Below are positions 1-64,000 of a stretch of DNA of 64,000 bases, piece by piece (the stretch's first letter is position 1; every line of letters starts with the position of its first letter). The notes under the pieces are model-generated. The model was not told the DNA's origin and ran no database searches. It saw only the letters and a list, made by a program, of their open reading frames with translations. Where the stretch lies: contig NZ_PYOO01000005.1 of the NCBI RefSeq assembly GCF_003026395.1, positions 1 to 64,000 of the forward strand, written 5' to 3'. The stretch comes from Photobacterium iliopiscarium (GTDB taxonomy: Bacteria > Pseudomonadota > Gammaproteobacteria > Enterobacterales > Vibrionaceae). A program made the position numbers and the translations under genes.

Positions 1-541
1 GGTGTAAAGGAAAATCCGCGAGCCATCAGTTACATCCTAATTAAATATAGTTTCTTATAATTAGATGAACATACTGCAATAACCATCAGGATTGTGGGCG
101 CTGTTGATCCTGAAATATGGGAATAGGGTTGATTTAACAAATAATCATCAATAATGAATTGTAAGTTTTAGATTTGAGAGTTTATTGCTGGTGGAATGGT
201 TTGCTTTTTGAGGACTATATTTAAGAGTTAAAACATTTGGCTGTCCACAATTAGGTGTGTGCCTTCAAACAACGTATTGGTGGACATTGGTGTAAAGGAA
301 AATCCGCGAGCCATCAGTTACATCCTAATTAAATATAGTTTCTTATAATTAGATGAACATACTGCAATAACCATCAGGATTGTGGGCGCTGTTGATCCTG
401 AAATATGGGAATAGGACTGATTTAACAAAGAATTATCATAATGAACTGTAAATTTTAGATTTGAGAGTTTATTGCTGGTGGAATGGTTTGCTTTTTGAGG
501 ACTCTATTTAAGAGTTAAAACATTTGGCTGTCCACAATTAG
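1..541. repeat. Two near-identical ~254-bp direct repeats, period about 288 bp
   Basis: Copy 1 spans about 1-254 and copy 2 about 289-541. Both begin GGTGTAAAGGAAAATCC and end GGCTGTCCACAATTAG, with only a few substitutions and one net indel between them. A 34-bp unrelated spacer (255-288) separates them. No open reading frame of note lies inside. The left copy starts at the window edge, so the array may extend further left. It could be a remnant of a small mobile element or a non-coding repeat family; no transposase is visible. Confidence 0.85.
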
Positions 542-643
542 TAGTGTTATTTGAGAACTAAAATATATGGCTGTCCACAATTAGGTTATTGTCCACAATT
601 AGTGTTATTTGATAACTAAAATATATGGCTGTCCACAATTAGG
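237..643. repeat. Five copies of the short motif TGTCCACAATTAG
   Basis: The motif occurs at about 242-254, 529-541, 572-584, 590-602 and 630-642, four of them preceded by GGC. The 545-583 and 602-642 segments are themselves near-identical (each starts GTGTTATTTGA and ends with the motif), giving a local period near 58 bp. The motif looks like an element end or a site that has been duplicated stepwise. Nothing else was recognised up to 797. Confidence 0.75.
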
Positions 644-797
644 TGACTTAAGAGAGTAGCCCAAGGATAATAACCTTAGGCGTTTATTTATATGTTTGAT
701 AAATATAATTAATACTATTTATTGTGTTGATTTAAGCGCTTGTTACCCTAGTTAAATCTAGAATGCTTATTTTATATTTTGAGTGATTTTTGTTGAT

Positions 798-1037
798 TTA
801 TTTTTCAGGTGTTTCAAGTGCTTTAATGGCAATGTTTAAAGTATTATTAACATCAGCATTGCTCTCAAGTAGTCCTGAACTTGCAGGACCAAGTGCGTTT
901 GAATATAAGTCTCTTTGTTTATTTAATGGTAGATCTAATTGGTCGTATAAGTTCTGACGAATTTTTGCATGTTGTTCTGGTGCATTATTCGATAGATCTA
1001 TCAAAGTGTCATAAATAAGACTAGCAATGTTATCCAT
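798..1037 (-). CDS. Small protein of unknown function (79 aa)
   Basis: The family is not recognised. The predicted 79-residue product is soluble, with no signal peptide or membrane segment, and is rich in Asn, Leu and Asp. The start is supported by a good ribosome site: reading the minus strand, AAGGAA lies five bases before the ATG at 1037. It stands alone, between the repeat region on its downstream side and a divergent HAD gene. No terminator was recognised. It is probably a real gene because of the ribosome site and normal codon use, but no function can be proposed. Confidence 0.6.
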   Translation of the reverse strand: MDNIASLIYDTLIDLSNNAPEQHAKIRQNLYDQLDLPLNKQRDLYSNALGPASSGLLESNADVNNTLNIAIKALETPEK

Positions 1038-1366
1038 AGTCGTTCCTTAATTATTGAATGGGTTGTGTATGGGTTATATCTACCAAATGGGTAAACGTCT
1101 GAGATATTAATCACATAATGATAAGAATGAGTGTAAACAATTGCTTTTTTGACTATTATTTGCTCCTTTATTCTTCAGCTAATAGGTACTCTGTTTTTAG
1201 AATAACGATGCTTATTACTTTATTATATTAGTTCATTTTTTGAAGGTAAGTCGTTAATGTCGCCATGATTGATCACTAGGTTGATTACAGGAGTTGGCAT
1301 CAGATATTTACCTTGTAAGGTTTAATCGGTAATGTGTTCTTCAATGAAATTAAGGAGATGATGTGA
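1038..1366. other. Intergenic region between divergent genes
   Basis: This 329-bp AT-rich stretch lies between the minus-strand 79-aa gene and the plus-strand HAD gene, so it must hold both promoters. No clear operator, RNA gene or repeat was recognised in it. The HAD ribosome site AAGGAG sits at 1352-1357. Confidence 0.5.
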
Positions 1367-2017
1367 ATGATTAAATTCGATTGTTTTATTTTTGATGTAG
1401 ATGCGACGTTGGTTGATACAGAAACCGTGATTGATAACATTTGGAAAACATGGGCGAAGGGTGTTGGTATTGATTTTTCTTTAGTACAGCAGCATATTCA
1501 TGGTCGAAAAATTGAAGAAACATTAAGATGTGTGAATAGTGTATTGGCTAATGACGGGCAGATATTAGCTGTTAAATCGATTGCTGTTAATGAAATGAAG
1601 AAAGCGACGGCAATCCCGGGTGCACTGGAGTTTGTTTCTAAATTAGATCAAGGTTCATGGGCAATTGCAACCAGTGGCCCTAGAAAGATAGCATCTACCA
1701 GTTTACATGCTGCTGGTTTTGAACTGCCCCCTGTGATGGTGTGTGCCGAGGAAGTGAGTAAAGGTAAACCCGAGCCTGAACCATTTTTGGTCGCGGCGAA
1801 GATGTTAAACGTGTCTCCTGAACAATGTGTCGCTTTTGAAGATTCTCCTGTAGGAATAAAATCCGCCAAGACGGCTGGTTGCTATACCATCGCTCTTCTT
1901 ACCAGCCATGATGTAGTTGATTTAGCCGAGGCCGATTTGATTATTGATGGCTTTGATAGTTTAATTCTATCTAAAGTAGAGGATAAATATTGCTTAGCTA
2001 TTCGATCAAATATATAA
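1367..2017 (+). CDS. HAD-superfamily sugar-phosphatase-like hydrolase
   Basis: A 216-aa haloacid dehalogenase-like hydrolase, closest in pattern to the beta-phosphoglucomutase/YfbT group with a helical cap domain. Motif I is FDVDATLVDT near residues 9-18, with the nucleophile and acid/base Asp pair intact; the usual Gly after the second Asp is Ala here. Motif II is ATSGP (near 102), the motif III Lys is in KGKPEP (near 133) and motif IV is FEDSPVGI (near 157). This suggests a cytosolic phosphatase acting on a small sugar or polyol phosphate; the substrate cannot be read. AAGGAG lies ten bases before the ATG. The last ~20 residues diverge from the family core. Confidence 0.8.
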   Translation: MIKFDCFIFDVDATLVDTETVIDNIWKTWAKGVGIDFSLVQQHIHGRKIEETLRCVNSVLANDGQILAVKSIAVNEMKKATAIPGALEFVSKLDQGSWAIATSGPRKIASTSLHAAGFELPPVMVCAEEVSKGKPEPEPFLVAAKMLNVSPEQCVAFEDSPVGIKSAKTAGCYTIALLTSHDVVDLAEADLIIDGFDSLILSKVEDKYCLAIRSNI

Positions 2018-2077
2018 CCTATTAAATAGGCTGTTTTAATAATAATTAAAGGTATTTCCTTTTCAAAGAGATTGGTT

Positions 2078-2317
2078 ATGTTGTGGTTTTTAATGATAAC
2101 GTTGCCGCTAGTATTAGCCGGCATTCATAAATTATTTTTGGTCTTTGACCTATATCCACGTAATAACAGCATGTATATTATTCCGGCGATTATTATCAGT
2201 TACTGCTTATTTGCCGTTCATTCTGCATTTGATCGTGATGCGCTACCTGCGGTATTAATTGCTATTTATTATATTGGTCTAACTGCGATTACAGTGCGAG
2301 CAACCATACGTCGGTAA
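2078..2317 (+). CDS. Small integral membrane protein
   Basis: About 79 residues from the ATG at 2078, with AAAGAG seven bases upstream; a TTG two codons earlier is possible. Three hydrophobic stretches are visible: the N-terminal LWFLMITLPLVLAG, a central IIPAIIISYCLFAV and a C-terminal VLIAIYYIGLTAITV. This predicts a three-helix inner-membrane protein with a basic C-terminus. No family was recognised. It lies 60 bp after the HAD gene and 58 bp before the RecX-like gene on the same strand, so the three may be co-transcribed. Confidence 0.6.
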   Translation: MLWFLMITLPLVLAGIHKLFLVFDLYPRNNSMYIIPAIIISYCLFAVHSAFDRDALPAVLIAIYYIGLTAITVRATIRR

Positions 2318-2375
2318 TATTCCTCTTAAATAATATATCGACGCGTATTTTTCATTACTAATAAAGACTAATAAT

Positions 2376-3176
2376 ATGAAGAAACCGTATCCTGCAAAAA
2401 CCATCCAAAATGTGATTAACAGTGCGATTTATCATTTAAATTTACGGGATCATACTGAGTATGAATTGCGAAAAAAATTAGAAGCTAAAACAGAGCAACA
2501 AGATTGGATAGAGACTGTATTGCAACAAATGAAAGATTTTGGTTATGTAAAAGAAGATCTTCAATTTGCACTGCACTTTAGTGAGATGGCTTTTTCTAAT
2601 GAACATGGACAACAGTACATTAAACAGAAATTAAAAGGTAAAGGTATTCCTGCAACAATCATTGAAGAAGCATTAATTGATATTATGGAGAAAAAACAAG
2701 TGTCTGAACTTGATATGATCAAAAGTCGTTTAGATAGTTATGATGATTTTAGTCAAACCACCAAAGAGAAAATAACCAACGATCTCACTAAGCGAGGGTA
2801 CAGCTTTCAAGATATTTCAAGAGCAATTTCTGAGCATGATGCCGCCGATACGCTATTGAGCAAAGCTAAAATTAAAGGCATGAATGCTGATCTTGAAACC
2901 GAAGTATTGAAATTGGTGAGAAAGCTCAAAGGCAAAACAGTCATCAAGCAAGAGCTTAAAATGAAGCATGTTGATATTACTAACCTTGAGCAAGTCTTCT
3001 ATGATTTAGAGGAAGCGGGTGAGGTCGATTTTTATGAAAACTGCCAATTAGTGTTAGCGAAAAAGCGGTTTGATTTGTCGAATTTTAAAGATAAAAGTAA
3101 AGCCTATGCCTACCTGTCATCAAAAGGTTATGGCTCAGATGAAATCAAAGAAGCGATGGCAGCAGCAAGTAATTAA
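2376..3176 (+). CDS. RecX-family protein, enlarged (266 aa)
   Basis: The first ~110 residues show the RecX pattern of repeated three-helix modules: an Arg/Glu-rich YELRKKLEAK helix, then a FGYVKEDLQFALHF segment and a YIKQKLKGKGI helix with its following helix. The module repeats further on (KEKITNDLTKRGYSFQDI; AYLSSKGYGSDEI at the C-terminus). RecX binds RecA filaments and limits recombination; typical bacterial RecX is ~150-170 aa and next to recA, while this one is much longer and recA is not in the window. No family-specific catalytic residue is expected. Its Asn and stop codons (3171-3176) lie within the terminal degenerate repeat of CRISPR array 1, which is transcribed toward it. Confidence 0.7.
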   Translation: MKKPYPAKTIQNVINSAIYHLNLRDHTEYELRKKLEAKTEQQDWIETVLQQMKDFGYVKEDLQFALHFSEMAFSNEHGQQYIKQKLKGKGIPATIIEEALIDIMEKKQVSELDMIKSRLDSYDDFSQTTKEKITNDLTKRGYSFQDISRAISEHDAADTLLSKAKIKGMNADLETEVLKLVRKLKGKTVIKQELKMKHVDITNLEQVFYDLEEAGEVDFYENCQLVLAKKRFDLSNFKDKSKAYAYLSSKGYGSDEIKEAMAAASN

Positions 3177-3678
3177 AACTGCCTGTGCGGCAGTGAACTC
3201 ATCTTCTTGCTTGCTCAACTGTTTCTTATGTTTCTAAGCTGCCTGTGCGGCAGTGAACGCAGCCGCTAAACTATGCCAATCATACAGAACTTTCTAAGCT
3301 GCCTGTGCGGCAGTGAACTTCTGAGTATTCAAGCATGTCAGCTGAAATACTTTCTAAGCTGCCTGTGCGGCAGTGAACAATGGAAGTATTGCGGCTAAGT
3401 TCTCAACATTTTTCTAAGCTGCCTGTGCGGCAGTGAACTTCAAGTATTAAAATAGCTGCGCCTATCCAGCTTTCTAAGCTGCCTGTGCGGCAGTGAACAA
3501 CCCAAAAAATAGCGACTTCGTTAACGTTCATTTCTAAGCTGCCTGTGCGGCAGTGAACTTTCTAATGGTGCATATATAGAGCCAGTAGCATTTCTAAGCT
3601 GCCTGTGCGGCAGTGAACGCGGGGACTTATGGCTAATACATTTATCCCCTTTTCTAAGCTGCCTGTGCGGCAGTGAAC
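3171..3678 (-). CRISPR. CRISPR array 1, type I-F, 9 repeats and 8 spacers
   Basis: Nine 28-bp repeats at a strict 60-bp period (3171, 3231, 3291, 3351, 3411, 3471, 3531, 3591 and 3651) separated by eight 32-bp spacers. Read on the minus strand the repeat begins GTTCACTGCC, contains the CTGCC/GGCAG stem and ends CTTAGAAA, which is the I-F type bound by Cas6f. The copy at 3171-3198 keeps the 18 bases from GTTCAC to the stem end but only 5 of the last 10, marking it as the distal end. The leader is therefore at 3679 and up, between the array and cas1. Spacer targets were not identified. Confidence 0.98.
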
Positions 3679-3865
3679 TGAAGCGTAATTAGTATAAGTG
3701 ATTGCTTATAAAAGCTAAACCACAAATCCTCGCTAAAAACCCTTTTTTAAACTGATATTTTAAGTTGTTGTTTTATATGGTTTGAATAAGTGCCAAATAA
3801 AAAAGGGTATTTGTGATTACACTCTAAACGAATTATACGCATTATGTATATAATTCGTTTTTTTA
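3679..3865 (-). promoter_or_regulatory. Leader of CRISPR array 1
   Basis: AT-rich sequence directly upstream, in the crRNA direction, of the conserved end of array 1. Read on the minus strand it contains GGGTTTTTAG and, at the array junction, CAATCACTTATACTAATTA followed by CGCTTCA. The array 2 leader has GGGTTTTTAG and CAATCGCTTATTATAG ending AAGCTTCA at the same place. This shared junction block is the expected site of Cas1/Cas2-3 spacer integration. The region also carries the divergent cas1 promoter. Confidence 0.75.
3811..3860 (+). promoter_or_regulatory. Putative cas1 promoter overlapped by a perfect 12-bp inverted repeat
   Basis: TTGTGA (3811-3816) and TATACG (3834-3839) are separated by 17 bp and resemble sigma-70 boxes. 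A perfect inverted repeat, AAACGAATTATA (3826-3837) and TATAATTCGTTT (3849-3860) with an 11-nt gap, covers the -10 box and the predicted start. It ends about 20 bp before the cas1 ATG. It could be the operator of a dimeric repressor; the trailing T run also makes it look like an AT-rich terminator for transcripts entering from array 1. Confidence 0.5.
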
Positions 3866-3880
3866 TTGTTGGTGATTGCT

Positions 3881-4858
3881 ATGTGCGCTAAGTCTTTCAC
3901 ACCGAGTGAGCTAAAAACGATTATTCATTCTAAACGTGCCAATCTTTATTATTTACAGCATTGCCGCGTATTAGTGAATGGTGGGCGGGTTGAATATGTC
4001 ACTGACGAAGGTAAGCAATCATTATATTGGAATATCCCCATAGCAAACACGACAGCCATAATGCTCGGAACTGGCACGTCCATTACTCAGGCCGCAATGC
4101 GCGAATTAGCTAAAGCTGGCGTGCTAGTCGGTTTTTGCGGTGGTGGCGGAACGCCGTTATTCTCAGCTAATGAAGTAGAGCCTGATGTTAGTTGGTTAAC
4201 ACCACAATCAGAATATCGACCAACCGAATATCTTCAATGGTGGGTCAGTTTTTGGTTTGATGATACGAAACGATTAGAAGCTGCGATCCTATTCCAGAGA
4301 GTCCGATTACAACAAATAAAGAAAGTGTGGTTATCAGCAACCATGCAGCGTGATAATCATTTCATTATTGAAGAAGACAAACTGAACCATATTTTATCGG
4401 CGTTTGAAAATAAACTCAGTCATTGCCAGAACAGCACTGATTTATTGTTATTAGAAGCCGTCATGACCAAAGCCTTATATAAACTCGCAGTCAATACGGT
4501 GAAATATGGTGAGTTTACTCGTTCGTCGCGAGGAAATAGTACCGATATTGCCAATCGCTTTTTAGATCACGGTAACTATTTAGCGTATGGCTTAGGGGCG
4601 ACCGCGTGTTGGGTTATTGGATTGCCACATGGGTTAGCCGTTTTACACGGAAAAACCCGTCGAGGCGGATTAGTGTTTGATGTTGCTGATTTAATTAAAG
4701 ATGCGATAGTGCTTCCAAATGCTTTTATTGCCGCAATGGCCGGGGATGATGAGCAAGAATTTCGTCAACGATGCCTAAATGGATTTAGAAAAGCCAATGC
4801 ATTAGATGTGATGATCGATGCCATTAAAGACACAGCACAAGCGGTTGCAAAATTATAA
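3881..4858 (+). CDS. cas1: Cas1, type I-F CRISPR integrase
   Basis: A 325-aa Cas1 from the ATG at 3881, matching the usual I-F length; a TTG 15 bp upstream is in frame but less likely. The family-typical stretch HSKRANLYYLQHCRVLVNGG and GTGTSITQAAMRELAKAG are present near the N-terminus, and the metal-binding Glu (LLLEAVMTKAL), His (GLPHGLAVLHG) and Asp (FDVADLIKDA) residues are in place. It forms the spacer-integration complex with the Cas2 domain of Cas2-3. Its stop codon is immediately followed by the cas2-3 ATG, so the two are co-translated. Divergent from array 1. Confidence 0.97.
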   Translation: MCAKSFTPSELKTIIHSKRANLYYLQHCRVLVNGGRVEYVTDEGKQSLYWNIPIANTTAIMLGTGTSITQAAMRELAKAGVLVGFCGGGGTPLFSANEVEPDVSWLTPQSEYRPTEYLQWWVSFWFDDTKRLEAAILFQRVRLQQIKKVWLSATMQRDNHFIIEEDKLNHILSAFENKLSHCQNSTDLLLLEAVMTKALYKLAVNTVKYGEFTRSSRGNSTDIANRFLDHGNYLAYGLGATACWVIGLPHGLAVLHGKTRRGGLVFDVADLIKDAIVLPNAFIAAMAGDDEQEFRQRCLNGFRKANALDVMIDAIKDTAQAVAKL

Positions 4859-7800
4859 ATGAATATTCTTCTTATCTCTCAATGTAATAAAAAAGCCCTT
4901 GATGAAACCCGTAAAGTGCTGGATCAATTTGCAGAACGTAAAGGTGATCGCACATGGCAAACGCCGATTACCTTAGAAGGGTTAAAAACATTACGTCAGT
5001 TGTTAAAGCAAACCGCTAGGCGGAATACTGCGGTGGCTTGTCACTGGATTCGAGGCGCAAATAATACCGAACTAATGTGGATTGTCGGTAATAAACGTCG
5101 TTTTAATGAACAGGGTACAGTACCCACAAATACAACTGAGCGTAATATTCTGCGTTCGGAAGATGAAAATGGCTGGCAAAGTAACTATGCCGTTGCGTTA
5201 ATGGCATCACTGGCGGGTTTATTTCATGATGTAGGTAAAGCTAACAGCTTATTTCAACACAAACTAACGGGTAAAGGCAGCATTGCCGAGCCATTGCGGC
5301 ATGAATGGCTATCGTTGTTGGTTTTTCAAGCATTTGCAAAGAATAAAACCGATGATCAATGGCTAACAGAATTAGCGGATTTATCACCACAAAAAATTAG
5401 CAAGATTGTTAATGATGTACACTATACCCCAGCGTTGTCACCGTTTATTGGCTTAACCGAATTAGCAAAAACGATTGGATGGTTAATTGTTTCTCACCAC
5501 CGCTTACCAACCTATCAACTGTCAGACTTTAAGCCGACAATTGGTGATTCAGATGATTGGTTAGAACAAAAACTGTGCCCTGAGTGGAATGCAAAAAATC
5601 ATAAAAACCCTGAGTTAATCGCAAAAATAGCGGATAACTTTATTTTCCCTCATGGAATTCCACTACAAAGTCAAACATGGCAAAACAAAGCCCAACAATT
5701 GGCGAAACGGGCATTGGCACATCCTAATCTGCGTAATTTTGGGCGGTGTGAGAACGCATTTCCACTGCACATGGCACGATTATGTTTAATGCTTGCTGAT
5801 CACTGTTATTCCTCAAGCATGCCTGTTATTGCTTGGCAAGATCCTCTCTATAAAGCTTATGCAAATACCGATCGTAAAACGGGGAAATTAAAACAAAAAT
5901 TAGATGAACATAATATCGGAGTAGCGCAATTAGCCTATCGATTAAGCTTAGGCTTGCCTAAATTACGGTTGAGTCTACCTGCGATTACTCGGCATTCGTT
6001 ATTTAAAAAACGTACCACAATCAATAAATTTCGCTGGCAAGATAAAGCCTATGATTTGGCGTGTTCGGTGCGTGATATTTCTGAGGTACACGGCTTTTTT
6101 GGGGTCAATATGGCGTCAACAGGGTGTGGTAAAACCTTTGCCAATGCGCGAATTATGTATGGATTAGCCAATCAACAACAAGGCTGTCGATTTAGCATTG
6201 CTTTAGGACTGCGAACATTAACCCTACAAACAGGGGATGCACTCAAAGATCGTTTAAAACTGGATAGTGATGATTTAGCGGTGTTAGTCGGATCGCAAGC
6301 GGTTAAAGATCTTCATGAAAGTAAGCTCACAACTCAGCAACAAGCAAAAGAGCAACAAACAGGTAGCGAGTCGGAAGCGTTATTTTCAGAGCATATGTAT
6401 GTCAGTTATGACGGCAGCCTTGATGATGGTCACCTTAGCCAGTGGCTCAAACAAAAACCCACTATCCATAAATTGGTCAGTGCGCCAATTACAGTAAGCA
6501 CCATTGATTATTTAATGCCAGCCACAGAAGGTACGCGTGGCGGACAGCAAATTGCACCTATGTTGCGATTATTTACAGGGGATCTCATTCTTGATGAGCC
6601 TGATGATTTTGGTTTAGAAGATTTACCCGCATTATGCCGTTTAGTGCATTGGGCGGGTATGTTAGGTTCACGCATCTTATTGTCATCAGCGACGTTAGCA
6701 CCGTCATTAATTACTGCGTTATTTAAAGCCTATTCTCATGGTCGTCAGCAATATAACCATAGCCACGGCATTACCGAAACAACAGTGCAATGTGGTTGGT
6801 TTGATGAATTTAATGTGCAAGCAGCTTGTATTGATGATGCTGATTTTAAACAGCAGCATATCCAATTTATTACTCAACGATCAAAAACGTTAAGCCGTAA
6901 ATCATTACCCTTACGTCAAGCTGAGTTAGTGCCTTTAGACGTGGAAAAATTAACAAAAACCGATGCGGTTAATTATCTATCAAGCCATATTCAACAGGCA
7001 ATTTACACCTTAGATGAACGCCATCGTCAAGTTGCACCAAACGGTAAAACCATCTCGATTGGCTTAGTGAGAATGGCAAATATTGAACCCTTAATTGCGG
7101 TGGGTGAGTCGTTATTATCAATGCCGACACCAGATAATACCTGTATTCATTATTGTTTTTATCATAGCCAACATCCAATGGCAGTCAGAGCGCATATAGA
7201 GCAACAGTTAGACGCGGTGTTAATGCGCGATCCTAATGATCCACAAGCGATATTAGAGTTACCTCAAATCAAAACTGCATTAGAACAACAGCCTCAACAA
7301 CATCATATTTTTGTGGTGGTCGCCACTGCGGTAGCAGAAGTTGGGCGCGATCATGATTATGATTGGGCTGTGGTTGAACCTAGTTCAATGCGGTCAATTA
7401 TTCAGCTGGCAGGGCGTATTCAGCGTCATCGTCAATGTGTGCCTAATTCGCCAAATATTATGATATTAAGCAAAAATATTAAAGCGTTATTAGGTGCAGA
7501 TGTTGCTTATTGTAAGCCAGGATTTGAACAGCCAAAAAATGACATAAATAAAGGCCATTTGCAGTTAAATCAGCATGATCTGACTCAGCTATTAATGGCT
7601 GATGATTATCAAGTTATCTCCGCTTATCCACGATTTATGGAACCGACAACATTAAAGCCACCATTTAGTTTAATTGAGTTAGAACACTACGCACTGATTT
7701 ATACCTTATTTAAAGACAGCGCTAAAAAAGTCGAATATTGGTGGTTACAACCTTATTTACACTTATTCGGCGAATATCAGAGCCAAACACGGTTTCGACA

Positions 7801-8137
7801 ATCTCGACCGCAAACGGAATACCATTTCTTTATCGATAATGAAGATCAAGCACTGAGCATTAAAGTGCGTGATGAATATAGCGGTGATTTTGTAAATAAA
7901 ACCGAGCTGTTTCACCTTGCGGCGATAGACAATATTGCGAGTGGAAATCAAGCGTGGTTTGATTGTCAATACAACGCAGTGTATGACGAGTTAAGTGACA
8001 TCTTTGATAAAGACAGTGAGCAGATCAGTGAATTATTTGGTGGTATTAATCTTAATGATTCGAATAAAACACCCCGATTTTATTACCTTCCGTGGCTAGG
8101 TGTATTTGAGGGTAAATATAGGCATTCAAAAAATTGA
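4859..8137 (+). CDS. cas3: Cas2-3 fusion, type I-F nuclease-helicase
   Basis: A 1092-aa fusion of Cas2 (first ~65-90 residues) with Cas3, the hallmark of type I-F. The HD nuclease motif is LFHDVGKAN (His123-Asp124), with a further HH pair in VSHHRLPT. Helicase motifs follow: Walker A STGCGKTFAN near residue 418, the DEAD-box equivalent ILDEPDDF near 578, SSATLAP and the motif VI GRIQRHR. The protein both joins Cas1 for adaptation and is recruited by the Csy complex to degrade target DNA. All catalytic motifs look intact, so interference should be functional. A 384-bp gap with a mini-CRISPR separates it from csy1. Confidence 0.97.
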   Translation: MNILLISQCNKKALDETRKVLDQFAERKGDRTWQTPITLEGLKTLRQLLKQTARRNTAVACHWIRGANNTELMWIVGNKRRFNEQGTVPTNTTERNILRSEDENGWQSNYAVALMASLAGLFHDVGKANSLFQHKLTGKGSIAEPLRHEWLSLLVFQAFAKNKTDDQWLTELADLSPQKISKIVNDVHYTPALSPFIGLTELAKTIGWLIVSHHRLPTYQLSDFKPTIGDSDDWLEQKLCPEWNAKNHKNPELIAKIADNFIFPHGIPLQSQTWQNKAQQLAKRALAHPNLRNFGRCENAFPLHMARLCLMLADHCYSSSMPVIAWQDPLYKAYANTDRKTGKLKQKLDEHNIGVAQLAYRLSLGLPKLRLSLPAITRHSLFKKRTTINKFRWQDKAYDLACSVRDISEVHGFFGVNMASTGCGKTFANARIMYGLANQQQGCRFSIALGLRTLTLQTGDALKDRLKLDSDDLAVLVGSQAVKDLHESKLTTQQQAKEQQTGSESEALFSEHMYVSYDGSLDDGHLSQWLKQKPTIHKLVSAPITVSTIDYLMPATEGTRGGQQIAPMLRLFTGDLILDEPDDFGLEDLPALCRLVHWAGMLGSRILLSSATLAPSLITALFKAYSHGRQQYNHSHGITETTVQCGWFDEFNVQAACIDDADFKQQHIQFITQRSKTLSRKSLPLRQAELVPLDVEKLTKTDAVNYLSSHIQQAIYTLDERHRQVAPNGKTISIGLVRMANIEPLIAVGESLLSMPTPDNTCIHYCFYHSQHPMAVRAHIEQQLDAVLMRDPNDPQAILELPQIKTALEQQPQQHHIFVVVATAVAEVGRDHDYDWAVVEPSSMRSIIQLAGRIQRHRQCVPNSPNIMILSKNIKALLGADVAYCKPGFEQPKNDINKGHLQLNQHDLTQLLMADDYQVISAYPRFMEPTTLKPPFSLIELEHYALIYTLFKDSAKKVEYWWLQPYLHLFGEYQSQTRFRQSRPQTEYHFFIDNEDQALSIKVRDEYSGDFVNKTELFHLAAIDNIASGNQAWFDCQYNAVYDELSDIFDKDSEQISELFGGINLNDSNKTPRFYYLPWLGVFEGKYRHSKN

Positions 8138-8168
8138 ATATGATGAACTAGATACTACTAGTTCATCA
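8128..8168 (-). terminator. Hairpin downstream of the mini-CRISPR
   Basis: Perfect 11-bp inverted repeat, TGATGAACTAG (8141-8151) and CTAGTTCATCA (8158-8168), with a 6-nt loop. On the minus strand it directly follows the second degenerate repeat and is followed seven bases later by six T residues (8128-8133), so it could end the CreA/CreR-like transcript. The 7-nt gap is longer than in a classic intrinsic terminator. On the plus strand no T run follows. Confidence 0.5.
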
Positions 8169-8230
8169 TTGCTACCTGTACGGTAGTATAAATAAGTACA
8201 ACATACTTCTAAGCTGCTTGTTCGGCAGTT
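8141..8230 (-). ncRNA. CreR/CreA-like crRNA-like guide RNA
   Basis: Predicted minus-strand transcript starting near 8229: degenerate repeat 1, 14-nt spacer, degenerate repeat 2, hairpin. Repeat 1 keeps the Cas6f-generated 5' handle except its last base (CTTAGAAG for CTTAGAAA). The spacer TATGTTGTACTTAT matches a CC-PAM site next to the -35 box before csy1. Established knowledge: CreA and CreR RNAs of type I systems guide Cascade to partly matching promoters without cleavage. Inference: this RNA lets the Csy complex repress its own operon and/or the 36-codon ORF. Alternative: a decayed spacer-repeat remnant, which would not explain the promoter, the compensatory stem changes or the self-match. 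Confidence 0.75.
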
Positions 8231-8233
8231 TTT
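8164..8233 (-). CRISPR. Minimal degenerate CRISPR (two psi-repeats, one 14-nt spacer)
   Basis: Psi-repeat 1 is 8206-8233 (21 of 28 bases match the array repeat; the four bases 8230-8233 that differ lie before the predicted transcript start). Psi-repeat 2 is 8164-8191 (about 17 of 28). The spacer is 8192-8205, 14 nt rather than 32. In psi-repeat 2 the stem is CTACC/GGTAG instead of CTGCC/GGCAG, a compensatory pair change. In psi-repeat 1 the stem is CTGCC/AGCAG, losing one loop-side pair. It has the same orientation as array 1 and lies between cas2-3 and csy1. Confidence 0.85.
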
Positions 8234-8235
8234 TC

Positions 8236-8264
8236 ATTGTACTCATTGTATCAGTTAAAGACAA
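8236..8264 (-). promoter_or_regulatory. Putative promoter of the CreR/CreA-like RNA
   Basis: On the minus strand, TTGTCT (8264-8259) and TACAAT (8241-8236) are 17 bp apart, a good sigma-70 match. The start point would fall near 8229, at the base of psi-repeat 1, so no separate leader is needed. The -35 box overlaps the far end of the 32-bp region that the guide would target (8263-8294), so the RNA could also limit its own promoter. Confidence 0.6.
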
Positions 8265-8296
8265 ATACATGATTAAATTATTTAGTACTACATAGG
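8263..8296 (-). promoter_or_regulatory. Predicted Cascade target site of the mini-crRNA (PAM plus protospacer)
   Basis: On the minus strand the PAM CC is at 8296-8295 and the protospacer runs from 8294 downward as TATGTAGTACTAAA. Against the spacer TATGTTGTACTTAT the mismatches are at positions 6, 12 and 14 only, and bases 15, 17 and 18 match what follows the spacer. Type I-F uses a CC PAM, and every sixth base is not paired in type I R-loops, so positions 1-13 are effectively fully complementary. The PAM directly abuts the -35 box at 8297. Confidence 0.8.
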
Positions 8297-8324
8297 TTGA
8301 TTTTATTTTTTTGTTATGTATTAT
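8297..8324 (+). promoter_or_regulatory. Putative promoter for the 36-codon ORF and csy1-csy4
   Basis: TTGATT (8297-8302) and TATTAT (8319-8324) with a 16-bp spacer. It points toward csy1 and has no intervening terminator that I can see before csy1, so it may drive both the small ORF and the Csy operon. The predicted Cascade target ends at the base next to the -35 box, which would block RNA polymerase when occupied. Confidence 0.6.
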
Positions 8325-8358
8325 CATGCATAGTTTATTGTATATATAGGTGATATGA

Positions 8359-8469
8359 ATGAGTGCAAGGCAAACAAGGTTTTTAGATTTTATGTTGAAA
8401 GTTTTGACTAAAGTCTGTAGTCAATTAGCTATCCAGTGTCTCCGTTGGATTATTGATATTTTATTTTAG
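8359..8469 (+). CDS. 36-aa cationic hydrophobic peptide, candidate CreT toxin
   Basis: ATG at 8359 with AGGTGA six to eight bases upstream; TAG at 8467-8469. The peptide starts MSARQTRFLDFMLKVLTK, continues through a Cys/Gln segment and ends RWIIDILF, giving a likely amphipathic or membrane-active helix. Codons 4 and 7 are AGG, a rare Arg codon; tRNA sequestration by rare codons is how known CreT toxins act, while small hydrophobic peptides are typical type I toxins, so either mode is conceivable. A second ATG at 8355 opens an 18-codon overlapping frame. The ORF lies between the guide-repressed promoter and csy1. Toxicity is inference; it may simply be part of the csy1 leader. Confidence 0.5.
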   Translation: MSARQTRFLDFMLKVLTKVCSQLAIQCLRWIIDILF

Positions 8470-8521
8470 ATTTAGAGAGTAGTGGCGATATCTTTTGCTA
8501 AAGGTGAAATAGGGAGTTTCT

Positions 8522-9793
8522 ATGCCAATACACATCAGCACATTGATTCAAGCGTATATTGAACAACGGCGTCAAACGAAACTTGATGAAATAGAAAAGA
8601 AAAAGAATGTCAAAAATGGAGTGTCAGAAATTGAATTAGCGACCTTGAATGAACAGATTCAAACAGCTTATCAAGATTTTGATATACAAATATGGCTGAC
8701 AAGTGCTGCCGTGAGAGCTAAACAAATCAGTTTGGCAACTCATGCGGTGAAGTTTACTCATGGTAGTGCGAAAGGTAGTAATATTTTAGCATTAGCTTCT
8801 AATACTGATGCGCCATATCTTGATTCTTCAGCAATAGTAACTCCCGCAGTCGATGCTGTGGGTAATGCTGCTGCATTAGATGTGGCGAAGTTACTCCAGC
8901 TTGATGATAGAAATGCTACATTGGCTGTTTATTTATCACAAGGGGACGATCATGTTTTACGTCCTCTAGCGAGTAGTGATGAACAATGTCAATTGTGGGC
9001 TGATGGGTTGCGTCAAGCATTGGAAGTTAAAACACCCAGTAGTCATACCTTAGCCAAACAAATTTATTTCCCTATTGGCGATAATCAATATCATCTTATT
9101 AGCCCGTTATATTCCTCTGCTTTAGCCCATGAATTATTTCATCAGGTACAACATTCCCGTTTTAGTGATGAGATGAAAGCCGCGAGGGATGCGCGTAAGA
9201 AAAATCAACCAAGTGATGTTGATGTGGTGCGTTACTCTAATTTAGCGGTAACGATCAGTGGGGGGTCAAAGCCCCAAAATATCTCGCAATTGAATTCTAA
9301 GCGTTACGGTAAAACCTATTTATTCCCTTGTACTGCGCCTGATTGGAAAAGCCAATATCAACCACCCATGTTTGGTTCTAATTGGTTTGATAGCCGAGAA
9401 GTGGGACGTGATACCTATTATCTGGTTAAGTTACTGGCTGAGTTTTTAGTTAAAGTGAAACTCTTAGATAGCAACATTCGTATTCGTCAACGCCGTGATC
9501 AATTAGCTGATCAGATCCTTGATAGTATTTTAACCTTGGCAGCGCCTCATCAAGTGAATGCAAAAGGTTGGAGCGAAACCAGTGAATTATCACCAGCACA
9601 GCAATGCTGGCTTGATCCACAAGCCGAACACCTTTATAGCGGTGATTGGCAAACTGAGATCAGTCGTGATTTTGGTTTATGGCTCAATAATCGTTTAGAA
9701 AAGGCCAGCCAGCAACAATTAATGTTAGGCAGTGAAGCATTACAACATTGGCAAGCATTATGTCATGACGCTATTCGTGAGGCAGGACGATGA
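8522..9793 (+). CDS. csy1: Csy1 (Cas8f), large subunit of the Csy complex
   Basis: A 423-aa Cas8f. Family marks include the early KFTHGSAKGSNI and the C-terminal half with SNLAVTISGGSKPQNISQLN, typical of Csy1, which recognises the CC PAM and contacts the 5' end of the crRNA with Csy2. The ribosome site AGGGAG lies six bases before the ATG. The gene overlaps csy2 by four bases (ATGA), so they are translationally coupled. Length is normal for the family and no disruption is seen. It is the first gene of the interference operon, downstream of the mini-CRISPR and its predicted target promoter. Confidence 0.96.
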   Translation: MPIHISTLIQAYIEQRRQTKLDEIEKKKNVKNGVSEIELATLNEQIQTAYQDFDIQIWLTSAAVRAKQISLATHAVKFTHGSAKGSNILALASNTDAPYLDSSAIVTPAVDAVGNAAALDVAKLLQLDDRNATLAVYLSQGDDHVLRPLASSDEQCQLWADGLRQALEVKTPSSHTLAKQIYFPIGDNQYHLISPLYSSALAHELFHQVQHSRFSDEMKAARDARKKNQPSDVDVVRYSNLAVTISGGSKPQNISQLNSKRYGKTYLFPCTAPDWKSQYQPPMFGSNWFDSREVGRDTYYLVKLLAEFLVKVKLLDSNIRIRQRRDQLADQILDSILTLAAPHQVNAKGWSETSELSPAQQCWLDPQAEHLYSGDWQTEISRDFGLWLNNRLEKASQQQLMLGSEALQHWQALCHDAIREAGR

Positions 9794-10740
9794 GTTTATT
9801 TATTCTTAAAAATATGCACATTGAAGGTGCAAATGCGATTGCAGGTTTTACTTATGGTTTTCCTGCTATTACTCAGTTTTTAGGGTTTGCGCATGCATTA
9901 TCACGCAAAGTTGAGCCACAACATGGGATCAGCTTTGATGGTTGTGCCGTGATGTGCCACCAACATCAAGTGCATGCTTATCGGGGCAGTGATTGGGATG
10001 ATTATGGTTTTTCATTAACCCGTAATCCGTTAGCGAAAGACGGTAAAACAGCGCCTATTGTTGAAGAAGGAAAAATGAATCTTTGTGTGTCGTTACTGAT
10101 TGAATGCAAAGGCTTCAGTGGCGGTAACAGCGACCAAGAACAACGCATCAGTGACGCCATAAAAACGCTGGCATTAAGTCAACGTTGTGCTGGTGGACGT
10201 ATTACCCATATTGAAGCGTGTCAATTTAAACCAATGCCGAATGAGGAAAGTGATTGTCGCAAACTTTTACGACCATTGTTACCTGGATTTATTTTATGTG
10301 ATCGTAGCGATTATCTACAGCAACATGCTGAAAATAAAAATGATAGTCAAAATATGATCATGAATTGGCTCGATTTTATTGCAGTAGGTTATCGCTATGA
10401 AATGCCCACTGATAGTGACAATGTAGAAGCGGAACAAGGCAAGTGGAAGTCTATAACTAAGCCTCAAAGCGGCTATTTAGTACCACTGATGATTGGTTAC
10501 AAACAAATTAGCGATGTATTTGCTGCCGGAGAGGTGGCTAACGTTCGTGATAACACAACCCCATTTGCATTTACTGAGGCTGTTTATAGTGTCGGTGAGT
10601 GGATAGGCAGTCCGAGTCGGGTTGAATCTATCAATCAAATCTTATGGCGTTATCAATATAGTTCACCGTATTACTTATGCCGCGCCCAACAATCTATTCA
10701 TTCTATTGAAAGTAATGAAGATTTCGACTTTTCTTATTAA
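9790..10740 (+). CDS. csy2: Csy2 (Cas5f), Csy-complex subunit
   Basis: A 316-aa Cas5f protein. It starts MSLFILKNMHIEGANAIAGF and continues with the Csy2-typical TYGFPAITQFLGFAHALSRK. It also has a central GGRITHIEACQFKPM region. It forms a heterodimer with Csy1 at the 5' handle of the crRNA and helps with PAM reading. It overlaps csy1 by four bases and precedes csy3 by 19 bp on the same strand. The sequence is full length without frameshift. Confidence 0.95.
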   Translation: MSLFILKNMHIEGANAIAGFTYGFPAITQFLGFAHALSRKVEPQHGISFDGCAVMCHQHQVHAYRGSDWDDYGFSLTRNPLAKDGKTAPIVEEGKMNLCVSLLIECKGFSGGNSDQEQRISDAIKTLALSQRCAGGRITHIEACQFKPMPNEESDCRKLLRPLLPGFILCDRSDYLQQHAENKNDSQNMIMNWLDFIAVGYRYEMPTDSDNVEAEQGKWKSITKPQSGYLVPLMIGYKQISDVFAAGEVANVRDNTTPFAFTEAVYSVGEWIGSPSRVESINQILWRYQYSSPYYLCRAQQSIHSIESNEDFDFSY

Positions 10741-10759
10741 ATAGCCAAGGATGTATACA

Positions 10760-11758
10760 ATGACAACGAAGTTAACCACACCATCAGTATTAGCTTTTGA
10801 AGGCAAATTGGCTTGCTCAGATGCCGTAATGGCAGCGGGTAATTGGAATGAAATAGCCACTAGCGCAAATTGGCAGCCTATCGTAGTTAATGAGAAATCA
10901 GTACGCGGTACGATCTCTAACCGTATGAAAGGGCCTAAAGCGAATGATCCGGCTAAATTAGATGCTGAAATTCAAAAGGCAAATTTACAAACAGTAGATA
11001 ATGCTGCGTTACCGTTTGATTGCGATACGCTTAAATTAACCTTTACGTTGCGTGTTCTCGGTGATTTAAATGTGCCATCTACGTGTAATAGCCCTGATTA
11101 CCAAGCGGCATTAAGTCAATTGATTAAAGGCTATGTTACTGAGCATGGGTTTAAAGAATTAGCAACACGTTATGCTACTAATCTCGTTAATGGTCGTTTT
11201 TTATGGCGTAACCGCGTTGGGGCTGAAAATGTAATGGTGACAGTACAGCACCATGATCAACAGTGGACGTTTGACAGTTTAGATTACAGCCTACGTCAAT
11301 TTACTGCTGCAAAAGGTGATTTAGCGGCATTATCAGCGGTGATTGAGCAAGGATTACTTGGCGAAAAAGCAACCTTATTAACCGTGACTGCTTTTGTACA
11401 ATTAGGTCATGGACAAACAGTATTCCCATCTCAAGAATTGGTTATGAATACGGGCTCTGGTGATAAGAGTAAGTATCTGTATCAACTAAATGGTCAAGCG
11501 GCAATGCACTCTCAAAAAATTGGTAATGCATTACGCACCATTGATACATGGCATCCTGAAACAGAAGAAGTTGGACCGATTGCCGTTGAACCTTATGGCT
11601 CGGTCACTAATCGCGGTAAAGCGTACCGTCAGCCTAAAGAAAAAACAGATTTCTATAACTTATTAGATAACTGGTTATTAAAAGATAAAGCGCCTGAATT
11701 AGAGCAACAACATTATGTGATGGCGATGTTGGTGCGCGGCGGTGTATTTGGAGAATAG
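10760..11758 (+). CDS. csy3: Csy3 (Cas7f), backbone subunit of the Csy complex
   Basis: A 332-aa Cas7f from the ATG at 10760; AAGG nine bases upstream fits this start better than the ATG at 10751, which touches the ribosome site. Typical segments are [17 protein letters not shown] at the N-terminus, the [11 protein letters not shown] loop, and [12 protein letters not shown]. Six copies coat the crRNA spacer and displace every sixth nucleotide, which matters for reading the mini-crRNA match upstream. It is five bases before csy4. Confidence 0.96.
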
Positions 11759-11763
11759 CGATT

Positions 11764-12318
11764 ATGTTGTATTACATTGATATTCAAGTGCTACCAGATT
11801 TGGAAACTTCTGCGGCAGTATTAATGAATAACTTATTTGCTAAATTACATCGTCAAATAGCAACTGTTGGTAATGGTGCTGTGGGGATCAGTTTTCCTAA
11901 TGTGCATAAAACATTAGGTGATACGTTACGTTTACACGGTTCTCAAATAGCACTTGAACAAATGATGGCGAATACTTGGCTTAAAGGGCTAAGAGATTAC
12001 ACGCATGTAACGACTATTACAGAAATTCCGAGTGACATCAAAGGTTATCAAACCGTTAAGCGTGTACAGACTAAAAGTGCCAATAATAAGCGTAAGCGTT
12101 CAATTGCTAAAGGTTGGATCAGTGCTGATGAAGCGATCCATGCTATTCCTGATACAGCAGAGCGTAAGTTAACTTTGCCTTATGTTCAAATACAGAGTTT
12201 ATCTAATCAGAATGTGATGCGAGTATTTATTGAGCACAGCCAAGTTGTGAGTGCTGCAACTGACGGTGTATTTAGTAGCTATGGATTAAGTGCCACCGCA
12301 ACGATCCCTGTATTTTAA
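11764..12318 (+). CDS. csy4: Csy4 (Cas6f), crRNA-processing endoribonuclease
   Basis: A 184-aa Cas6f. The catalytic His is at position 29 (LFAKLHRQI), the same position as in the characterised Pseudomonas enzyme, and the Arg/Lys-rich helix that enters the repeat stem is NNKRKRSIAKGW near residues 114-125. It cuts precursor crRNA at the 3' base of the CTGCC/GGCAG stem, leaving the CUUAGAAA handle, and stays bound to the 3' hairpin. It is the last gene of the Csy operon, followed by a terminator and the array 2 leader. Confidence 0.96.
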   Translation: MLYYIDIQVLPDLETSAAVLMNNLFAKLHRQIATVGNGAVGISFPNVHKTLGDTLRLHGSQIALEQMMANTWLKGLRDYTHVTTITEIPSDIKGYQTVKRVQTKSANNKRKRSIAKGWISADEAIHAIPDTAERKLTLPYVQIQSLSNQNVMRVFIEHSQVVSAATDGVFSSYGLSATATIPVF

Positions 12319-12346
12319 GTGCTGTTTTGATTGTAATAGCAATAAT

Positions 12347-12380
12347 GGGTTAGATGAGTAGTCATTTAACCCTTTTTTTT
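12347..12380 (+). terminator. Intrinsic terminator after csy4
   Basis: GGGTTA (12347-12352) pairs with TAACCC (12367-12372) and is followed by eight T residues (12373-12380). It separates the Csy operon from array 2. Confidence 0.7.
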
Positions 12381-12498
12381 AGCCGTTATTAGTTGTATTT
12401 AAAATCAATGACTTATAATCAGCAGATAAAAAAGGGGTAAAAGAGGGTTTTTAGGGTTTTATTTAAATTAAACAATCGCTTATTATAGTTAAGCTTCA
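12381..12498 (+). promoter_or_regulatory. Leader and promoter of CRISPR array 2
   Basis: AT-rich region between the csy4 terminator and the first repeat. A perfect -10 box TATAAT is at 12414-12419, with TTGTAT at 12393-12398 as a possible but closely spaced -35. The block GGGTTTTTAG and the junction CAATCGCTTATTATAG ending AAGCTTCA are shared with the array 1 leader, as expected for the integration-directing leader end. Confidence 0.7.
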
Positions 12499-14864
12499 GT
12501 TCACTGCCGCACAGGCAGCTTAGAAAAGCATCTAGATAAGCCGTCTTAGCTTCTCGTAGTTCACTGCCGCACAGGCAGCTTAGAAAACGCCCGTTGTATA
12601 TTGAGTCAAAGTCAATACGTTCACTGCCGCACAGGCAGCTTAGAAATCTTAGCTTTAATTCTTCTAATATTTCGTCTAGTTCACTGCCGCACAGGCAGCT
12701 TAGAAAGTTGATATGAATTCGAAAGAGTTTCGATACACGTTCACTGCCGCACAGGCAGCTTAGAAATTCACAAGACAAGCTGAATCAAAAAAAGCTTTGT
12801 TCACTGCCGCACAGGCAGCTTAGAAAACCGATAATTCCGTTAACCCACGGATTGTAACGTTCACTGCCGCACAGGCAGCTTAGAAAAATGAATCATCATC
12901 AGTCTTTTTAATTTCTGGTGTTCACTGCCGCACAGGCAGCTTAGAAAAGCTAGTACTTGACGGATTTAAACAGGCGTACGTTCACTGCCGCACAGGCAGC
13001 TTAGAAACACTAACATACCACCTCTTAACCGGTCTCAGCGTTCACTGCCGCACAGGCAGCTTAGAAACTTTGCCATTACTTTATTGAATTGGCTTAAACC
13101 GTTCACTGCCGCACAGGCAGCTTAGAAATAGAAATAAGGGGCTTTTTTGTGTCTATATATGTTCACTGCCGCACAGGCAGCTTAGAAAATTAAGAAACCA
13201 AGCTGATTTATTTAGTGGTTGTTCACTGCCGCACAGGCAGCTTAGAAAGTACATGGTGGTAATAAATCTCACACTTATTTGTTCACTGCCGCACAGGCAG
13301 CTTAGAAAACTGAAGAATGCACCCAATGATTCAGCATCGGGTTCACTGCCGCACAGGCAGCTTAGAAATGACGGTGCTGAAAAAAGCGCTGGACTACGAA
13401 GTTCACTGCCGCACAGGCAGCTTAGAAAAGAGTATCAGAACGACAACTAAAGAGTTTTATGTTCACTGCCGCACAGGCAGCTTAGAAATTTCTGGTAATC
13501 ACTCAGTAACCATTAAAGTTGTTCACTGCCGCACAGGCAGCTTAGAAAGAAAGCATACCGGACACAGCAGCAACAGCGCAGTTCACTGCCGCACAGGCAG
13601 CTTAGAAAAACAAAGTGAGAACTAACTTTAAAAAGTTCACGTTCACTGCCGCACAGGCAGCTTAGAAATTTTGTGGCGAACTTTTTACGAATGCGCTTAC
13701 GTTCACTGCCGCACAGGCAGCTTAGAAAGCTAGCACCCCATGACACGGCATCATGCGCGAGTTCACTGCCGCACAGGCAGCTTAGAAATGTGACTTCTAT
13801 AGCTACTCCCCAATCAGTTCACTGCCGCACAGGCAGCTTAGAAATTAGTAAAGGTTGGCTTAATTGCCACATCAAAGTTCACTGCCGCACAGGCAGCTTA
13901 GAAAACAAAACAAAACTTCGCCAAACAGATAAATGAGTTCACTGCCGCACAGGCAGCTTAGAAATTATCACTTATTGCTAGTGAACCATCGATTTTGTTC
14001 ACTGCCGCACAGGCAGCTTAGAAAAAGACGTAAACGGAATTCAGAAGAAACACTATGTTCACTGCCGCACAGGCAGCTTAGAAAACATCAGGTAATGACA
14101 TAAGATTATCTTTTTCGTTCACTGCCGCACAGGCAACTTAGAAAGCTATATTAAACATAAACTAGCCTTATCACTTGTTCACTGCCGCACAGGCAGCTTA
14201 GAAAATTCATGTCTGCAATTTCACCCGTCATACGTTGTTCACTGCCGCACAGGCAGCTTAGAAAGTCATCTATCGGTGATTACATCCTCAACCTTAGTTC
14301 ACTGCCGCACAGGCAGCTTAGAAAAGATAGTAATTTAGCAAACGCAAAATTTAAACGTTCACTGCCGCACAGGCAGCTTAGAAACAATTACTATCAGGGG
14401 CGGCTGGCACTGTAGTGTTCACTGCCGCACAGGCAGCTTAGAAAATATTAAAGGGTTTAACGCTGACGTGTTGAATGTTCACTGCCGCACAGGCAGCTTA
14501 GAAAGTATCCGCATGCAAGGTAATGCGCCTGAAGATGTTCACTGCCGCACAGGCAGCTTAGAAATGTCGGGGATGGCTCTGCTAGCTTAAGGTCATGTTC
14601 ACTGCCGCACAGGCAGCTTAGAAAAGACAGCTCCATCATGATGCCCTGATGCACCCGTTCACTGCCGCACAGGCAGCTTAGAAAGAATGCAGCGCCAATG
14701 ATACCGTTGTAATTTGGTTCACTGCCGCACAGGCAGCTTAGAAAAGCTCAAACGGAAATTGCCACTGTTGACATGAGTTCACTGCCGCACAGGCAGCTTA
14801 GAAATGAAGATGGGAATGTGTTTAAAAACCTATACAGTTCACTGCCGCACAGGCAGCTTAGCAA
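12499..14864 (+). CRISPR. CRISPR array 2, type I-F, 40 repeats and 39 spacers
   Basis: Forty 28-bp repeats beginning GTTCACTGCC and ending CTTAGAAA. Spacers are 32 bp except two of 33 bp (12887-12919 and 13068-13100) and one of 28 bp (13789-13816). Repeats are identical except 14117-14144 (one G to A in the 3' stem arm) and the last, 14837-14864 (GAAA to GCAA), which marks the distal end. The leader is on the csy4 side, so transcription runs left to right. No duplicate spacers were seen by eye. No spacer was matched to the window by eye. Confidence 0.98.
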
Positions 14865-15045
14865 CATTCAATGCGATTGGCTTTGAGCTTGTAAATGTTA
14901 ACTACGGTACTGGTAGATTATTAAACAGGAAGGGCATAACGATAACGATAAATTGAATGGAGGGGTGAAGCGGTTAGATTTAAATCAAAAGGTTAACCAT
15001 AAAGTCCACCATTCGCTGGACTTTATGTTGTCAGTTACATGCTGT
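14865..15045. other. Non-coding stretch after array 2
   Basis: No gene was recognised between the last repeat and the small minus-strand gene, apart from the hairpin at 14998-15027. No further repeat copies are detectable past 14864. Confidence 0.5.
14998..15027 (-). terminator. Terminator-like hairpin after the 59-aa gene
   Basis: Perfect 11-bp stem, CATAAAGTCCA (14998-15008) and TGGACTTTATG (15017-15027), loop of 8 nt. It lies 18 bp past the stop codon of the minus-strand gene at 15046. The T run that follows is weak in both directions. Confidence 0.5.
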
Positions 15046-15225
15046 TTACTGATTATTCTCATGTTCAAATTCGATCCACGCTTTTTCTAATTCAATGAGA
15101 CTGGCTGTGATTTTAGCTTTGTCTTGTTTTTGAATGATTAATTGTCGAACGTGCTCTTGCTGTATAAAAATATCCTGACGTTTATTGTCTACAAAGTAGT
15201 TTCTTAATCCTTTTGCCTGATCCAT
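15046..15225 (-). CDS. Small hypothetical protein (59 aa)
   Basis: A complete reading frame on the minus strand from ATG (15225) to TAA (15046). The product starts MDQAKGLRNYFVDNKRQD, is highly charged and predicted mostly helical, and ends in an acidic EHENNQ tail. There is a weak GGA nine bases upstream of the start and a hairpin just downstream. No family recognised. Even amino-acid usage and the bounding hairpin suggest that it is real. Confidence 0.5.
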   Translation of the reverse strand: MDQAKGLRNYFVDNKRQDIFIQQEHVRQLIIQKQDKAKITASLIELEKAWIEFEHENNQ

Positions 15226-15430
15226 ATACTGATGTCCAATATAAAACGGTGTATATTAAAATAGTACATTTATTGTGGTTATTCTCAAGTGTTTGATGGG
15301 CTGAATGGATAGTTCGTACGTTTATTTGCTTATGGCGTATCAAGACTGAAACAGTTTATGCCATTATATAAAGGGGAAGGGATGTGACAAATTATGCTAA
15401 TTTTATAGATTGGGTCGGCTAAAGAAGAAA

Positions 15431-15459
15431 TACCCGCCATTAAAGCTTAATAACGGGTA
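15431..15459 (-). terminator. Terminator-like hairpin after the 150-aa gene
   Basis: TACCCGCCATTAA (15431-15443) pairs with TTAATAACGGGTA (15447-15459) through 11 Watson-Crick and two G-U pairs on the minus strand, then a T/C-rich run. It lies 10 bp beyond the stop codon of the gene at 15469-15921. Confidence 0.55.
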
Positions 15460-15468
15460 CAGATATCG

Positions 15469-15921
15469 CTATCGAATAACGTTTTTGAAGTGCTTCTTAC
15501 GTGTAAATAAGAAGTCTACATCTGGCGGGAAGTCTTTATTGTTTTTAGCATGTGTCATCATGTCAAAGACTTTAAATTCCGCTAAGACAGCAAAGGAATA
15601 AGGGATAAATTCACCTTCGCCATTTGCTTGTAAAGTAGGATCGTAATACTTACCATCTTTAAAAATAATCGCTTGGTCAATGATTGTTGCTTCATTACAG
15701 CGATAACCTAAAACATAGCGCTCACCACGACAATAAATCACATTCATATAACTATTATAGAATGTTTCATTTTCAGTCGTAGTACAGGCCGCTAATACCT
15801 CAGGATCCATTGCCTCTACCGTTACAATACGGACTTTCTCGGCAATAAAATTGCGTTCTTCTAGTTGTTGATGAATAGCTTCAAGACTTAATTGAGTCAC
15901 TTTTAATACCGCAGAAATCAA
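15469..15921 (-). CDS. Conserved-looking hypothetical protein (about 150 aa)
   Basis: The family is not recognised. The frame opens with a TTG (15921) and has no early ATG; a GTG seven codons in is an alternative, so the N-terminus is uncertain. The product is soluble, mixed alpha/beta, with aromatic-rich segments such as YNSYMNVIYCRGERYVLGY and FKDGKYYDPTL and a basic C-terminus (RKKHFKNVIR). No signal peptide. It is followed by a hairpin and faces away from the siderophore receptor gene. Codon use is ordinary for the window. Confidence 0.6.
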   Translation of the reverse strand: MISAVLKVTQLSLEAIHQQLEERNFIAEKVRIVTVEAMDPEVLAACTTTENETFYNSYMNVIYCRGERYVLGYRCNEATIIDQAIIFKDGKYYDPTLQANGEGEFIPYSFAVLAEFKVFDMMTHAKNNKDFPPDVDFLFTRKKHFKNVIR

Positions 15922-16053
15922 TAAAAACGGCCGAATTATACGCTCGTTTGTTCTAAATGTCTTCGAAAAAACAGTACTGAGTACGGAATAATTAATAGTT
16001 ATTAGAGGGCGAATACTGCCTGATTTGAGAATAGATTGTATTTATTGATAGTG

Positions 16054-16134
16054 AATTGATTATCAATTGTATTTGTTGACAAAAAATTTACGAATGCAAA
16101 GAATGTAAATTTAATGCAAATGGTAATGGTTATC
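16054..16134 (+). promoter_or_regulatory. Fur-like sites and promoter of the TonB receptor
   Basis: AATTGATTATCAATT (16054-16068) is a perfect 7-1-7 palindrome. TTGACA (16076-16081) with AAGAAT 17 bp later forms a possible promoter. GGTAATGGTTATC (16122-16134) matches the Fur 6-1-6 pattern GATAATNATTATC at 10 of 12 positions. Iron-dependent repression of the receptor is the natural inference. Confidence 0.55.
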
Positions 16135-16225
16135 ACTTATATTCTTGTTCTGAGTTTGGCGGCATCATTTGATGGTGACAAACAATCAAGACTACTTGGA
16201 CAGTGAGTCGGTGCTGATATTGAGT

Positions 16226-16261
16226 ATCTTTAAAAGCCTACAGAGGTTCGCTTTTAAAGAT
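16226..16261 (+). other. Perfect 12-bp inverted repeat in the receptor 5' leader
   Basis: ATCTTTAAAAGC (16226-16237) and GCTTTTAAAGAT (16250-16261) flank a 12-nt loop. No T run follows, so it is not a normal terminator. It lies 70 bp before the receptor start, in the likely untranslated leader. It could be an operator or an RNA structure. Confidence 0.6.
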
Positions 16262-16331
16262 GCGGTATTAAGTAACAACACAATTCAATTGGTTTTATTC
16301 TCAAAGATACGGTAATTGGAGATAACGGAAT

Positions 16332-18407
16332 ATGTTTTCTAAAAGTCAGCTAACACTATTGATTGGTGCGCTATTATCAGCGCCGATGGCTCATGCAGAA
16401 ATGACAGACACCGATGAGCATATGGTGGTCACTGGACGTGATTATGGCTATAAGGCTGACACGAATTCGACCGCAATGCGAATGGAGATGACCCAATTAG
16501 AAACTCCAGGACAAGTTGCCGTTATCGATGAGAAGCTAATTGATGAGCAACGTGCAAGTACGCTAGGTGAAGTGTTACAAAACGATGCCAGTATTTCAGC
16601 GGGTGGCACCAGTCGTAACCGTGAACGTTTTTCTTTACGTGGTTTTGAGTTAGGCAGTAGTAGTGGTTTCTTACGTGATGGCCACCAGCATTGGTCGCAT
16701 TACCGCCAACCGGTTGAGTTATTAGAGCGTGTTGAAGTCATGAAAGGCCCTGCGGGTTTGCTTTATGGGCAATCAGCACCCGGTGGCTTAGTTAACATGG
16801 TGTCAAAGAAGCCAACCTATGAAACACAAATGAATTTCAGCCAAGATGTGGGTTCCAATAATCATACCCGCAGTGTGTTAGATGTTAGTGGTTCGCTAAA
16901 TGCCGATCAAACATTACGTGGACGCGTGGTATTAGCGAAAGAAGATTACGATTCATGGCGTAAGTTTAGTGATGGTTCAACGCCATCAACGGATCGCTTT
17001 GTTGGTGGTATGTTCCTTGATTATGATGTTAACGATAACGTGACGGTGTCACTGCATTATGATCGTACTCAAGATAAGGGCAGTGTGGATTCTGGCGCGT
17101 ATATTGTCGATGGCAAGCCGGTAATGGGTCGAGATCATGTATGGGATGCCCAATGGTCTAAAATTGATAACGATGTTCAAAATACAGGTTTTGATGTAAA
17201 AGCACAGCTAACTGATACATGGGCATTAAATACGGGCTTTAACTACCAAGATTTTGTGCGTAATGACAAAGAAAGTTACCCTAATTTTAGTAAATTTGAA
17301 GAAAATGGCACGATTAAACAAGGTGGTAGTGATCGCCATGATGAGTGGGCATTTAAAACAGCTTACACCGATTTTGTGGGTGAGTTTGATACGTTAGGCA
17401 TGCAACATCAGTTACTAGTGGGAGCAAACTGGTTAGGCTATAGCTACGATCGTTTCCAGCGTTCATTTGATTCCGTGGATGTTAAGCCGGGTCAAACAAC
17501 ACCCGCACCTGTGTATTCAAATAAAGATCCGAAAGTATCAAATTCTTCATACGATGCTTGGGGTTTCTATGCGCAAGATATGATCACCTTGAATGATAAC
17601 TGGCAAGTGCTGGCTGGCATTCGTTTTGATCGTCAAGTGAAGAGTGGCATTGCTGAAGAAGCGGTATCACCTAAATTAGCCGCAATTTACCACCCAGCAG
17701 AGAATGGCTCTATTTACTTAGCTTATTCTGAAAGTTTTGAGCCTCAAGGGGTGGTGTCATCTGATTACACCAATGCGGGAGATAACCTTGATCCTCTACG
17801 TGGTAAGCAATATGAGCTAGGCACGAAGTGGGAATTATTGAATAAGCGTTTATTTGCAACAGCCGCAGTATTTAATATTACGCAAGAAAATTCAAAGATT
17901 GCCGTTGGACCTGACAATAATCAAACGCTAACCCAAGCGGGTGAACGGGTACATAATGGTGTGGAGTTTGCGTTACAAGGTAACATTACTGATAAACTAA
18001 GCATGAATGCTTCTGCAATGTACCTTGATGCGGAATACACTAAAGATCAGAATTATGAAGGTAATCGTCCTGTTGATGTGCCTGAGTTTGCAGCAAGTGT
18101 GTGGTCAACCTATAACGTGACACAGGCGACAGATGTCAACCTTGGGGTTATCTATGAAGGTTCACGTTTTGGTGATGCCGCCAATACCTTTAAGAAAGAC
18201 GGTTATACACGTGTTGATGTGGGTGTCGCTCATACTTATAAATATGACGGTAAATTGGATATCATTGGTCGTGTAAATGTAGAGAATTTATTTGATACTG
18301 ATTACATGGCGGGTGGCGGTTCAACCAGCAAAGACTATGTGGGCGCAACAGGTGTAACGCTTGGTGAAGGGCGTAACTTTATGGCAACCATTGAGTTTAA
18401 GTATTAA
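16332..18407 (+). CDS. TonB-dependent siderophore receptor
   Basis: A 691-aa outer-membrane receptor of the FhuA/FhuE/FpvA-like siderophore group. Signal peptide residues 1-22 end in MAHA; the TonB box is HMVVTG at 30-35; the plug domain holds the conserved LRGFELGS, VEVMKGPAGLLYGQSAPGG and VNMVSKKP motifs; the 22-strand barrel ends in an aromatic EFKY, as needed for outer-membrane assembly. The ligand cannot be read from sequence; a hydroxamate-type ferric siderophore is plausible. Fur-like sites lie upstream, and the following operon encodes a TonB2 system that would energise it. GGAG lies before the ATG. Confidence 0.93.
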   Translation: MFSKSQLTLLIGALLSAPMAHAEMTDTDEHMVVTGRDYGYKADTNSTAMRMEMTQLETPGQVAVIDEKLIDEQRASTLGEVLQNDASISAGGTSRNRERFSLRGFELGSSSGFLRDGHQHWSHYRQPVELLERVEVMKGPAGLLYGQSAPGGLVNMVSKKPTYETQMNFSQDVGSNNHTRSVLDVSGSLNADQTLRGRVVLAKEDYDSWRKFSDGSTPSTDRFVGGMFLDYDVNDNVTVSLHYDRTQDKGSVDSGAYIVDGKPVMGRDHVWDAQWSKIDNDVQNTGFDVKAQLTDTWALNTGFNYQDFVRNDKESYPNFSKFEENGTIKQGGSDRHDEWAFKTAYTDFVGEFDTLGMQHQLLVGANWLGYSYDRFQRSFDSVDVKPGQTTPAPVYSNKDPKVSNSSYDAWGFYAQDMITLNDNWQVLAGIRFDRQVKSGIAEEAVSPKLAAIYHPAENGSIYLAYSESFEPQGVVSSDYTNAGDNLDPLRGKQYELGTKWELLNKRLFATAAVFNITQENSKIAVGPDNNQTLTQAGERVHNGVEFALQGNITDKLSMNASAMYLDAEYTKDQNYEGNRPVDVPEFAASVWSTYNVTQATDVNLGVIYEGSRFGDAANTFKKDGYTRVDVGVAHTYKYDGKLDIIGRVNVENLFDTDYMAGGGSTSKDYVGATGVTLGEGRNFMATIEFKY

Positions 18408-18424
18408 TAAGTAGTTGAATATTT

Positions 18425-18448
18425 AAGGGGAAGTATTAACTTCCCCTT
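18425..18448 (+). terminator. Hairpin after the TonB receptor
   Basis: Perfect 10-bp stem AAGGGGAAGT (18425-18434) and ACTTCCCCTT (18439-18448) with a 4-nt loop. The following T content is modest. It divides the receptor gene from the TonB2 operon. Confidence 0.6.
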
Positions 18449-18590
18449 GTTGTGATCTGAATGTGGTGGCCTATAAACTGTTAATCATAATAGTTATTGT
18501 TTATAGTTCGCCAATCTTGGATACTTTTTATTTTTAACATTCCCTTTTTTGTTTTTTTTGGTTATTACAGATAACGATTGATTAAATATT

Positions 18591-19364
18591 ATGAATTTTA
18601 TTAAAACTAGCCTTGCTATTGTTATTCTCAGCGTCACCACGGGTGCTCACGCTTCTAATCTTGATAATGCGCGTTCGATTGAAAATAGTACCAATACCGC
18701 ATCTGCTGTGAGTCAAAATAAGATCGATAAAAGTGCAGATTCTGCATTGGCAATGAAGGCCAGCATGGAACAACTGCAAGAAGAAGTGAAAAACTTAACG
18801 GTTTATCATGATCACTTAGCGCGATTGGTTAAAAATCAAGCGCAAGAAGTGACGTCTATTGATCAACAAATCACCGACATTAAGCAGACTCGTCAAGGTG
18901 TGGTGCCATTGATGTACCAAATGATTGATGGATTGAAGACCATTATTGAGAACGATAAGCCAATTAAACGCCAAGCGCGTTTAGCCCGAGTCAATAAACT
19001 TGAAACCATGATGTCACAAGCTGATATTAGCGATGCTGAAAAATTCCGTCGTATTTTAGAAGCCTACCAAATTGAAATGGATTACGGTACCAAGCTTGCT
19101 GCTTACCAAGCGAAAATCACCCTTGCTGATAATAAAACGATTGAAGTGAATGTGTTGCATTTAGGTCGCATTGCCTTGGTGGCTCGAAGCTTAAATGGTA
19201 GCCATTACTGGAGCTGGAATACTGCCGCTAAACAATGGCAGCCTGTTGATGCAAGTGATGGTGCAAACATCGATAAAGCGTTTGCGATTGCTGATAACCA
19301 AGCTGCACCCAGCTTAATTACCTTACCTGTTTCAGGCGTATCAACTAGCGTAGAGAGTAAATAA
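18591..19364 (+). CDS. DUF3450 periplasmic coiled-coil protein
   Basis: A 257-aa protein with a signal peptide (cleavage after THGAHA-like VTTGAHA, about residue 21), a long helical coiled-coil region (SMEQLQEEVKNLTVYHDHL through QQITDIKQTR) and a C-terminal domain with GSHYWSWNTAAKQW. This fits the DUF3450 family, which is regularly encoded just upstream of TtpC-ExbBD-TonB systems in marine gammaproteobacteria. Its role is not established; periplasmic support of the TonB complex is inferred from position. It is the first gene of a six-gene operon; the next gene begins one base after its stop. Confidence 0.85.
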   Translation: MNFIKTSLAIVILSVTTGAHASNLDNARSIENSTNTASAVSQNKIDKSADSALAMKASMEQLQEEVKNLTVYHDHLARLVKNQAQEVTSIDQQITDIKQTRQGVVPLMYQMIDGLKTIIENDKPIKRQARLARVNKLETMMSQADISDAEKFRRILEAYQIEMDYGTKLAAYQAKITLADNKTIEVNVLHLGRIALVARSLNGSHYWSWNTAAKQWQPVDASDGANIDKAFAIADNQAAPSLITLPVSGVSTSVESK

Positions 19365-19365
19365 C

Positions 19366-20733
19366 ATGAAATTAAAAACGTTAGTTGCCGCATTATGTAT
19401 CGCAAGTTTGCCATTGACCGTTAATGCCGAATCGGTAGTAAAACAAGCTCAGCAAGAGCATAGCCAGCAGGCTCAGCATAATGTTCAACGTGAAGCGGGT
19501 TTTAATAGCACTCATCATAATATTAAAGCGCAATACAATGCGTTATTAGCTGAGCGTAATAAATTAAAGGCTGCCACAGAAGTATTAAGTACAACCTTTA
19601 GTGCGAATGAACAACGTTTAGCGACGTTAGAACAACAATTACGATTAGAAAGCGGCAGCTTAGGCGAGTTATTTGGTGTTGTACGTCAAACCGCCAAAGA
19701 AGTACAAGCTGAACAACAACATGCTGTAACTGCGATTGATAACAGCCAAGATAATGCCGTTGTGAATGAGATTGTCGCGGCGAAAGTCTTACCATCAATG
19801 GTGCAATTGCAAGGTTTATGGCAAGCAATGACTGATCAGATCGTTGCGAGCGGGCAAATTGCTAAAGTCACTGTGCCGTACATTAACGGTGATGGTGAAC
19901 AAAGTGATATTCAGGCATTGCGTTTAGGCAGTATTGGTTTAGTCGGCGACAATGGTTATTTACGTTGGGATGGCAGCCAACATGTAGCAATGGCGTATTT
20001 ACAGCAACCTGAACATGCACCGACATTGGATGATTATGATCAATTAATCTCTACGGGCAATGACATGCTGGTGGTCGATCCTTCACGTGGGGTGATGCTA
20101 GAGCAATTAGCCCAAGCACCGACATTAATGGATCGTCTACAAGCAGGTGGCGCGGTTGGTAAAATCATTCTATTGCTACTGGCTATTGGTGCAGGTATTG
20201 CGATTTTCCGTGGTGTGAAATTAGCCATTATTCGTCAACAAATTAAAGCACAATTAAAACAACCTTCTAAGCCGGGTAATAATCCATTAGGTCATATTTT
20301 AGCTGTTTATAACAAAGAACAAAGCCGTAGCGTTGAAGCGTTAGAATTACGTTTATTAGAAGCGATTGTTGATGAACAGCAAGGATTAGAGAAAGGTCTG
20401 TCAATGCTGAAACTGTTTGCTGCGTTAGCGCCGATGTTAGGTTTGCTAGGTACAGTAACCGGTATGATTGAAACCTTCCAAGTGATCACTCAGTTTGGTA
20501 ATGGTGATCCAAAAGTAATGGCGGGGGGTATTTCAATGGCACTGGTGACTACGGTTCTAGGCTTAGTGGCGGCAATGCCATTGCTATTGGCGCATAACAT
20601 TTTAAGTTCGCAAGCTGAAAATATTCGTATGATCCTTGAAAAACAAGGTATTAGCTTAGTGGCGGAACAAGCCGAGAAAAATGACCAAAGCGGTATTAAA
20701 AATTCTGGCATGACAACTGAACAGGCCGCCTAA
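19366..20733 (+). CDS. ttpC: TtpC-like MotA/TolQ/ExbB family protein
   Basis: A 455-aa ExbB-family proton-channel protein with a long N-terminal extension: signal peptide (LPLTVNAES), periplasmic coiled coil (about 25-130), then membrane segments beginning IILLLLAIGAGIAIFRGV and the conserved ALAPMLGLLGTVTGMI and GGISMALVTTVLGLVAAMP motifs. In Vibrio, TtpC is required by the TonB2 system for siderophore uptake. It overlaps exbB2 by one base (TAATG). A soluble domain of this size is what separates TtpC from plain ExbB. Confidence 0.9.
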   Translation: MKLKTLVAALCIASLPLTVNAESVVKQAQQEHSQQAQHNVQREAGFNSTHHNIKAQYNALLAERNKLKAATEVLSTTFSANEQRLATLEQQLRLESGSLGELFGVVRQTAKEVQAEQQHAVTAIDNSQDNAVVNEIVAAKVLPSMVQLQGLWQAMTDQIVASGQIAKVTVPYINGDGEQSDIQALRLGSIGLVGDNGYLRWDGSQHVAMAYLQQPEHAPTLDDYDQLISTGNDMLVVDPSRGVMLEQLAQAPTLMDRLQAGGAVGKIILLLLAIGAGIAIFRGVKLAIIRQQIKAQLKQPSKPGNNPLGHILAVYNKEQSRSVEALELRLLEAIVDEQQGLEKGLSMLKLFAALAPMLGLLGTVTGMIETFQVITQFGNGDPKVMAGGISMALVTTVLGLVAAMPLLLAHNILSSQAENIRMILEKQGISLVAEQAEKNDQSGIKNSGMTTEQAA

Positions 20734-21266
20734 TGGATAGCAGCGTATTACAAACGTGGTGGTTATCACTGTCGCATTTTATGGCGCAAGGCGGTGTGAT
20801 TTTATGGTGGTTAGCCGCTGTGGTTGCGGTGTTGTGGTTATTGGTGTTTGAACGGGTTATTTACCTTGTGTTTTACTTTCCACAACAACAGCAACAATGG
20901 ATAGCATTATGGGCAGCACGTGCTGATCATCAATCTTGGTATGCTCATGCAATTCGAGATGGCTGGTTGAGTGATGCTAAAATAGCGTTAAACAAAAACC
21001 TTAATTTTATTAAAGTGTTAGTCGCTATTTGTCCCATGTTAGGTTTACTTGGTACGGTTACGGGTATGATTTCAGTGTTTGATGTAATGGCAACCCAAGG
21101 CAGTAGCCAACCGCGATTGATGGCGTCAGGGATCTCACTGGCTACACTGCCAACTATGGCGGGCATGGTGGCAGCACTAGCGGGGATGTTTATTCATGCT
21201 CGATTGGCAAAAGCGTGTCAAATGCGTGAATTGAAATTAGAAAAATCATTAAGGAGTCAACAATGA
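20733..21266 (+). CDS. exbB2: ExbB2, proton channel subunit
   Basis: A 177-aa ExbB/TolQ-type protein with three membrane segments: ILWWLAAVVAVLWLLVF near the N-terminus, then AICPMLGLLGTVTGMI and the AGMVAALAGMFI segment. It lacks the periplasmic extension of its upstream neighbour. With ExbD2 it conducts protons and drives TonB2. It overlaps exbD2 by four bases (ATGA). Length and motifs are normal for TonB2-type ExbB. Confidence 0.92.
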   Translation: MDSSVLQTWWLSLSHFMAQGGVILWWLAAVVAVLWLLVFERVIYLVFYFPQQQQQWIALWAARADHQSWYAHAIRDGWLSDAKIALNKNLNFIKVLVAICPMLGLLGTVTGMISVFDVMATQGSSQPRLMASGISLATLPTMAGMVAALAGMFIHARLAKACQMRELKLEKSLRSQQ

Positions 21267-21667
21267 GACTCAGCCGTCGCTCGTCAGTGCGTGAAGATGC
21301 ACAAATAGATTTAACCTCGATGTTAGATATCGTTTTCATCATGTTGATTTTCTTTATTGTTACTAGTTCTTTTGTGCGTGAATCTGGGGTTGAAGTGAAT
21401 CGCCCGCAAGCAAGCCATGTGGTTAGCCAAAAAGATGCGGGTATTTTTGTCGCTATTACCGCAGCAAATGATATTTACATCGATAAGCGAGTGGTTGATC
21501 CTGAACGTGTTCAAGCAACCTTAGAACACATGTTAACAGAACAACCTGATGCGGCATTAGTGATTCAAGCGGATGAACATGCTTATAACGGTACGGTCGT
21601 TAAGGTGATGGATGCTGCAAAAGGTGCTGGAGTCAAAAATATTGCCTTGGCTGCGGAGAAAAACTAA
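21263..21667 (+). CDS. exbD2: ExbD2, proton channel subunit
   Basis: A 134-aa ExbD/TolR protein. The single membrane helix (about residues 20-38, LDIVFIMLIFFIVTSSF) carries the essential Asp at position 22 that carries protons. The periplasmic domain follows with the typical IYIDKRVV and VVKVMDAAKGAGVKNIALA segments. It overlaps exbB2 by four bases and tonB2 by one. Confidence 0.93.
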   Translation: MRLSRRSSVREDAQIDLTSMLDIVFIMLIFFIVTSSFVRESGVEVNRPQASHVVSQKDAGIFVAITAANDIYIDKRVVDPERVQATLEHMLTEQPDAALVIQADEHAYNGTVVKVMDAAKGAGVKNIALAAEKN

Positions 21668-22317
21668 TGATGCGCATATTGATGGCGTTGCCATTGGCGC
21701 TCGCGGTGGCTTTAGGTCTGTTTACGCTGATGGCATGGATGGTCGATAACGGTAATCATCAACCTCAAGATAATGCACCGCCGTTAGCGTTTAATATGGT
21801 GATGGTAGAACACGAACAAGCGCCACAGCGTCGTCAGCGTGTTGCACCACCACCGCCAGAAACGCCAACGCCACCACCTGAAGCGCAACCGTCGCAGTCA
21901 CAAGCGGCAACATCAACGACGATGCCAATGGCGTCAATTCCTAGCTTAGGTTTAGATACGTCTATTCATGGTTTAGCGGTTAATGCGCCTAAATTTACTG
22001 ATTTCAGTAGTGCTGCCGCGATAGGTAACGGATTAGGTAAATCTCAACAGGCGATGCCTCTTTATCGCGTAGAGCCACGTTATCCATCACGTGCTTTACG
22101 TCAAGGTAAAGAAGGGTATGTGGTGCTTAAATTTACCATTGATACCCAAGGTCGACCAATCGATATTACGATCATGGATGCCAAGCCCCATCGTTTATTT
22201 GATAAAGAAGCGATCCGCGCATTACGCAAGTGGAAATACCAACCACAAGTTGTTAATGGCACCGCAATGGCACAACAAGGGCAGACAGTGCGCCTTGAAT
22301 TTAGGTTAAATCAATAA
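21667..22317 (+). CDS. tonB2: TonB2, energy transducer
   Basis: A 216-aa TonB protein: N-terminal membrane anchor (about 8-26), a proline-rich spacer (VAPPPPETPTPPPEAQP, about 59-75) shorter than that of TonB1, and the C-terminal TonB domain with YPSRALRQGKEGYVVLKFTI and KEAIRALRKWKYQP. It links the ExbB2/ExbD2 motor to the TonB box of outer-membrane receptors such as the one upstream. Two ATGs in a row open the frame; either may be used. It overlaps the following TPR gene by one base. Confidence 0.93.
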   Translation: MMRILMALPLALAVALGLFTLMAWMVDNGNHQPQDNAPPLAFNMVMVEHEQAPQRRQRVAPPPPETPTPPPEAQPSQSQAATSTTMPMASIPSLGLDTSIHGLAVNAPKFTDFSSAAAIGNGLGKSQQAMPLYRVEPRYPSRALRQGKEGYVVLKFTIDTQGRPIDITIMDAKPHRLFDKEAIRALRKWKYQPQVVNGTAMAQQGQTVRLEFRLNQ

Positions 22318-23504
22318 TGAAAAAATTAGCTTTTATTATCGCGTTAACCTTGTCGGCTTCACTGCCATTATCAAATGCTTATGCAAGTGGTGGTCAGTTA
22401 TCACAAGCGACAGCCCACAAGGTACAACGCGCTAATGACTTACAATTAAATGATAAGCTTACTCAAGCCATTGCACTGTTAGCTGAAATGAACCCACGTT
22501 CTGCTTACGATAAAGCGTATGTGCAACGAATGCTGGGGGTGTTTTATTGGCAGCAAGGGAAACAGTCACAAGCTATTTCTCTGTTAACAAAAGCGGTGAA
22601 CAGTGGTTTGTTGCATGACGATCAAGCATGGACGACTGAGCGCATGTTGGCGGATATTTTGTTGTCTGATGCTAAATATAGCCAAGCATTACCGCATTAT
22701 TATAAGTTAACCAAAAATATTCCTGCCAAACAAAAAGGGGATGAGTTGTGGTTACGCATTGCTCAAGCGCATTATCAGCAATCACAGTGGCAGCAAGTGT
22801 TAACCGCGATGAAGCATTATGATGGTTATCGTCTTAAAGACACGATGTCACCGTTATCGATTAAGCTTGGGGCACAGCTACAACTTAAACAGTGGCAAGG
22901 TGCTTCGGCAACATTGAATCGTTTAATCGCACTTGAACCAAATAAGTTAATTTGGTGGCAGCAATTAGCCAGTATTCAAATGCGAACAGGTAAAAATGCT
23001 GATGCATTAGCGACATTAAAGTTAGCAAAATACCAAGGGGTGGCACTGAGTCAGCAAGATCTTAAAGTATTAGCCCAATTGTATGCTCAACGTGGTATTC
23101 CAGAACGTGCAGCGGAACAAATAGCCGCATTGAAAGATGCCAATAGTGATAAGACGTTATTAATTGAACAAGCTAATTACTGGCAAATGGCTCGGGAATG
23201 GAACAAAGCAATCAAACTATGGACAAAAGTTGCGGCGAAAGATAACCACTACCGTTGGCAGTTAGCACAATTGTTAGTTCAAGAAGGTGATTATAAACAA
23301 GCCTTGGTTGAGTTAGATCGAGTTAAACGTAAAGACAAACAGGCTGTGGTAGAATTAGCGAAAGTTAGGGTTTATTACAAAATGAATAATCTCGATCAAG
23401 CGATTATTCACGCTAAACAAGCAAATAACATTCAACCATCTTCTGCGGCGAAAAGTTGGATTAAATATTTAGGCCAAATGCGAAAAATAGATGTAAATGC
23501 TTAA
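22317..23504 (+). CDS. TPR-repeat periplasmic protein of the TonB2 operon
   Basis: A 395-aa protein with a signal peptide (LPLSNAYAS, about residue 24) followed by tetratricopeptide-type helical repeats across its whole length, visible as recurring W/Y-x2-L/A-G/A pairs (YWQQGKQSQAISLLTKAV; YKQALVELDRV). It ends the six-gene TonB2 operon and is followed by a strong terminator. TPR proteins at this position are common in Vibrionaceae TonB2 clusters and probably scaffold the complex; the exact role is not known. Confidence 0.85.
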   Translation: MKKLAFIIALTLSASLPLSNAYASGGQLSQATAHKVQRANDLQLNDKLTQAIALLAEMNPRSAYDKAYVQRMLGVFYWQQGKQSQAISLLTKAVNSGLLHDDQAWTTERMLADILLSDAKYSQALPHYYKLTKNIPAKQKGDELWLRIAQAHYQQSQWQQVLTAMKHYDGYRLKDTMSPLSIKLGAQLQLKQWQGASATLNRLIALEPNKLIWWQQLASIQMRTGKNADALATLKLAKYQGVALSQQDLKVLAQLYAQRGIPERAAEQIAALKDANSDKTLLIEQANYWQMAREWNKAIKLWTKVAAKDNHYRWQLAQLLVQEGDYKQALVELDRVKRKDKQAVVELAKVRVYYKMNNLDQAIIHAKQANNIQPSSAAKSWIKYLGQMRKIDVNA

Positions 23505-23540
23505 ATAGATATTGTAATGATTAAAGAGATTGTTATTTGT

Positions 23541-23574
23541 AGAAAAGCGAGCCATTGAGCTCGCTTTTCTTATT
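23541..23574 (+). terminator. Intrinsic terminator of the TonB2 operon
   Basis: Perfect 12-bp stem AGAAAAGCGAGC (23541-23552) and GCTCGCTTTTCT (23559-23570) with a 6-nt loop and a T-rich tail. Confidence 0.8.
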
Positions 23575-23869
23575 TATAAGACAGGCTGATACTTTTTTCT
23601 GTTTATAGTAAATAACATGTATTCTTTATCATTACCTGAAATTAGAACTCTTTAATAATAATAACGAATGCTGGTTATCAAAAGAGATGGTGCAGGTTAT
23701 TGATCATGAAACTATATAGAGCTATTTACTGGTGTAGTTTCTATACGGGTAAATACTTCTTACGTATAGCTATTTAATGCTATTATTCATATGAGCATAT
23801 AAGTATACTTGTGCGCATAAAACGTGTCTTCTCTGACATTTGGCTATGCTATTATTTTAGGTTAAATAA
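23575..23869. other. AT-rich upstream region of the lipid A modification gene
   Basis: No gene, repeat or clear operator was recognised. The promoter of the phosphoethanolamine transferase must lie here; no box could be assigned with confidence. Confidence 0.4.
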
Positions 23870-25519
23870 ATGAAGTGTTCTTCTTCTGTTTTCAATAAAG
23901 AAATGAATTATAATATTTTAGTTTTCTGTATCGCTATATATTTTGGGATTGTTTTAAATATTCCATTATGGCAAACATTTTATGAAATACTGTCAAAGTT
24001 AGAGATAGTGAGTGTGGGATTTATAATATCACTGCCTATATTTCTTATTGCGGCTCTTAATATTATATTCCAACTTTTAGCATGGCCTTATATTGGGCGT
24101 GTTTTGTTTAGTGTGCTTACTTTTGTTTCAGCTATTACTGCTTATGCGTCATATCATTATGGGATTATTTTTGATTATGGAATGATGGAGAACATTTTCG
24201 AGACCAATAGTGGTGAAGCAGCATCCTATTTTAGCTTATCTGGCTTTATCGCTATTATTATTATTGGTGTTGTTCCTTGTTTGTTTATTATTGGTGTAAA
24301 GATAAAAAAACAATATTTTATTAAAACGTTTGTAATATATAAATTAATATCAATTGTCGTATCCATTCTTATCATCATTTTAATTGCGGCTTTGTTTTAT
24401 AAAGATTATGCGTCAGTAGGGCGTAATAATAAATATCTTAATCGCGTGATTAATCCGTCTTACGTGTATACTGGCATTAAGTATATTGATAGAACCTATT
24501 TTACTAAACCTATCCCTTATCAAAAAATTGGGACAGATGCTAAGTTGGTAACGACGGCAACATCTAATGGTAAGCCTACTTTATTTGTGTTTGTTCTCGG
24601 TGAAACCGCACGTTCTCAAAATTATCAAGCCAACGGTTATGCTCGCCCCACCAATCAATATACTCAATCTGATAATATGATTTCGTTTAAGAATGTCACT
24701 TCATGTGGAACGGCAACCGCTGTGTCTGTGCCGTGTATGTTCTCTGCAATGAATCGCAGCAACTATAAAAAAGCCATTGCTTATAATCAAGATACCTTTA
24801 TTGATATTCTGCATCGTGCGGGTATTTCAATACTGTGGAAAGAAAATGATGGTGGTGACAAAGGTGCTGGAGATCGTATTCAAAAGATAACCTTAAACCA
24901 TAGTGCAACAGATCCTTTATGTGATGGCGAATCATGTCTTGATATGGCGTTATTGAATAACTTTCATCAAGAAGTAGCGAATATGAAGGGTAATAAGTTT
25001 ATTACGTTACATATTATGGGAAGCCATGGGCCAACATATTACAAACGTTACCCTAAAGATCGCGCGTTTTTTAAACCAGATTGCCAGCGTTCGGATATTG
25101 AAAACTGCACCAAAGAACAAATAGTGAATAGTTATGATAATACTATTTTGTATACCGATTATATGATCAGTCAATTGATCCAACAGTTAAAAGGTTACAG
25201 TGATAAATACAATACGGCATTGTTCTATATTTCAGATCATGGAGAATCATTAGGTGAAGGTGGGCTGTATTTACATGGTACGCCTTATAGTTTAGCGCCT
25301 AAATACCAAACAACAGTGCCAATGATGATGTGGTTCTCAAAAAGTTTTACTCAAGATCGCGGTTTAAATCTCACTTGTCTTGAGAATATAGCGAACAATG
25401 CCAAGAGAGGGGATTATTCACAAGATAATGTGTTTAGTTCTATGTTAGGTATTATGAATGTAAATACGTCTGTTTATAAACCGAAGCAAGATCTTTTCCG
25501 TCAGTGTCGTACTCATTAG
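23870..25519 (+). CDS. eptA: Lipid A phosphoethanolamine transferase (EptA/MCR family)
   Basis: A 549-aa inner-membrane enzyme with about five N-terminal membrane segments (to ~residue 190) and a periplasmic sulfatase-fold domain. The Zn-binding Glu is in LGETARSQNY near 244, the nucleophile Thr in SCGTATAVSVPCMFS near 284, and the Asp-His pair in YISDHGESLGE near 452. Six Cys residues typical of the family's disulfides are visible in the soluble domain. It adds phosphoethanolamine to lipid A, lowering negative charge and susceptibility to cationic peptides. It is a monocistronic gene with its own terminator; no linked two-component system is present. Confidence 0.92.
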   Translation: MKCSSSVFNKEMNYNILVFCIAIYFGIVLNIPLWQTFYEILSKLEIVSVGFIISLPIFLIAALNIIFQLLAWPYIGRVLFSVLTFVSAITAYASYHYGIIFDYGMMENIFETNSGEAASYFSLSGFIAIIIIGVVPCLFIIGVKIKKQYFIKTFVIYKLISIVVSILIIILIAALFYKDYASVGRNNKYLNRVINPSYVYTGIKYIDRTYFTKPIPYQKIGTDAKLVTTATSNGKPTLFVFVLGETARSQNYQANGYARPTNQYTQSDNMISFKNVTSCGTATAVSVPCMFSAMNRSNYKKAIAYNQDTFIDILHRAGISILWKENDGGDKGAGDRIQKITLNHSATDPLCDGESCLDMALLNNFHQEVANMKGNKFITLHIMGSHGPTYYKRYPKDRAFFKPDCQRSDIENCTKEQIVNSYDNTILYTDYMISQLIQQLKGYSDKYNTALFYISDHGESLGEGGLYLHGTPYSLAPKYQTTVPMMMWFSKSFTQDRGLNLTCLENIANNAKRGDYSQDNVFSSMLGIMNVNTSVYKPKQDLFRQCRTH

Positions 25520-25555
25520 ACGGGTTATATGGATCAACGTTAAATCTTACAAATT

Positions 25556-25590
25556 ACCCCTAATGATTTTTTATTAGGGGTTTATTTTTT
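25556..25590 (+). terminator. Intrinsic terminator after eptA
   Basis: ACCCCTAAT (25556-25564) pairs with ATTAGGGGT (25573-25581), followed by a T-rich run to 25590. Confidence 0.85.
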
Positions 25591-25604
25591 ATCGCCTTTA
25601 TTAT

Positions 25605-25660
25605 CCTCGCACCTCGCACCTCGCACCTCGCACCTCGCACCTCGCACCTCGCACCTCGCA
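25605..25660. repeat. Tandem heptanucleotide repeat, 8 copies of CCTCGCA
   Basis: Eight perfect consecutive 7-bp units, then a broken ninth (CCTTG). The repeat is GC-rich in an AT-rich intergenic region, between the eptA terminator and the Fur-like site of the next operon. It is prone to slippage and so to length variation. Confidence 0.95.
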
Positions 25661-25724
25661 CCTTGTTTCTTGTAACGCATTTCTAACCAACGTAAACAAT
25701 GTAAATTGAATGCCAATAAGAACG

Positions 25725-25748
25725 ATTATCAATTAAATTATCATTATC
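25725..25748 (+). promoter_or_regulatory. Fur-like box before the PepSY/metal ABC gene cluster
   Basis: AATTATCATTATC (25736-25748) fits the Fur 6-1-6 pattern with a perfect right half ATTATC; a second GATTATC lies just upstream (25724-25730). The site is 17 bp before the PepSY gene. Iron repression of the cluster is inferred. Confidence 0.55.
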
Positions 25749-25764
25749 CAAGTTACTCTTATGC

Positions 25765-26406
25765 ATGATGTTAGTGATGGTGTTAAAAAATAAAGCCGTG
25801 CAATTATGGGCGCGCCGATTACATATTTATATTTCAATGGCACTGCTGCTGGTGGTGTTATTTTTTGCTATCACAGGCATCACATTAAATCGACCGCATC
25901 TGTTTGTGAGTCAATCACCGAATATCGTTGAACAACAGCTTTCACTTCCTGTTGAATTATTGGGTTCAGAGAAAGGGCCGTTTACGCCTAATCGTTCAGC
26001 ATTAATTGCGTATTTAGCTAAGCATGGTGATGTTCGTGGAACGCCATCGGCAATTGATATTTTTACCGATGTTGATGGTGATGAGTTAGTTGAAGGTGAA
26101 ATTTCACTGGATTATAAAGGCCCTGGTTATAACGCCACGGTGTTTATTGATATGACAACCGCGCAAGCAACCATTGAGAGTACCCATTATGGTGTGATTG
26201 CGGTGCTTAATGATCTCCATAAAGGGCGTAATAGTGGTGAAGTCTGGCGCGGGTTTATTGATATTACCGCCTTATTGATGGTGATGTTTGTTTTAACCGG
26301 TGTGTGCTTATTGATCCCTAAAAAGAAAACCTTTCGCACTTCATTGAAATGGATGGGGCTGGGTTCTGCGGTGAGTTTACTGATTTATATTGTTGCTGTG
26401 CCATAA
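25765..26406 (+). CDS. PepSY-associated membrane protein
   Basis: A 213-aa protein with an N-terminal helix near ISMALLLVVLFFAITGITL, a periplasmic PepSY-like domain (about 50-155), and two C-terminal helices (ALLMVMFVLTGVCLLI and GLGSAVSLLIYIVAV). The HIY and NDLHKG histidines match PepSY-TM proteins often found with iron uptake genes, some of which act as ferric reductases. Here a haem- or flavin-linked role is only a guess. Several ATG/GTG starts lie within 12 bp, so the first residues are uncertain. First gene of a long same-strand cluster behind a Fur-like site. Confidence 0.8.
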   Translation: MMLVMVLKNKAVQLWARRLHIYISMALLLVVLFFAITGITLNRPHLFVSQSPNIVEQQLSLPVELLGSEKGPFTPNRSALIAYLAKHGDVRGTPSAIDIFTDVDGDELVEGEISLDYKGPGYNATVFIDMTTAQATIESTHYGVIAVLNDLHKGRNSGEVWRGFIDITALLMVMFVLTGVCLLIPKKKTFRTSLKWMGLGSAVSLLIYIVAVP

Positions 26407-26443
26407 GCCAGTACTTGATTGTCGATTTTATTAAAGGTTCATT

Positions 26444-26968
26444 ATGACCGTGTTTCACATCATCAAAAAACCATTATTGGTCGCGTTATTGTTAACACCA
26501 TTGGCCAGTGCAATAGCAAAACCCGTACCGGAAACGGCGCAATTAGAGGTGAGTTTTGCACTACCTGCTATTGATACCACTATGTATGCCCGTCCTTATG
26601 TTGCGGTTTGGGTTGAAGATGCAGATCGAAAACCTGTACGTACCGTGCAGTTGTGGGTGGGTAAAGATGAATGGTTGAAAGATTTACGCAGCTGGTGGCG
26701 AAAAGTGGGTCGTTATGATCGTGAGTTAGTTGATGCGGTAACTTCTGCAACCCGTCCTGCGGGTGAATATACCTTTGTATGGGATGGTTTGAATGATAAA
26801 GGCCAGCGAGTAGAACAAGGCAATTATACCTTCTACGTTGAAGTTGTGCGTGAACACGGTGGTCGTAATTATTTGCGTCAAAAAATCGAGCTAGGCGAAA
26901 ACGCGTTTAGCCATGTTATTGCACCGACGGAAGAAACCGGTGCTATTCAACTTAATTATAAACTTTGA
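26444..26968 (+). CDS. DUF2271 periplasmic protein
   Basis: A 174-aa secreted protein with a signal peptide ending near ASAIAKP. The domain carries YVAVWVEDADRKPVRTVQLW and the DAVTSATRPAGEYTFVWDG segment typical of DUF2271, which resembles a FlgD-like beta-sandwich. Function is unestablished; the family regularly pairs with PepSY proteins, as here, 37 bp downstream of one. It ends 14 bp before the DUF4198 start. Confidence 0.85.
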   Translation: MTVFHIIKKPLLVALLLTPLASAIAKPVPETAQLEVSFALPAIDTTMYARPYVAVWVEDADRKPVRTVQLWVGKDEWLKDLRSWWRKVGRYDRELVDAVTSATRPAGEYTFVWDGLNDKGQRVEQGNYTFYVEVVREHGGRNYLRQKIELGENAFSHVIAPTEETGAIQLNYKL

Positions 26969-26982
26969 GTAATAGTAACATT

Positions 26983-27816
26983 ATGAAAAATAACAAAATG
27001 AAAGCGTTTTCTCTAGCATGTGCGGTTATTGCAGGATTAGCGGTATCAGCCTCGGCGAATGCACATCCGCGTTGGATATTACCGTCACATTTTACCGTAT
27101 CAAAAGAGGGTGGCGATTGGTTGTCTTTTGATGTTACCGCGTCACACGGCACCTTTATTTATGATAAGCCAGCAAGTACAGAAACCGCTGAAGTGATCAT
27201 GCCTGATGGACGTATTGAGCGCCCTAATTTTACTATTCGGGGTAAACGTCGTGCTATTTTTGACTTCTATTTTGAAGAGCAAGGTACTCATAAAATTCAA
27301 GTGAATCAAACCCCTGTTTATTTTACGCAATATAAAGCAGGCCGTCGCGACACGGTGAAATGGATAGCAGCGAACAAAGTTGAACGTGATGCTGTATTAC
27401 CACCTAAATCACGTGACGTTGTCACTCAGGTCGGTTATACCCGCGCTGAAACGTATGTCACTGTTGGTAAGCCAAGTACCAAAGCAATGGACATTACGGG
27501 AAAATATTTAGAGTTACTGCCGATTACTCACCCTGCCGATATTGTTGAAGGTGAGCCTGTTAGCTTCCAATTTTATTTTAATGGTAAGCCTCAAGCGGGT
27601 GTCGTGGCTGAAGTCACCCGTGAAGGGACGTTATACCGTAACCACCAGCAGCAAATTGATGTGGTGAGTGATAAAGACGGTAAGGTGAGCTTTACGCCTG
27701 AAACAGCGGGTCGCTATATTATGAAAGCGAATTACCGTGGTGATATTGCCAATGATCCAATGGTTGATACCGCTAACGTTAACGTGCATATCACTTTTGA
27801 AGCATCGCTAAAATAA
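26983..27816 (+). CDS. DUF4198 periplasmic metal-uptake-associated protein
   Basis: A 277-aa protein from the ATG at 26983 (an in-frame TTG six codons upstream is less likely). Signal peptide ends SASANAHPRW; mature protein begins with the AHPRWILPSHF that marks DUF4198, with an N-terminal His that may bind metal. C-terminal half is a beta-rich domain (LLPITHPADIVEGEPVSFQ; GKVSFTPETAGRYIMKA), like CopC/NikM-type domains. Probably periplasmic metal binding linked to the ABC transporter downstream. A terminator follows. Confidence 0.85.
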   Translation: MKNNKMKAFSLACAVIAGLAVSASANAHPRWILPSHFTVSKEGGDWLSFDVTASHGTFIYDKPASTETAEVIMPDGRIERPNFTIRGKRRAIFDFYFEEQGTHKIQVNQTPVYFTQYKAGRRDTVKWIAANKVERDAVLPPKSRDVVTQVGYTRAETYVTVGKPSTKAMDITGKYLELLPITHPADIVEGEPVSFQFYFNGKPQAGVVAEVTREGTLYRNHQQQIDVVSDKDGKVSFTPETAGRYIMKANYRGDIANDPMVDTANVNVHITFEASLK

Positions 27817-27825
27817 TTACCCTCG

Positions 27826-27857
27826 GTGCTGTTTCTGTTATTAAAGCAGCACTTTTT
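27826..27857 (+). terminator. Intrinsic terminator or attenuator inside the metal cluster
   Basis: GTGCTG (27826-27831) pairs with CAGCAC (27847-27852), followed by TTTTT. It may end or attenuate the first three genes. Confidence 0.65.
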
Positions 27858-27916
27858 ATTACCGCTAATCATTATTTATTACTGCTACCCACAATATAGG
27901 CAGGTTTGAGGTTGTT

Positions 27917-28240
27917 ATGAAAAATCATTTACCGATGATCACGTTATCGCTCTTAACGTTAGGATTATTTTCAAGTGCTGCTCAAGCGCATTTTCCATTA
28001 ATGAGTTGTTGGTTTGAAAGTGACAAAGTGGCATGTGAAACCAGCTACAGTGATGGCAGTAAAGCGGTTGATTACAACGTTAATATGTATGATTACGACG
28101 ATAACCTTATTGCCAAAGTGAACACAGATAAACGATCTATTGCTGAATTTACTAAGCCGGAAGCTGATTTCTATTTAGTGTTTGATTCAGGGCATGAAAG
28201 CCCAGTAGAAGTCGATGTTGTTGAGATTAAAGAAAAATGA
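27917..28240 (+). CDS. Small periplasmic protein, unknown function
   Basis: A 107-aa protein with a signal peptide ending SSAAQAHFP and thus, like DUF4198 next door, a His at the mature N-terminus. Two Cys (MSCWF, VACET) could form a disulfide. The rest is a compact beta-type domain rich in Asp and Tyr. No family recognised with confidence. It overlaps the next gene by four bases (ATGA), placing it in the metal ABC operon; a role in metal capture is inferred from position only. Confidence 0.7.
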   Translation: MKNHLPMITLSLLTLGLFSSAAQAHFPLMSCWFESDKVACETSYSDGSKAVDYNVNMYDYDDNLIAKVNTDKRSIAEFTKPEADFYLVFDSGHESPVEVDVVEIKEK

Positions 28241-28821
28241 TCCGTCAAACCGTTCCTTCAAATAATGGTGGAAAGGAAGGAAAGTGGGTTGGCGGTATTA
28301 TCATTTCAATTCTATTACTTGCCACGGTGTTGTTACCGTACCATCAGAATAAAACAAAAACACCGCCATTGGATACTCACCAAATAGCGATCACTGAGTT
28401 AAGTTCAGAAGAACTCGCAATGGTGGCTGAATTGCGTCTTGCCCATGAAGAAATCCGTAATTTACATCAAGATAGTCGTGATATTGATCATCAGAATCAT
28501 TGGCCCAATATGGCTGAGTTATCTGAGCTGTGGTTAGCACCATTTATTGAAGATAAAAGTTGGGAGCGTAAAGGGCGTCATCAGTGGCAGCATCTTAATG
28601 GCGCACTTTATCAAGGTATTCGCAGTGAAGATCAAGGGGCATCGTCAGTGGTTTTGAACAGTAATAGTTCGGATCCTGATATTTGGTTAGCACTTTCTCA
28701 AGATACGACACCTCTGGTTATTAACGACAATGCTGTTTTTGAACCGCAACAATTGATTGATAGTGGTTGGACGCAAATTGTGTTTAATCACGACAGTAAT
28801 AATCAAGCGTTGGCTCATTAA
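28237..28821 (+). CDS. Membrane-anchored protein of the metal ABC cluster (DUF6162-like)
   Basis: A 194-aa protein with one N-terminal anchor (VGGIIISILLLATVLLPY) and a soluble periplasmic part containing His/Glu-rich segments (RLAHEEIRNLHQDSRDIDH; GRHQWQHLNGALYQGI). From memory it resembles DUF6162 proteins that neighbour zinc/manganese ABC transporters; this assignment is tentative. It overlaps the upstream gene by four bases and precedes the binding-protein gene by 69 bp. Confidence 0.65.
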   Translation: MIRQTVPSNNGGKEGKWVGGIIISILLLATVLLPYHQNKTKTPPLDTHQIAITELSSEELAMVAELRLAHEEIRNLHQDSRDIDHQNHWPNMAELSELWLAPFIEDKSWERKGRHQWQHLNGALYQGIRSEDQGASSVVLNSNSSDPDIWLALSQDTTPLVINDNAVFEPQQLIDSGWTQIVFNHDSNNQALAH

Positions 28822-28890
28822 TCTTTTTTGTTTTACTTATCGTGTATAGCTTGCGATGTATTCATTTCTTAACGTTGAAGTAAAAATATT

Positions 28891-29799
28891 ATGAAAATAG
28901 TCATTCAAACGGTACTGACTGCTGTTGCTTTATTTGTCAGCTTCTCTAGTGCAGCGGCGGAAAAATTAACTATCGGCATAACATTGCAACCTTACTACAG
29001 CTATGTAAAAGCCGTGGTTGGCGATAAAGCGGATATTTTACCGTTAGTTGATGCTGGTTTTAACCCCCATAACTATTTACCACAACCTAATGATTTACGT
29101 CGTTTAAAACAAATGGATGTGATTGTTGTGAATGGTATTGGTCATGATGACTTTGCACTAAAAGTGATTGCTGCGGCTAATCGTGATGATTTGGTGGTGA
29201 TTAAAGCCAATAACGATGTGCCTTTATTACCTGCGATGGGGCAGTCTGTGGGTGATGGTGCGGTAAACCCTCATACCTTTGTTGGTTTATCAACCACGAT
29301 TCAAAAAGTGTATACCATTGCGAATAAATTGGCAGAGCTTGATCCTAACAATGCTCGTGAATACCGTAAGAATGCTCGAAATTATGCAAAAAAGTTTCGA
29401 TTAATGAAACGTAAGGCAATGCTAACGCTAGGTGATTTAGATACCTCGGGTATGAAGGTTGCGACAACACACAATGCTTACGGTTATTTATTACAAGAAT
29501 TTGGTGTTGATGTTGCAGCGGTAATTGAACCTGCCCACGGGGTTGAACCTAGTGCCAGTCAGTTACAAGAGACAATAGAAAAAATAAAGCAATCAGGTAT
29601 TGATGTGTTGTTTTATGAATTAAATATGCCTAATCGTTACGTCGACACCATAGAAAAAGCGACAGGGGTGAAGTTATACCGTTTTTCACATATGACGCAT
29701 GGTCAATATCAAGTGGACAAAGTAGAAATTGAGATGCAGCAAAATTTAACTACGTTAGTTGACGCAATGCAATTTGCTGTTAGTAAGGATCAAGTATGA
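28891..29799 (+). CDS. Metal ABC transporter substrate-binding protein (ZnuA/MntC type)
   Basis: A 302-aa periplasmic binding protein of cluster A-I. Signal peptide ends SSAAAEK. Metal ligands are visible as His in GFNPHNYLPQ (near 63), His in VNPHTFVGL (near 129), His in TTHNAYGYL (near 195) and an acidic residue in FYELNMPN (near 250). It lacks the long His-rich loop of zinc-specific ZnuA, so manganese or iron is possible, and the Fur-like site ahead of the cluster favours iron or manganese. It overlaps the ATPase gene by four bases. Confidence 0.9.
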   Translation: MKIVIQTVLTAVALFVSFSSAAAEKLTIGITLQPYYSYVKAVVGDKADILPLVDAGFNPHNYLPQPNDLRRLKQMDVIVVNGIGHDDFALKVIAAANRDDLVVIKANNDVPLLPAMGQSVGDGAVNPHTFVGLSTTIQKVYTIANKLAELDPNNAREYRKNARNYAKKFRLMKRKAMLTLGDLDTSGMKVATTHNAYGYLLQEFGVDVAAVIEPAHGVEPSASQLQETIEKIKQSGIDVLFYELNMPNRYVDTIEKATGVKLYRFSHMTHGQYQVDKVEIEMQQNLTTLVDAMQFAVSKDQV

Positions 29800-30551
29800 G
29801 TTTTGGCCCTCGGATTGAGATTGCCAACCTAGAGTTGCAATACGGTGAAAATCATATTTTATCTAATATTAACCATCGTTTTGCAGCAGGGCAATGCCAT
29901 GTGGTGATGGGGCCAAATGGCGGTGGGAAAACATCATTATTACGCTCAATTTTGGGCTTAACACCGTTCAAAGGCAATGTTGATATTTTATGGGATGATG
30001 CTGCCAATAATGGTAAACCCGGATCTGTTGGTTATGTGCCGCAAAAAGCGATGTTTGAACAAAGTTTACCGTTAACAGTGATGGATTTTATTTTATTAAA
30101 TTTAACCCGATCACCGTTATTTTGGCGTAAACGTCAACAAGATAAGTTGTTTGCATTAAGCCAATTGGAACGTGTCGGCATGGCCAATCGTGCTGATCGT
30201 CGCATGGGGCAATTATCTGGTGGCGAACAACAACGGGTTTTATTTGCTCAAGCGTTATTGGATGATCCTGATTTATTAGTGCTTGATGAGCCTACAACAG
30301 GCATGGATGAGCAAGGGGTTCGTTATTTAGAGTCCTTGATTCATGAATTTGTCGCGCAAGGAAAAACCGTATTAGCCGTTCATCATGATGTAACCGCCGT
30401 TCGACGCCTTGATGCGCAAGTACATGTGGTTAACCGTATTGTTGTTGATTCTGGTCATCACTCTGAAGTGTTGGTTCCTGAAAAAATTGAACGGTTATTT
30501 AATCATTACAGTCATGCGCCGATTGTGGCAAATCAACACGAGGTTGCGTAA
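29796..30551 (+). CDS. Metal ABC transporter ATPase
   Basis: A 251-aa ABC ATPase: Walker A GPNGGGKTS (39-47), signature LSGGEQQR near 140, Walker B LLVLDEPTTGMD near 161 and the switch His in AVHHD. This is the ZnuC/MntB class. It overlaps both the binding-protein gene (4 bases) and the permease gene (1 base), so the three are translationally coupled. Confidence 0.95.
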   Translation: MSFGPRIEIANLELQYGENHILSNINHRFAAGQCHVVMGPNGGGKTSLLRSILGLTPFKGNVDILWDDAANNGKPGSVGYVPQKAMFEQSLPLTVMDFILLNLTRSPLFWRKRQQDKLFALSQLERVGMANRADRRMGQLSGGEQQRVLFAQALLDDPDLLVLDEPTTGMDEQGVRYLESLIHEFVAQGKTVLAVHHDVTAVRRLDAQVHVVNRIVVDSGHHSEVLVPEKIERLFNHYSHAPIVANQHEVA

Positions 30552-31426
30552 TGGAGTTATTACGTCATTGGGCACAATTAGGTGTTGATGCGGGTTTTCT
30601 AAGTGACAGTTTTTCATATGCGTTCATGGTTAATGCGATCGTTGCTGCGCTGTTATTAGGGCCGTTATTAGGTGGCTTAGGGACATTAGTGATCGCTAAA
30701 CGGTTGGCTTTTTTCTCTGAAGCGGTCGGTCATGCGGCATTAACAGGCATTGCGCTTGGGGTGTTGTTAGGCGAGCCACCTGAAAATCCGTTTATTGGGT
30801 TATTCAGTTTTTGCATGATTTTTGCGTTATTACTCCACTTTGTCCGTAATCGAACCAATGTACCTTATGACACGCTGGTGGGCGTGTTTTTAGCATTGGC
30901 GTTAGCGGTTGGTGCGGCATTACTGATGTATGTGGCGCGAAAAATTAATATCCATATGTTAGAAAATGTATTGTTTGGTTCAATTCTAACCGTAACCGAT
31001 CAAGATTTGTGGGTATTAGCAATAAGTTGTGGGTTGATTATATTGTTATTAATACCCACTTTTAATCGAATATTGTTAACTTGTATTAGCCCTGATATTG
31101 CCCGTGTTCGTGGTTATAAAACGAATTTCTATGACTATCTGTTTGTTATTATGATAACGCTTGTCACCATTGCATCCGTTAAAATTGTGGGCGCAGTATT
31201 AGTCGGTGCCTTGTTGCTTATTCCGGGGGCAACGGCACGTTTGCTAACTAAAAATATGGGCAGTTTTGTCTTATTGTCATCCTTATTAGCCACTATCAGT
31301 TGTGTGGTGGGTACTGTCCTACCGATGGAGCTTAAATTACCGATTCCATCAGGAGCGGCAATTATTATTGTTGCTGCTACTTTCTTTTTAATCGCCACTT
31401 GTTATCGCATTATTCGTAAAGGGTAG
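30551..31426 (+). CDS. Metal ABC transporter permease (ZnuB/MntC-type ABC-3 family)
   Basis: A 291-aa ABC-3 family permease with about eight membrane segments. Typical motifs are LGTLVIAKRLAFFSEAVGHA, which couples to the ATPase, and VKIVGAVLVGALLLIPGATA. It pairs with the upstream ATPase and binding protein for import of a divalent metal across the inner membrane. No truncation. Confidence 0.93.
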   Translation: MELLRHWAQLGVDAGFLSDSFSYAFMVNAIVAALLLGPLLGGLGTLVIAKRLAFFSEAVGHAALTGIALGVLLGEPPENPFIGLFSFCMIFALLLHFVRNRTNVPYDTLVGVFLALALAVGAALLMYVARKINIHMLENVLFGSILTVTDQDLWVLAISCGLIILLLIPTFNRILLTCISPDIARVRGYKTNFYDYLFVIMITLVTIASVKIVGAVLVGALLLIPGATARLLTKNMGSFVLLSSLLATISCVVGTVLPMELKLPIPSGAAIIIVAATFFLIATCYRIIRKG

Positions 31427-31451
31427 TCGCTGTATTTTTTAAGGAATCATC

Positions 31452-32360
31452 ATGAGTCATCTTCAGCTTCACCCAATACGTTCACTGATTCAATCGGTTT
31501 GTGCTGTTGCGATTATCGTTACCGGCGGCAGTTATAGTCATTCAGTAAAGGCAGAAGATATTTTAACGACAACGCCTGTTACTTATATGCTGGCATCTGA
31601 ATTGACCCATGACACCGGGATCACGACAAAATATCTACCACCTAAACGTTACGGGGTATCTCGATTGCCTAATTGGTTTGCCTCTAAAGGTGACGTGGTA
31701 ACTAATGAAGAGAGTAAAAAAGCCCAAGCCGTAGTGACATTAGGGGCTGTTTGGCCGCAAGATCCGCTTTATGTTTATGCGCGTCAGGGCAATATTAAGA
31801 TCGTTGAAATTGATGCATCACAAGCTATTTCGCCACGAGGACAAGGTGTTGCCGCATTGCGTTTAAGTGATGGCACAATGTCAATCTATTCATGGCTAAA
31901 CCCAACAAATCTTAGCCGAATGGCCGCCATTGTCAGTGATGATTTACAGCGCTTATGGCCTGAAAAAGCGCAACAAATTGAAAAGAATCAGCAGCAACTA
32001 ATGGGTAATGTTCGTAAATTGATTAATAGCCAGCAACAGGTCTTAATTGATGCCGGAATTGATTCTGTGATATTACTGTCAACGGAACTTGAAGATTTTG
32101 CTTCAGGAAATCAGCTATTTGTTGTTGATAGGCTAACGACGCCAGAATTAGAATGGACAGAGAAAGATAAGCAAAAATTGAAAGCGTTATTAGCAGAAGA
32201 TGACAGCTTATGGTTATTAAGTACAAAGAAATTAACGGCATCGCAACAAGCATTATTACCTAAAGGCGTGAATGTGATGGTGATTGATAGTGTTGATCGC
32301 TGGGGGCGTGTAGGCATTAATCATAATGAGCCGCTTAAACGTTGGCAAATTAGATTGTAA
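31452..32360 (+). CDS. Second ZnuA-like periplasmic protein lacking the metal-ligand histidines
   Basis: A 302-aa secreted protein (signal peptide about 1-34) with the layout of cluster A-I binding proteins: TTPVTYMLASELT near the N-terminus, a charged central helix (KAQQIEKNQQQLMGNVRKL) and a second lobe. The His residues used as ligands in the first binding protein are missing; the N-lobe has KYLPPKRYGVSRLPNW instead of NPHNYLP. It may have another ligand or serve as an accessory. It ends the cluster, 25 bp after the permease gene, and is followed by a terminator. Confidence 0.65.
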   Translation: MSHLQLHPIRSLIQSVCAVAIIVTGGSYSHSVKAEDILTTTPVTYMLASELTHDTGITTKYLPPKRYGVSRLPNWFASKGDVVTNEESKKAQAVVTLGAVWPQDPLYVYARQGNIKIVEIDASQAISPRGQGVAALRLSDGTMSIYSWLNPTNLSRMAAIVSDDLQRLWPEKAQQIEKNQQQLMGNVRKLINSQQQVLIDAGIDSVILLSTELEDFASGNQLFVVDRLTTPELEWTEKDKQKLKALLAEDDSLWLLSTKKLTASQQALLPKGVNVMVIDSVDRWGRVGINHNEPLKRWQIRL

Positions 32361-32395
32361 TGGTTATTCGTTTTTAATTGATAATGCATATTGTT

Positions 32396-32421
32396 GCCCA
32401 GTATATTACTGGGCTTTTTAT
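32396..32421 (+). terminator. Intrinsic terminator of the metal ABC cluster
   Basis: GCCCAGTA (32396-32403) and TACTGGGC (32407-32414), loop of three, then TTTTTATT. Confidence 0.85.
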
Positions 32422-32448
32422 TGGGTTAAATATAGATCTAAACATGGC

Positions 32449-33000
32449 TTAAAACTTAAATAATAATGATAACATTCCCAACATAATGAGTAGGCTCCCT
32501 GAAATTAAGTCGTTATATTTACCCACGATGTTGCCAATAGTACTGTGACCAATATGATTACCCGCATAAGTTAAAAACATGCCGGTAATAAAAGTAAGTG
32601 TAACGACCAGTGTAATGTCTAAATGCGTAATACTGCCTAAAATACCGACACCGATATTATTGATAGATAATAATAAGCCTAACATTACCGCGCCTTTAAA
32701 ATTGAGCACAGTATGTTGTTTTTGCTGTTGTTGTTTTTTTAGAAGATCGCTGCCAATAAACCATCCCCCCATTAGAATAAAGATCACTGAACCAAGCTCA
32801 TTCGATACATAATTAGGAATAAGTTGAGTTACTAATTTTCCGCCTAGCATTGAAATGAAAGTAATGAGTGCGGTTATAAATGCAATAATAGCATTGGCTG
32901 TTAATGGGATTTTTTCATTCTTTACACCATAACTCAGGCCAATAACGAAATTATCGAGATTCGATGAAAGAGAAAATATTAAAGCGAGTAAGAAAGACAC
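32449..33000 (-). CDS. MntP/YtaF-like membrane transporter
   Basis: A 183-aa protein with six membrane segments. It has the NLDNFVIGLSYG motif in helix 1 and the related LSINNIGVGI motif in helix 4, the Asp/Asn pair that repeats in MntP-type manganese exporters and the YtaF family. A charged, Gln/Lys-rich loop (LLKKQQQQKQH) separates the two halves. Manganese efflux is the family-based guess; YtaF-type members have no settled substrate. It is convergent with the metal ABC cluster, which may be meaningful. Confidence 0.75.
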   Translation of the reverse strand: MSFLLALIFSLSSNLDNFVIGLSYGVKNEKIPLTANAIIAFITALITFISMLGGKLVTQLIPNYVSNELGSVIFILMGGWFIGSDLLKKQQQQKQHTVLNFKGAVMLGLLLSINNIGVGILGSITHLDITLVVTLTFITGMFLTYAGNHIGHSTIGNIVGKYNDLISGSLLIMLGMLSLLFKF

Positions 33001-33151
33001 GATAGTTCATCTCGTAAAAATGCTTTTATAAACTGAAATGAAATTTAACGCGATGTATTTGTGTGAATAGTAATTTTTCAGATATGAGTTAGTTTAAACA
33101 TATTGCGCAATTTATTATCTAATCGCACAATATGTTTATCGTGTCAGTCAT

Positions 33152-33667
33152 TTAAATGAAACCAAGGATGCGTGCTTTTAGAAAGGCGGCTAAGGTTTTA
33201 TTATCTTGAATTTGATTGTCTGCAATTTTTTGTTCTACTTCACTAACGGATAGCGTGACAACATTAATGATTTCGTCATCATCAAGTTCACCATCTGTTG
33301 CTGATAATCCTTGAGCAACATAAAGATATTGTATTTCATCGCAAAAGCTAGGGGCTGGCAGTAACTGACCAAGAGGGTGCCATTGGCTAGCGGCGAGGTT
33401 TGTTTCTTCTGCTAATTCTCGTTGTGCACAACCAAAAATATCTTCTTTAGCTTCAAGCGTACCCGCAGGAAATTCAAATAACCATTGGCTAACGGCTGGA
33501 CGATATTGATGTACAAGGACGAGATCGCCATTACTATCAATAGGTATAATAATAACGGCGCCTGGGTGTTTTATACTGGTACATGATATTTCTCTACCAT
33601 CAGGCAGTAAATGAGCTTGTTCCTCAATGCTAAAACATTTCCATTGATAGTGTTTTTTTATGCGCAT
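33152..33667 (-). CDS. Nudix hydrolase, ADP-ribose pyrophosphatase-like
   Basis: A 171-aa Nudix protein. The Nudix box is GTLEAKEDIFGCAQRELAEE, with all Glu and Arg catalytic positions present; the Gly following EE is replaced by Asn (EETNL). The HQYRPAVSQWLFEFPAG stretch before it is typical of the ADP-ribose/NudF-type branch. It likely hydrolyses ADP-ribose or a related nucleoside diphosphate sugar in the cytosol. It lies 9 bp downstream of the GGDEF-like gene on the same strand, so may be co-transcribed. Confidence 0.88.
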   Translation of the reverse strand: MRIKKHYQWKCFSIEEQAHLLPDGREISCTSIKHPGAVIIIPIDSNGDLVLVHQYRPAVSQWLFEFPAGTLEAKEDIFGCAQRELAEETNLAASQWHPLGQLLPAPSFCDEIQYLYVAQGLSATDGELDDDEIINVVTLSVSEVEQKIADNQIQDNKTLAAFLKARILGFI

Positions 33668-33676
33668 GATTGTTCT

Positions 33677-34729
33677 CTATTCGTTGGTTGCTATTTGATT
33701 ATAGCCCCAACGTTTTGCACGCATCAATGCACTTTCCGCTTTTATATAGTCATAGCTAAAATCTTGATACTCAATATTAGTAATACCGATACTCACCGTG
33801 ATCTTAATTTGATGACCAGTGGTTAATTCTAATATCCATTGACTAATTTCATCACGAATTTTAATTGCAAATTCTTCTGCTGCATGAATATTAGCATCTG
33901 GAATTATAATACAAAACTCTTGGCTGCTTAAACGCGCAATATGCATATTATTGCCACAAGTCTCACGCAGGCATTTAGCCATCATCATGAGGGTTTTGTC
34001 ACCCGCATCAAGTCCAAAACGATCATTAACGTCTCTAAATTTATCAATGTTAATTAATAGCATTGATATATCACGACGGTAACGCTTGCAGCGAGATGAT
34101 TCATTTTGATAAAGAGGTAATAGTCCATCACGGTTTAATAATCCGGTGAGGAAATCATTAGTCGTGGTTCTTTTTACTTGTAAAATAGCATCATAACGGT
34201 GGCGAGATAATAAAAATGCCATCACAAAGATAATAGAGTAAGCACAAATATTTTGGAGTGCAGATGAAATTTGCATCTGTTTAGTGGTTATTTCAGAAAC
34301 GCTTAATATGATGTATAAAAATCCAAAAATAGCGCTATACCAAGCGGCCGTTCTGATTTGTAAAGCGAAAAAACATAATAATGGAATGGTTAAGCCAATA
34401 GTATTACTGATATGACGCGCCCCAGTAAAATAAAAGCCAGTAGAACAAATAAAGGTGGTTGCGATTAAAAAGATCCAAAAAAGAATAGTGGCAGAAAAGA
34501 GAGTTCGATTTAATGCTGCAAGGGTGTAACACAATGTCATACCAAGTATACCGACAATGGTAAAATAATGTGCTTGTTGTGAGACAAAATAAGTAAAGGC
34601 AATAATGGCACAGATAGCGCCAGCGAAAGGGAATAATAATGAAAGTTGTTTTTTTAATGTTTTCTCACTAAGTTCAATATAGGCAAAGTTTGTTGCTTGC
34701 AGTTGGGTACTTTTAATCAATGTAGCCAT
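33677..34729 (-). CDS. Membrane GGDEF-domain protein with degenerate active site (SSQEF)
   Basis: About 350 aa from the ATG at 34729; an in-frame ATG 18 codons upstream is also possible. Six membrane segments (about 25-185) precede a C-terminal GGDEF domain: DFLTGLLNRDGLLPLY, then MLLINIDKFRDVNDRFGLDAGD, then IARLSSQEFCIIIPD. The signature GGDEF is SSQEF, so the two glycines that hold GTP are gone; cyclic di-GMP synthesis is unlikely. It may be a sensor that binds a nucleotide or partner. A terminal helix with MRAKRWGYN follows. Nudix gene is immediately downstream. Confidence 0.85.
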   Translation of the reverse strand: MATLIKSTQLQATNFAYIELSEKTLKKQLSLLFPFAGAICAIIAFTYFVSQQAHYFTIVGILGMTLCYTLAALNRTLFSATILFWIFLIATTFICSTGFYFTGARHISNTIGLTIPLLCFFALQIRTAAWYSAIFGFLYIILSVSEITTKQMQISSALQNICAYSIIFVMAFLLSRHRYDAILQVKRTTTNDFLTGLLNRDGLLPLYQNESSRCKRYRRDISMLLINIDKFRDVNDRFGLDAGDKTLMMMAKCLRETCGNNMHIARLSSQEFCIIIPDANIHAAEEFAIKIRDEISQWILELTTGHQIKITVSIGITNIEYQDFSYDYIKAESALMRAKRWGYNQIATNE

Positions 34730-35068
34730 GATATGGAAAAAACCTTTATAACAACACGAAGATAAATACAACATATGATGCATTTTTTGGAAGCATATCA
34801 GTATTGCGATTGATGTCTAATTATTTTTCAACTTTAATGTAAAATAATATATTAAAAAGAGATGTTGTTATCACCATCGATGGTAAAAGTAAGCGGTGAA
34901 GTCGATAACTATATGATACAAAAAGTATAAAAATTGATGATATGTGTTTATACATTGAGACAGAAACTAATTTTTTAGCTTAAATGATTGAAAATGAGAT
35001 CTATAACTACGAATTATTATTCTAATTGAGTATAAATAAAGAGTGTTTCAAGATGAGTAGGAGCGACA
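34730..35068. other. Intergenic region between divergent genes
   Basis: AT-rich; it contains the possible 54-bp N-terminal extension of the GGDEF-like gene (to 34783) and the promoters of both neighbours. No operator, RNA gene or repeat was recognised. Confidence 0.4.
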
Positions 35069-35278
35069 ATGTTTCCAGAATATAGAAGCTTAATTTCAGC
35101 ACTAAAAGGTCATGATGTGCATTTTGATCGTCTATTTAAAAAGCATAATGAGTTAGATGATAAAATTAATGTAATGACTGCCGCGAGTGGTTTTGATGAA
35201 ACGCTCATTGAGCAATTGAAAAAAGAAAAGTTGTTATTAAAAGATGAAATCTTTGCTTATTTACAACAAAAAGCATAA
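35069..35278 (+). CDS. DUF465/YdcH family small helical protein
   Basis: A 69-aa protein that is almost wholly a helical hairpin, with the family pattern YRSLISALKGHDVHFDRL followed by KHNELDDKI and KEKLLLKDEIFAYLQ. DUF465 proteins are abundant in Proteobacteria and of unknown function. The ribosome site GTAGGAG lies six bases before the ATG. A terminator shared with the convergent hydrolase gene follows. Confidence 0.88.
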   Translation: MFPEYRSLISALKGHDVHFDRLFKKHNELDDKINVMTAASGFDETLIEQLKKEKLLLKDEIFAYLQQKA

Positions 35279-35284
35279 TAAATA

Positions 35285-35317
35285 AAAAAAGAGAAGCGTT
35301 GTCGGCTTCTCTTTTTT
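35285..35317. terminator. Bidirectional terminator
   Basis: GAGAAGC (35291-35297) and GCTTCTC (35305-35311) flanked by A and T runs, so it works on both strands between the DUF465 gene and the convergent alpha/beta hydrolase gene. Confidence 0.88.
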
Positions 35318-35335
35318 ATTGCAGCTATATTGGAT

Positions 35336-36262
35336 TTATAACGATGATAAGAAATTATCAATCAAATCAGCCGTTATTTGAGGTTGCTCATTAGTAATGC
35401 CGTGAGCTGTTTTAGGTAATACAATGATAGGAGCTTGAATATATTTGCTTAATTTTATACCACTATTAAGTGGGAATATTTTATCATTTTGTCCCCATAT
35501 TATTAGTGTTTGAGGTAATTTTTTAGGATCATATCGTTGAATGCGGTTTCTATCTGTTAGTAGTGTTTTAATTAATTGTGTTCGTTGTGATTTCCATTGT
35601 GAAAAATAATCAAGATAGATTTGGTTCGCGATGAAATCAGGAATAATTTTTTTCTCAATAAAGACATTGTCATAAAGGCGTTTAACATCATCACCATTAT
35701 TAGGTACAAATAATTCTTCAGGTGATTGAATTTCGGCTCGACTCACTAAATCTTGTAAATCTTTATCATTAAATAATGGGCCAGGGCTGGCGATGATTAT
35801 TGCTTTATTGATGCGTTCAGGTGTTAGCATCATGTCATAGGTAATAAACCCACCATACGAAATACCCGCGACATCAATTTTTTTTAATTTTAATTTATCG
35901 ACTAACTGCCACATAGCGCTGGTTTGGGTTGCTAATTGAGCCGTATTATCACTGTATGACTCACCAAACCAGAGTAAATCAGGCGCAATGACATGGTATT
36001 TTTTACTTAGTTGAAGCATTTCTGCTTTCCATGTTGCCGCTGCCGTACCACCGAATCCATGTAATAACAGTAGCGGTTGACCTTGACCACCTTCCCAATA
36101 GGTTAATTTGCCACCTTCATTGAGGGTTAGTTGATGTTTACTAAAGCCTTCTTTTTTCAATGATGACTGATCGTATTCTGTTTTCCAATGGACAACTTCA
36201 CAGCCTGTCGTTACAAAAAAGAGTGTCCATAAAAGAATAAAATAAGAGAAGGATCGTTTCAT
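35336..36262 (-). CDS. Lipoprotein alpha/beta hydrolase
   Basis: About 308 aa from the ATG at 36262 (an in-frame TTG five codons earlier is less likely). A lipoprotein signal ends in VTTGC. The alpha/beta hydrolase core has the oxyanion loop LLLLHGFGG, the nucleophile elbow AGISYGG (Ser), the acid Asp near QNDKIFPL and the His in KTAHGITN, so the triad is complete. The substrate is unknown; esterase or haloalkane/epoxide-type activity is possible. It is likely anchored in the outer membrane facing the periplasm. Confidence 0.85.
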   Translation of the reverse strand: MKRSFSYFILLWTLFFVTTGCEVVHWKTEYDQSSLKKEGFSKHQLTLNEGGKLTYWEGGQGQPLLLLHGFGGTAAATWKAEMLQLSKKYHVIAPDLLWFGESYSDNTAQLATQTSAMWQLVDKLKLKKIDVAGISYGGFITYDMMLTPERINKAIIIASPGPLFNDKDLQDLVSRAEIQSPEELFVPNNGDDVKRLYDNVFIEKKIIPDFIANQIYLDYFSQWKSQRTQLIKTLLTDRNRIQRYDPKKLPQTLIIWGQNDKIFPLNSGIKLSKYIQAPIIVLPKTAHGITNEQPQITADLIDNFLSSL

Positions 36263-36548
36263 AGGTAACTCAAACAATGGAGGAATTCTTTAATTATACG
36301 ATGTTTTATTGCGGTTGGTAAGAATATTTATCGATAACGGTAAAAATAAAAAATGTGATATCTGTATTTATTTTTTGAGTTAGCATTATGTCAAAATTCA
36401 AATTTATGTTAATCAGTATGTTGCTAAAGAAAACAATCGATAGCATAATATTTTTCTATAATAAATTTTTATACAAAATCGTATTATTGCCATACGTATA
36501 TGTATTAATATTTAGATTCAAATTACGTATTAACGACTAGGAGACACT

Positions 36549-37568
36549 ATGCGTGTATTAGTTACTGGTGGCATGGGCTACATTGGTAGTCATACTTGTG
36601 TACAAATGATTGAAGCGGGTATGACCCCGATTATTGTTGATAATTTGTACAACAGTAAAGAAACCGTATTAGGACGCATTAAGAACTTAACTGGCGTAAC
36701 ACCTGCTTTTTATAAAGGTGATATTCGTGACCGTAAATTTTTAGACAGTGTGTTTGCTGAAAATAAAATTGATGCTGTGATTCACTTTGCAGGACTTAAA
36801 GCTGTCGGCGAATCAGTCGAAAAGCCATTAGAGTATTACGACAATAACGTTAGTGGTACGTTGGTGCTTGTTGAAGCGATGCGTGCAGCTGGCGTTAATG
36901 CAATTATCTTTAGTTCATCAGCAACAGTTTATGGCGATCCTGCCTCTGTGCCGATCACTGAAGATTTCCCAACCAGTGCAACTAACCCATATGGCCGTAG
37001 TAAGCTAATGGTAGAAGAGTGCTTGGGTGATATTCAACATGCATATCCTGAAATGAGTGTGACATTACTGCGTTACTTTAACCCAGTAGGTTCACATAAA
37101 TCAGGTACTATGGGTGAAGATCCTCAAGGTATACCTAACAACCTAATGCCATTTATTTCTCAAGTAGCGGTTGGTCGTCGTGAGTTCTTATCTGTTTTTG
37201 GTAACGACTACCCAACAGTAGATGGTACTGGTGTGCGTGATTACATTCACGTGGTAGACCTTGCTAATGGTCACCTTGCAGCATTAACACATAAAGGTCG
37301 TGAAGCTGGCTTACATATTTACAATCTAGGTACTGGTAACGGTAACAGTGTATTGCAAATGGCGAAAGCGTTTGAAATTGCTTCTGGTGTCGAAGTTCCT
37401 TACAAAATTGCACCACGTCGTGCTGGTGATATTGCTGAATGTTGGGCTGATCCTGCGAAAGCAAAAGCTGAATTGCACTGGGAAGCTAAACTAACACTTG
37501 ATGATATGACGCAAGATACATGGCGTTGGCAGTCACAAAATCCAAATGGCTACCCTGACGCAGAGTAA
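36549..37568 (+). CDS. galE: UDP-glucose 4-epimerase
   Basis: A 339-aa extended short-chain dehydrogenase, the usual GalE length. The NAD site is VTGGMGYIGSHT at the N-terminus, and the catalytic Ser-Tyr-Lys set is in SSSATVYG and NPYGRSK. The substrate-binding RYFNPVGSH segment follows. It interconverts UDP-glucose and UDP-galactose for galactose use and surface sugars. GGAG sits before the ATG. It is a single gene with its own terminator; no gal operon is adjacent. Confidence 0.96.
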   Translation: MRVLVTGGMGYIGSHTCVQMIEAGMTPIIVDNLYNSKETVLGRIKNLTGVTPAFYKGDIRDRKFLDSVFAENKIDAVIHFAGLKAVGESVEKPLEYYDNNVSGTLVLVEAMRAAGVNAIIFSSSATVYGDPASVPITEDFPTSATNPYGRSKLMVEECLGDIQHAYPEMSVTLLRYFNPVGSHKSGTMGEDPQGIPNNLMPFISQVAVGRREFLSVFGNDYPTVDGTGVRDYIHVVDLANGHLAALTHKGREAGLHIYNLGTGNGNSVLQMAKAFEIASGVEVPYKIAPRRAGDIAECWADPAKAKAELHWEAKLTLDDMTQDTWRWQSQNPNGYPDAE

Positions 37569-37587
37569 GTTCAACCTGGATTAAATG

Positions 37588-37615
37588 AAAAAGGCGCTAA
37601 ATTAGCGCCTTTTTT
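37588..37615. terminator. Intrinsic terminator after galE
   Basis: GGCGCTA and TAGCGCC form the stem (about 37593-37609) between A and T runs, so it can serve both galE and the convergent DUF2238 gene. Confidence 0.85.
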
Positions 37616-37642
37616 GTTATTTGAAAATAACGTTATTTTTTC

Positions 37643-38242
37643 TTAGTGTTTCTTATTGTTATACGGTTTGGCAATAAAGAAGATAATCAAACTCGTTATT
37701 GCCCCCAGAGTATCCGCCAGCATATCTTGTTGAGCATCCCATATATCGCCTTGAGATCCTAAAAATTCAATACCCGCTTCACTACCAGCGCTGATGGCAT
37801 ACCACCATTCTACAATTTCATAAGCAGCAGCTGTTGCCATAATGGCAAATAACCCAAAAAGGGCGGCGATAATCGGTTTGCAATGATTTTTACGTACTAG
37901 AAACTCCGCGATTGGAAAGGCATATAGACCTATCGAAAAATGTGCAAAACGATCAAAATGGTTACGGTTTGAATCTAATAGATGATTAATCCAGTCAAAA
38001 GGGACATTTGCAAAGGTGTAATGGGCGCCAATATTATGTAATACCAGCCATACTGCCATTAAAGTGTAAGCAAGATTACTGAATACAAAATAACGGTAAC
38101 TAAGAACTAAAAACAAAAATACAATGGCAAGGGGGATCGCTTCGGCAATCCATACGGCACGAAAAGCGGGATTAAGCCCAAGCGCAATAAAGAAGATTAT
38201 GTAGCATAATGCGAGCCATTTAGGGTATTTGTTCTTAATCAT
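37643..38242 (-). CDS. DUF2238 (YjdF-like) membrane protein
   Basis: A 199-aa inner-membrane protein with about six helices. The family pattern is visible in NIGAHYTFANVPFDW, NRNHFDRFAHFSIG and the GSQGDIWDAQQDMLADTLGA segment near the C-terminus. The function of the family is unknown. It stands alone, convergent with galE. Confidence 0.85.
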   Translation of the reverse strand: MIKNKYPKWLALCYIIFFIALGLNPAFRAVWIAEAIPLAIVFLFLVLSYRYFVFSNLAYTLMAVWLVLHNIGAHYTFANVPFDWINHLLDSNRNHFDRFAHFSIGLYAFPIAEFLVRKNHCKPIIAALFGLFAIMATAAAYEIVEWWYAISAGSEAGIEFLGSQGDIWDAQQDMLADTLGAITSLIIFFIAKPYNNKKH

Positions 38243-38465
38243 TTCAATTCCTTATAGTAACAAATTGAGCCAAAGGGTAACGTTTTTGCTGTATATATAG
38301 CAAGAAAGATTATCAATATGTTAACACTGGCGTGATGACTTATTTTAGGTTTTTTAAAATTGGTTTGTGTTATAATTTCCAGCTTATGTTTTCACAATAT
38401 TGTGATATTCATCATATTTGACAGGACATACTCATAAATTGAGTTGTTTTTACCGGAGCATCATT

Positions 38466-39806
38466 TTGCATTTTAAAGATCTTGGCTTAGACGCACGCTT
38501 ATTAAATAAATTGAATCATTTAGCGTTTGATCGAGCAACCGAAATTCAACAAACGGCCGTCCCTGTTGCTATTGCAGGCAAAGATATTTTGGCGTCGTCG
38601 AAAACGGGTTCCGGTAAAACTCTAGCATTTCTATTACCTGCAATGCAGCGTATGTATCGTGGTAAGCCATTCACTCGTCGTGATCCCCGCGTATTAATTT
38701 TAACGCCGACCCGTGAGTTAGCGAAACAAATTTTCGCACAATTACGTACGCTTAATGCTGGTACGCCTTACGATGCAACCTTGATTGTTGGTGGTGAAAA
38801 CTTTAACGACCAAGTTAAAGCATTACGTAATGACCCCATGTTTGTGGTTGCAACGCCAGGTCGTTTTGCCGATCACCTTGAGCACCGCAGTACACACCTT
38901 GATGGTTTAGAGATGCTTATTCTTGATGAAGCAGACCGTATGCTTGATCTGGGTTTTGAACCACAACTTCGTCGTATTAACGAAGCGGCTAACCACCGTC
39001 GTCGTCAAACATTAATGTTCTCTGCAACCATGGATCACGTTGATGTGATGTCAATTGCATCTGAGATGTTGGATATGCCAAAGCGTATTTCAATTGGTCA
39101 CTCAGCAGAAGAACATACCGATATTACTCAACGCTTTATTTTGTGTGATCATTTAGATCATAAACAAGCATTGCTAGATAAAGTATTAGAAGTAGAAGAT
39201 TACAATCAAGTTATTATCTTTACTGCAACTCGTGCTGATACTGATCGTTTAACCGCTGAGCTGAATGAACGTAAACTAAAAGCGGTTGCACTAAGTGGTA
39301 ATTTGAGCCAAACGCAACGTAATAGCATCATGAGTCAGTTTGAGCGTAATTGTCATAAAATTCTAGTGACAACAGATATCGCCTCTCGTGGTCTTGATAT
39401 CGATAGCGTATCGCTGGTTATTAACTTTGATATGCCAAAACACGCAGAAGAATATGTTCACCGTGTTGGCCGTACTGGTCGTGCGGGTAACAAAGGTGAT
39501 GCGGTTTCATTAGTAGGTCCTAAAGACTGGAAGAGCTTTAAAGCGGTTGAAGCATTCTTGAAACAAAAGATTGAGTTCACAACCATTGAAGGCTTAACGG
39601 GTAAGTTTAAAGGCCTTAAACCTGCACCGAAGAAGAAGATTGTTAAGAAAACGACAACCAATGCGACAGGTGCCGCTAAAAAAGCGCAAGCACCTAGAGC
39701 AACGAAGAGAGTTGATAAGCGTTTTTACGAAAACCAAGCTGTGGGTAACGATGTCTTTATCCCTAAGAAAAAACGTAATACTGATGTGAGCAACGACGAT
39801 CAATAA
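38466..39806 (+). CDS. srmB: DEAD-box RNA helicase SrmB
   Basis: 446 aa from a TTG start at 38466, chosen because GGAG lies seven bases upstream and the protein then opens MHFKDLGLD like other SrmB proteins; an ATG 16 codons earlier lacks a ribosome site. Motifs: Q-motif ATEIQQTAVP, Walker A SSKTGSGKT, PTRELAKQ, DEADRMLD, SATMDH, ATRADTD and HRVGRTGRAG. A basic Lys/Thr/Ala-rich tail (KKKIVKKTTTNATGAAKK) follows the core. SrmB assists early 50S ribosome assembly. Confidence 0.9.
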   Translation: MHFKDLGLDARLLNKLNHLAFDRATEIQQTAVPVAIAGKDILASSKTGSGKTLAFLLPAMQRMYRGKPFTRRDPRVLILTPTRELAKQIFAQLRTLNAGTPYDATLIVGGENFNDQVKALRNDPMFVVATPGRFADHLEHRSTHLDGLEMLILDEADRMLDLGFEPQLRRINEAANHRRRQTLMFSATMDHVDVMSIASEMLDMPKRISIGHSAEEHTDITQRFILCDHLDHKQALLDKVLEVEDYNQVIIFTATRADTDRLTAELNERKLKAVALSGNLSQTQRNSIMSQFERNCHKILVTTDIASRGLDIDSVSLVINFDMPKHAEEYVHRVGRTGRAGNKGDAVSLVGPKDWKSFKAVEAFLKQKIEFTTIEGLTGKFKGLKPAPKKKIVKKTTTNATGAAKKAQAPRATKRVDKRFYENQAVGNDVFIPKKKRNTDVSNDDQ

Positions 39807-39870
39807 TTGACGATTAAGAACCGTTAATAGATTGCATGCCGCATTATTAATACGTTTAATAAACAGCATA

Positions 39871-39901
39871 AAAAAAACCAGACTTAGTGTCTGGTTTTTT
39901 T
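39871..39901. terminator. Bidirectional terminator
   Basis: CCAGAC (39878-39883) and GTCTGG (39889-39894) flanked by A7 and T7 runs, serving srmB and the convergent SPOR lipoprotein gene. Confidence 0.9.
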
Positions 39902-39953
39902 GTTACTGCATTTCATCAGTAGAGTAGCAGTCACACTTAGTGTCGCAATACGA

Positions 39954-40520
39954 TTAACGTAATTGGTACACTTGACCTTCTTTATCCGCTTTAACAGCCG
40001 CAAAGCTTAATACAAATGGACCTTGTGCTTGAACTGTTGCTGGCAATGTCTGAATAGCTTGTTTTGCTTCTTCACGGGTTGCGTAATTACCGTAAATAAC
40101 CGCATACCAGTTACGGCCTAATGCATGCTTCCAGTTAACCCAAATTGGTTGATTGCTAGTAATTGGCTGAAGGTAACCACGTAGGTTACGTTCTTCACTT
40201 AATGCCAAAATCTGAACGGTAAAGTGTGAAGGGTTAATATCACCAAATGCTTGATCGTTAGTCATTGACTCTTCATCAGCAAGATGAGCGTCATCATTGT
40301 TAATGTAATCACTATCAATAACTGGCTCGTTCGTTGTTTCAGGAGCGACAGTTTCAATGGGTGTAGAGGTTACTACTGGTGGTTGTTGACATTGTAGGTT
40401 TTCATTGTCGACTTTAGATGGTAATAGGTAACCTGAATCACAAGGGCTGTCTGATGATGCACAACCAGATAATGCGAATAAACCTAAGACAACTGCTGCC
40501 TTTAGCGTACGAGATGTCAT
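39954..40520 (-). CDS. SPOR-domain lipoprotein
   Basis: A 188-aa lipoprotein: signal ends ALSGCASS, followed by an acidic, Thr/Pro-rich linker (about 45-95) and a C-terminal SPOR domain (about 98-175) with FTVQILALSEERNLRGYL and WYAVIYGNYATREEAKQAIQ. SPOR domains bind denuded peptidoglycan at division sites. The same domain layout recurs in the lipoprotein at 56427-57503, so the two are likely paralogues. Similar to Vibrio proteins of the DamX-like group. Confidence 0.85.
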   Translation of the reverse strand: MTSRTLKAAVVLGLFALSGCASSDSPCDSGYLLPSKVDNENLQCQQPPVVTSTPIETVAPETTNEPVIDSDYINNDDAHLADEESMTNDQAFGDINPSHFTVQILALSEERNLRGYLQPITSNQPIWVNWKHALGRNWYAVIYGNYATREEAKQAIQTLPATVQAQGPFVLSFAAVKADKEGQVYQLR

Positions 40521-40862
40521 TATTTTCTCCGAAAAATAGTTAATAATTTGTAAATGTGGTAGCAGTATTCATGACTTTTCATGACGCAAATATCACTATT
40601 AACAAATGTCTTTATACTTGAAATGTATTGTAGCGAAAAACGGCAAAATATTGACATGATAATTACATATTTACGGTTAAATGTATGTTTTTTAATCAGC
40701 GTTACTATGCTAAATGAGAATAGGTTATATTTATGCTGATAATTAATGTTTGAATGGAGTATATATTTTTTTACTCTTTCATAGAGGTAAATGGTATTTT
40801 TTAAAACACAGATTATTAGTTAACATATTAATAACAATTTGAGTTTTAAATAGGTCTGCATT
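40521..40862. other. AT-rich intergenic region
   Basis: Divergent spacer of 342 bp between the SPOR lipoprotein and a small membrane protein gene. Nothing beyond AT-rich sequence was recognised. Confidence 0.4.
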
Positions 40863-41099
40863 ATGAAAGAGAGGTCATCTAGCGTTAATGACCATAAACG
40901 CTTGATTACAGCTACGGTTATTACAATGTTATTGATTTCGGTGTCATTGGCAACAACAGGCATCATTAGTGCGTTATGTGATTTAAGTGCATTTACTCTT
41001 CTGTGGGGTGTTCTATGGTTAAGGTCACGCGAATCGCCAATAGGCAATCGGCCTTATGAAAGCGTAATACCTTCGTCAAAAATCAAAATTGAGCCATAA
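40863..41099 (+). CDS. Small membrane protein, unknown
   Basis: A 78-aa product with a basic N-terminus, one long or two short hydrophobic segments (TATVITMLLISVSLATTGII and SAFTLLWGVLWL) and a polar tail. AGG lies nine bases upstream of the ATG. No family recognised. A competing minus-strand frame covers the same bases but has a weaker start. Moderately likely to be real. Confidence 0.45.
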   Translation: MKERSSSVNDHKRLITATVITMLLISVSLATTGIISALCDLSAFTLLWGVLWLRSRESPIGNRPYESVIPSSKIKIEP

Positions 41100-41355
41100 T
41101 AATGACGTATTTGGGCAGGGAATGAAGTAACGCTACAGCGTATTATTGTTAAAAGAGAAACAATAAACATACAATTGTGCAAATTAAATAAAACATAAAA
41201 ACAATCAATCATTTATATTAATACTTTTATCTATATATATTTTAATAAAGTGTGATTGGGTGCTAATTATTGCTTCTATATAATCTTTATTATCAGCTCG
41301 AATTTTTACTGAATATTACTCAGTAATGTAAACGCTGTTATTAGGGAGTATTGAT

Positions 41356-42669
41356 GTGTTTATTGTAGAATTTTTGATTGTACTTGTGTGTATCTTAGTG
41401 GGTGCTCGAATCGGCGGTATTGGTTTGGGTGTAATGGGGGGCATCGGCCTTGCTATTTTAAGTTTTGTTTTTGGTTTGCAACCAACCAGTCCACCGATTG
41501 ATGTCATGCTAATGATCATGGCGGTTGTTGCTGCGGCTGCGGCAATGCAAGCGGCGGGTGGTCTTGAATACTTAATTAAAATTGCGTCAAATATTCTTCG
41601 TAAAAATCCGCGTCATATTACCTTTATTGCGCCGTTAGTAACTTATATGTTTACCTTCTTAGCCGGTACGGGCCATGTGGCTTATTCGGTATTACCTGTT
41701 ATTGCAGAAGTAAGTCGTCGTAGTGGTATTCGTCCTGAGCGTCCACTGGGTATGGCTGTTATTGCTTCTCAGTTTGCGATTGTTGCAAGTCCGATTGCCG
41801 CGGCGGTTGTTGCATTAGTGGCTTTCTTAGAACCTCAAGGCATTACATTAGCCGATGTGTTAATGGTGACAATTCCTGGTACTTTCTGTGGTTTAGCATT
41901 AGCGTGTGTTGTCGTTAATAAAATGGGTAAAGATCTAAAAGATGACCCTGAATATCAACGTCGTATGCAAGATCCTGCTTTCCGTCAAGAAATGGAACAA
42001 GAAGTCAAAGTAGAAGAGATTGTTATTAAACCAGAAGCAAAGAAAGCGGTTGGTTTATTCTTATTTGGCGCATTAGCTGTCGTTGTTATGGGTGCATTCC
42101 CAGGGTTACGTCCTAACTTTAATGGATCAGCGATGGGCATGGCACACACGATCGAGATCGTGATGTTAGCAATTGCTGCTTTGATCATCTTGATCTGTAA
42201 GCCTGACGGTAATGCGATCTCTCAAGGATCCGTGTTCCATGCTGGTATGCGTGCGATTGTGGCTATCTTTGGTATTGCTTGGTTAGGTGATACGTTTATA
42301 GCTGGTCACAGTGAAATGGTGAAAGAAGCGGTGTCTGGCTTAGTAGAAGTTGCGCCATGGACATTTGCTTTTGCTTTATTCGGTTTATCTGTGATGGTTA
42401 ACAGCCAAGGTGCAACAACAGCCGTGCTTGTGCCTGTTGCTATTACACTAGGTCTACCACCTGAAGTCATTATCGCAACGTTTGTAGCGGTTAATGGTTA
42501 CTTCTTTATTCCTAACTACGGTCCTATCATTGCTTCAATTGATTTTGACCGCACAGGAACAACAAAGATTGGTAGCTACATCTTTAACCATAGCTTTATG
42601 ATCCCCGGTCTATTAAGCATGGTATTCAGTATTATCTTTGGCTTTATTTTTGCAAGTTTTGTCTTGTAA
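41356..42669 (+). CDS. dcuB: Anaerobic C4-dicarboxylate transporter, Dcu family
   Basis: 437 aa from a GTG at 41356, with AGGGAG eight bases upstream; the nearby ATG at 41354 is out of frame. About 11 membrane segments. Family motifs are [28 protein letters not shown], and the [18 protein letters not shown] plus IRPERP segment, which is closer to DcuB than DcuA. It exchanges fumarate, aspartate or malate for succinate during anaerobic growth. Monocistronic, with its own terminator. The exact Dcu subtype is less certain than the family. Confidence 0.9.
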
Positions 42670-42724
42670 AAAATACGGTAGAAACCCTGTAAACAATAAA
42701 GTAAATTAAATTAAATTAAATAAA

Positions 42725-42772
42725 AAACCTCTATATCTTCATGTTTAATATTGAAGAATAGAGGTTTTTTTT
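42725..42772. terminator. Bidirectional terminator after the Dcu gene
   Basis: AAAACCTCTAT (from about 42724) pairs with ATAGAGGTTTT (about 42758-42768), with further pairing inside the loop (CTTCA/TGAAG). T runs on either side fit use by the convergent yeiH-type gene. Confidence 0.75.
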
Positions 42773-42798
42773 ATGACAAGATAAAGAGTCAACAAGCG

Positions 42799-43746
42799 TT
42801 AAAGAAACAACTCAATATAGGTTAGTGAAGCAGTACCAATCGCTAACCAGAGGATCACACCTAATAATAAAGGCTTGTGTCCGGCATTACGTAATTTACT
42901 CACTGTGATGCCTGAGCCAATTAAGAATAGGCATACCACCAATAAACGTTTTGATGCGTCAAAGATAAGAATATAGGTTGAGTGAAATTGTGGAACAAAA
43001 TGGGCAATTAAAATCGCTAGGCAGTAAAAAAGAATAAAGTAAGGAATAGTGATTTTCTTACTGTCCCCTTTAAACATTAAAGCACTACCAAACGCGACGG
43101 GAATGATCCATAACGCACGAGCGAGTTTCAAGGTTGTCGCTGTTTTTAATGCTTCATCACCATAAGATCCTGCGGCACCGACCACTGACGATGTATCATG
43201 AATGGCAATCGCCGCCCAAGTACCAAAAGCATGCTGACTCATTTCTAATAAGTGCCCAACTGCTGGAAACAGAAATAAAGCTACTGCATTTAGTACAAAC
43301 ACGGTCGCTAAAGCCAATGAGGTTTGGTCATCACGCGCATTGATCGCAGGTGATACTGCGGCAATGGCACTGCCACCACAAATAGCCGTACCTGCTGCGA
43401 TTAAGTGGCCTGTTTTTTTATCCAATTTTAAAAAGTGGGTCGCCAACCAACCTAAAAATAACGTAAAGAAAATGGACGATATAATCAGTCCGAGCCCTTG
43501 ACGGCTAGCTTCAATGGCTTCGTTTAAATTAATCCCAAACCCTAAACCAATAATGGAATATGACAAAAGTTTTTTGGTTAAAGCGGCAAGATTAAATTGA
43601 GTGGGAACAAAACCAAAACTGGCAAGAGTAAAACCAAGAATTAATGCTATTGGTGAGCTAATGAAAGGTGCTAAACATATAATTGCGGCTATTATAAAGA
43701 CAATGTCAGTTGGTTGAAGGTTTCTAATTTTTTGATTTAATGTCAT
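42799..43746 (-). CDS. yeiH: YeiH-family (UPF0324) membrane protein, putative sulfate exporter
   Basis: 315 aa from the ATG at 43746 (the frame continues 12 codons upstream to a TTG). About ten membrane segments. Family motifs: [12 protein letters not shown], the [19 protein letters not shown] loop and [12 protein letters not shown], which carries the conserved His-Asp. YeiH proteins are annotated as putative sulfate exporters; direct evidence is thin. Single gene, convergent with the Dcu gene. Confidence 0.88.
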
Positions 43747-43857
43747 TTTGTGGTTGAAATCAGATTGTTGATAAGATCTCAAATTATACGCACGTCATTC
43801 TATTTAGTTTAGTTAAATATTTTGAAACGAGGGTTAAAAGTAATTGAATGTTTAGGG

Positions 43858-44199
43858 TTATTTTTTTTGCCATGATCCTTGATTATTTTGATAAAAATTA
43901 CCGACTTGAGTTTTTTCTATGGCTTTATGATAAGCCCGTTGTTTGATTATATTCAATGGAAGATCATGAGATTGGCTGATCGTTTGGAATGTTTCTTTTC
44001 GATGTTTATTGACCGTGTTTATCAGATGAGTCACCGCCGTATTATTACTTGGCTTAACTGCGGCAATAAAACCATTTTTAGCTTCACCCACAAGCCCTTG
44101 TTGTTTGGCTTGTTGTAATGTCATGGCAAATACTGAATGTGAACAAAACAAGATCAAGCAACAGCTAATCAGTATAGCGTTAAAGTAATTATATTTCAT
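43858..44199 (-). CDS. ydbL: YdbL, DUF1318 periplasmic protein
   Basis: About 113 aa from the ATG at 44199, supported by AAAGG nine bases upstream; a longer frame starting at 44256 would overlap ynbE. Signal peptide ends HSVFAM. The mature part has the family pattern MTLQQAKQQGLVGEAKNGF and QRAYHKAIEKTQVGNFY. YdbL acts with YdbH and YnbE, where it appears to control the YnbE bridge. Third gene of the operon. Confidence 0.9.
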   Translation of the reverse strand: MKYNYFNAILISCCLILFCSHSVFAMTLQQAKQQGLVGEAKNGFIAAVKPSNNTAVTHLINTVNKHRKETFQTISQSHDLPLNIIKQRAYHKAIEKTQVGNFYQNNQGSWQKK

Positions 44200-44233
44200 A
44201 TGGCTATACCTTTTATATAGAGTAATAAACACA

Positions 44234-44449
44234 TTAAAAGACGGCTTTGTTATCAAATAACTGCTCTATTTCTCTATCCACTTTTATTTTTATTTCATGT
44301 TCAATTTTAACGTTAAGATTAATTTCTATGGGTTTGTTTGATGCTGCAACTTGTATGGTTGGAGTACACCCTTTAAGCAATAGTATTGCGACGATAATGA
44401 GTCCGTAATGAAGGTTTGACTGTGACAGTGTTCCTTGTAAATGATTCAT
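44234..44449 (-). CDS. ynbE: YnbE lipoprotein
   Basis: About 71 aa from the ATG at 44449, eight bases after AAGG. Lipoprotein signal LLLKGC, then a short polar domain with EINLNVKIEHEIKIKVDREIEQLF. YnbE is an outer-membrane lipoprotein that multimerises and joins YdbH to bridge the envelope. It lies 17 bp after ydbH and 34 bp before the ydbL start. Confidence 0.9.
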   Translation of the reverse strand: MNHLQGTLSQSNLHYGLIIVAILLLKGCTPTIQVAASNKPIEINLNVKIEHEIKIKVDREIEQLFDNKAVF

Positions 44450-44466
44450 GCGCATAACCTTAAATG

Positions 44467-47400
44467 CTATTGACGATTAAAATGCTCACTAATTTTTTGT
44501 TCAATGTTTGATGCATTAAGTATGTTAATTGTTTTAATGAGTTCAAGCATATTTTCTTCAATTGCTAGGTTTATATGAATTGGGCGACCGTACTGAAAAT
44601 CAGGGTTATAACCTTTGAATTGAGCTCGAGTTTTTAACACACTATCTTTAGCATAGTTAATTTTGATGGATAAGGTACGGTAATGATAATTTTTAAGAAT
44701 TTCACTTACCATTAATGGGCTTTGATGACCTGCCGCTTTGATTTTTTGATCAATGATTGAGTCTGTCATATAACGTAAGACGCCACCAGGAAAGCGGGAG
44801 TGAAGTATTGCATTATGAATCTCAAGCTGACCATTAATGATTGCGATCGGGATCGTTCCATCAAGGATCCCTGTGAATTCAATTCCTTCATGATCAATAA
44901 GATCTGTTATTTCATTGATATTAAGACCAAAGACTGTAATAGGGATCGTGGTCAGATTATGCAGACTTGTTAAGTGAATGCTATGAGCACTTAAACTTCC
45001 TCCAAGTAAATAGGCCGAGATGCGATGCAACGTATATTGGTTTGTTTGGGTGTCAACATCAATCACTATACTCGGTTTAGTTACGGTTACGCCGGCTTTA
45101 ATTTGTTGTGCAAATAACGAAATAGGATGCAGGGTTTGAATGCCTTGGGGGGTGAACGCAATATTAGCGTTGCTATCTAGTTGTGTAATATCGATACCGC
45201 GATAATGGCCAGAAAGGCGATCAGTCGCAATCTTCGTACTGCCTGTTATTTGATTATTACGATCAATAACAAACGCTGCGCTAAGGGTAATATTGCCTTC
45301 AGTTATATCGATGGGTAAAGAGAGCTCAGGAAAATAATTGTTTTTTAAGCTGTTAACTTTCGAAAAATAAAGAGTATTACGGTGTAATTTAACATGCGTT
45401 TTTTTGGTGATTAAATTCGCGTTAATATCGACGTTAGCTAAAGTATTATCATCAGAATCAGTTAATGCAGAGGCTATTTGCAGTTTATTGTTAGCCAAAT
45501 GAAATTGACTGTGCAGATAGAGCGGAGGAAGTAATGGATGCTGGTTACGTTGAGTGGAATCAATGGTGATTTTGATGTTACTTGATAAGGCTAATGGCGC
45601 AACGGGATCAGATTGAGGTCTGTGATTGAATAATATCTCATGGCGTAACATAAACTGGTCAACATCAATCTTTAAGTGTGCGTTGTAGTCTACTGATGGT
45701 GACTCCTTTTCAAGTTGATGGCGAGTATATAACTGAGCATCTAATTGTGCTTGAGTATTTTTCGTTGGAGTACTTTGAGGCTGATATAAGGTTAATGCAA
45801 GGCGATGCGCTTTCTTTTCAAGTTGTCCAACTAATAGGTTTGAACTGAAATTCATATTTTTAATCGTGTTATTTGTTAAGAGGGGAATGGCGTTAAGTGA
45901 TACTTTTTCCGCTTGAAAATGGGTGTGTTGTAATTGTGAGAGTAAATAATTATTAGCCCATGTTGCTTTTATTTGAGAACTAAAAAGAATGTTATCAATT
46001 TTACTGTCAATGGTGGGATGTAACGTCTTAATACGGGCATTGATTTTAGTATTAAGGTGGCATTGTAAATCAGGATATAAACAATTGAAATCACGAATTA
46101 AAAACTGTAACTCAGACTTCGTTTTGGCATTTTTAAAACGAATAGTCTCACTTTTATCACCTAAATCGATGCTGAATAGCTTATTTTGATAACTGACGTT
46201 GAAATTTATTTTGCCATCACTGTCCATTTGAATATTGGCGACATGTTTAGGCGGATTATTATGTAGGGGCATGTCATCTTTAGCATAAAAGAAAGGGGCT
46301 TCAATGGCATATTTGTTAAGTTCAATCGTTAAAGATGGCGGTAATTCAATCCCAATTAAATAATGGGCATCAACAATTTTATTATTAATCACCATCGGTT
46401 GATTTGTCTTTGATTTGTCAGCAACAATTTGTTTGGCATAAAAACGTAAAGGACCATTTATTTGAGCATCAGGCACATCGTATAAGCCTAAACGATCAGT
46501 AAATTCGTTAGTATTTTTAAAGTTAGCATTGCAATTTAAATAGCGTGGTAAAGGTTGATTAAATATTATTTTTGCATCGCAATTAAGATTATTGCCGTCA
46601 CTACGGGTCATAATGGCGTGAACGCGGGCATCTGTTTTTGATAGATGATGGATATTGACATCAATTTGATAAGGATTGGGGGCTAACGCTTTGCCTCTTA
46701 CAATAAAACGGGCTTGGGTATTGTTCTCTGTGGCGATATTTAATTCTTTTGCTTGTTGTTCTATTGTTTGGCGTGCTTGTTTTCGGCGTTGACGTTGTTG
46801 TTGATTGTCATCGGTTATCATTACGGCTTTTTTGGGTAATGTTGCTGTTTGAGTGGTTGCGATGGTTGGTGTTTTTAATATTACTTTTGCATCAATCAAT
46901 AAATCTCCGTAAGTGAATGATGATATTTTGAGTTTGTTAATGGGAAGTCGAGATAGATTAGCCAAAGTTTGCCCAAGATGAATACCTTTGCTATCAATAT
47001 CCGTACGATTAATAAACGCCGGTAAGTCTTTAGGTTGTTCTAGCTTGATGGTATGCGCGACTAACATCATTGTCGGTAAACTACGGTTAAGATCAAACGT
47101 TAACGATAATTGAGAAATAATTTGTTCAGATAAAGAATTATTAAGCGTTGCCCATTGTGGGTGGAGTGAGGCGATAGTAACAGACACTGGAGTGTGATTA
47201 TCTTGCATCTCAATCGCGAATTGACTCTCTTTGAACTGTAGTGAGTAATGAGGCGATGGCTGATAGTGTGGAAAGAAGAGCGTTAGTTTCCCTTTTGCGG
47301 CGTGGCCTGAAATCTTTAAATGTGGGCTATTTGTGATAGTAACATCAACGTGTTCAATAATTTGGGTCGCTGCTGTTTCTTTACCATCACTGTGTGCTGC

Positions 47401-47874
47401 TGATGCGGTAACTTTGCGAGCATGAGCATTAATGGCTAATGGTGATGCAAAATCAACAAATCTAAACGTAGCATCAAAAAAGTGAATGTAGCGTAAATGA
47501 ATATTCTGTTTTTCTAACATCGCCGTTGTTGTTGAAGGAAGCTCTATTTCATATTTTTTGGCAAACAGGCGATAACTACCACTATCAAGAGCGTTTTTAG
47601 GATCAATATAATGGTGCAACGAGAGCTGATGAAAGGTGACATTGTAACTGAATAGATTTAATGACATGTATTCGGCATGTATACCTTTATCATAGCGGAG
47701 CCCTTTGATGCCTGTCAGTGTAATATTATTAATGTGAAGCCATACAATGCCGACTATCGGTATGAGTAGGACGATGGCTAATAGTGATAAACCGATTTTT
47801 GTACTATTGCGTAACCACGACGATTTGGCCTCTGTTGCTGGTGGCGATTCAGTATTGTGCGAAGGGGATTTCAC
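44467..47874 (-). CDS. ydbH: YdbH, AsmA/TamB-like intermembrane lipid-transport protein
   Basis: An 1135-aa protein with one N-terminal inner-membrane anchor (IGLSLLAIVLLIPIVGIVWL) and a very long beta-rich periplasmic part, the hallmark of AsmA-like bridge proteins. The C-terminal domain (ITDLIDHEGIEFTGILDGT; AILHSRFPGGVLRYM) is the YdbH/dicarboxylate-type conserved block. With YnbE it forms a phospholipid path between the inner and outer membranes, partly redundant with TamB and YhdP. It is somewhat longer than the E. coli protein (879 aa). First gene of the operon. Confidence 0.9.
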   Translation of the reverse strand: MKSPSHNTESPPATEAKSSWLRNSTKIGLSLLAIVLLIPIVGIVWLHINNITLTGIKGLRYDKGIHAEYMSLNLFSYNVTFHQLSLHHYIDPKNALDSGSYRLFAKKYEIELPSTTTAMLEKQNIHLRYIHFFDATFRFVDFASPLAINAHARKVTASAAHSDGKETAATQIIEHVDVTITNSPHLKISGHAAKGKLTLFFPHYQPSPHYSLQFKESQFAIEMQDNHTPVSVTIASLHPQWATLNNSLSEQIISQLSLTFDLNRSLPTMMLVAHTIKLEQPKDLPAFINRTDIDSKGIHLGQTLANLSRLPINKLKISSFTYGDLLIDAKVILKTPTIATTQTATLPKKAVMITDDNQQQRQRRKQARQTIEQQAKELNIATENNTQARFIVRGKALAPNPYQIDVNIHHLSKTDARVHAIMTRSDGNNLNCDAKIIFNQPLPRYLNCNANFKNTNEFTDRLGLYDVPDAQINGPLRFYAKQIVADKSKTNQPMVINNKIVDAHYLIGIELPPSLTIELNKYAIEAPFFYAKDDMPLHNNPPKHVANIQMDSDGKINFNVSYQNKLFSIDLGDKSETIRFKNAKTKSELQFLIRDFNCLYPDLQCHLNTKINARIKTLHPTIDSKIDNILFSSQIKATWANNYLLSQLQHTHFQAEKVSLNAIPLLTNNTIKNMNFSSNLLVGQLEKKAHRLALTLYQPQSTPTKNTQAQLDAQLYTRHQLEKESPSVDYNAHLKIDVDQFMLRHEILFNHRPQSDPVAPLALSSNIKITIDSTQRNQHPLLPPLYLHSQFHLANNKLQIASALTDSDDNTLANVDINANLITKKTHVKLHRNTLYFSKVNSLKNNYFPELSLPIDITEGNITLSAAFVIDRNNQITGSTKIATDRLSGHYRGIDITQLDSNANIAFTPQGIQTLHPISLFAQQIKAGVTVTKPSIVIDVDTQTNQYTLHRISAYLLGGSLSAHSIHLTSLHNLTTIPITVFGLNINEITDLIDHEGIEFTGILDGTIPIAIINGQLEIHNAILHSRFPGGVLRYMTDSIIDQKIKAAGHQSPLMVSEILKNYHYRTLSIKINYAKDSVLKTRAQFKGYNPDFQYGRPIHINLAIEENMLELIKTINILNASNIEQKISEHFNRQ

Positions 47875-48108
47875 AGCGATAGCTCACCTATTGATAAAAG
47901 AATAACGTAATACCAGCAATAACCGATTGCTTTAAATGATGATCACCAGTTTCATCTTTAAACATATACCAGATTTTATGATTAGTGCGTTGTAAATGAA
48001 AATAATCCAATATTATTCCATCTAAAAATGACTATTTATGCTTTTCGTTACAAAAATTACGGTATTACATCTTTTGATTTGAATTTATATGCATTTTAAT
48101 CGTTTGTG

Positions 48109-48969
48109 CTAATTATCCAAATAATACAACCATCCTGCATAGGTTGTTGAGTAAATATCCCGACATTGGCGTTGTTGTTGCTGACGTTGCGTTAAAGATA
48201 ATGAATCAAACACGCGTTGATAACGGGCTGGATTACTGCCATAAACCAGACACACAATATGCTGATAACGTTGCTGGCTAAGGCTATGTTGTTGAATAAA
48301 GCTGTTGTTGCTAAGTATCGAGTTATTCAGCGCTTGTTTACTGAAGATTTGATAGGCATTAATGGCAATCTCATCACCACGATGGATATCATTAAGCAGT
48401 AAAATAACCACAAAATTATCAACGGTTGTTTCGCTATTGCCTAATATCGGAATAGCGCGATCTAAAATATAAGCATGTCCAATTTCATGCAGTAACGTCA
48501 GTAATAAGGCATCAGTGGTTGCTTGGTAACGTTGCTGCTGGGTTGGGTAAGCGCCTGTTGTCGTAATCTGTTGTAGTAGTTGATTAATGTATTGATAAGG
48601 GATTTGGATTTGTTGTTGCGTTAAATCAAAATTTGGTCCTGTGTCACTACCAAAAACGATATCTACGCTGGGGGCGAAAATATACCGAGTTTGGCTTAAT
48701 TGCTTAATGGTCGCGAGAATAGAGGAATGTTGAATAATGTCTTTTGCTTGTTGCTGTTGCGTATTAGATGGGGTTAGAAAGACAAAGTTAACGGTAGGGA
48801 CGGGATCTAAGGCTAAACCATAGCTGCCGCCTGTTGGTTGATCTGTACCCGCATCACTAAAGCTAGCGAATGTTAGGCAGAATAAGCCAAATAGAAGCCT
48901 TGTTAGTGATGATAAATGCGAATATTTGGCGTCAGTAGTTTGATTATCAGTGAAATAGTATCCATGCAC
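48109..48969 (-). CDS. DUF4344 putative metallopeptidase
   Basis: A 286-aa secreted protein with a hydrophobic segment RLLFGLFCLTFASFSDA near residues 28-45, serving as a signal sequence after an unusually long N-terminal stretch. The zinc-binding LLTLLHEIGHAYILD is near residue 155, and a Glu-bearing third-ligand region near GDEIAINAYQIF fits the DUF4344 zincin family. Runs of Gln (QQQQAKD; RQQQQRQ) are notable. Its substrate is unknown. The start may be downstream of the listed ATG. Confidence 0.8.
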   Translation of the reverse strand: MHGYYFTDNQTTDAKYSHLSSLTRLLFGLFCLTFASFSDAGTDQPTGGSYGLALDPVPTVNFVFLTPSNTQQQQAKDIIQHSSILATIKQLSQTRYIFAPSVDIVFGSDTGPNFDLTQQQIQIPYQYINQLLQQITTTGAYPTQQQRYQATTDALLLTLLHEIGHAYILDRAIPILGNSETTVDNFVVILLLNDIHRGDEIAINAYQIFSKQALNNSILSNNSFIQQHSLSQQRYQHIVCLVYGSNPARYQRVFDSLSLTQRQQQQRQCRDIYSTTYAGWLYYLDN

Positions 48970-49109
48970 GTTGTCACCTCATACTGCTATAACTGTATCA
49001 TAAGTGATAATTATAGCGGATGAGACAATAACTAACGCTATAAAAGCATTAAAATGCCTTATTTATGACCATTAATGGTTCACTGCATATTGTTTTATAT
49101 TGTTTGGGC

Positions 49110-51779
49110 TTATTTTAGTCGTAAACGCATATCGACGATACCGTCCGCCAACTGTACATCAATCTCAAACCCCATTTTTTGCGCGAGAGTGATCATGCCA
49201 CGGTTGGTTGGCATTGTTATTCCAGTTAGAGTCTCAAGCCCGCGTTGTTTGGCATAATCAATCAACTTGAGCATCAATATTCCGCCTAAACCAATGCCTT
49301 TAAGATCAGAACGCACAAGAATCGCAAATTCTGCATCTGCATTATTAGCATCTGATAATGCGCGTGCAACACCAATAATCATCTCATCATAAACAGCAAC
49401 AAAAGCCATTTCACGGTCGTAATCGATTTGGGTGAATTTGGCTAAGGCCTCATGATTTAACTCACCGACATCAGAGAAGAAGCGTTTATAGAGGTCATCT
49501 TCTGATACTTGGCTAATAAAGGCTTTATGGGTTGGTTCATCTTCTGGCAATATCGGACGCAACAAGATTGATTTACCGTCTTTAAGTTGGCATTGCTGTT
49601 CATATTCTTTAGGGTAAGGTCGAATCGCTAATCGTTGTTGAATATCGCCATTAAACGTTGTGATATCCATTGAAGCATCAATAATTGTTAATTCATCGCC
49701 CGAGATCAGTAAGGGGTGAATATCCAAGGCGTTAATATCAGGACAATCAATGATCATTTGAGAAATAGTCACTAAAAATTGGCATAACGCAGGCAGAGAT
49801 ATCTTCTCTAAGCTACCACGTTGTTTGATTTTGTTACGCTTTAACGCATTGATCACCATATAACGGGCAAGCGCCATATTTAATGGTGGTAAGGCAACGA
49901 CGGCATCTCGTTCAATATTCCAATCAATGGTTTCTTCTCCTAATGTGATCACTGGGCCAAAAATAGGATCGTTATAGACACCGATCCGTAATTCTTGTGC
50001 GCCAGATCGATTCGCCATACGTTGGATTAATAACCCGTCAATACGTGCACTGGGATAATGTAGTGCGACACGAGACAAAATAGCATCAGCGGCATTAGCC
50101 ACTTCATTGGCATCACGTAGGTATAATACGACACCATGAATATCTGATTTATGCCGAATATCAGGAGATCGTAATTTTACCGCCACGGGATACCCAATTT
50201 GTTCCGCAATATGTACTGCTTCAGCGGCGTCAGAGGCTATCCATGTTGGCAATGTTGTAAAACCATAGCTTTCTAGTAACGGTCGTATCTCATGAGTTTC
50301 AAGATGATGAATATTTTGTTGAAGCAAACGCTGTATTTCGTGACGTACATAATGAGGATCAGCGGTAACTTCACCAATAGATTGTGGCGTTTCCATTAAT
50401 TGACGCTGATTACGACGGTATTCGACTAAATGCATGAAAGCTGAGATCGCGCTTTCAGGTGTACGATAAGTCGGTAAACGTGCTTGAGTAAAAAGTGTTC
50501 GCGCGTTAACGGCGTCATTTTCACCAGACCAATTAGTTAAAATATTAAACCGTTGACTGCGAGAATGCTGGTGGAGGGTATCAATAATAACGTTGGCGGT
50601 GTGAGAACTATGAGCTATCGCAGAAGGGCTATGCATAATAAGTAACGCATCAAAATCATCACTATCAAGTAAAATGTTCATCACTTGTTGGTAACGCGCT
50701 GGATTTGCATCACCCATAATATCTATCGGGTTTGTCTGTGACCAATAGGCGGGTAAAACGAGGGACAACTTAGCCATCGTGTCGGTACTTAATTGTGCTA
50801 GCTTGCCACCGCAATCAGATAATGTATCCAATGCCATAATAGCGGGACCCCCACCATTGGTAAGAATAGCCAAGCGTTCTCCGCGTAATGGTACTGAATG
50901 CGCTAATGTTTCAACAGCGGCAAAGAGATCATGGGTTGTATGTACACGTAACATACCAGAACGGCGAATGGCAGCATCGTAAACGACATCAATACCAAGG
51001 GTGTCATTTGGCGATAATAATGCAGCAGAACGTCCCACACTTGTACGGCCACTCTTTAATACTAAGATGCGTCGATTACGAGCTGCTGCGCGTGCTGCTG
51101 ACATAAACTGCCGTGCATCTTTAATATTGTCGATATAAAGCAAGATCGCTTCAGTTTTTGTATCTTGGCTTAAAATATCAAGTAGCTCGGCAAAATTGAT
51201 GTCGCAGGCATCCCCTAAAGAGATAAAAGTAGAAAAACCGATGTGTTTGTTCTGCGCCCAATCAAGGATGGTCGTACATATAGAGGCTGACTGTGAAATA
51301 AACGCGATATTGCCTTTATTTGCACGGGTAGGGGCGACAGAAGCATTAAGGTTTAACCACGGTAAAATGATCCCCATGCTATTAGGGCCAATAATGCGCA
51401 TATTATAATGTTTTGCATTGGCGAGCATTTGTTGCTGGTGGTTAATGGTTTCTTTATGGTGGGCAGAGGGGCTCATACCCGCAGCAATAACAATTACCGC
51501 TTTTACCCCTTTGCGTCCTAGTTGATTGATTATCTCTGGCGTAAGCGCAGCGTGGGTACATACGATTGCAATATCTGGAATAATCGGCATTGTTTCAATG
51601 TGGCTATACGCTAGAATTCCTGCGACAGCGGTATATTTTGGCGTGACTGGAATAATAGGGCCATTAAAGCAACCCGCTAACAGATTGCTGACCACAACAT
51701 AACCGAGACGGTGTGGATTGTTTGAAGCGCCAATCACTGCGACACTGGTTGGTTTTAAAAACGCGGCCATATTATTCAT
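49110..51779 (-). CDS. pat: Protein lysine acetyltransferase, Pat/YfiQ type (acyl-CoA synthetase-like plus GNAT)
   Basis: An 889-aa fusion: CoA-binding domain (VAVIGASNNPHRLGY near 15), the succinyl-CoA-ligase-like middle (ILTNGGGPAIMALD; KLRSPDIRHKSDIHGV ATP-grasp region) and a C-terminal GNAT acetyltransferase (about 735-889) with DLKGIGLGGILMLKLIDYAK as the acetyl-CoA loop. Such proteins acetylate and inactivate acetyl-CoA synthetase and other enzymes; the catalytic His of ADP-forming synthetases is usually lost in them. Monocistronic. Confidence 0.9.
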   Translation of the reverse strand: MNNMAAFLKPTSVAVIGASNNPHRLGYVVVSNLLAGCFNGPIIPVTPKYTAVAGILAYSHIETMPIIPDIAIVCTHAALTPEIINQLGRKGVKAVIVIAAGMSPSAHHKETINHQQQMLANAKHYNMRIIGPNSMGIILPWLNLNASVAPTRANKGNIAFISQSASICTTILDWAQNKHIGFSTFISLGDACDINFAELLDILSQDTKTEAILLYIDNIKDARQFMSAARAAARNRRILVLKSGRTSVGRSAALLSPNDTLGIDVVYDAAIRRSGMLRVHTTHDLFAAVETLAHSVPLRGERLAILTNGGGPAIMALDTLSDCGGKLAQLSTDTMAKLSLVLPAYWSQTNPIDIMGDANPARYQQVMNILLDSDDFDALLIMHSPSAIAHSSHTANVIIDTLHQHSRSQRFNILTNWSGENDAVNARTLFTQARLPTYRTPESAISAFMHLVEYRRNQRQLMETPQSIGEVTADPHYVRHEIQRLLQQNIHHLETHEIRPLLESYGFTTLPTWIASDAAEAVHIAEQIGYPVAVKLRSPDIRHKSDIHGVVLYLRDANEVANAADAILSRVALHYPSARIDGLLIQRMANRSGAQELRIGVYNDPIFGPVITLGEETIDWNIERDAVVALPPLNMALARYMVINALKRNKIKQRGSLEKISLPALCQFLVTISQMIIDCPDINALDIHPLLISGDELTIIDASMDITTFNGDIQQRLAIRPYPKEYEQQCQLKDGKSILLRPILPEDEPTHKAFISQVSEDDLYKRFFSDVGELNHEALAKFTQIDYDREMAFVAVYDEMIIGVARALSDANNADAEFAILVRSDLKGIGLGGILMLKLIDYAKQRGLETLTGITMPTNRGMITLAQKMGFEIDVQLADGIVDMRLRLK

Positions 51780-52025
51780 AAGGTAATTATCTCTATCTGT
51801 CGTAGTGATACTGTATTCCTAAATATGAAATAAACGTTTTTTTTATAAAGATAATGTGATCTAACTGAACATTAATGACTCAAATCCCAATAACATATTA
51901 TGCTAAAAGTAAAATCATTATTCGCTATAGTTATATTTTTTTGTAATAAAATAATTATATACGTTTAACATTGATAATGCTGGTTATATATGTGTTACTA
52001 AGGTGTAAGCGTTAATAATATTGGG

Positions 52026-53720
52026 ATGCTAAAAGATATGACTGATGAATTATATTTCAAATATCAGCCAAGGTACTATCACGGTGAAATATCTTCGTAT
52101 GAAGCATTATTAAGAAGTCATATTGATAATTTTAATGTAGAAGCTTTTGTTTATTCTATTAAATGTTCTGCTAGTTTTGATTTGAATATCATTTTAAAAG
52201 TGCTTCAAGACAGAAAGTCATTGCATATATGTGATGATGTTTCTATTTCATTGAATATTTCTATTGCAAGTTTGCTTGACGAAAAATTCATGCATCAATG
52301 TCTAGAAATATTTGAAGATGAAAAGAACATCACGTTAGAATTAACCAATCATGATCAAACTGATGATTTTAATGGATTGCAAAAATCAATATTACTTCTT
52401 AAAAATAAAGGGGTTAAGTTTGCACTTGATGATTATGGTAAAGGTTATTTAAATACAGATAATTTCTTGTATCTTGATGTTGATTATATAAAGTTAGATC
52501 GTAAGCTAATAAGAAATATTAATACTAACTATATAACTTATTCGGTACTTAAAGCTAAATATGATCATATTATTAATGTGCTAGGAAAAGTGGTTATTAT
52601 TGAGGGTATAGAGACATTTGAACAGTTTAACTTAGTTAAAGAGTTTGGCGATATGTACTATCAAGGCTTCTATTTTTCAAAGCCAATAGCGATTACTGAA
52701 ATTAGACAAATAAACACGATAGATTTACCTAAAGCGGATGTTAAAAAGCAATTTTCCCTTAAATTAGATGAAGCTATTTTTGATTTAAATCGTTCGCAAA
52801 ACCCCCAAAATATACAACAGGCTATCGATAATATTAAAGAAATAGATAAATACAATATTATTGGTTTAACGCCTAATATTTTTGATTTACATAGTGAGCG
52901 TCAACGAATTAATCAAAATTATAGAGAAATTATAAAAAACAAAACAAGATCACATTTTTTGTTAGCGGCATCATTAGTGTGTGGTAGTGATGGTGCCGTG
53001 GTTATTCGAGATAAAGACGGTAATGTAATTTTTAATAATCAACATTTTATTGATTACATTGGTCTTGATTTGGTTGATATGCCGATTGATGAAGCCTGCG
53101 AAAAAGTGACTGATTACCGTACGTGTTTAAATATAGATAATGAACTTCTGTTAAGTGACTCATGCTTTATGATGTCGGATGAAGTTATCGAAACTAAAAA
53201 CGGTAGCGAGCTTGTTCATACCTATAGACAGAAAGTATCCCATTTTGATCAAAACTTTATTATTTGTTCTGTTTATGAAGCAGTAGATACGATTATTGTT
53301 GATGAGCTTACCACTTGCTACCAAAAAAATTATTTATCATCAAATTACATGAGTCAGCATAAGATACTCGTTTTTATTGATTTAGATGGTTTTAAAGAAA
53401 TTAATGATCGTTTTGGTCATTATATTGGTGATGAGGTTTTACGTGATTTTTCAGTAACGATTAAAGAAATGTTACGTGATGAAGATGTTATTGTCCGTTT
53501 TGGTGGCGATGAATTTGTTATCTTATTAAATAGTCATGTAATAAAAAATGTTCATCAACGGATTGAGCAATTAAGACAAAATATTGAAGGATATTTTGGT
53601 GAAAAAGAACGGTTATTAAGTTTTTCATATGGGGTTGCATCTTTACAAGACGGGGTTGAATTAGCACTTAAAAAAGCGGATATCGCAATGTATAAAGAAA
53701 AGTCACAACGGAAACGATAA
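52026..53720 (+). CDS. EAL-GGDEF cyclic di-GMP protein, paralogue 1
   Basis: A 564-aa cytosolic protein with an unusual order: EAL domain first (about 1-230), a PAS-like middle (about 300-410: VVIRDKDGNVIFNNQHFIDYIG) and GGDEF last (about 420-564). The EAL side keeps YEALLR, LNIS, LELT, LDDYGKGY, IKLDRK and IEGIETFEQ, so phosphodiesterase activity looks possible. The GGDEF side has VRFGGDEFVILL. No membrane segment. A paralogue in the same orientation lies 166 bp downstream. The ATG four codons in is an alternative start. Confidence 0.92.
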   Translation: MLKDMTDELYFKYQPRYYHGEISSYEALLRSHIDNFNVEAFVYSIKCSASFDLNIILKVLQDRKSLHICDDVSISLNISIASLLDEKFMHQCLEIFEDEKNITLELTNHDQTDDFNGLQKSILLLKNKGVKFALDDYGKGYLNTDNFLYLDVDYIKLDRKLIRNINTNYITYSVLKAKYDHIINVLGKVVIIEGIETFEQFNLVKEFGDMYYQGFYFSKPIAITEIRQINTIDLPKADVKKQFSLKLDEAIFDLNRSQNPQNIQQAIDNIKEIDKYNIIGLTPNIFDLHSERQRINQNYREIIKNKTRSHFLLAASLVCGSDGAVVIRDKDGNVIFNNQHFIDYIGLDLVDMPIDEACEKVTDYRTCLNIDNELLLSDSCFMMSDEVIETKNGSELVHTYRQKVSHFDQNFIICSVYEAVDTIIVDELTTCYQKNYLSSNYMSQHKILVFIDLDGFKEINDRFGHYIGDEVLRDFSVTIKEMLRDEDVIVRFGGDEFVILLNSHVIKNVHQRIEQLRQNIEGYFGEKERLLSFSYGVASLQDGVELALKKADIAMYKEKSQRKR

Positions 53721-53886
53721 AGACCAAAGAGTATTAGTCTTGTTGTATATTATAAGTTTTTTTATATGTAATGATAAGATTATTTATTAGGTGAAACGTT
53801 GTTTTAATGCCAAATAAGTATTTGAATGAGCAAATAATTCCTCTTTAGAATAGGTGCTAATTAATTATAAAATCCATTAGGGGTTA

Positions 53887-55611
53887 ATGTGGTTTTCGAT
53901 TATTCTCAAAAAAAATTATAAAAAGAATAATTTAATGCTATCAGATTGTTACCTTAAATTTCAGCCTCAATACTATAACGGTGAAATATCTTCTTATGAA
54001 GCTCTATTAAGAACAACAGCGTCTAACATTGAAGACTATATAGATCATATCGATGATCATGCTGTTTTTGATTTAGCTGTTATTAAATTTGTTATTAACC
54101 AGCGTTCACTTTTATCTCATGGTGAAAAGATACAGCTATCGATTAATATCTCTATTTCAAGTTTATTGGATGATGCATTTGTTAAAGCCTGTATGATCAT
54201 TTTTGAACATGAGAAAAAGGTCATTTTAGAATTAACTCGGCATGATCAGACCAATGACTTTGATCGCATTCAACAGGCTATAAAAGATCTAAAAGTGCAA
54301 GGTGTATTGTTCTCCCTTGATGATTATGGCAAGGGATATGTGAATAGTGAGATGTTTTTACACCTTGATATTGATTATATTAAGCTTGATAAAAAACTGA
54401 TTAAGCAAGTTGATCAAAGCTATATTGCTTATTCATTAATTAAAACGACGTATGATAAAATAGCCAAAGTGCTAGGTAAGCATGTCATTGTTGAAGGCAT
54501 AGAAACCTTTGAGCAATTGAATCTACTGAAGCAATTTGGAGACATGACTTATCAAGGCTTTTATTTTTCTGAGCCTTTGGATATTGATAAGGTAAAACCA
54601 ACCAAGTCTTTTTCATACAAACATAAAATAGATTCTAAGTCATTTTGTAATCAACTTGATCAAGCTATTTATAATATAAATCGAGCTCAAAATCCCCAAG
54701 CAATTAAGACGGCAATTACGCGCTTAATCCAATTAGATAACTATAATATTATTGGTGTTAGTCCCAATATTTTTGATGTTTATAGTGAGCAACGAAGAAT
54801 TAATGAAAATTATAATGAATTACTTGAAAAAAGGAGTAGTCCGCATTTTTTGTTAGTTTCTTCGTTAATTAGTACATGTGACGCATTAGTTATTATTCGG
54901 GATAGTGAAGGGCAGACTATTTATAATAATGAAAAACATATCAAATATTTAGGGGCGGATCTTGTTAAATATACAGCAGAACAAGCTTGTGAGCGCTTTC
55001 CTGATTACAGTACGTGTATTGAGTTAGATAAAGGATTACTTAGTGGTGATACTTGTTTTATGGTGTCTAATGAAAGTGTTGAAACTGAACATGGAAAACA
55101 ACGCTTTAAGACATATCGTCAAAAAATAACGCATTTTAATAAAGCTTTTATTATTTGTAGTGTTTATGAAGCTAACGACAGTATCAATATTGATGATCTT
55201 ACCGGCTGTTATCAACGTAGTTATTTAGAATCAAAACATGCGTTAAATTATCAAACCTTGATCTTTATTGATTTAGATGGTTTTAAAGTGATTAATGATT
55301 TTTATGGGCATAGTAAAGGAGATGAGGTTTTACGTGATTTTGCGAAAACGATGAAATATATGTTGAGAGACAGTGATGCGGTGGTACGTTTTGGTGGTGA
55401 TGAGTTTGTTTTATTACTAGAGGGTACGTCACGGTTGGCGGTTCAACAACGGATAGAAATTATTCGAGCGAATATTGAAGCTTATTTTGCAGTTAAACAA
55501 TTACAATTGAGTTTTTCATATGGCGTGGTTGAAATAGAAGGTGATATAAATTCAGCGCTGAATAAGGCGGATAAAGCGATGTATGAGCAAAAGTATGCAC
55601 GCAAAGGATAA
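53887..55611 (+). CDS. EAL-GGDEF cyclic di-GMP protein, paralogue 2
   Basis: A 574-aa protein colinear with its upstream neighbour along the whole length. The EAL motifs are SSYEALLR, LSINISISSLLDD, LELTRHD, LDDYGKGY, IKLDKK and VEGIETFEQ; the GGDEF motif is VRFGGDEFVLLL. The start at 53887 has AGGGG before it and adds 16 basic residues compared with paralogue 1; the ATG at 53935 is the alternative. Tandem duplication with later divergence is the simplest origin. Both proteins carry intact active-site motifs for making and breaking cyclic di-GMP. Confidence 0.92.
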   Translation: MWFSIILKKNYKKNNLMLSDCYLKFQPQYYNGEISSYEALLRTTASNIEDYIDHIDDHAVFDLAVIKFVINQRSLLSHGEKIQLSINISISSLLDDAFVKACMIIFEHEKKVILELTRHDQTNDFDRIQQAIKDLKVQGVLFSLDDYGKGYVNSEMFLHLDIDYIKLDKKLIKQVDQSYIAYSLIKTTYDKIAKVLGKHVIVEGIETFEQLNLLKQFGDMTYQGFYFSEPLDIDKVKPTKSFSYKHKIDSKSFCNQLDQAIYNINRAQNPQAIKTAITRLIQLDNYNIIGVSPNIFDVYSEQRRINENYNELLEKRSSPHFLLVSSLISTCDALVIIRDSEGQTIYNNEKHIKYLGADLVKYTAEQACERFPDYSTCIELDKGLLSGDTCFMVSNESVETEHGKQRFKTYRQKITHFNKAFIICSVYEANDSINIDDLTGCYQRSYLESKHALNYQTLIFIDLDGFKVINDFYGHSKGDEVLRDFAKTMKYMLRDSDAVVRFGGDEFVLLLEGTSRLAVQQRIEIIRANIEAYFAVKQLQLSFSYGVVEIEGDINSALNKADKAMYEQKYARKG

Positions 55612-55613
55612 CA

Positions 55614-55641
55614 AAAAAGAGATCAAATGATCTCTCTTTTT
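55614..55641. terminator. Bidirectional terminator
   Basis: GAGATC (55619-55624) and GATCTC (55629-55634) between A and T runs, serving EAL-GGDEF paralogue 2 and the convergent membrane protein gene. Confidence 0.85.
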
Positions 55642-55684
55642 TGCTGGTGGATAATAAGCTGGTGGCTTAAATATTATCAGTAAT

Positions 55685-56194
55685 TTACACCTGATAACGG
55701 CTTTTATCACCAATATCAAAATGTAGCGGCATCCGCCATTTACTAAAGGCTGCAAATGCAAGTAGCGCTGCACCAACCATTGCAAACCCAATTGCAATAT
55801 TTATGGCATTAAAGACTAAACAGAACCAAAAACCCGCTAGAGCAATCGGGGTTAGTAAGAGTATTTTTACTTTAAAACAGAAGTATTCTTTTATTGAAAG
55901 TGCGCTAAAGACAAACAAAGCCGCACCTAATGCTAATGGTTGCCATAATCCAGACATAAACCAAATGGCAGCAAACAGGCCCGCACCTTGAATTAACCAA
56001 CGAAAACGTTTGTCATAAATGTGCACTGTTGTTGATGCTAATAAAGCGACCATAATAAGAAAGGGTGTTGTCGCATTAGTTTCTGTCGCAATGATCGCCA
56101 TGATAATAGCGGCAAGAGTGAATGCAGAGCGATATAGAATAACAGTGAGTTTATCAAGTATATCAAGATCGCATTTAATATGTGGATCAGCCAT
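55685..56194 (-). CDS. DUF2301-like integral membrane protein
   Basis: About 169 aa from the ATG at 56194, chosen because AGGAG lies six bases upstream and the protein then begins MADPHIKCDLDILDKLTVI, a family-like start; the frame is open another 47 codons. About five membrane segments. The assignment to DUF2301 is from memory of this start and the layout, so is tentative. No catalytic motif. Function unknown. Confidence 0.7.
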   Translation of the reverse strand: MADPHIKCDLDILDKLTVILYRSAFTLAAIIMAIIATETNATTPFLIMVALLASTTVHIYDKRFRWLIQGAGLFAAIWFMSGLWQPLALGAALFVFSALSIKEYFCFKVKILLLTPIALAGFWFCLVFNAINIAIGFAMVGAALLAFAAFSKWRMPLHFDIGDKSRYQV

Positions 56195-56426
56195 TGAGGC
56201 TCCTAGGCAGTCGCCAAAAAATAATAATAAAAAATAGGGTGATATTATTGTTAGTAAAACAATATTTATAGTGATCATGGTAACATAAATGCCGTTCGAT
56301 TGATCTATCGTTATGAACTGTTTGATCGTAATCAAAAGCTACGGCAAACTATTACTAACCATTTGTCATTCAATTGTTTTTATGATGAGCACATTCAATA
56401 TTCGATTATGAATAAGAGAGAATAAA

Positions 56427-57503
56427 ATGAAAAAAATTATCGCATTGAGCCTGCTATCTAGCTTAGTGGGGTGTGCTCAATTGATGCCGCCTAAAACACC
56501 ATTACAAACGCCTATTGAAACGATTAATACTAATCAAACGCCTGAAAAGTTTGTAGAGCCGACGATTGTCGCTGAATTGGATGCTTCCGTTAAAACAGAT
56601 CCTTTATATCAATCTATAGATTCGATAGCAGTGAGTGAACAAGTTATTGAGCAACAACCCATTGCTCAATCCCCAGTATCGGTAGAAAGCACTGAGCCAG
56701 TAAATACAGCAACAGAGGCTGATACAGCAGCAGATATTGATACAGCAACAGAGGCTGATACAACAACAGATATTGATACAGTAACAGAGGCTGATACAGC
56801 AGCAGATGTTGATACAGCAACAGAGGCTGATACAGCAGCAGAGTCTGATACAGTAACAGAGGCTAATACAGTAACAGAGGCTAATACAGCAGCAGAGTCT
56901 GATACAGCAGCAGAGTCTGATACAGCAACAGAGGCTGATACAGTAACAGAGGCTGATACCGCGACGACAGACGCTGTTAACACTGAGAGTGCAATGGCTG
57001 CGGCACTGGCGACGAATGGTGATTCATTATCAATAACAGATGAAATCACCGTTACCGATCCCAATGCGGTTATGGTTACAGAACCAACAATGGCGACAGA
57101 ACCTACAACCGATACGATAGAGATAGCTGAGCCAGAACCTATTGATCCTGCTATGAATACTGAGGTTGATGATTTGACATTGTTAGAAAATCCTATTACC
57201 GATGATGACTATCAAATCGTCGATATGGATGGGTACAGTGTGCAAATTACGGCTTCTAGAGACGAGAACGCATTAGCAACATTATTATTGTTTTTAGATA
57301 GTCAGCAACCCGCTTGGCTTAACAAAAAAATGATCAATGGCAGTCAGGTCTATACATTGCTGCTTGGTCATTATTCTAATCATGATCAAGCAACAGCAGC
57401 ATTAGAGTTACTGCCTCAAGCGATACAACAAAACGGGGCATTTGTGCGGAATTTTTATGAAATTGAGCATACTCGTTCGCCACAACTGAAACAATTGCAA
57501 TAA
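56427..57503 (+). CDS. SPOR-like lipoprotein with acidic Thr-rich repeats
   Basis: A 358-aa lipoprotein: signal ends SSLVGCAQL, then a low-complexity acidic region (about 90-180) of six-residue units such as ATEADT, AADIDT, VTEADT and AAESDT, then a C-terminal SPOR-like domain (about 268-345) with YSVQITASRDENALATLL and VYTLLLGHYSNHDQATAALE. The layout matches the SPOR lipoprotein at 39954-40520, though that one has no repeats. The repeat region probably acts as a long extended linker from the outer membrane to peptidoglycan. Confidence 0.82.
   Translation: MKKIIALSLLSSLVGCAQLMPPKTPLQTPIETINTNQTPEKFVEPTIVAELDASVKTDPLYQSIDSIAVSEQVIEQQPIAQSPVSVESTEPVNTATEADTAADIDTATEADTTTDIDTVTEADTAADVDTATEADTAAESDTVTEANTVTEANTAAESDTAAESDTATEADTVTEADTATTDAVNTESAMAAALATNGDSLSITDEITVTDPNAVMVTEPTMATEPTTDTIEIAEPEPIDPAMNTEVDDLTLLENPITDDDYQIVDMDGYSVQITASRDENALATLLLFLDSQQPAWLNKKMINGSQVYTLLLGHYSNHDQATAALELLPQAIQQNGAFVRNFYEIEHTRSPQLKQLQ
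56702..56965 (+). repeat. In-frame 18-bp tandem repeats inside the lipoprotein gene
   Basis: Imperfect 18-bp units built from ACAGCAACAGAGGCTGAT and close variants, about 14-15 units. They encode the ATEADT-type linker. Being a multiple of three, gain or loss of units by slippage keeps the frame. Confidence 0.85.
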
Positions 57504-57727
57504 TTCAGTGATAGATGGCATATAAATGGTGGTTAATTCACCATATTTGGCACGAACTTAGCGTGTTTTAAAAATAAATCACGATATGATGATGTAGAGG
57601 GTACATTCACATTAGTTTTTTGATTACTATATTCAGCCGTGAATGCCTTATTCTTTTTGACCTTGGTAGTTTATCAAGGTTTTTGTGATCTGCATTGTAT
57701 TGTGATTGGTATAATTAAGGAACGATA

Positions 57728-58726
57728 ATGAGTTCTATCCATGTTTTATTATTATGCGGCGGCGGTAGCGCTGAGCATGAAGTTTCTCTCGTGTCTGCAA
57801 ACTTTATTGAACAACAATTAAAAGCGATTGATGGCGTTAGCTATACACGTGTTGAAATGACTAAAAATGAAGGTTGGTTAAATGAAAATCAACATTCTTG
57901 CGAATTGAATTTGGATAAAACATTGTCCGCTGTCGGTGAGCAACCTGTCACGATTGATTACGTGATCCCTTGTGTGCATGGCTTTCCTGGTGAAACTGGC
58001 GATTTGCAATCATTATTTGATTTAGCAGGTTTACCTTATTTAGGTTGTGGCGCTGAAGCGAGTACAAACTGTTTTAATAAAATCACCACTAAGTTGTGGT
58101 TTGATGCGTTGAATATTCCTAATACGCCTTATGTTTTCTTGAGTGAAAATACGGAAGACGCACATCAACAAGCATTAGCTGCACTGAACAAGTGGGGCAA
58201 GGTGTTTGTTAAAGCAGCATGCCAAGGTTCATCTGTTGGTTGTTATAGTGTTGAGAACGCAGAAGAATTACGTACAGCGGTTAACAACGCATTCGGTTAT
58301 TCAAACCAAGTACTAATTGAAAAAACCATTAAGCCTCGTGAGTTAGAAGTTGCGGCTTATCAATATGGTGATCAACTTATTATCACCAAACCGGGTGAAG
58401 TATCATGCCCTGATGATAAGTTTTATAGCTATGAAGAAAAATATAGCACTGATAGCTTATCAACCACTCAGGTTGAAGCGCGTAATTTAACTGAAGAGCA
58501 AATTGAAGCGATTCAGCATTATGCACGTAAAGCGTTTGAACAAATGAAGCTTAAAGATTTATCACGTATTGATTTCTTTTTAAGTGAAGATAATGAAATC
58601 CTATTAAATGAAATCAATACTTTCCCAGGTATGACGCCAATTTCAATGTTCCCTAAAATGCTAGAGAACTATGGCCATAACGTTACAGATTTTATTGAAA
58701 AAGCGATTAAAAACGCCGTTAAATAA
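57728..58726 (+). CDS. ddl: D-alanine--D-alanine ligase
   Basis: A 332-aa ATP-grasp ligase. GGGSAEHEVSLVSA at the N-terminus holds the Glu that positions the first D-Ala. The ATP-binding stretch KAACQGSSVGCY, the EKTIKPRELEVA loop and the C-terminal RIDFFLSEDNEILLNEINTFPGMTP complete the active site. It makes the D-Ala-D-Ala dipeptide for peptidoglycan. AAGGAACGATA precedes the ATG. It is not in the mur gene cluster here, so it is probably a DdlA-type second copy. Confidence 0.95.
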   Translation: MSSIHVLLLCGGGSAEHEVSLVSANFIEQQLKAIDGVSYTRVEMTKNEGWLNENQHSCELNLDKTLSAVGEQPVTIDYVIPCVHGFPGETGDLQSLFDLAGLPYLGCGAEASTNCFNKITTKLWFDALNIPNTPYVFLSENTEDAHQQALAALNKWGKVFVKAACQGSSVGCYSVENAEELRTAVNNAFGYSNQVLIEKTIKPRELEVAAYQYGDQLIITKPGEVSCPDDKFYSYEEKYSTDSLSTTQVEARNLTEEQIEAIQHYARKAFEQMKLKDLSRIDFFLSEDNEILLNEINTFPGMTPISMFPKMLENYGHNVTDFIEKAIKNAVK

Positions 58727-58746
58727 GTCTAACAACGTACAGAATT

Positions 58747-58800
58747 AGCCAACCTCTTATGACGCTTTCAACCAGAAAGAATATTGGGGTTGGCTTTTTT
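58747..58800 (+). terminator. Intrinsic terminator after ddl
   Basis: AGCCAACC (58747-58754) pairs with GGTTGGCT (58788-58795) over a 33-nt loop, followed by T6. The loop is long but the stem and T run are clear. Confidence 0.7.
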
Positions 58801-58823
58801 GTGCCTTTTATTGTACATGTGTG

Positions 58824-59789
58824 TTATTTGCCACTTTTGTTGGCAAATTTCTTCAAGGTGTTATCCCGTTTAGCACGTTGACCGATATATTGAGCCGGCA
58901 TAGCAGGGCTTCGCCATCGACCTTGATGCTGTATTTGATGAATAGACAGCCCCGCGTCAGCTAAATCTTGGCTCGCGCCCACACGTGGTGATTGTCCTGA
59001 AAATATCACATCCGTTGGAAGCTCTAGCTCTTGGCTTGCGCGTCTAAAAATACGGTAGATAGATGAGTGATCAAGAGGGTTATCACCAATATTGTTATGT
59101 CTATCTATACGTCGAAAAACAAAACCGCTATCAATCATGGATAATGTTAACCAACGATTAATTGCTTGAGAGGCGACATTACTTAACGCAATTAAAGTAC
59201 CATTTACTGATAAAGTAATTAAACCCTCCGGCGTGATTTCAATATCATTGATTGTTAACGCGGTTACTTCTGAACGCTTTAGCATTGCTTCAAAGGTCAT
59301 TGCCCAAATCGCCATATCGCGTACATCTTTGGCTTTAGTTGCGTGCGAAAATGATTCCAGAAGATTTTGCAAATGGTTATCACGAAAGCCATGAGCATTA
59401 GTGTAATCATCATGTTTATCAAGACGCTGTTTATGCATGGCAAGTTTTATTTCATTGCTTAAACAGGGGTTAGGTAATGCATGGCAGCGGTGCACCAAAC
59501 TGATAGTGACAATGTAACGTTTAAGACTGGCTAACTTACGCGTTTGTGCCATTTTTTCTATATAGCGATGTACAATTTCAGCCGATGCGGGTAATGCTGA
59601 TGTTTGATGTTGGATACAAAAAAGTAAAAAGCTATTCCAATCATTTTTAAACGCAACCAATGTATTTTTCGCATATTGTTGGTGCGTTAGTCGTTCCCAA
59701 ACCGTAATTGATTCAGCAATGGCTGAAAAATCAGTAATACTTGCTTCGCGAACGGTTTCATCTTCAATAACCGTGATTTTCTTTGCCAT
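58824..59789 (-). CDS. Cre-like tyrosine recombinase with altered catalytic residues
   Basis: A 321-aa tyrosine recombinase. The C-terminal SGQSPRVGASQDLADAG and QGRWRSPAMPAQYIG segments parallel the SGHSARVGAARDMARAG and GGWTNVNIVMNYIR of phage P1 Cre. Catalytic positions: Arg172, Arg269, Trp292 and Tyr301 are present with the same spacing as in Cre (32 between second Arg and Tyr). The His three before the second Arg is Gln266, and the beta-hairpin Lys is not evident (LSVNGTLIAL). It lies alone between housekeeping genes, with no element or attachment site seen. It may be active at a reduced rate, or have been co-opted. Confidence 0.85.
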   Translation of the reverse strand: MAKKITVIEDETVREASITDFSAIAESITVWERLTHQQYAKNTLVAFKNDWNSFLLFCIQHQTSALPASAEIVHRYIEKMAQTRKLASLKRYIVTISLVHRCHALPNPCLSNEIKLAMHKQRLDKHDDYTNAHGFRDNHLQNLLESFSHATKAKDVRDMAIWAMTFEAMLKRSEVTALTINDIEITPEGLITLSVNGTLIALSNVASQAINRWLTLSMIDSGFVFRRIDRHNNIGDNPLDHSSIYRIFRRASQELELPTDVIFSGQSPRVGASQDLADAGLSIHQIQHQGRWRSPAMPAQYIGQRAKRDNTLKKFANKSGK

Positions 59790-59964
59790 AATAACACCTA
59801 ATGCACTATAACTTTATATAGTTAAATAATAACAACGATCATCATAAAACGAAAGAATAATCACAAAAAAACTGGCTTAGCTATGTAAGTCTTATTATTA
59901 TATAAGTAGATAACGTAATGATTATTAAAGAAACTAATACTTTAATAAAGTAGAGAGCAGGACA

Positions 59965-60315
59965 ATGAAAAAACGCCTTTTTCATCGTGGTTATATTATT
60001 GAAAATAGTACCGGGCTTACATCCGACTGGAAAACGATCATTAACGGACAAACTGTTAAAGGAATGATCACTAATATTAAAAAGAGTGTAGATTGGTGGT
60101 GTGACACAAAAGCTTTTATGCCACCAGAAAGATTTAATCTTCAGGCACAAACCAAAAAAGTAATCTCAATGGCAACGTCTGAGCAGTATCGAGGGATTAT
60201 TCTAAAGAATGATAACGGTAAAGCTAACGAGTGGTACGTTATTGTTCGCGGTCAGCTAGTTAAAGGGGATATTGTTTCACTCAAAAAGTATGTAGATAAA
60301 ACAATCATATCCTAA
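59965..60315 (+). CDS. DUF3319 protein with internal duplication
   Basis: A 116-aa soluble protein. The N-terminal half (HRGYIIENSTGLTSDWKTII, GQTVKGMITNIKKSVDWW) is repeated in the C-terminal half (YRGIILKNDNGKANEWYVIV, GQLVKGDIVSLKKYVD), so the protein is two copies of one small domain. The DWWCDT motif after the first copy is typical of Vibrionaceae DUF3319. Function is unknown. GCAGG lies eight bases before the ATG. Confidence 0.8.
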   Translation: MKKRLFHRGYIIENSTGLTSDWKTIINGQTVKGMITNIKKSVDWWCDTKAFMPPERFNLQAQTKKVISMATSEQYRGIILKNDNGKANEWYVIVRGQLVKGDIVSLKKYVDKTIIS

Positions 60316-60365
60316 AAAACAGTGCCTATTGATTACAGGCACTGATTTAGTTATTTGTTGATGAA

Positions 60366-60890
60366 TTAATCATTATCGTCGTGTTTTGATACATCAACTA
60401 AATAACGGCCATTTAGCCAATTACGACCGATAAGTAATTTATATTCTAGTTTTTTACGGTCTCGCAAATTGACTGGAATCGCGTGATTTTTGCCGTTCCA
60501 AACTAAATCCATAACCACTGCGTAGCGACGTTCAACACCTTGAGCATTTCGTATCTTACTGATTTTTATTATTTTACTCGAGTGTGTTTGTTCTTGTCCT
60601 TGCGCGTTAGCTGTTTTAAAACTGATCATTTTACCAAGATTTTCTTGCCAACTTTTTTTGGTATCTGTAGGGTTATTATTTCCATCGATGACATGTAAAT
60701 CATAAGCATTAATCGATGTTGTATTTGCCCCTGTATCGATCCGTGCTTTGAAATCCATATTAAGATCTTTAACGTGGATGGTTTCAATCGGACCGACAAT
60801 GTACTTTCCATTACATTCGTTGGCAGCGTAGCTCATGGTTGAGACTGTTGCAGCGGCAATTAACATCGCAGAAATAAAAACTTTTTTCAC
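60366..60890 (-). CDS. Retropepsin-like aspartic protease, RimK-associated type
   Basis: A 174-aa secreted protein: signal peptide ends MSYAAN, then a retropepsin-like domain with the catalytic FKARIDTGANTTSINAYDL near residue 50 and the C-terminal LLIGRNWLNGRYLVDVS motif. This is the DUF785/RimK-associated family (annotated as putative ATP-dependent zinc protease). The single DTG motif implies a homodimer. Periplasmic location is inferred. Substrate unknown. Confidence 0.85.
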   Translation of the reverse strand: MKKVFISAMLIAAATVSTMSYAANECNGKYIVGPIETIHVKDLNMDFKARIDTGANTTSINAYDLHVIDGNNNPTDTKKSWQENLGKMISFKTANAQGQEQTHSSKIIKISKIRNAQGVERRYAVVMDLVWNGKNHAIPVNLRDRKKLEYKLLIGRNWLNGRYLVDVSKHDDND

Positions 60891-60987
60891 ATAAACTCCT
60901 GATATTCTTAACTCTTAATTATAGATGATAGACTGAGTCGTTATAAAAGTGTTCAATTTTGTGTAAAATTTAGTGAATTATTTGAAT

Positions 60988-61590
60988 TTAATGTGGCAAA
61001 AGTTGTTTTTCTATTTGCTGAAAACATGTTTGTGTTTGATTAAATTGAATAGTATTAAAACCAAGCGCAGAGGCTATTTGAATATTTTCACTATTATCAT
61101 CAATAAATAAGCTTTCTTGTGGTGTTAATTGATAACGTTCGCATAGCCGCATAAATATTTCTTGTTCTGGTTTCATTACCAATTCTTTTCCTGAGACTAA
61201 TCCGCCATCAAAAAATGAAATGAAATGATGCTTTTCATATAAAGTATCAAAAAAAGCACTACACATGTTGGTCAGGTAATAAAGAGAATAGGGTTGTTGT
61301 GTTAGTTGATTAAAGAGTATTTCAGTTTGTCGGATTTTAGTTAGGCTAAGTTGAATATGAGTAATAAAGTCTTCTATACGCTGAGACGGTATTTGAGTAC
61401 GCGCTGAAAATTTAGGGATCACTTCTGCGATAAGCATCGTACCACGATCAAGTGATAACCAATCTGAATGTTGTAATACATCACGCAATAATATTTCTCG
61501 TTCTGGTTGTGATGTGGTGAAACTATTAACAATATGGTGTGGATTCCACTCAAATAGTACTGCGCCAAAATCAAAAATCACATTACGAAT
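60988..61590 (-). CDS. HAD phosphatase, YihX-like
   Basis: 200 aa from the ATG at 61590 (GGAA seven bases upstream); the open frame runs 20 codons further but this start gives the family-typical MIRNVIFDFGAVLFEWNP. Motif I is FDFGAVL, motif II is LTNMC, motif III Lys in VMKPEQEIF, motif IV FIDDNSENI. YihX-type enzymes dephosphorylate alpha-glucose-1-phosphate and related sugars. The gene is divergent from the Sui1-like gene. Confidence 0.85.
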   Translation of the reverse strand: MRNVIFDFGAVLFEWNPHHIVNSFTTSQPEREILLRDVLQHSDWLSLDRGTMLIAEVIPKFSARTQIPSQRIEDFITHIQLSLTKIRQTEILFNQLTQQPYSLYYLTNMCSAFFDTLYEKHHFISFFDGGLVSGKELVMKPEQEIFMRLCERYQLTPQESLFIDDNSENIQIASALGFNTIQFNQTQTCFQQIEKQLLPH

Positions 61591-61714
61591 CATAAGATGT
61601 TCCGTTAGAGTACCATTTATTGATAGTATTGGTTCATGAGTATTTCGCAAGATTGATGTGCTAACTTTTAATGGTATTCACACAATCAAGCAACCAAGTG
61701 AGATAGATTGCACA

Positions 61715-62038
61715 ATGAGTGATAGTAACCGTTTAGTTTTCTCAACCGAAACCGGTCGAATTAAAGAAGAAAAAGAACAACCAGTACGCCCAAAAGGTGA
61801 TGGTATTGTTCGTATTCAGCGCGAAACAAAAGGCCGTAAAGGTAAAGGTGTTTGTATTGTTTCTGGGCTTGATGTTGAAGATACCCAATTGAAGCTGATT
61901 GCTGCTGAATTGAAAAAAGTTTGTGGCTGTGGTGGTTCAGTAAAAGACGGTAAAATTGAAATTCAAGGTGATAAGCGTGATGTAATAAAAGCGCATCTTG
62001 AGAAAAAAGGCCACACGGTTAAATTAGCAGGTGGTTGA
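61715..62038 (+). CDS. yciH: Sui1/YciH translation initiation factor family protein
   Basis: 107 aa from the ATG at 61715, giving MSDSNRLVFSTETGRI, the usual start of this family; the frame is open 19 codons upstream. The eIF1/SUI1 domain has KGKGVCIVSGLDVEDTQLKL, the CGCGGSVKDGKIEIQGD loop and VIKAHLEKKGHTVKLAGG. It is thought to affect start-codon choice. It is single and has a terminator. Confidence 0.92.
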   Translation: MSDSNRLVFSTETGRIKEEKEQPVRPKGDGIVRIQRETKGRKGKGVCIVSGLDVEDTQLKLIAAELKKVCGCGGSVKDGKIEIQGDKRDVIKAHLEKKGHTVKLAGG

Positions 62039-62087
62039 TCGTCAATGATTAATACGCTAAAGAATTAAAGCGATTATTCGTTTATAT

Positions 62088-62120
62088 AAGGCAATAATTT
62101 AAACGATTATTGCCTTCATT
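62088..62120 (+). terminator. Intrinsic terminator after yciH
   Basis: AAGGCAATAAT (62088-62098) pairs with ATTATTGCCTT (62106-62116), then a T-rich tail. Confidence 0.8.
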
Positions 62121-62316
62121 TTATTCGTATATACATAACCACCAGCATTGTAACGTTATCTGTTTTTAATCACGCTGTTATTTCTCTTCTTAACCTTCTC
62201 GCCAAACTAAATAAACCTAATTCGATAGTATCTGGTCTTTGAATCAGCCTCACGACTCGCACTTGAAATATAACGACTACTATTAAAACAATTGCGACTG
62301 ATTTAAGGAATGGCGT

Positions 62317-63771
62317 ATGTCAGAGGTAAATGTATTTAAACAACCTAAACCGTTTTATCTCATATTTTCAGTAGAATTTTGGGAGAGATTTGGATTCTAC
62401 GGTATGCAGGCCATTCTTACTGTATACATGGTCAATATTCTTGGCATGTCAGAGGCTGAGTCATTTACCTTATTTGGTGCGTTTTCTGCGTTAATTTTTG
62501 GTTCGGTGGCAATTGGTGGCTGGGTTGGGGATAAGATCCTTGGTACAAAACGGACAATCACGCTCGGTGCTTTCATTCTAACCATTGGTTACTCTTTATT
62601 AGGATTATCAGCAGCAGGTGACGTTGGCGGCAAAGAACTCATCTATATAGCAATGGGCTTTATTACCATGGGTAATGGTTTATTTAAAGCCAACCCTTCA
62701 AGCTTACTTGCCAAATCGTATGAGGAAAATGATCCGCGTCTTGATGGCGCGTTTACCATGTATTATATGGCGATTAACTTAGGTTCATTTTTCTCTATGT
62801 TATTAAGCCCTTGGATTGCCGAAAAGATGGGCTATGGCATGGCATTTGGGGTAAGTGCGATCGGGTTATTAATCACTATGGTTAACTTTATGGTGATGGG
62901 GCGTATCGTTAAAAATATAGGTTCTAAGCCTGATATGTCGCCCGTTAATAAACGTTATTATTTTATGGTTGTGGTTGCAACGGTGGCGTTGAGCTTTTTG
63001 AGTGCCTTTTTATTGCAACACTTGTTTTATGCACATGCTATTTTAGTTGTTATCGGAATAACTATTGTGGCTATTTATTTTAAAGAAGCCTTTAAAACCC
63101 AGGGACTTGAAAGGGCGAAGATGTTTGTCGCTTTTGTTTTAATGCTACAAGGGATCGTATTTTTTGCACTCTATTTTCAAATGCCCACTTCGCTTAACTT
63201 TTTCGCTATTCATAATGTCAGCCATGATTTATTTGGCTTTAAGGTAGAACCTGAACAATTCCAAGCATTGAATCCATTTTGGATCATGATTGCGAGCCCA
63301 TTATTAGCCATTCTTTATAATAAACTCGGTGAACGGTTTGCAATGCCGTTTAAGTTTGCGTTTGGGATGGTGTTATGTAGCTTGGCCTTTTTAATTCTAA
63401 AGTTCTCAACGGGGTTTGCAAATTCGCAAGGGATCATCAACTCAAATTGGTTAGTGGTGAGTTATTTATTACAGTCGTTAGGGGAGTTATTGGTGTCAGG
63501 GTTAGGTTTAGCCATGATTGCACAGTTAGTGCCACAGCGAATGATGGGGTTTGCAATGGGGATGTGGTTTTTAACATCAGCAACAGCCGCCATTTTAGCG
63601 GGTTGGATTGCAAGTTTAACGGCTGCGCCCGAAGGGATTGTTGAACCTACTCAAAGCCTTATTCTTTATGCGGAAGTTTTTGGTGAAATTGGGTATGTTA
63701 CCGCTGCAATCGCCGTATTTACATTGCTTATTGCGCCTAAACTAACGCGGATTATTCAAGGCAAAGAGTAA
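62317..63771 (+). CDS. POT/PTR2 family proton-dependent peptide transporter
   Basis: A 484-aa transporter with 12-14 membrane helices. The family motif EFWERFGFYGMQAILTVYMV (ExxERFxYY) is in helix 1 and the PTR2 signature GNGLFKANPSSLLAKSY is near residue 125. It imports di- and tripeptides with protons, like DtpA/DtpB/YdgR. AAGGAATGGCGT precedes the ATG. The subtype is not certain. It is the last complete gene. Confidence 0.92.
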   Translation: MSEVNVFKQPKPFYLIFSVEFWERFGFYGMQAILTVYMVNILGMSEAESFTLFGAFSALIFGSVAIGGWVGDKILGTKRTITLGAFILTIGYSLLGLSAAGDVGGKELIYIAMGFITMGNGLFKANPSSLLAKSYEENDPRLDGAFTMYYMAINLGSFFSMLLSPWIAEKMGYGMAFGVSAIGLLITMVNFMVMGRIVKNIGSKPDMSPVNKRYYFMVVVATVALSFLSAFLLQHLFYAHAILVVIGITIVAIYFKEAFKTQGLERAKMFVAFVLMLQGIVFFALYFQMPTSLNFFAIHNVSHDLFGFKVEPEQFQALNPFWIMIASPLLAILYNKLGERFAMPFKFAFGMVLCSLAFLILKFSTGFANSQGIINSNWLVVSYLLQSLGELLVSGLGLAMIAQLVPQRMMGFAMGMWFLTSATAAILAGWIASLTAAPEGIVEPTQSLILYAEVFGEIGYVTAAIAVFTLLIAPKLTRIIQGKE

Positions 63772-63984
63772 TATTATTTATAACAATCATCATTACTATT
63801 CGCATTTGTTACTGATTAAGCCTCTGATTTCCTTTGGTGTGGTTTTTTATGGGTGCAATATTCTGCTTGTTACACTTAAAATATGAGGCGTTAATTCAAG
63901 TTTTAGATTAAAAGATAATTAGGTCTATAAAAAGGCACATTTTTTGATAAAAATACGAAAATACAGTTAAGTAGAGTAACAACA

Positions 63985-64000
63985 ATGAAAAGGATTGCAG
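63985..64000 (+). CDS. Possible start of a further gene, cut by the window end
   Basis: ATG at 63985 followed by AAAAGGATTGCAG, reading MKRIA, a possible signal-peptide start. No clear ribosome site lies before it (AGAGTAACAACA). Only five codons are available, so this is tentative. Confidence 0.25.

Follow-up and report, generated by a model that had tools for sequence, protein, structure and literature searches.

The 384-nt gap that separates cas3 from csy1 in the type I-F locus of Photobacterium iliopiscarium holds a mini-CRISPR that most likely acts as a promoter switch guided through Csy, in the manner of CreA and CreR. Its two degenerate repeats, its 14-nt spacer and the CC-flanked site that the spacer partly matches can be read directly in the DNA, as can the promoter-like geometry around that site, and the pairing of spacer and site is conserved across the family of such modules. 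The module looks like a new example of a known, recently discovered kind of circuit; an I-F CreTA in the same gap has already been published for Acinetobacter, according to the accessible part of that account (PMC10097628). With it, Photobacterium would join the bacteria in which a type I-F locus is under the control of a guide RNA.

The window, by which we mean the whole 64,000-nt stretch that was analysed, holds a complete type I-F locus in which cas1, cas3, csy1, csy2, csy3 and csy4 all score above the NCBIfam cut-offs. Two arrays flank it, one of 8 units at 3231-3678 and one of 40 units at 12499-14864, a unit being counted when 24 or more of its 28 bases agreed. The features of the locus and of the cas3-csy1 gap are collected in Table 1.

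Table 1. Features of the type I-F locus and of the gap between cas3 and csy1 (window positions)
Feature	Position	Strand	Details
cas1f and cas3f (cas2-3)	3866-8137	plus	NCBIfam
Likely terminator of guide gene	8140-8169	minus	12-bp hairpin, T-rich tail
Degenerate I-F repeat 2	8164-8191	minus	17/28 like array repeat; stem 5/5 pairs
Spacer TATGTTGTACTTAT, 14 nt	8192-8205 (read 8205-8192)	minus	between the two degenerate repeats
Degenerate I-F repeat 1	8206-8233	minus	21/28 like array repeat; handle CTTAGAAG; stem 4/5 pairs
Predicted guide-gene promoter-like TTGTCT-N17-TACAAT	8236-8264	minus	
Target TATGTAGTACTAAA	8281-8294 (read 8294-8281)	minus	CC PAM at 8295-8296
Predicted promoter-like TTGATT-N16-TATTAT, touching PAM	8297-8324	plus	TTGATT 8297-8302, TATTAT 8319-8324
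Ribosome-site-like AGGTGA	8348-8353	plus	
36-codon frame, candidate creT or chance frame	8359-8469	plus	AGG at codons 4 and 7
Terminator-like hairpin inside 36-codon frame	8431-8450	plus	
csy1 (cas8f)	8522-9793	plus	NCBIfam
csy2, csy3, csy4 (cas6f)	9790-12318	plus	NCBIfam

The module departs from a canonical I-F array, with its near-identical 28-nt repeats and spacers of about 32 nt, both in the shortness of its spacer and in the divergence of its two repeats. What it does share with CreTA modules is a pair of hairpin-bearing degenerate repeats around a short spacer within a cas locus, a spacer that partly matches a nearby CC-flanked site, and a divergent frame with a ribosome-site-like sequence downstream of the target. 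The initial annotation had read a mini-crRNA here, and as regards the module this reading stands, the repeats and spacer having been read on both strands; it did not mention that the stem of the first hairpin is broken, with four of five pairs in the window against five of five in the other 25 distinct modules, several of which carry changed letters. The break is a C-A mismatch at the closing pair and is the same in P. carnosum. Judged from the minus-strand promoter-like match, the guide transcript would start at about 8229.

The mismatches described earlier at spacer positions 6, 12 and 14 were recovered on re-reading both strands, as were the CC PAM beside the target and its contact with the TTGATT box, which starts directly after it. 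This box belongs to the only plus-strand promoter-like match in 8080-8560; taken alone the match is weak, because the scan of both strands gave three sites, the same level as the shuffle mean of 2.9. Cascade leaves each sixth base of the guide unpaired, so that mismatches at positions 6 and 12 are expected. When these two positions were disregarded and a hit had to show CC together with 11 or 12 matches at the 12 remaining ones, 8 of 40,000 dinucleotide-shuffled gaps and 5 of 40,000 shuffled spacers matched equally well. The figure of 1 in 100,000 given in the initial annotation was thus too strong, a chance match being 10-20 times likelier at roughly 1-2 in 10,000. That spacer and site match by coincidence is nonetheless hardly credible: the gap is rich in A and T, and in the unmasked test (at least 11 of 14) 132 of 40,000 shuffles give a hit, but few do so once the mask is applied, and 24 of the 26 modules of the family pair with position-specific mismatches. 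Across the 4.31-Mb genome CCTATGTNGTACTNA has one site with zero mismatches, which is the target itself, and three sites with at most one mismatch against five for the reversed pattern, so that near-matches are at background.

Conservation of the pairing was followed in relatives. A csy1 gene was found in 17 of 99 nearby genomes, in 45 of 329 genomes of the family and in 14 of 25 of the genus of one Pectobacterium; a species collection gave 549 stretches with csy1, the best 80 of which were kept. The region upstream of csy1 was scanned at 127 loci, in all but one of them over 299 nt or more, some genomes being present from two collections; L003 (on the same contig as L021), L013-L017, L019 and matches without a locus stand outside the scan. 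A pair of repeats with Csy4-type hairpins occurs in 36 loci, which together hold 26 distinct spacers. L105 seemed at first to have a plus-strand partner, failed a stricter repeat test and is left uncounted, while L043 and L070 showed no pair in the first scan, the former passing a later repeat test and the latter failing it.

Pairing in relatives had been named beforehand as the test on which the reading could fail, and it was found: 24 of the 26 distinct mini-CRISPRs have a CC-flanked partner with at least 10 matches in their own region, in all 24 cases on the minus strand, when the first 14 positions are scored unmasked on both strands. At least 11 of 14 positions match in 23 of 26 modules set against their own region, compared with 8 of 650 swapped pairs, a comparison on which chance is rejected for the family as a whole; some swaps join close relatives, such as L010 and L086, and both the swap and the Fisher tests ignore relatedness. 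The family comparison thus supports the guided repression proposed in the initial annotation. Of the 48 cells at positions 6 and 12, 32 hold a mismatch, whereas the rest of positions 1 to 11 show only 7 in 240 cells (p 7e-24 by a Fisher test that takes no account of relatedness). Further along they number 6 of 24 at position 13, 9 of 18 at 18, 8 of 17 at 19 and 8 of 13 at 20, a rise which indicates that pairing fades beyond about position 12. The 26 modules thereby allow the sixth-base rule to be measured in evolution: mismatches are frequent at positions 6 and 12 and scarce over the remainder of 1-11. Spacers range from 13 to 30 nt, and in 13 of 26 modules the length is 14, 20 or 26, that is 2 modulo 6 like the usual 32 (binomial p 9e-5); such lengths may reflect whole six-base subunit steps.

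In some related pairs spacer and site also change together. In L052 and L057 they do so at positions 1, 7, 9, 14 and 19, in L032 and L033 at positions 6 and 9, and between L043 and L137, two modules from Pectobacterium, there are in-step differences at 3, 4, 5, 7, 9, 13, 16 and 17. The other two of the four related pairs compared, L030 with L136 and L010 with L086, differ little and show no paired change, which counts against the guided switch. Against L057 the window pair has several in-step differences, for example at positions 7, 9, 10 and 13. Another point against the switch is that the window pair shows no covariation of its own, since the one close relative in which the module was seen, P. 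carnosum, hardly differs: its csy1 is 96% identical to that of the window, and spacer, site and frame are all unchanged. The placing of the target recurs as well, with TTGA at most 7 nt after the PAM complement in 15 of 24 modules against 53 of 1,313 GG sites in the same regions. Given the footprint of the Csy complex at a bound site, a complex bound at such a target would lie against the -35 box.

Further observations weigh against the guided switch. The broken stem of repeat 1 stands alone among the 26 modules, no repeats were found at three close Photobacterium loci (L021, L022 and L023; csy1 identity 90-95%), where the gap measures 116-133 nt, and two of the 26 modules are without a partner. 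One of these belongs to P. sanguinicancri, where no partner with at most two mismatches was found genome-wide besides copies of the spacer. For the other, in Photorhabdus thracensis, one partial match lies 1.6 kb off on the other strand and inside a frame, and one lies elsewhere; neither was accepted. The same locus (L073) has frames upstream of the mini-CRISPR at 822-4200, with no nearby target left, and these frames look like transposases. The broken pair, the absence from three close species and the two partnerless modules could be accounted for if the module formerly worked and is now decaying in the window organism. We consider such a relic improbable, as only one of the 12 unmasked positions fails to match between guide and site, the pair differs in step from relatives such as L057, and both promoters, repeat 2 and the hairpin look intact by eye.

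For the guided switch, then, we infer the following course of events. The mini-CRISPR would be transcribed to yield one short crRNA-like guide with the 14-nt spacer, which would load into the cell's own Csy complex, and the loaded complex would bind the CC-flanked site touching the -35 box at 8297 without cutting it. So placed, it would block the promoter pointing into the leader frame at 8359 and, presumably, csy1-csy4. The abundance of Csy would probably feed back on the promoter at 8297-8324, and removal or occupation of Csy would switch that promoter on, and with it any product encoded in the leader. Should a single promoter serve Csy and a toxin alike, autorepression and toxin silencing may occur side by side. 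The predicted promoter is the only plus-strand promoter-like site that the scan gave before csy1, and the 36-codon frame, a candidate toxin gene or a chance frame, lies under it; the promoter is followed by the terminator-like hairpin inside that frame, which could release a short leader RNA and so separate the promoter from csy1. Our confidence in the switch is slightly lowered because this hairpin could stop transcripts before they reach csy1.

What the switch controls can be framed in two narrower forms. In the first, a CreTA, the main output would be a toxin from the leader at 8331-8470, either an RNA that exhausts the AGG tRNA or a small peptide; the guide would silence it, cells losing Csy would be harmed and the locus would be retained. 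We place this a little short of an even prospect. The slot and orientation of the 36-codon frame, between the promoter-like site and csy1, equal those of the published I-F creT as far as the accessible account goes, and the short leader RNA that the hairpin would give is consistent with such an output. No sense codon is rarer than AGG, used 8 times in 13,243, across the 30 window frames that reach 250 aa, and a ribosome site followed by two AGG in codons 2-8 occurs in 31 of 20,000 shuffles of 8331-8521 and in none of the 51 window frames of at least 100 aa. The codon test was, however, devised after the frame had been seen, and a frame of 36 codons is by itself no rarity: 529 of 20,000 dinucleotide shuffles of 8331-8521 contain one, as do 7.6% of the shuffles made base by base from 8297-8521. 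The helical moment of the 36-aa product is modestly high, a value reached by 4.3% of shuffled peptides, and searches of Pfam, NCBIfam and PADLOC up to E 1 gave no match for the product; nor does the frame offer a diverged orthologue for a selection test. The leader RNA 8331-8470 has no special fold (z +1.21, 177 of 200 shuffles folding at least as well).

In the second form, a CreR, the guide would merely tune Csy expression and the 36-codon frame would be there by chance. We regard this as less likely than not. No second plus-strand promoter-like site was found by the scan before csy1, and Cas-autorepressing guide RNAs of the CreR kind have been described, in the available parts of the sources, for types I-B, I-E and V-A. 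Like the window module, these pair a guide of limited match with a cas promoter and set up a feedback on Cas level, whereas the window is type I-F and has a possible toxin frame between the promoter and the cas gene. The leader of the window is, moreover, longer than autorepression needs and carries a frame with a ribosome site. Shmakov et al. 2023 (NAR) reportedly surveyed regulatory mini-arrays, among them one of type I-F1 that was put to the test; these are said to resemble the window module in having two repeat-like sequences around a spacer that shows partial complementarity to a cas8 or cargo promoter.

The relatives bear on both forms. In 6 of the 24 modules with a partner only 60-93 nt separate the target from csy1 and the frames listed in that interval do not exceed 19 aa, which favours a guide that only tunes Csy; the published I-F mini-ORF is only 33 bp in the accessible account, so such short gaps could still hold one. 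In the remaining 18 the target lies 221-803 nt before csy1, and each of the 13 distant loci examined has a frame of 36-86 aa before csy1, with a ribosome site in 11 of the 13 by a simple test, which favours a silenced toxin. The frame count covers 19 loci, 6 near and 13 distant, with L058 standing for the L043 spacer; L136 and L137 were viewed separately, and L032, L076 and L096 lie outside the count. Eleven Enterobacterales frames align with one another as small proteins with one hydrophobic segment and an FSIFSITIN-like tail, at 21-89% identity to the first. Pairs of these frames give dN/dS values of 0.20, 0.23 and 0.30, and a fourth of 0.60 that was aligned across a length difference, which is again in favour of the CreTA form. 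None of 10 frames searched scored above a Pfam or NCBIfam cut-off, and none of three searched matched in PADLOC. The small frames of Enterobacterales are candidate CRISPR-silenced proteins, of a class that could not be placed. Both outputs, Csy and toxin, are plausible within the family, and the two layouts, with and without a sizeable frame before csy1, make a toxin guard and a Cas thermostat distinguishable by comparison. As a separate observation, the frames of 49-57 aa with one hydrophobic segment between target and csy1 (L030, L044, L045, L050, L052, L057, L058, L062, L068, L082, L131, L136, L137, L139 and L141) fall by eye into at least two groups, one with the tail FSIFSITINRN and one from Brenneria and Pectobacterium with KKxVxxVVLL.

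The two forms could also be joined. One promoter would carry both toxin and Csy operon under control of the 14-nt guide; the toxin would be the first bacterial CreT to use up the scarce arginine tRNA for AGG through codons that open a longer frame, and the Enterobacterales slot would hold an undescribed family of guide-silenced small proteins, each with a single hydrophobic segment. This combination seems to us unlikely. If the promoter is indeed shared, a single drop in Csy would both raise Csy and arm the toxin.

Comparison with published systems, each taken from the accessible part of its source, places the module more closely. In the Acinetobacter I-F CreTA of the cas3-csy1 gap, repression of creT via the Csy complex was shown experimentally, and 19 further CreTA modules were found by manual search, among which the window module may itself be counted (PMC10097628). 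The CreTA of Acinetobacter sp. WCHA45 is alike in its cas3-csy1 gap of about 400 bp, its two degenerate repeats, its partial CC-flanked match and a guide gene divergent from a ribosome-site frame downstream of the target (PMC10097628). It differs in its unpaired positions (6, 11 and 18, against mismatches at 6, 12 and 14 in the window), in its spacer (20 nt against 14 nt), in its target, which lies downstream of the creT promoter rather than upstream and touching the -35 box, and in its frame, a 33-bp mini-ORF rather than 36 codons with two AGG (PMC10097628). A literature search on CreTA and Photobacterium returned no title concerning such a module.

The tRNA-sequestering CreT of archaea is alike in that a start codon is followed by rare codons and a degenerate crRNA silences it, but in the available text its frame is only 4 or 6 codons long, has two rare codons in succession and comes with a stem-loop, whereas in the window the two AGG codons are non-adjacent within 36 codons and no stable or marked structure is present (PMC8501985). 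The same source suggests that rare codons opening a longer frame are possible, which accords with the CreTA form (PMC8501985). In CrePA, too, a guide and effector silence a gene that is released by anti-CRISPR attack; CreP typically has a KilA-N domain in the portion of the account available (PMC12737573), whereas the 36-aa product of the window frame has no Pfam match. Racr RNA anti-CRISPRs are, in their accessible description, solitary repeat units on mobile elements, unlike the two repeats inside the cas locus of the window (PMC10651486).

The gap DNA was also compared with other collections. Among 52 genomes of the genus there were six matches, the whole gap being spanned only in the window genome and P. 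carnosum and the others being short. Phage records gave no similar sequence, and a phage-borne copy of the guide was rejected when 10 exact handle-plus-seed matches in viral contigs proved not to follow an I-F hairpin in the 30 bases read. Plasmid records gave two weak matches, both to other mini-CRISPRs. I-F-type mini-CRISPRs are carried by the Aeromonas salmonicida plasmid pAsa_2939 (L146, 6001-6063) and by the Thiomicrorhabdus plasmid pTmrp1 (L147, 6001-6069); the 12 kb taken from each list no cas gene, the plasmid gene table being incomplete, and gave no convincing CC-flanked partner. They are possibly guides or decoys against a host cas locus. The cas3-csy1 gaps of L092 and L069 hold three and four repeat-like copies on the plus strand and no mini-CRISPR, and perhaps hint at how mini-CRISPRs originate. 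Elsewhere in the window, positions 1-660 carry a block of about 290 bp that is tandemly repeated, with several copies of the GGCTGTCCACAATTAG motif seen by eye.
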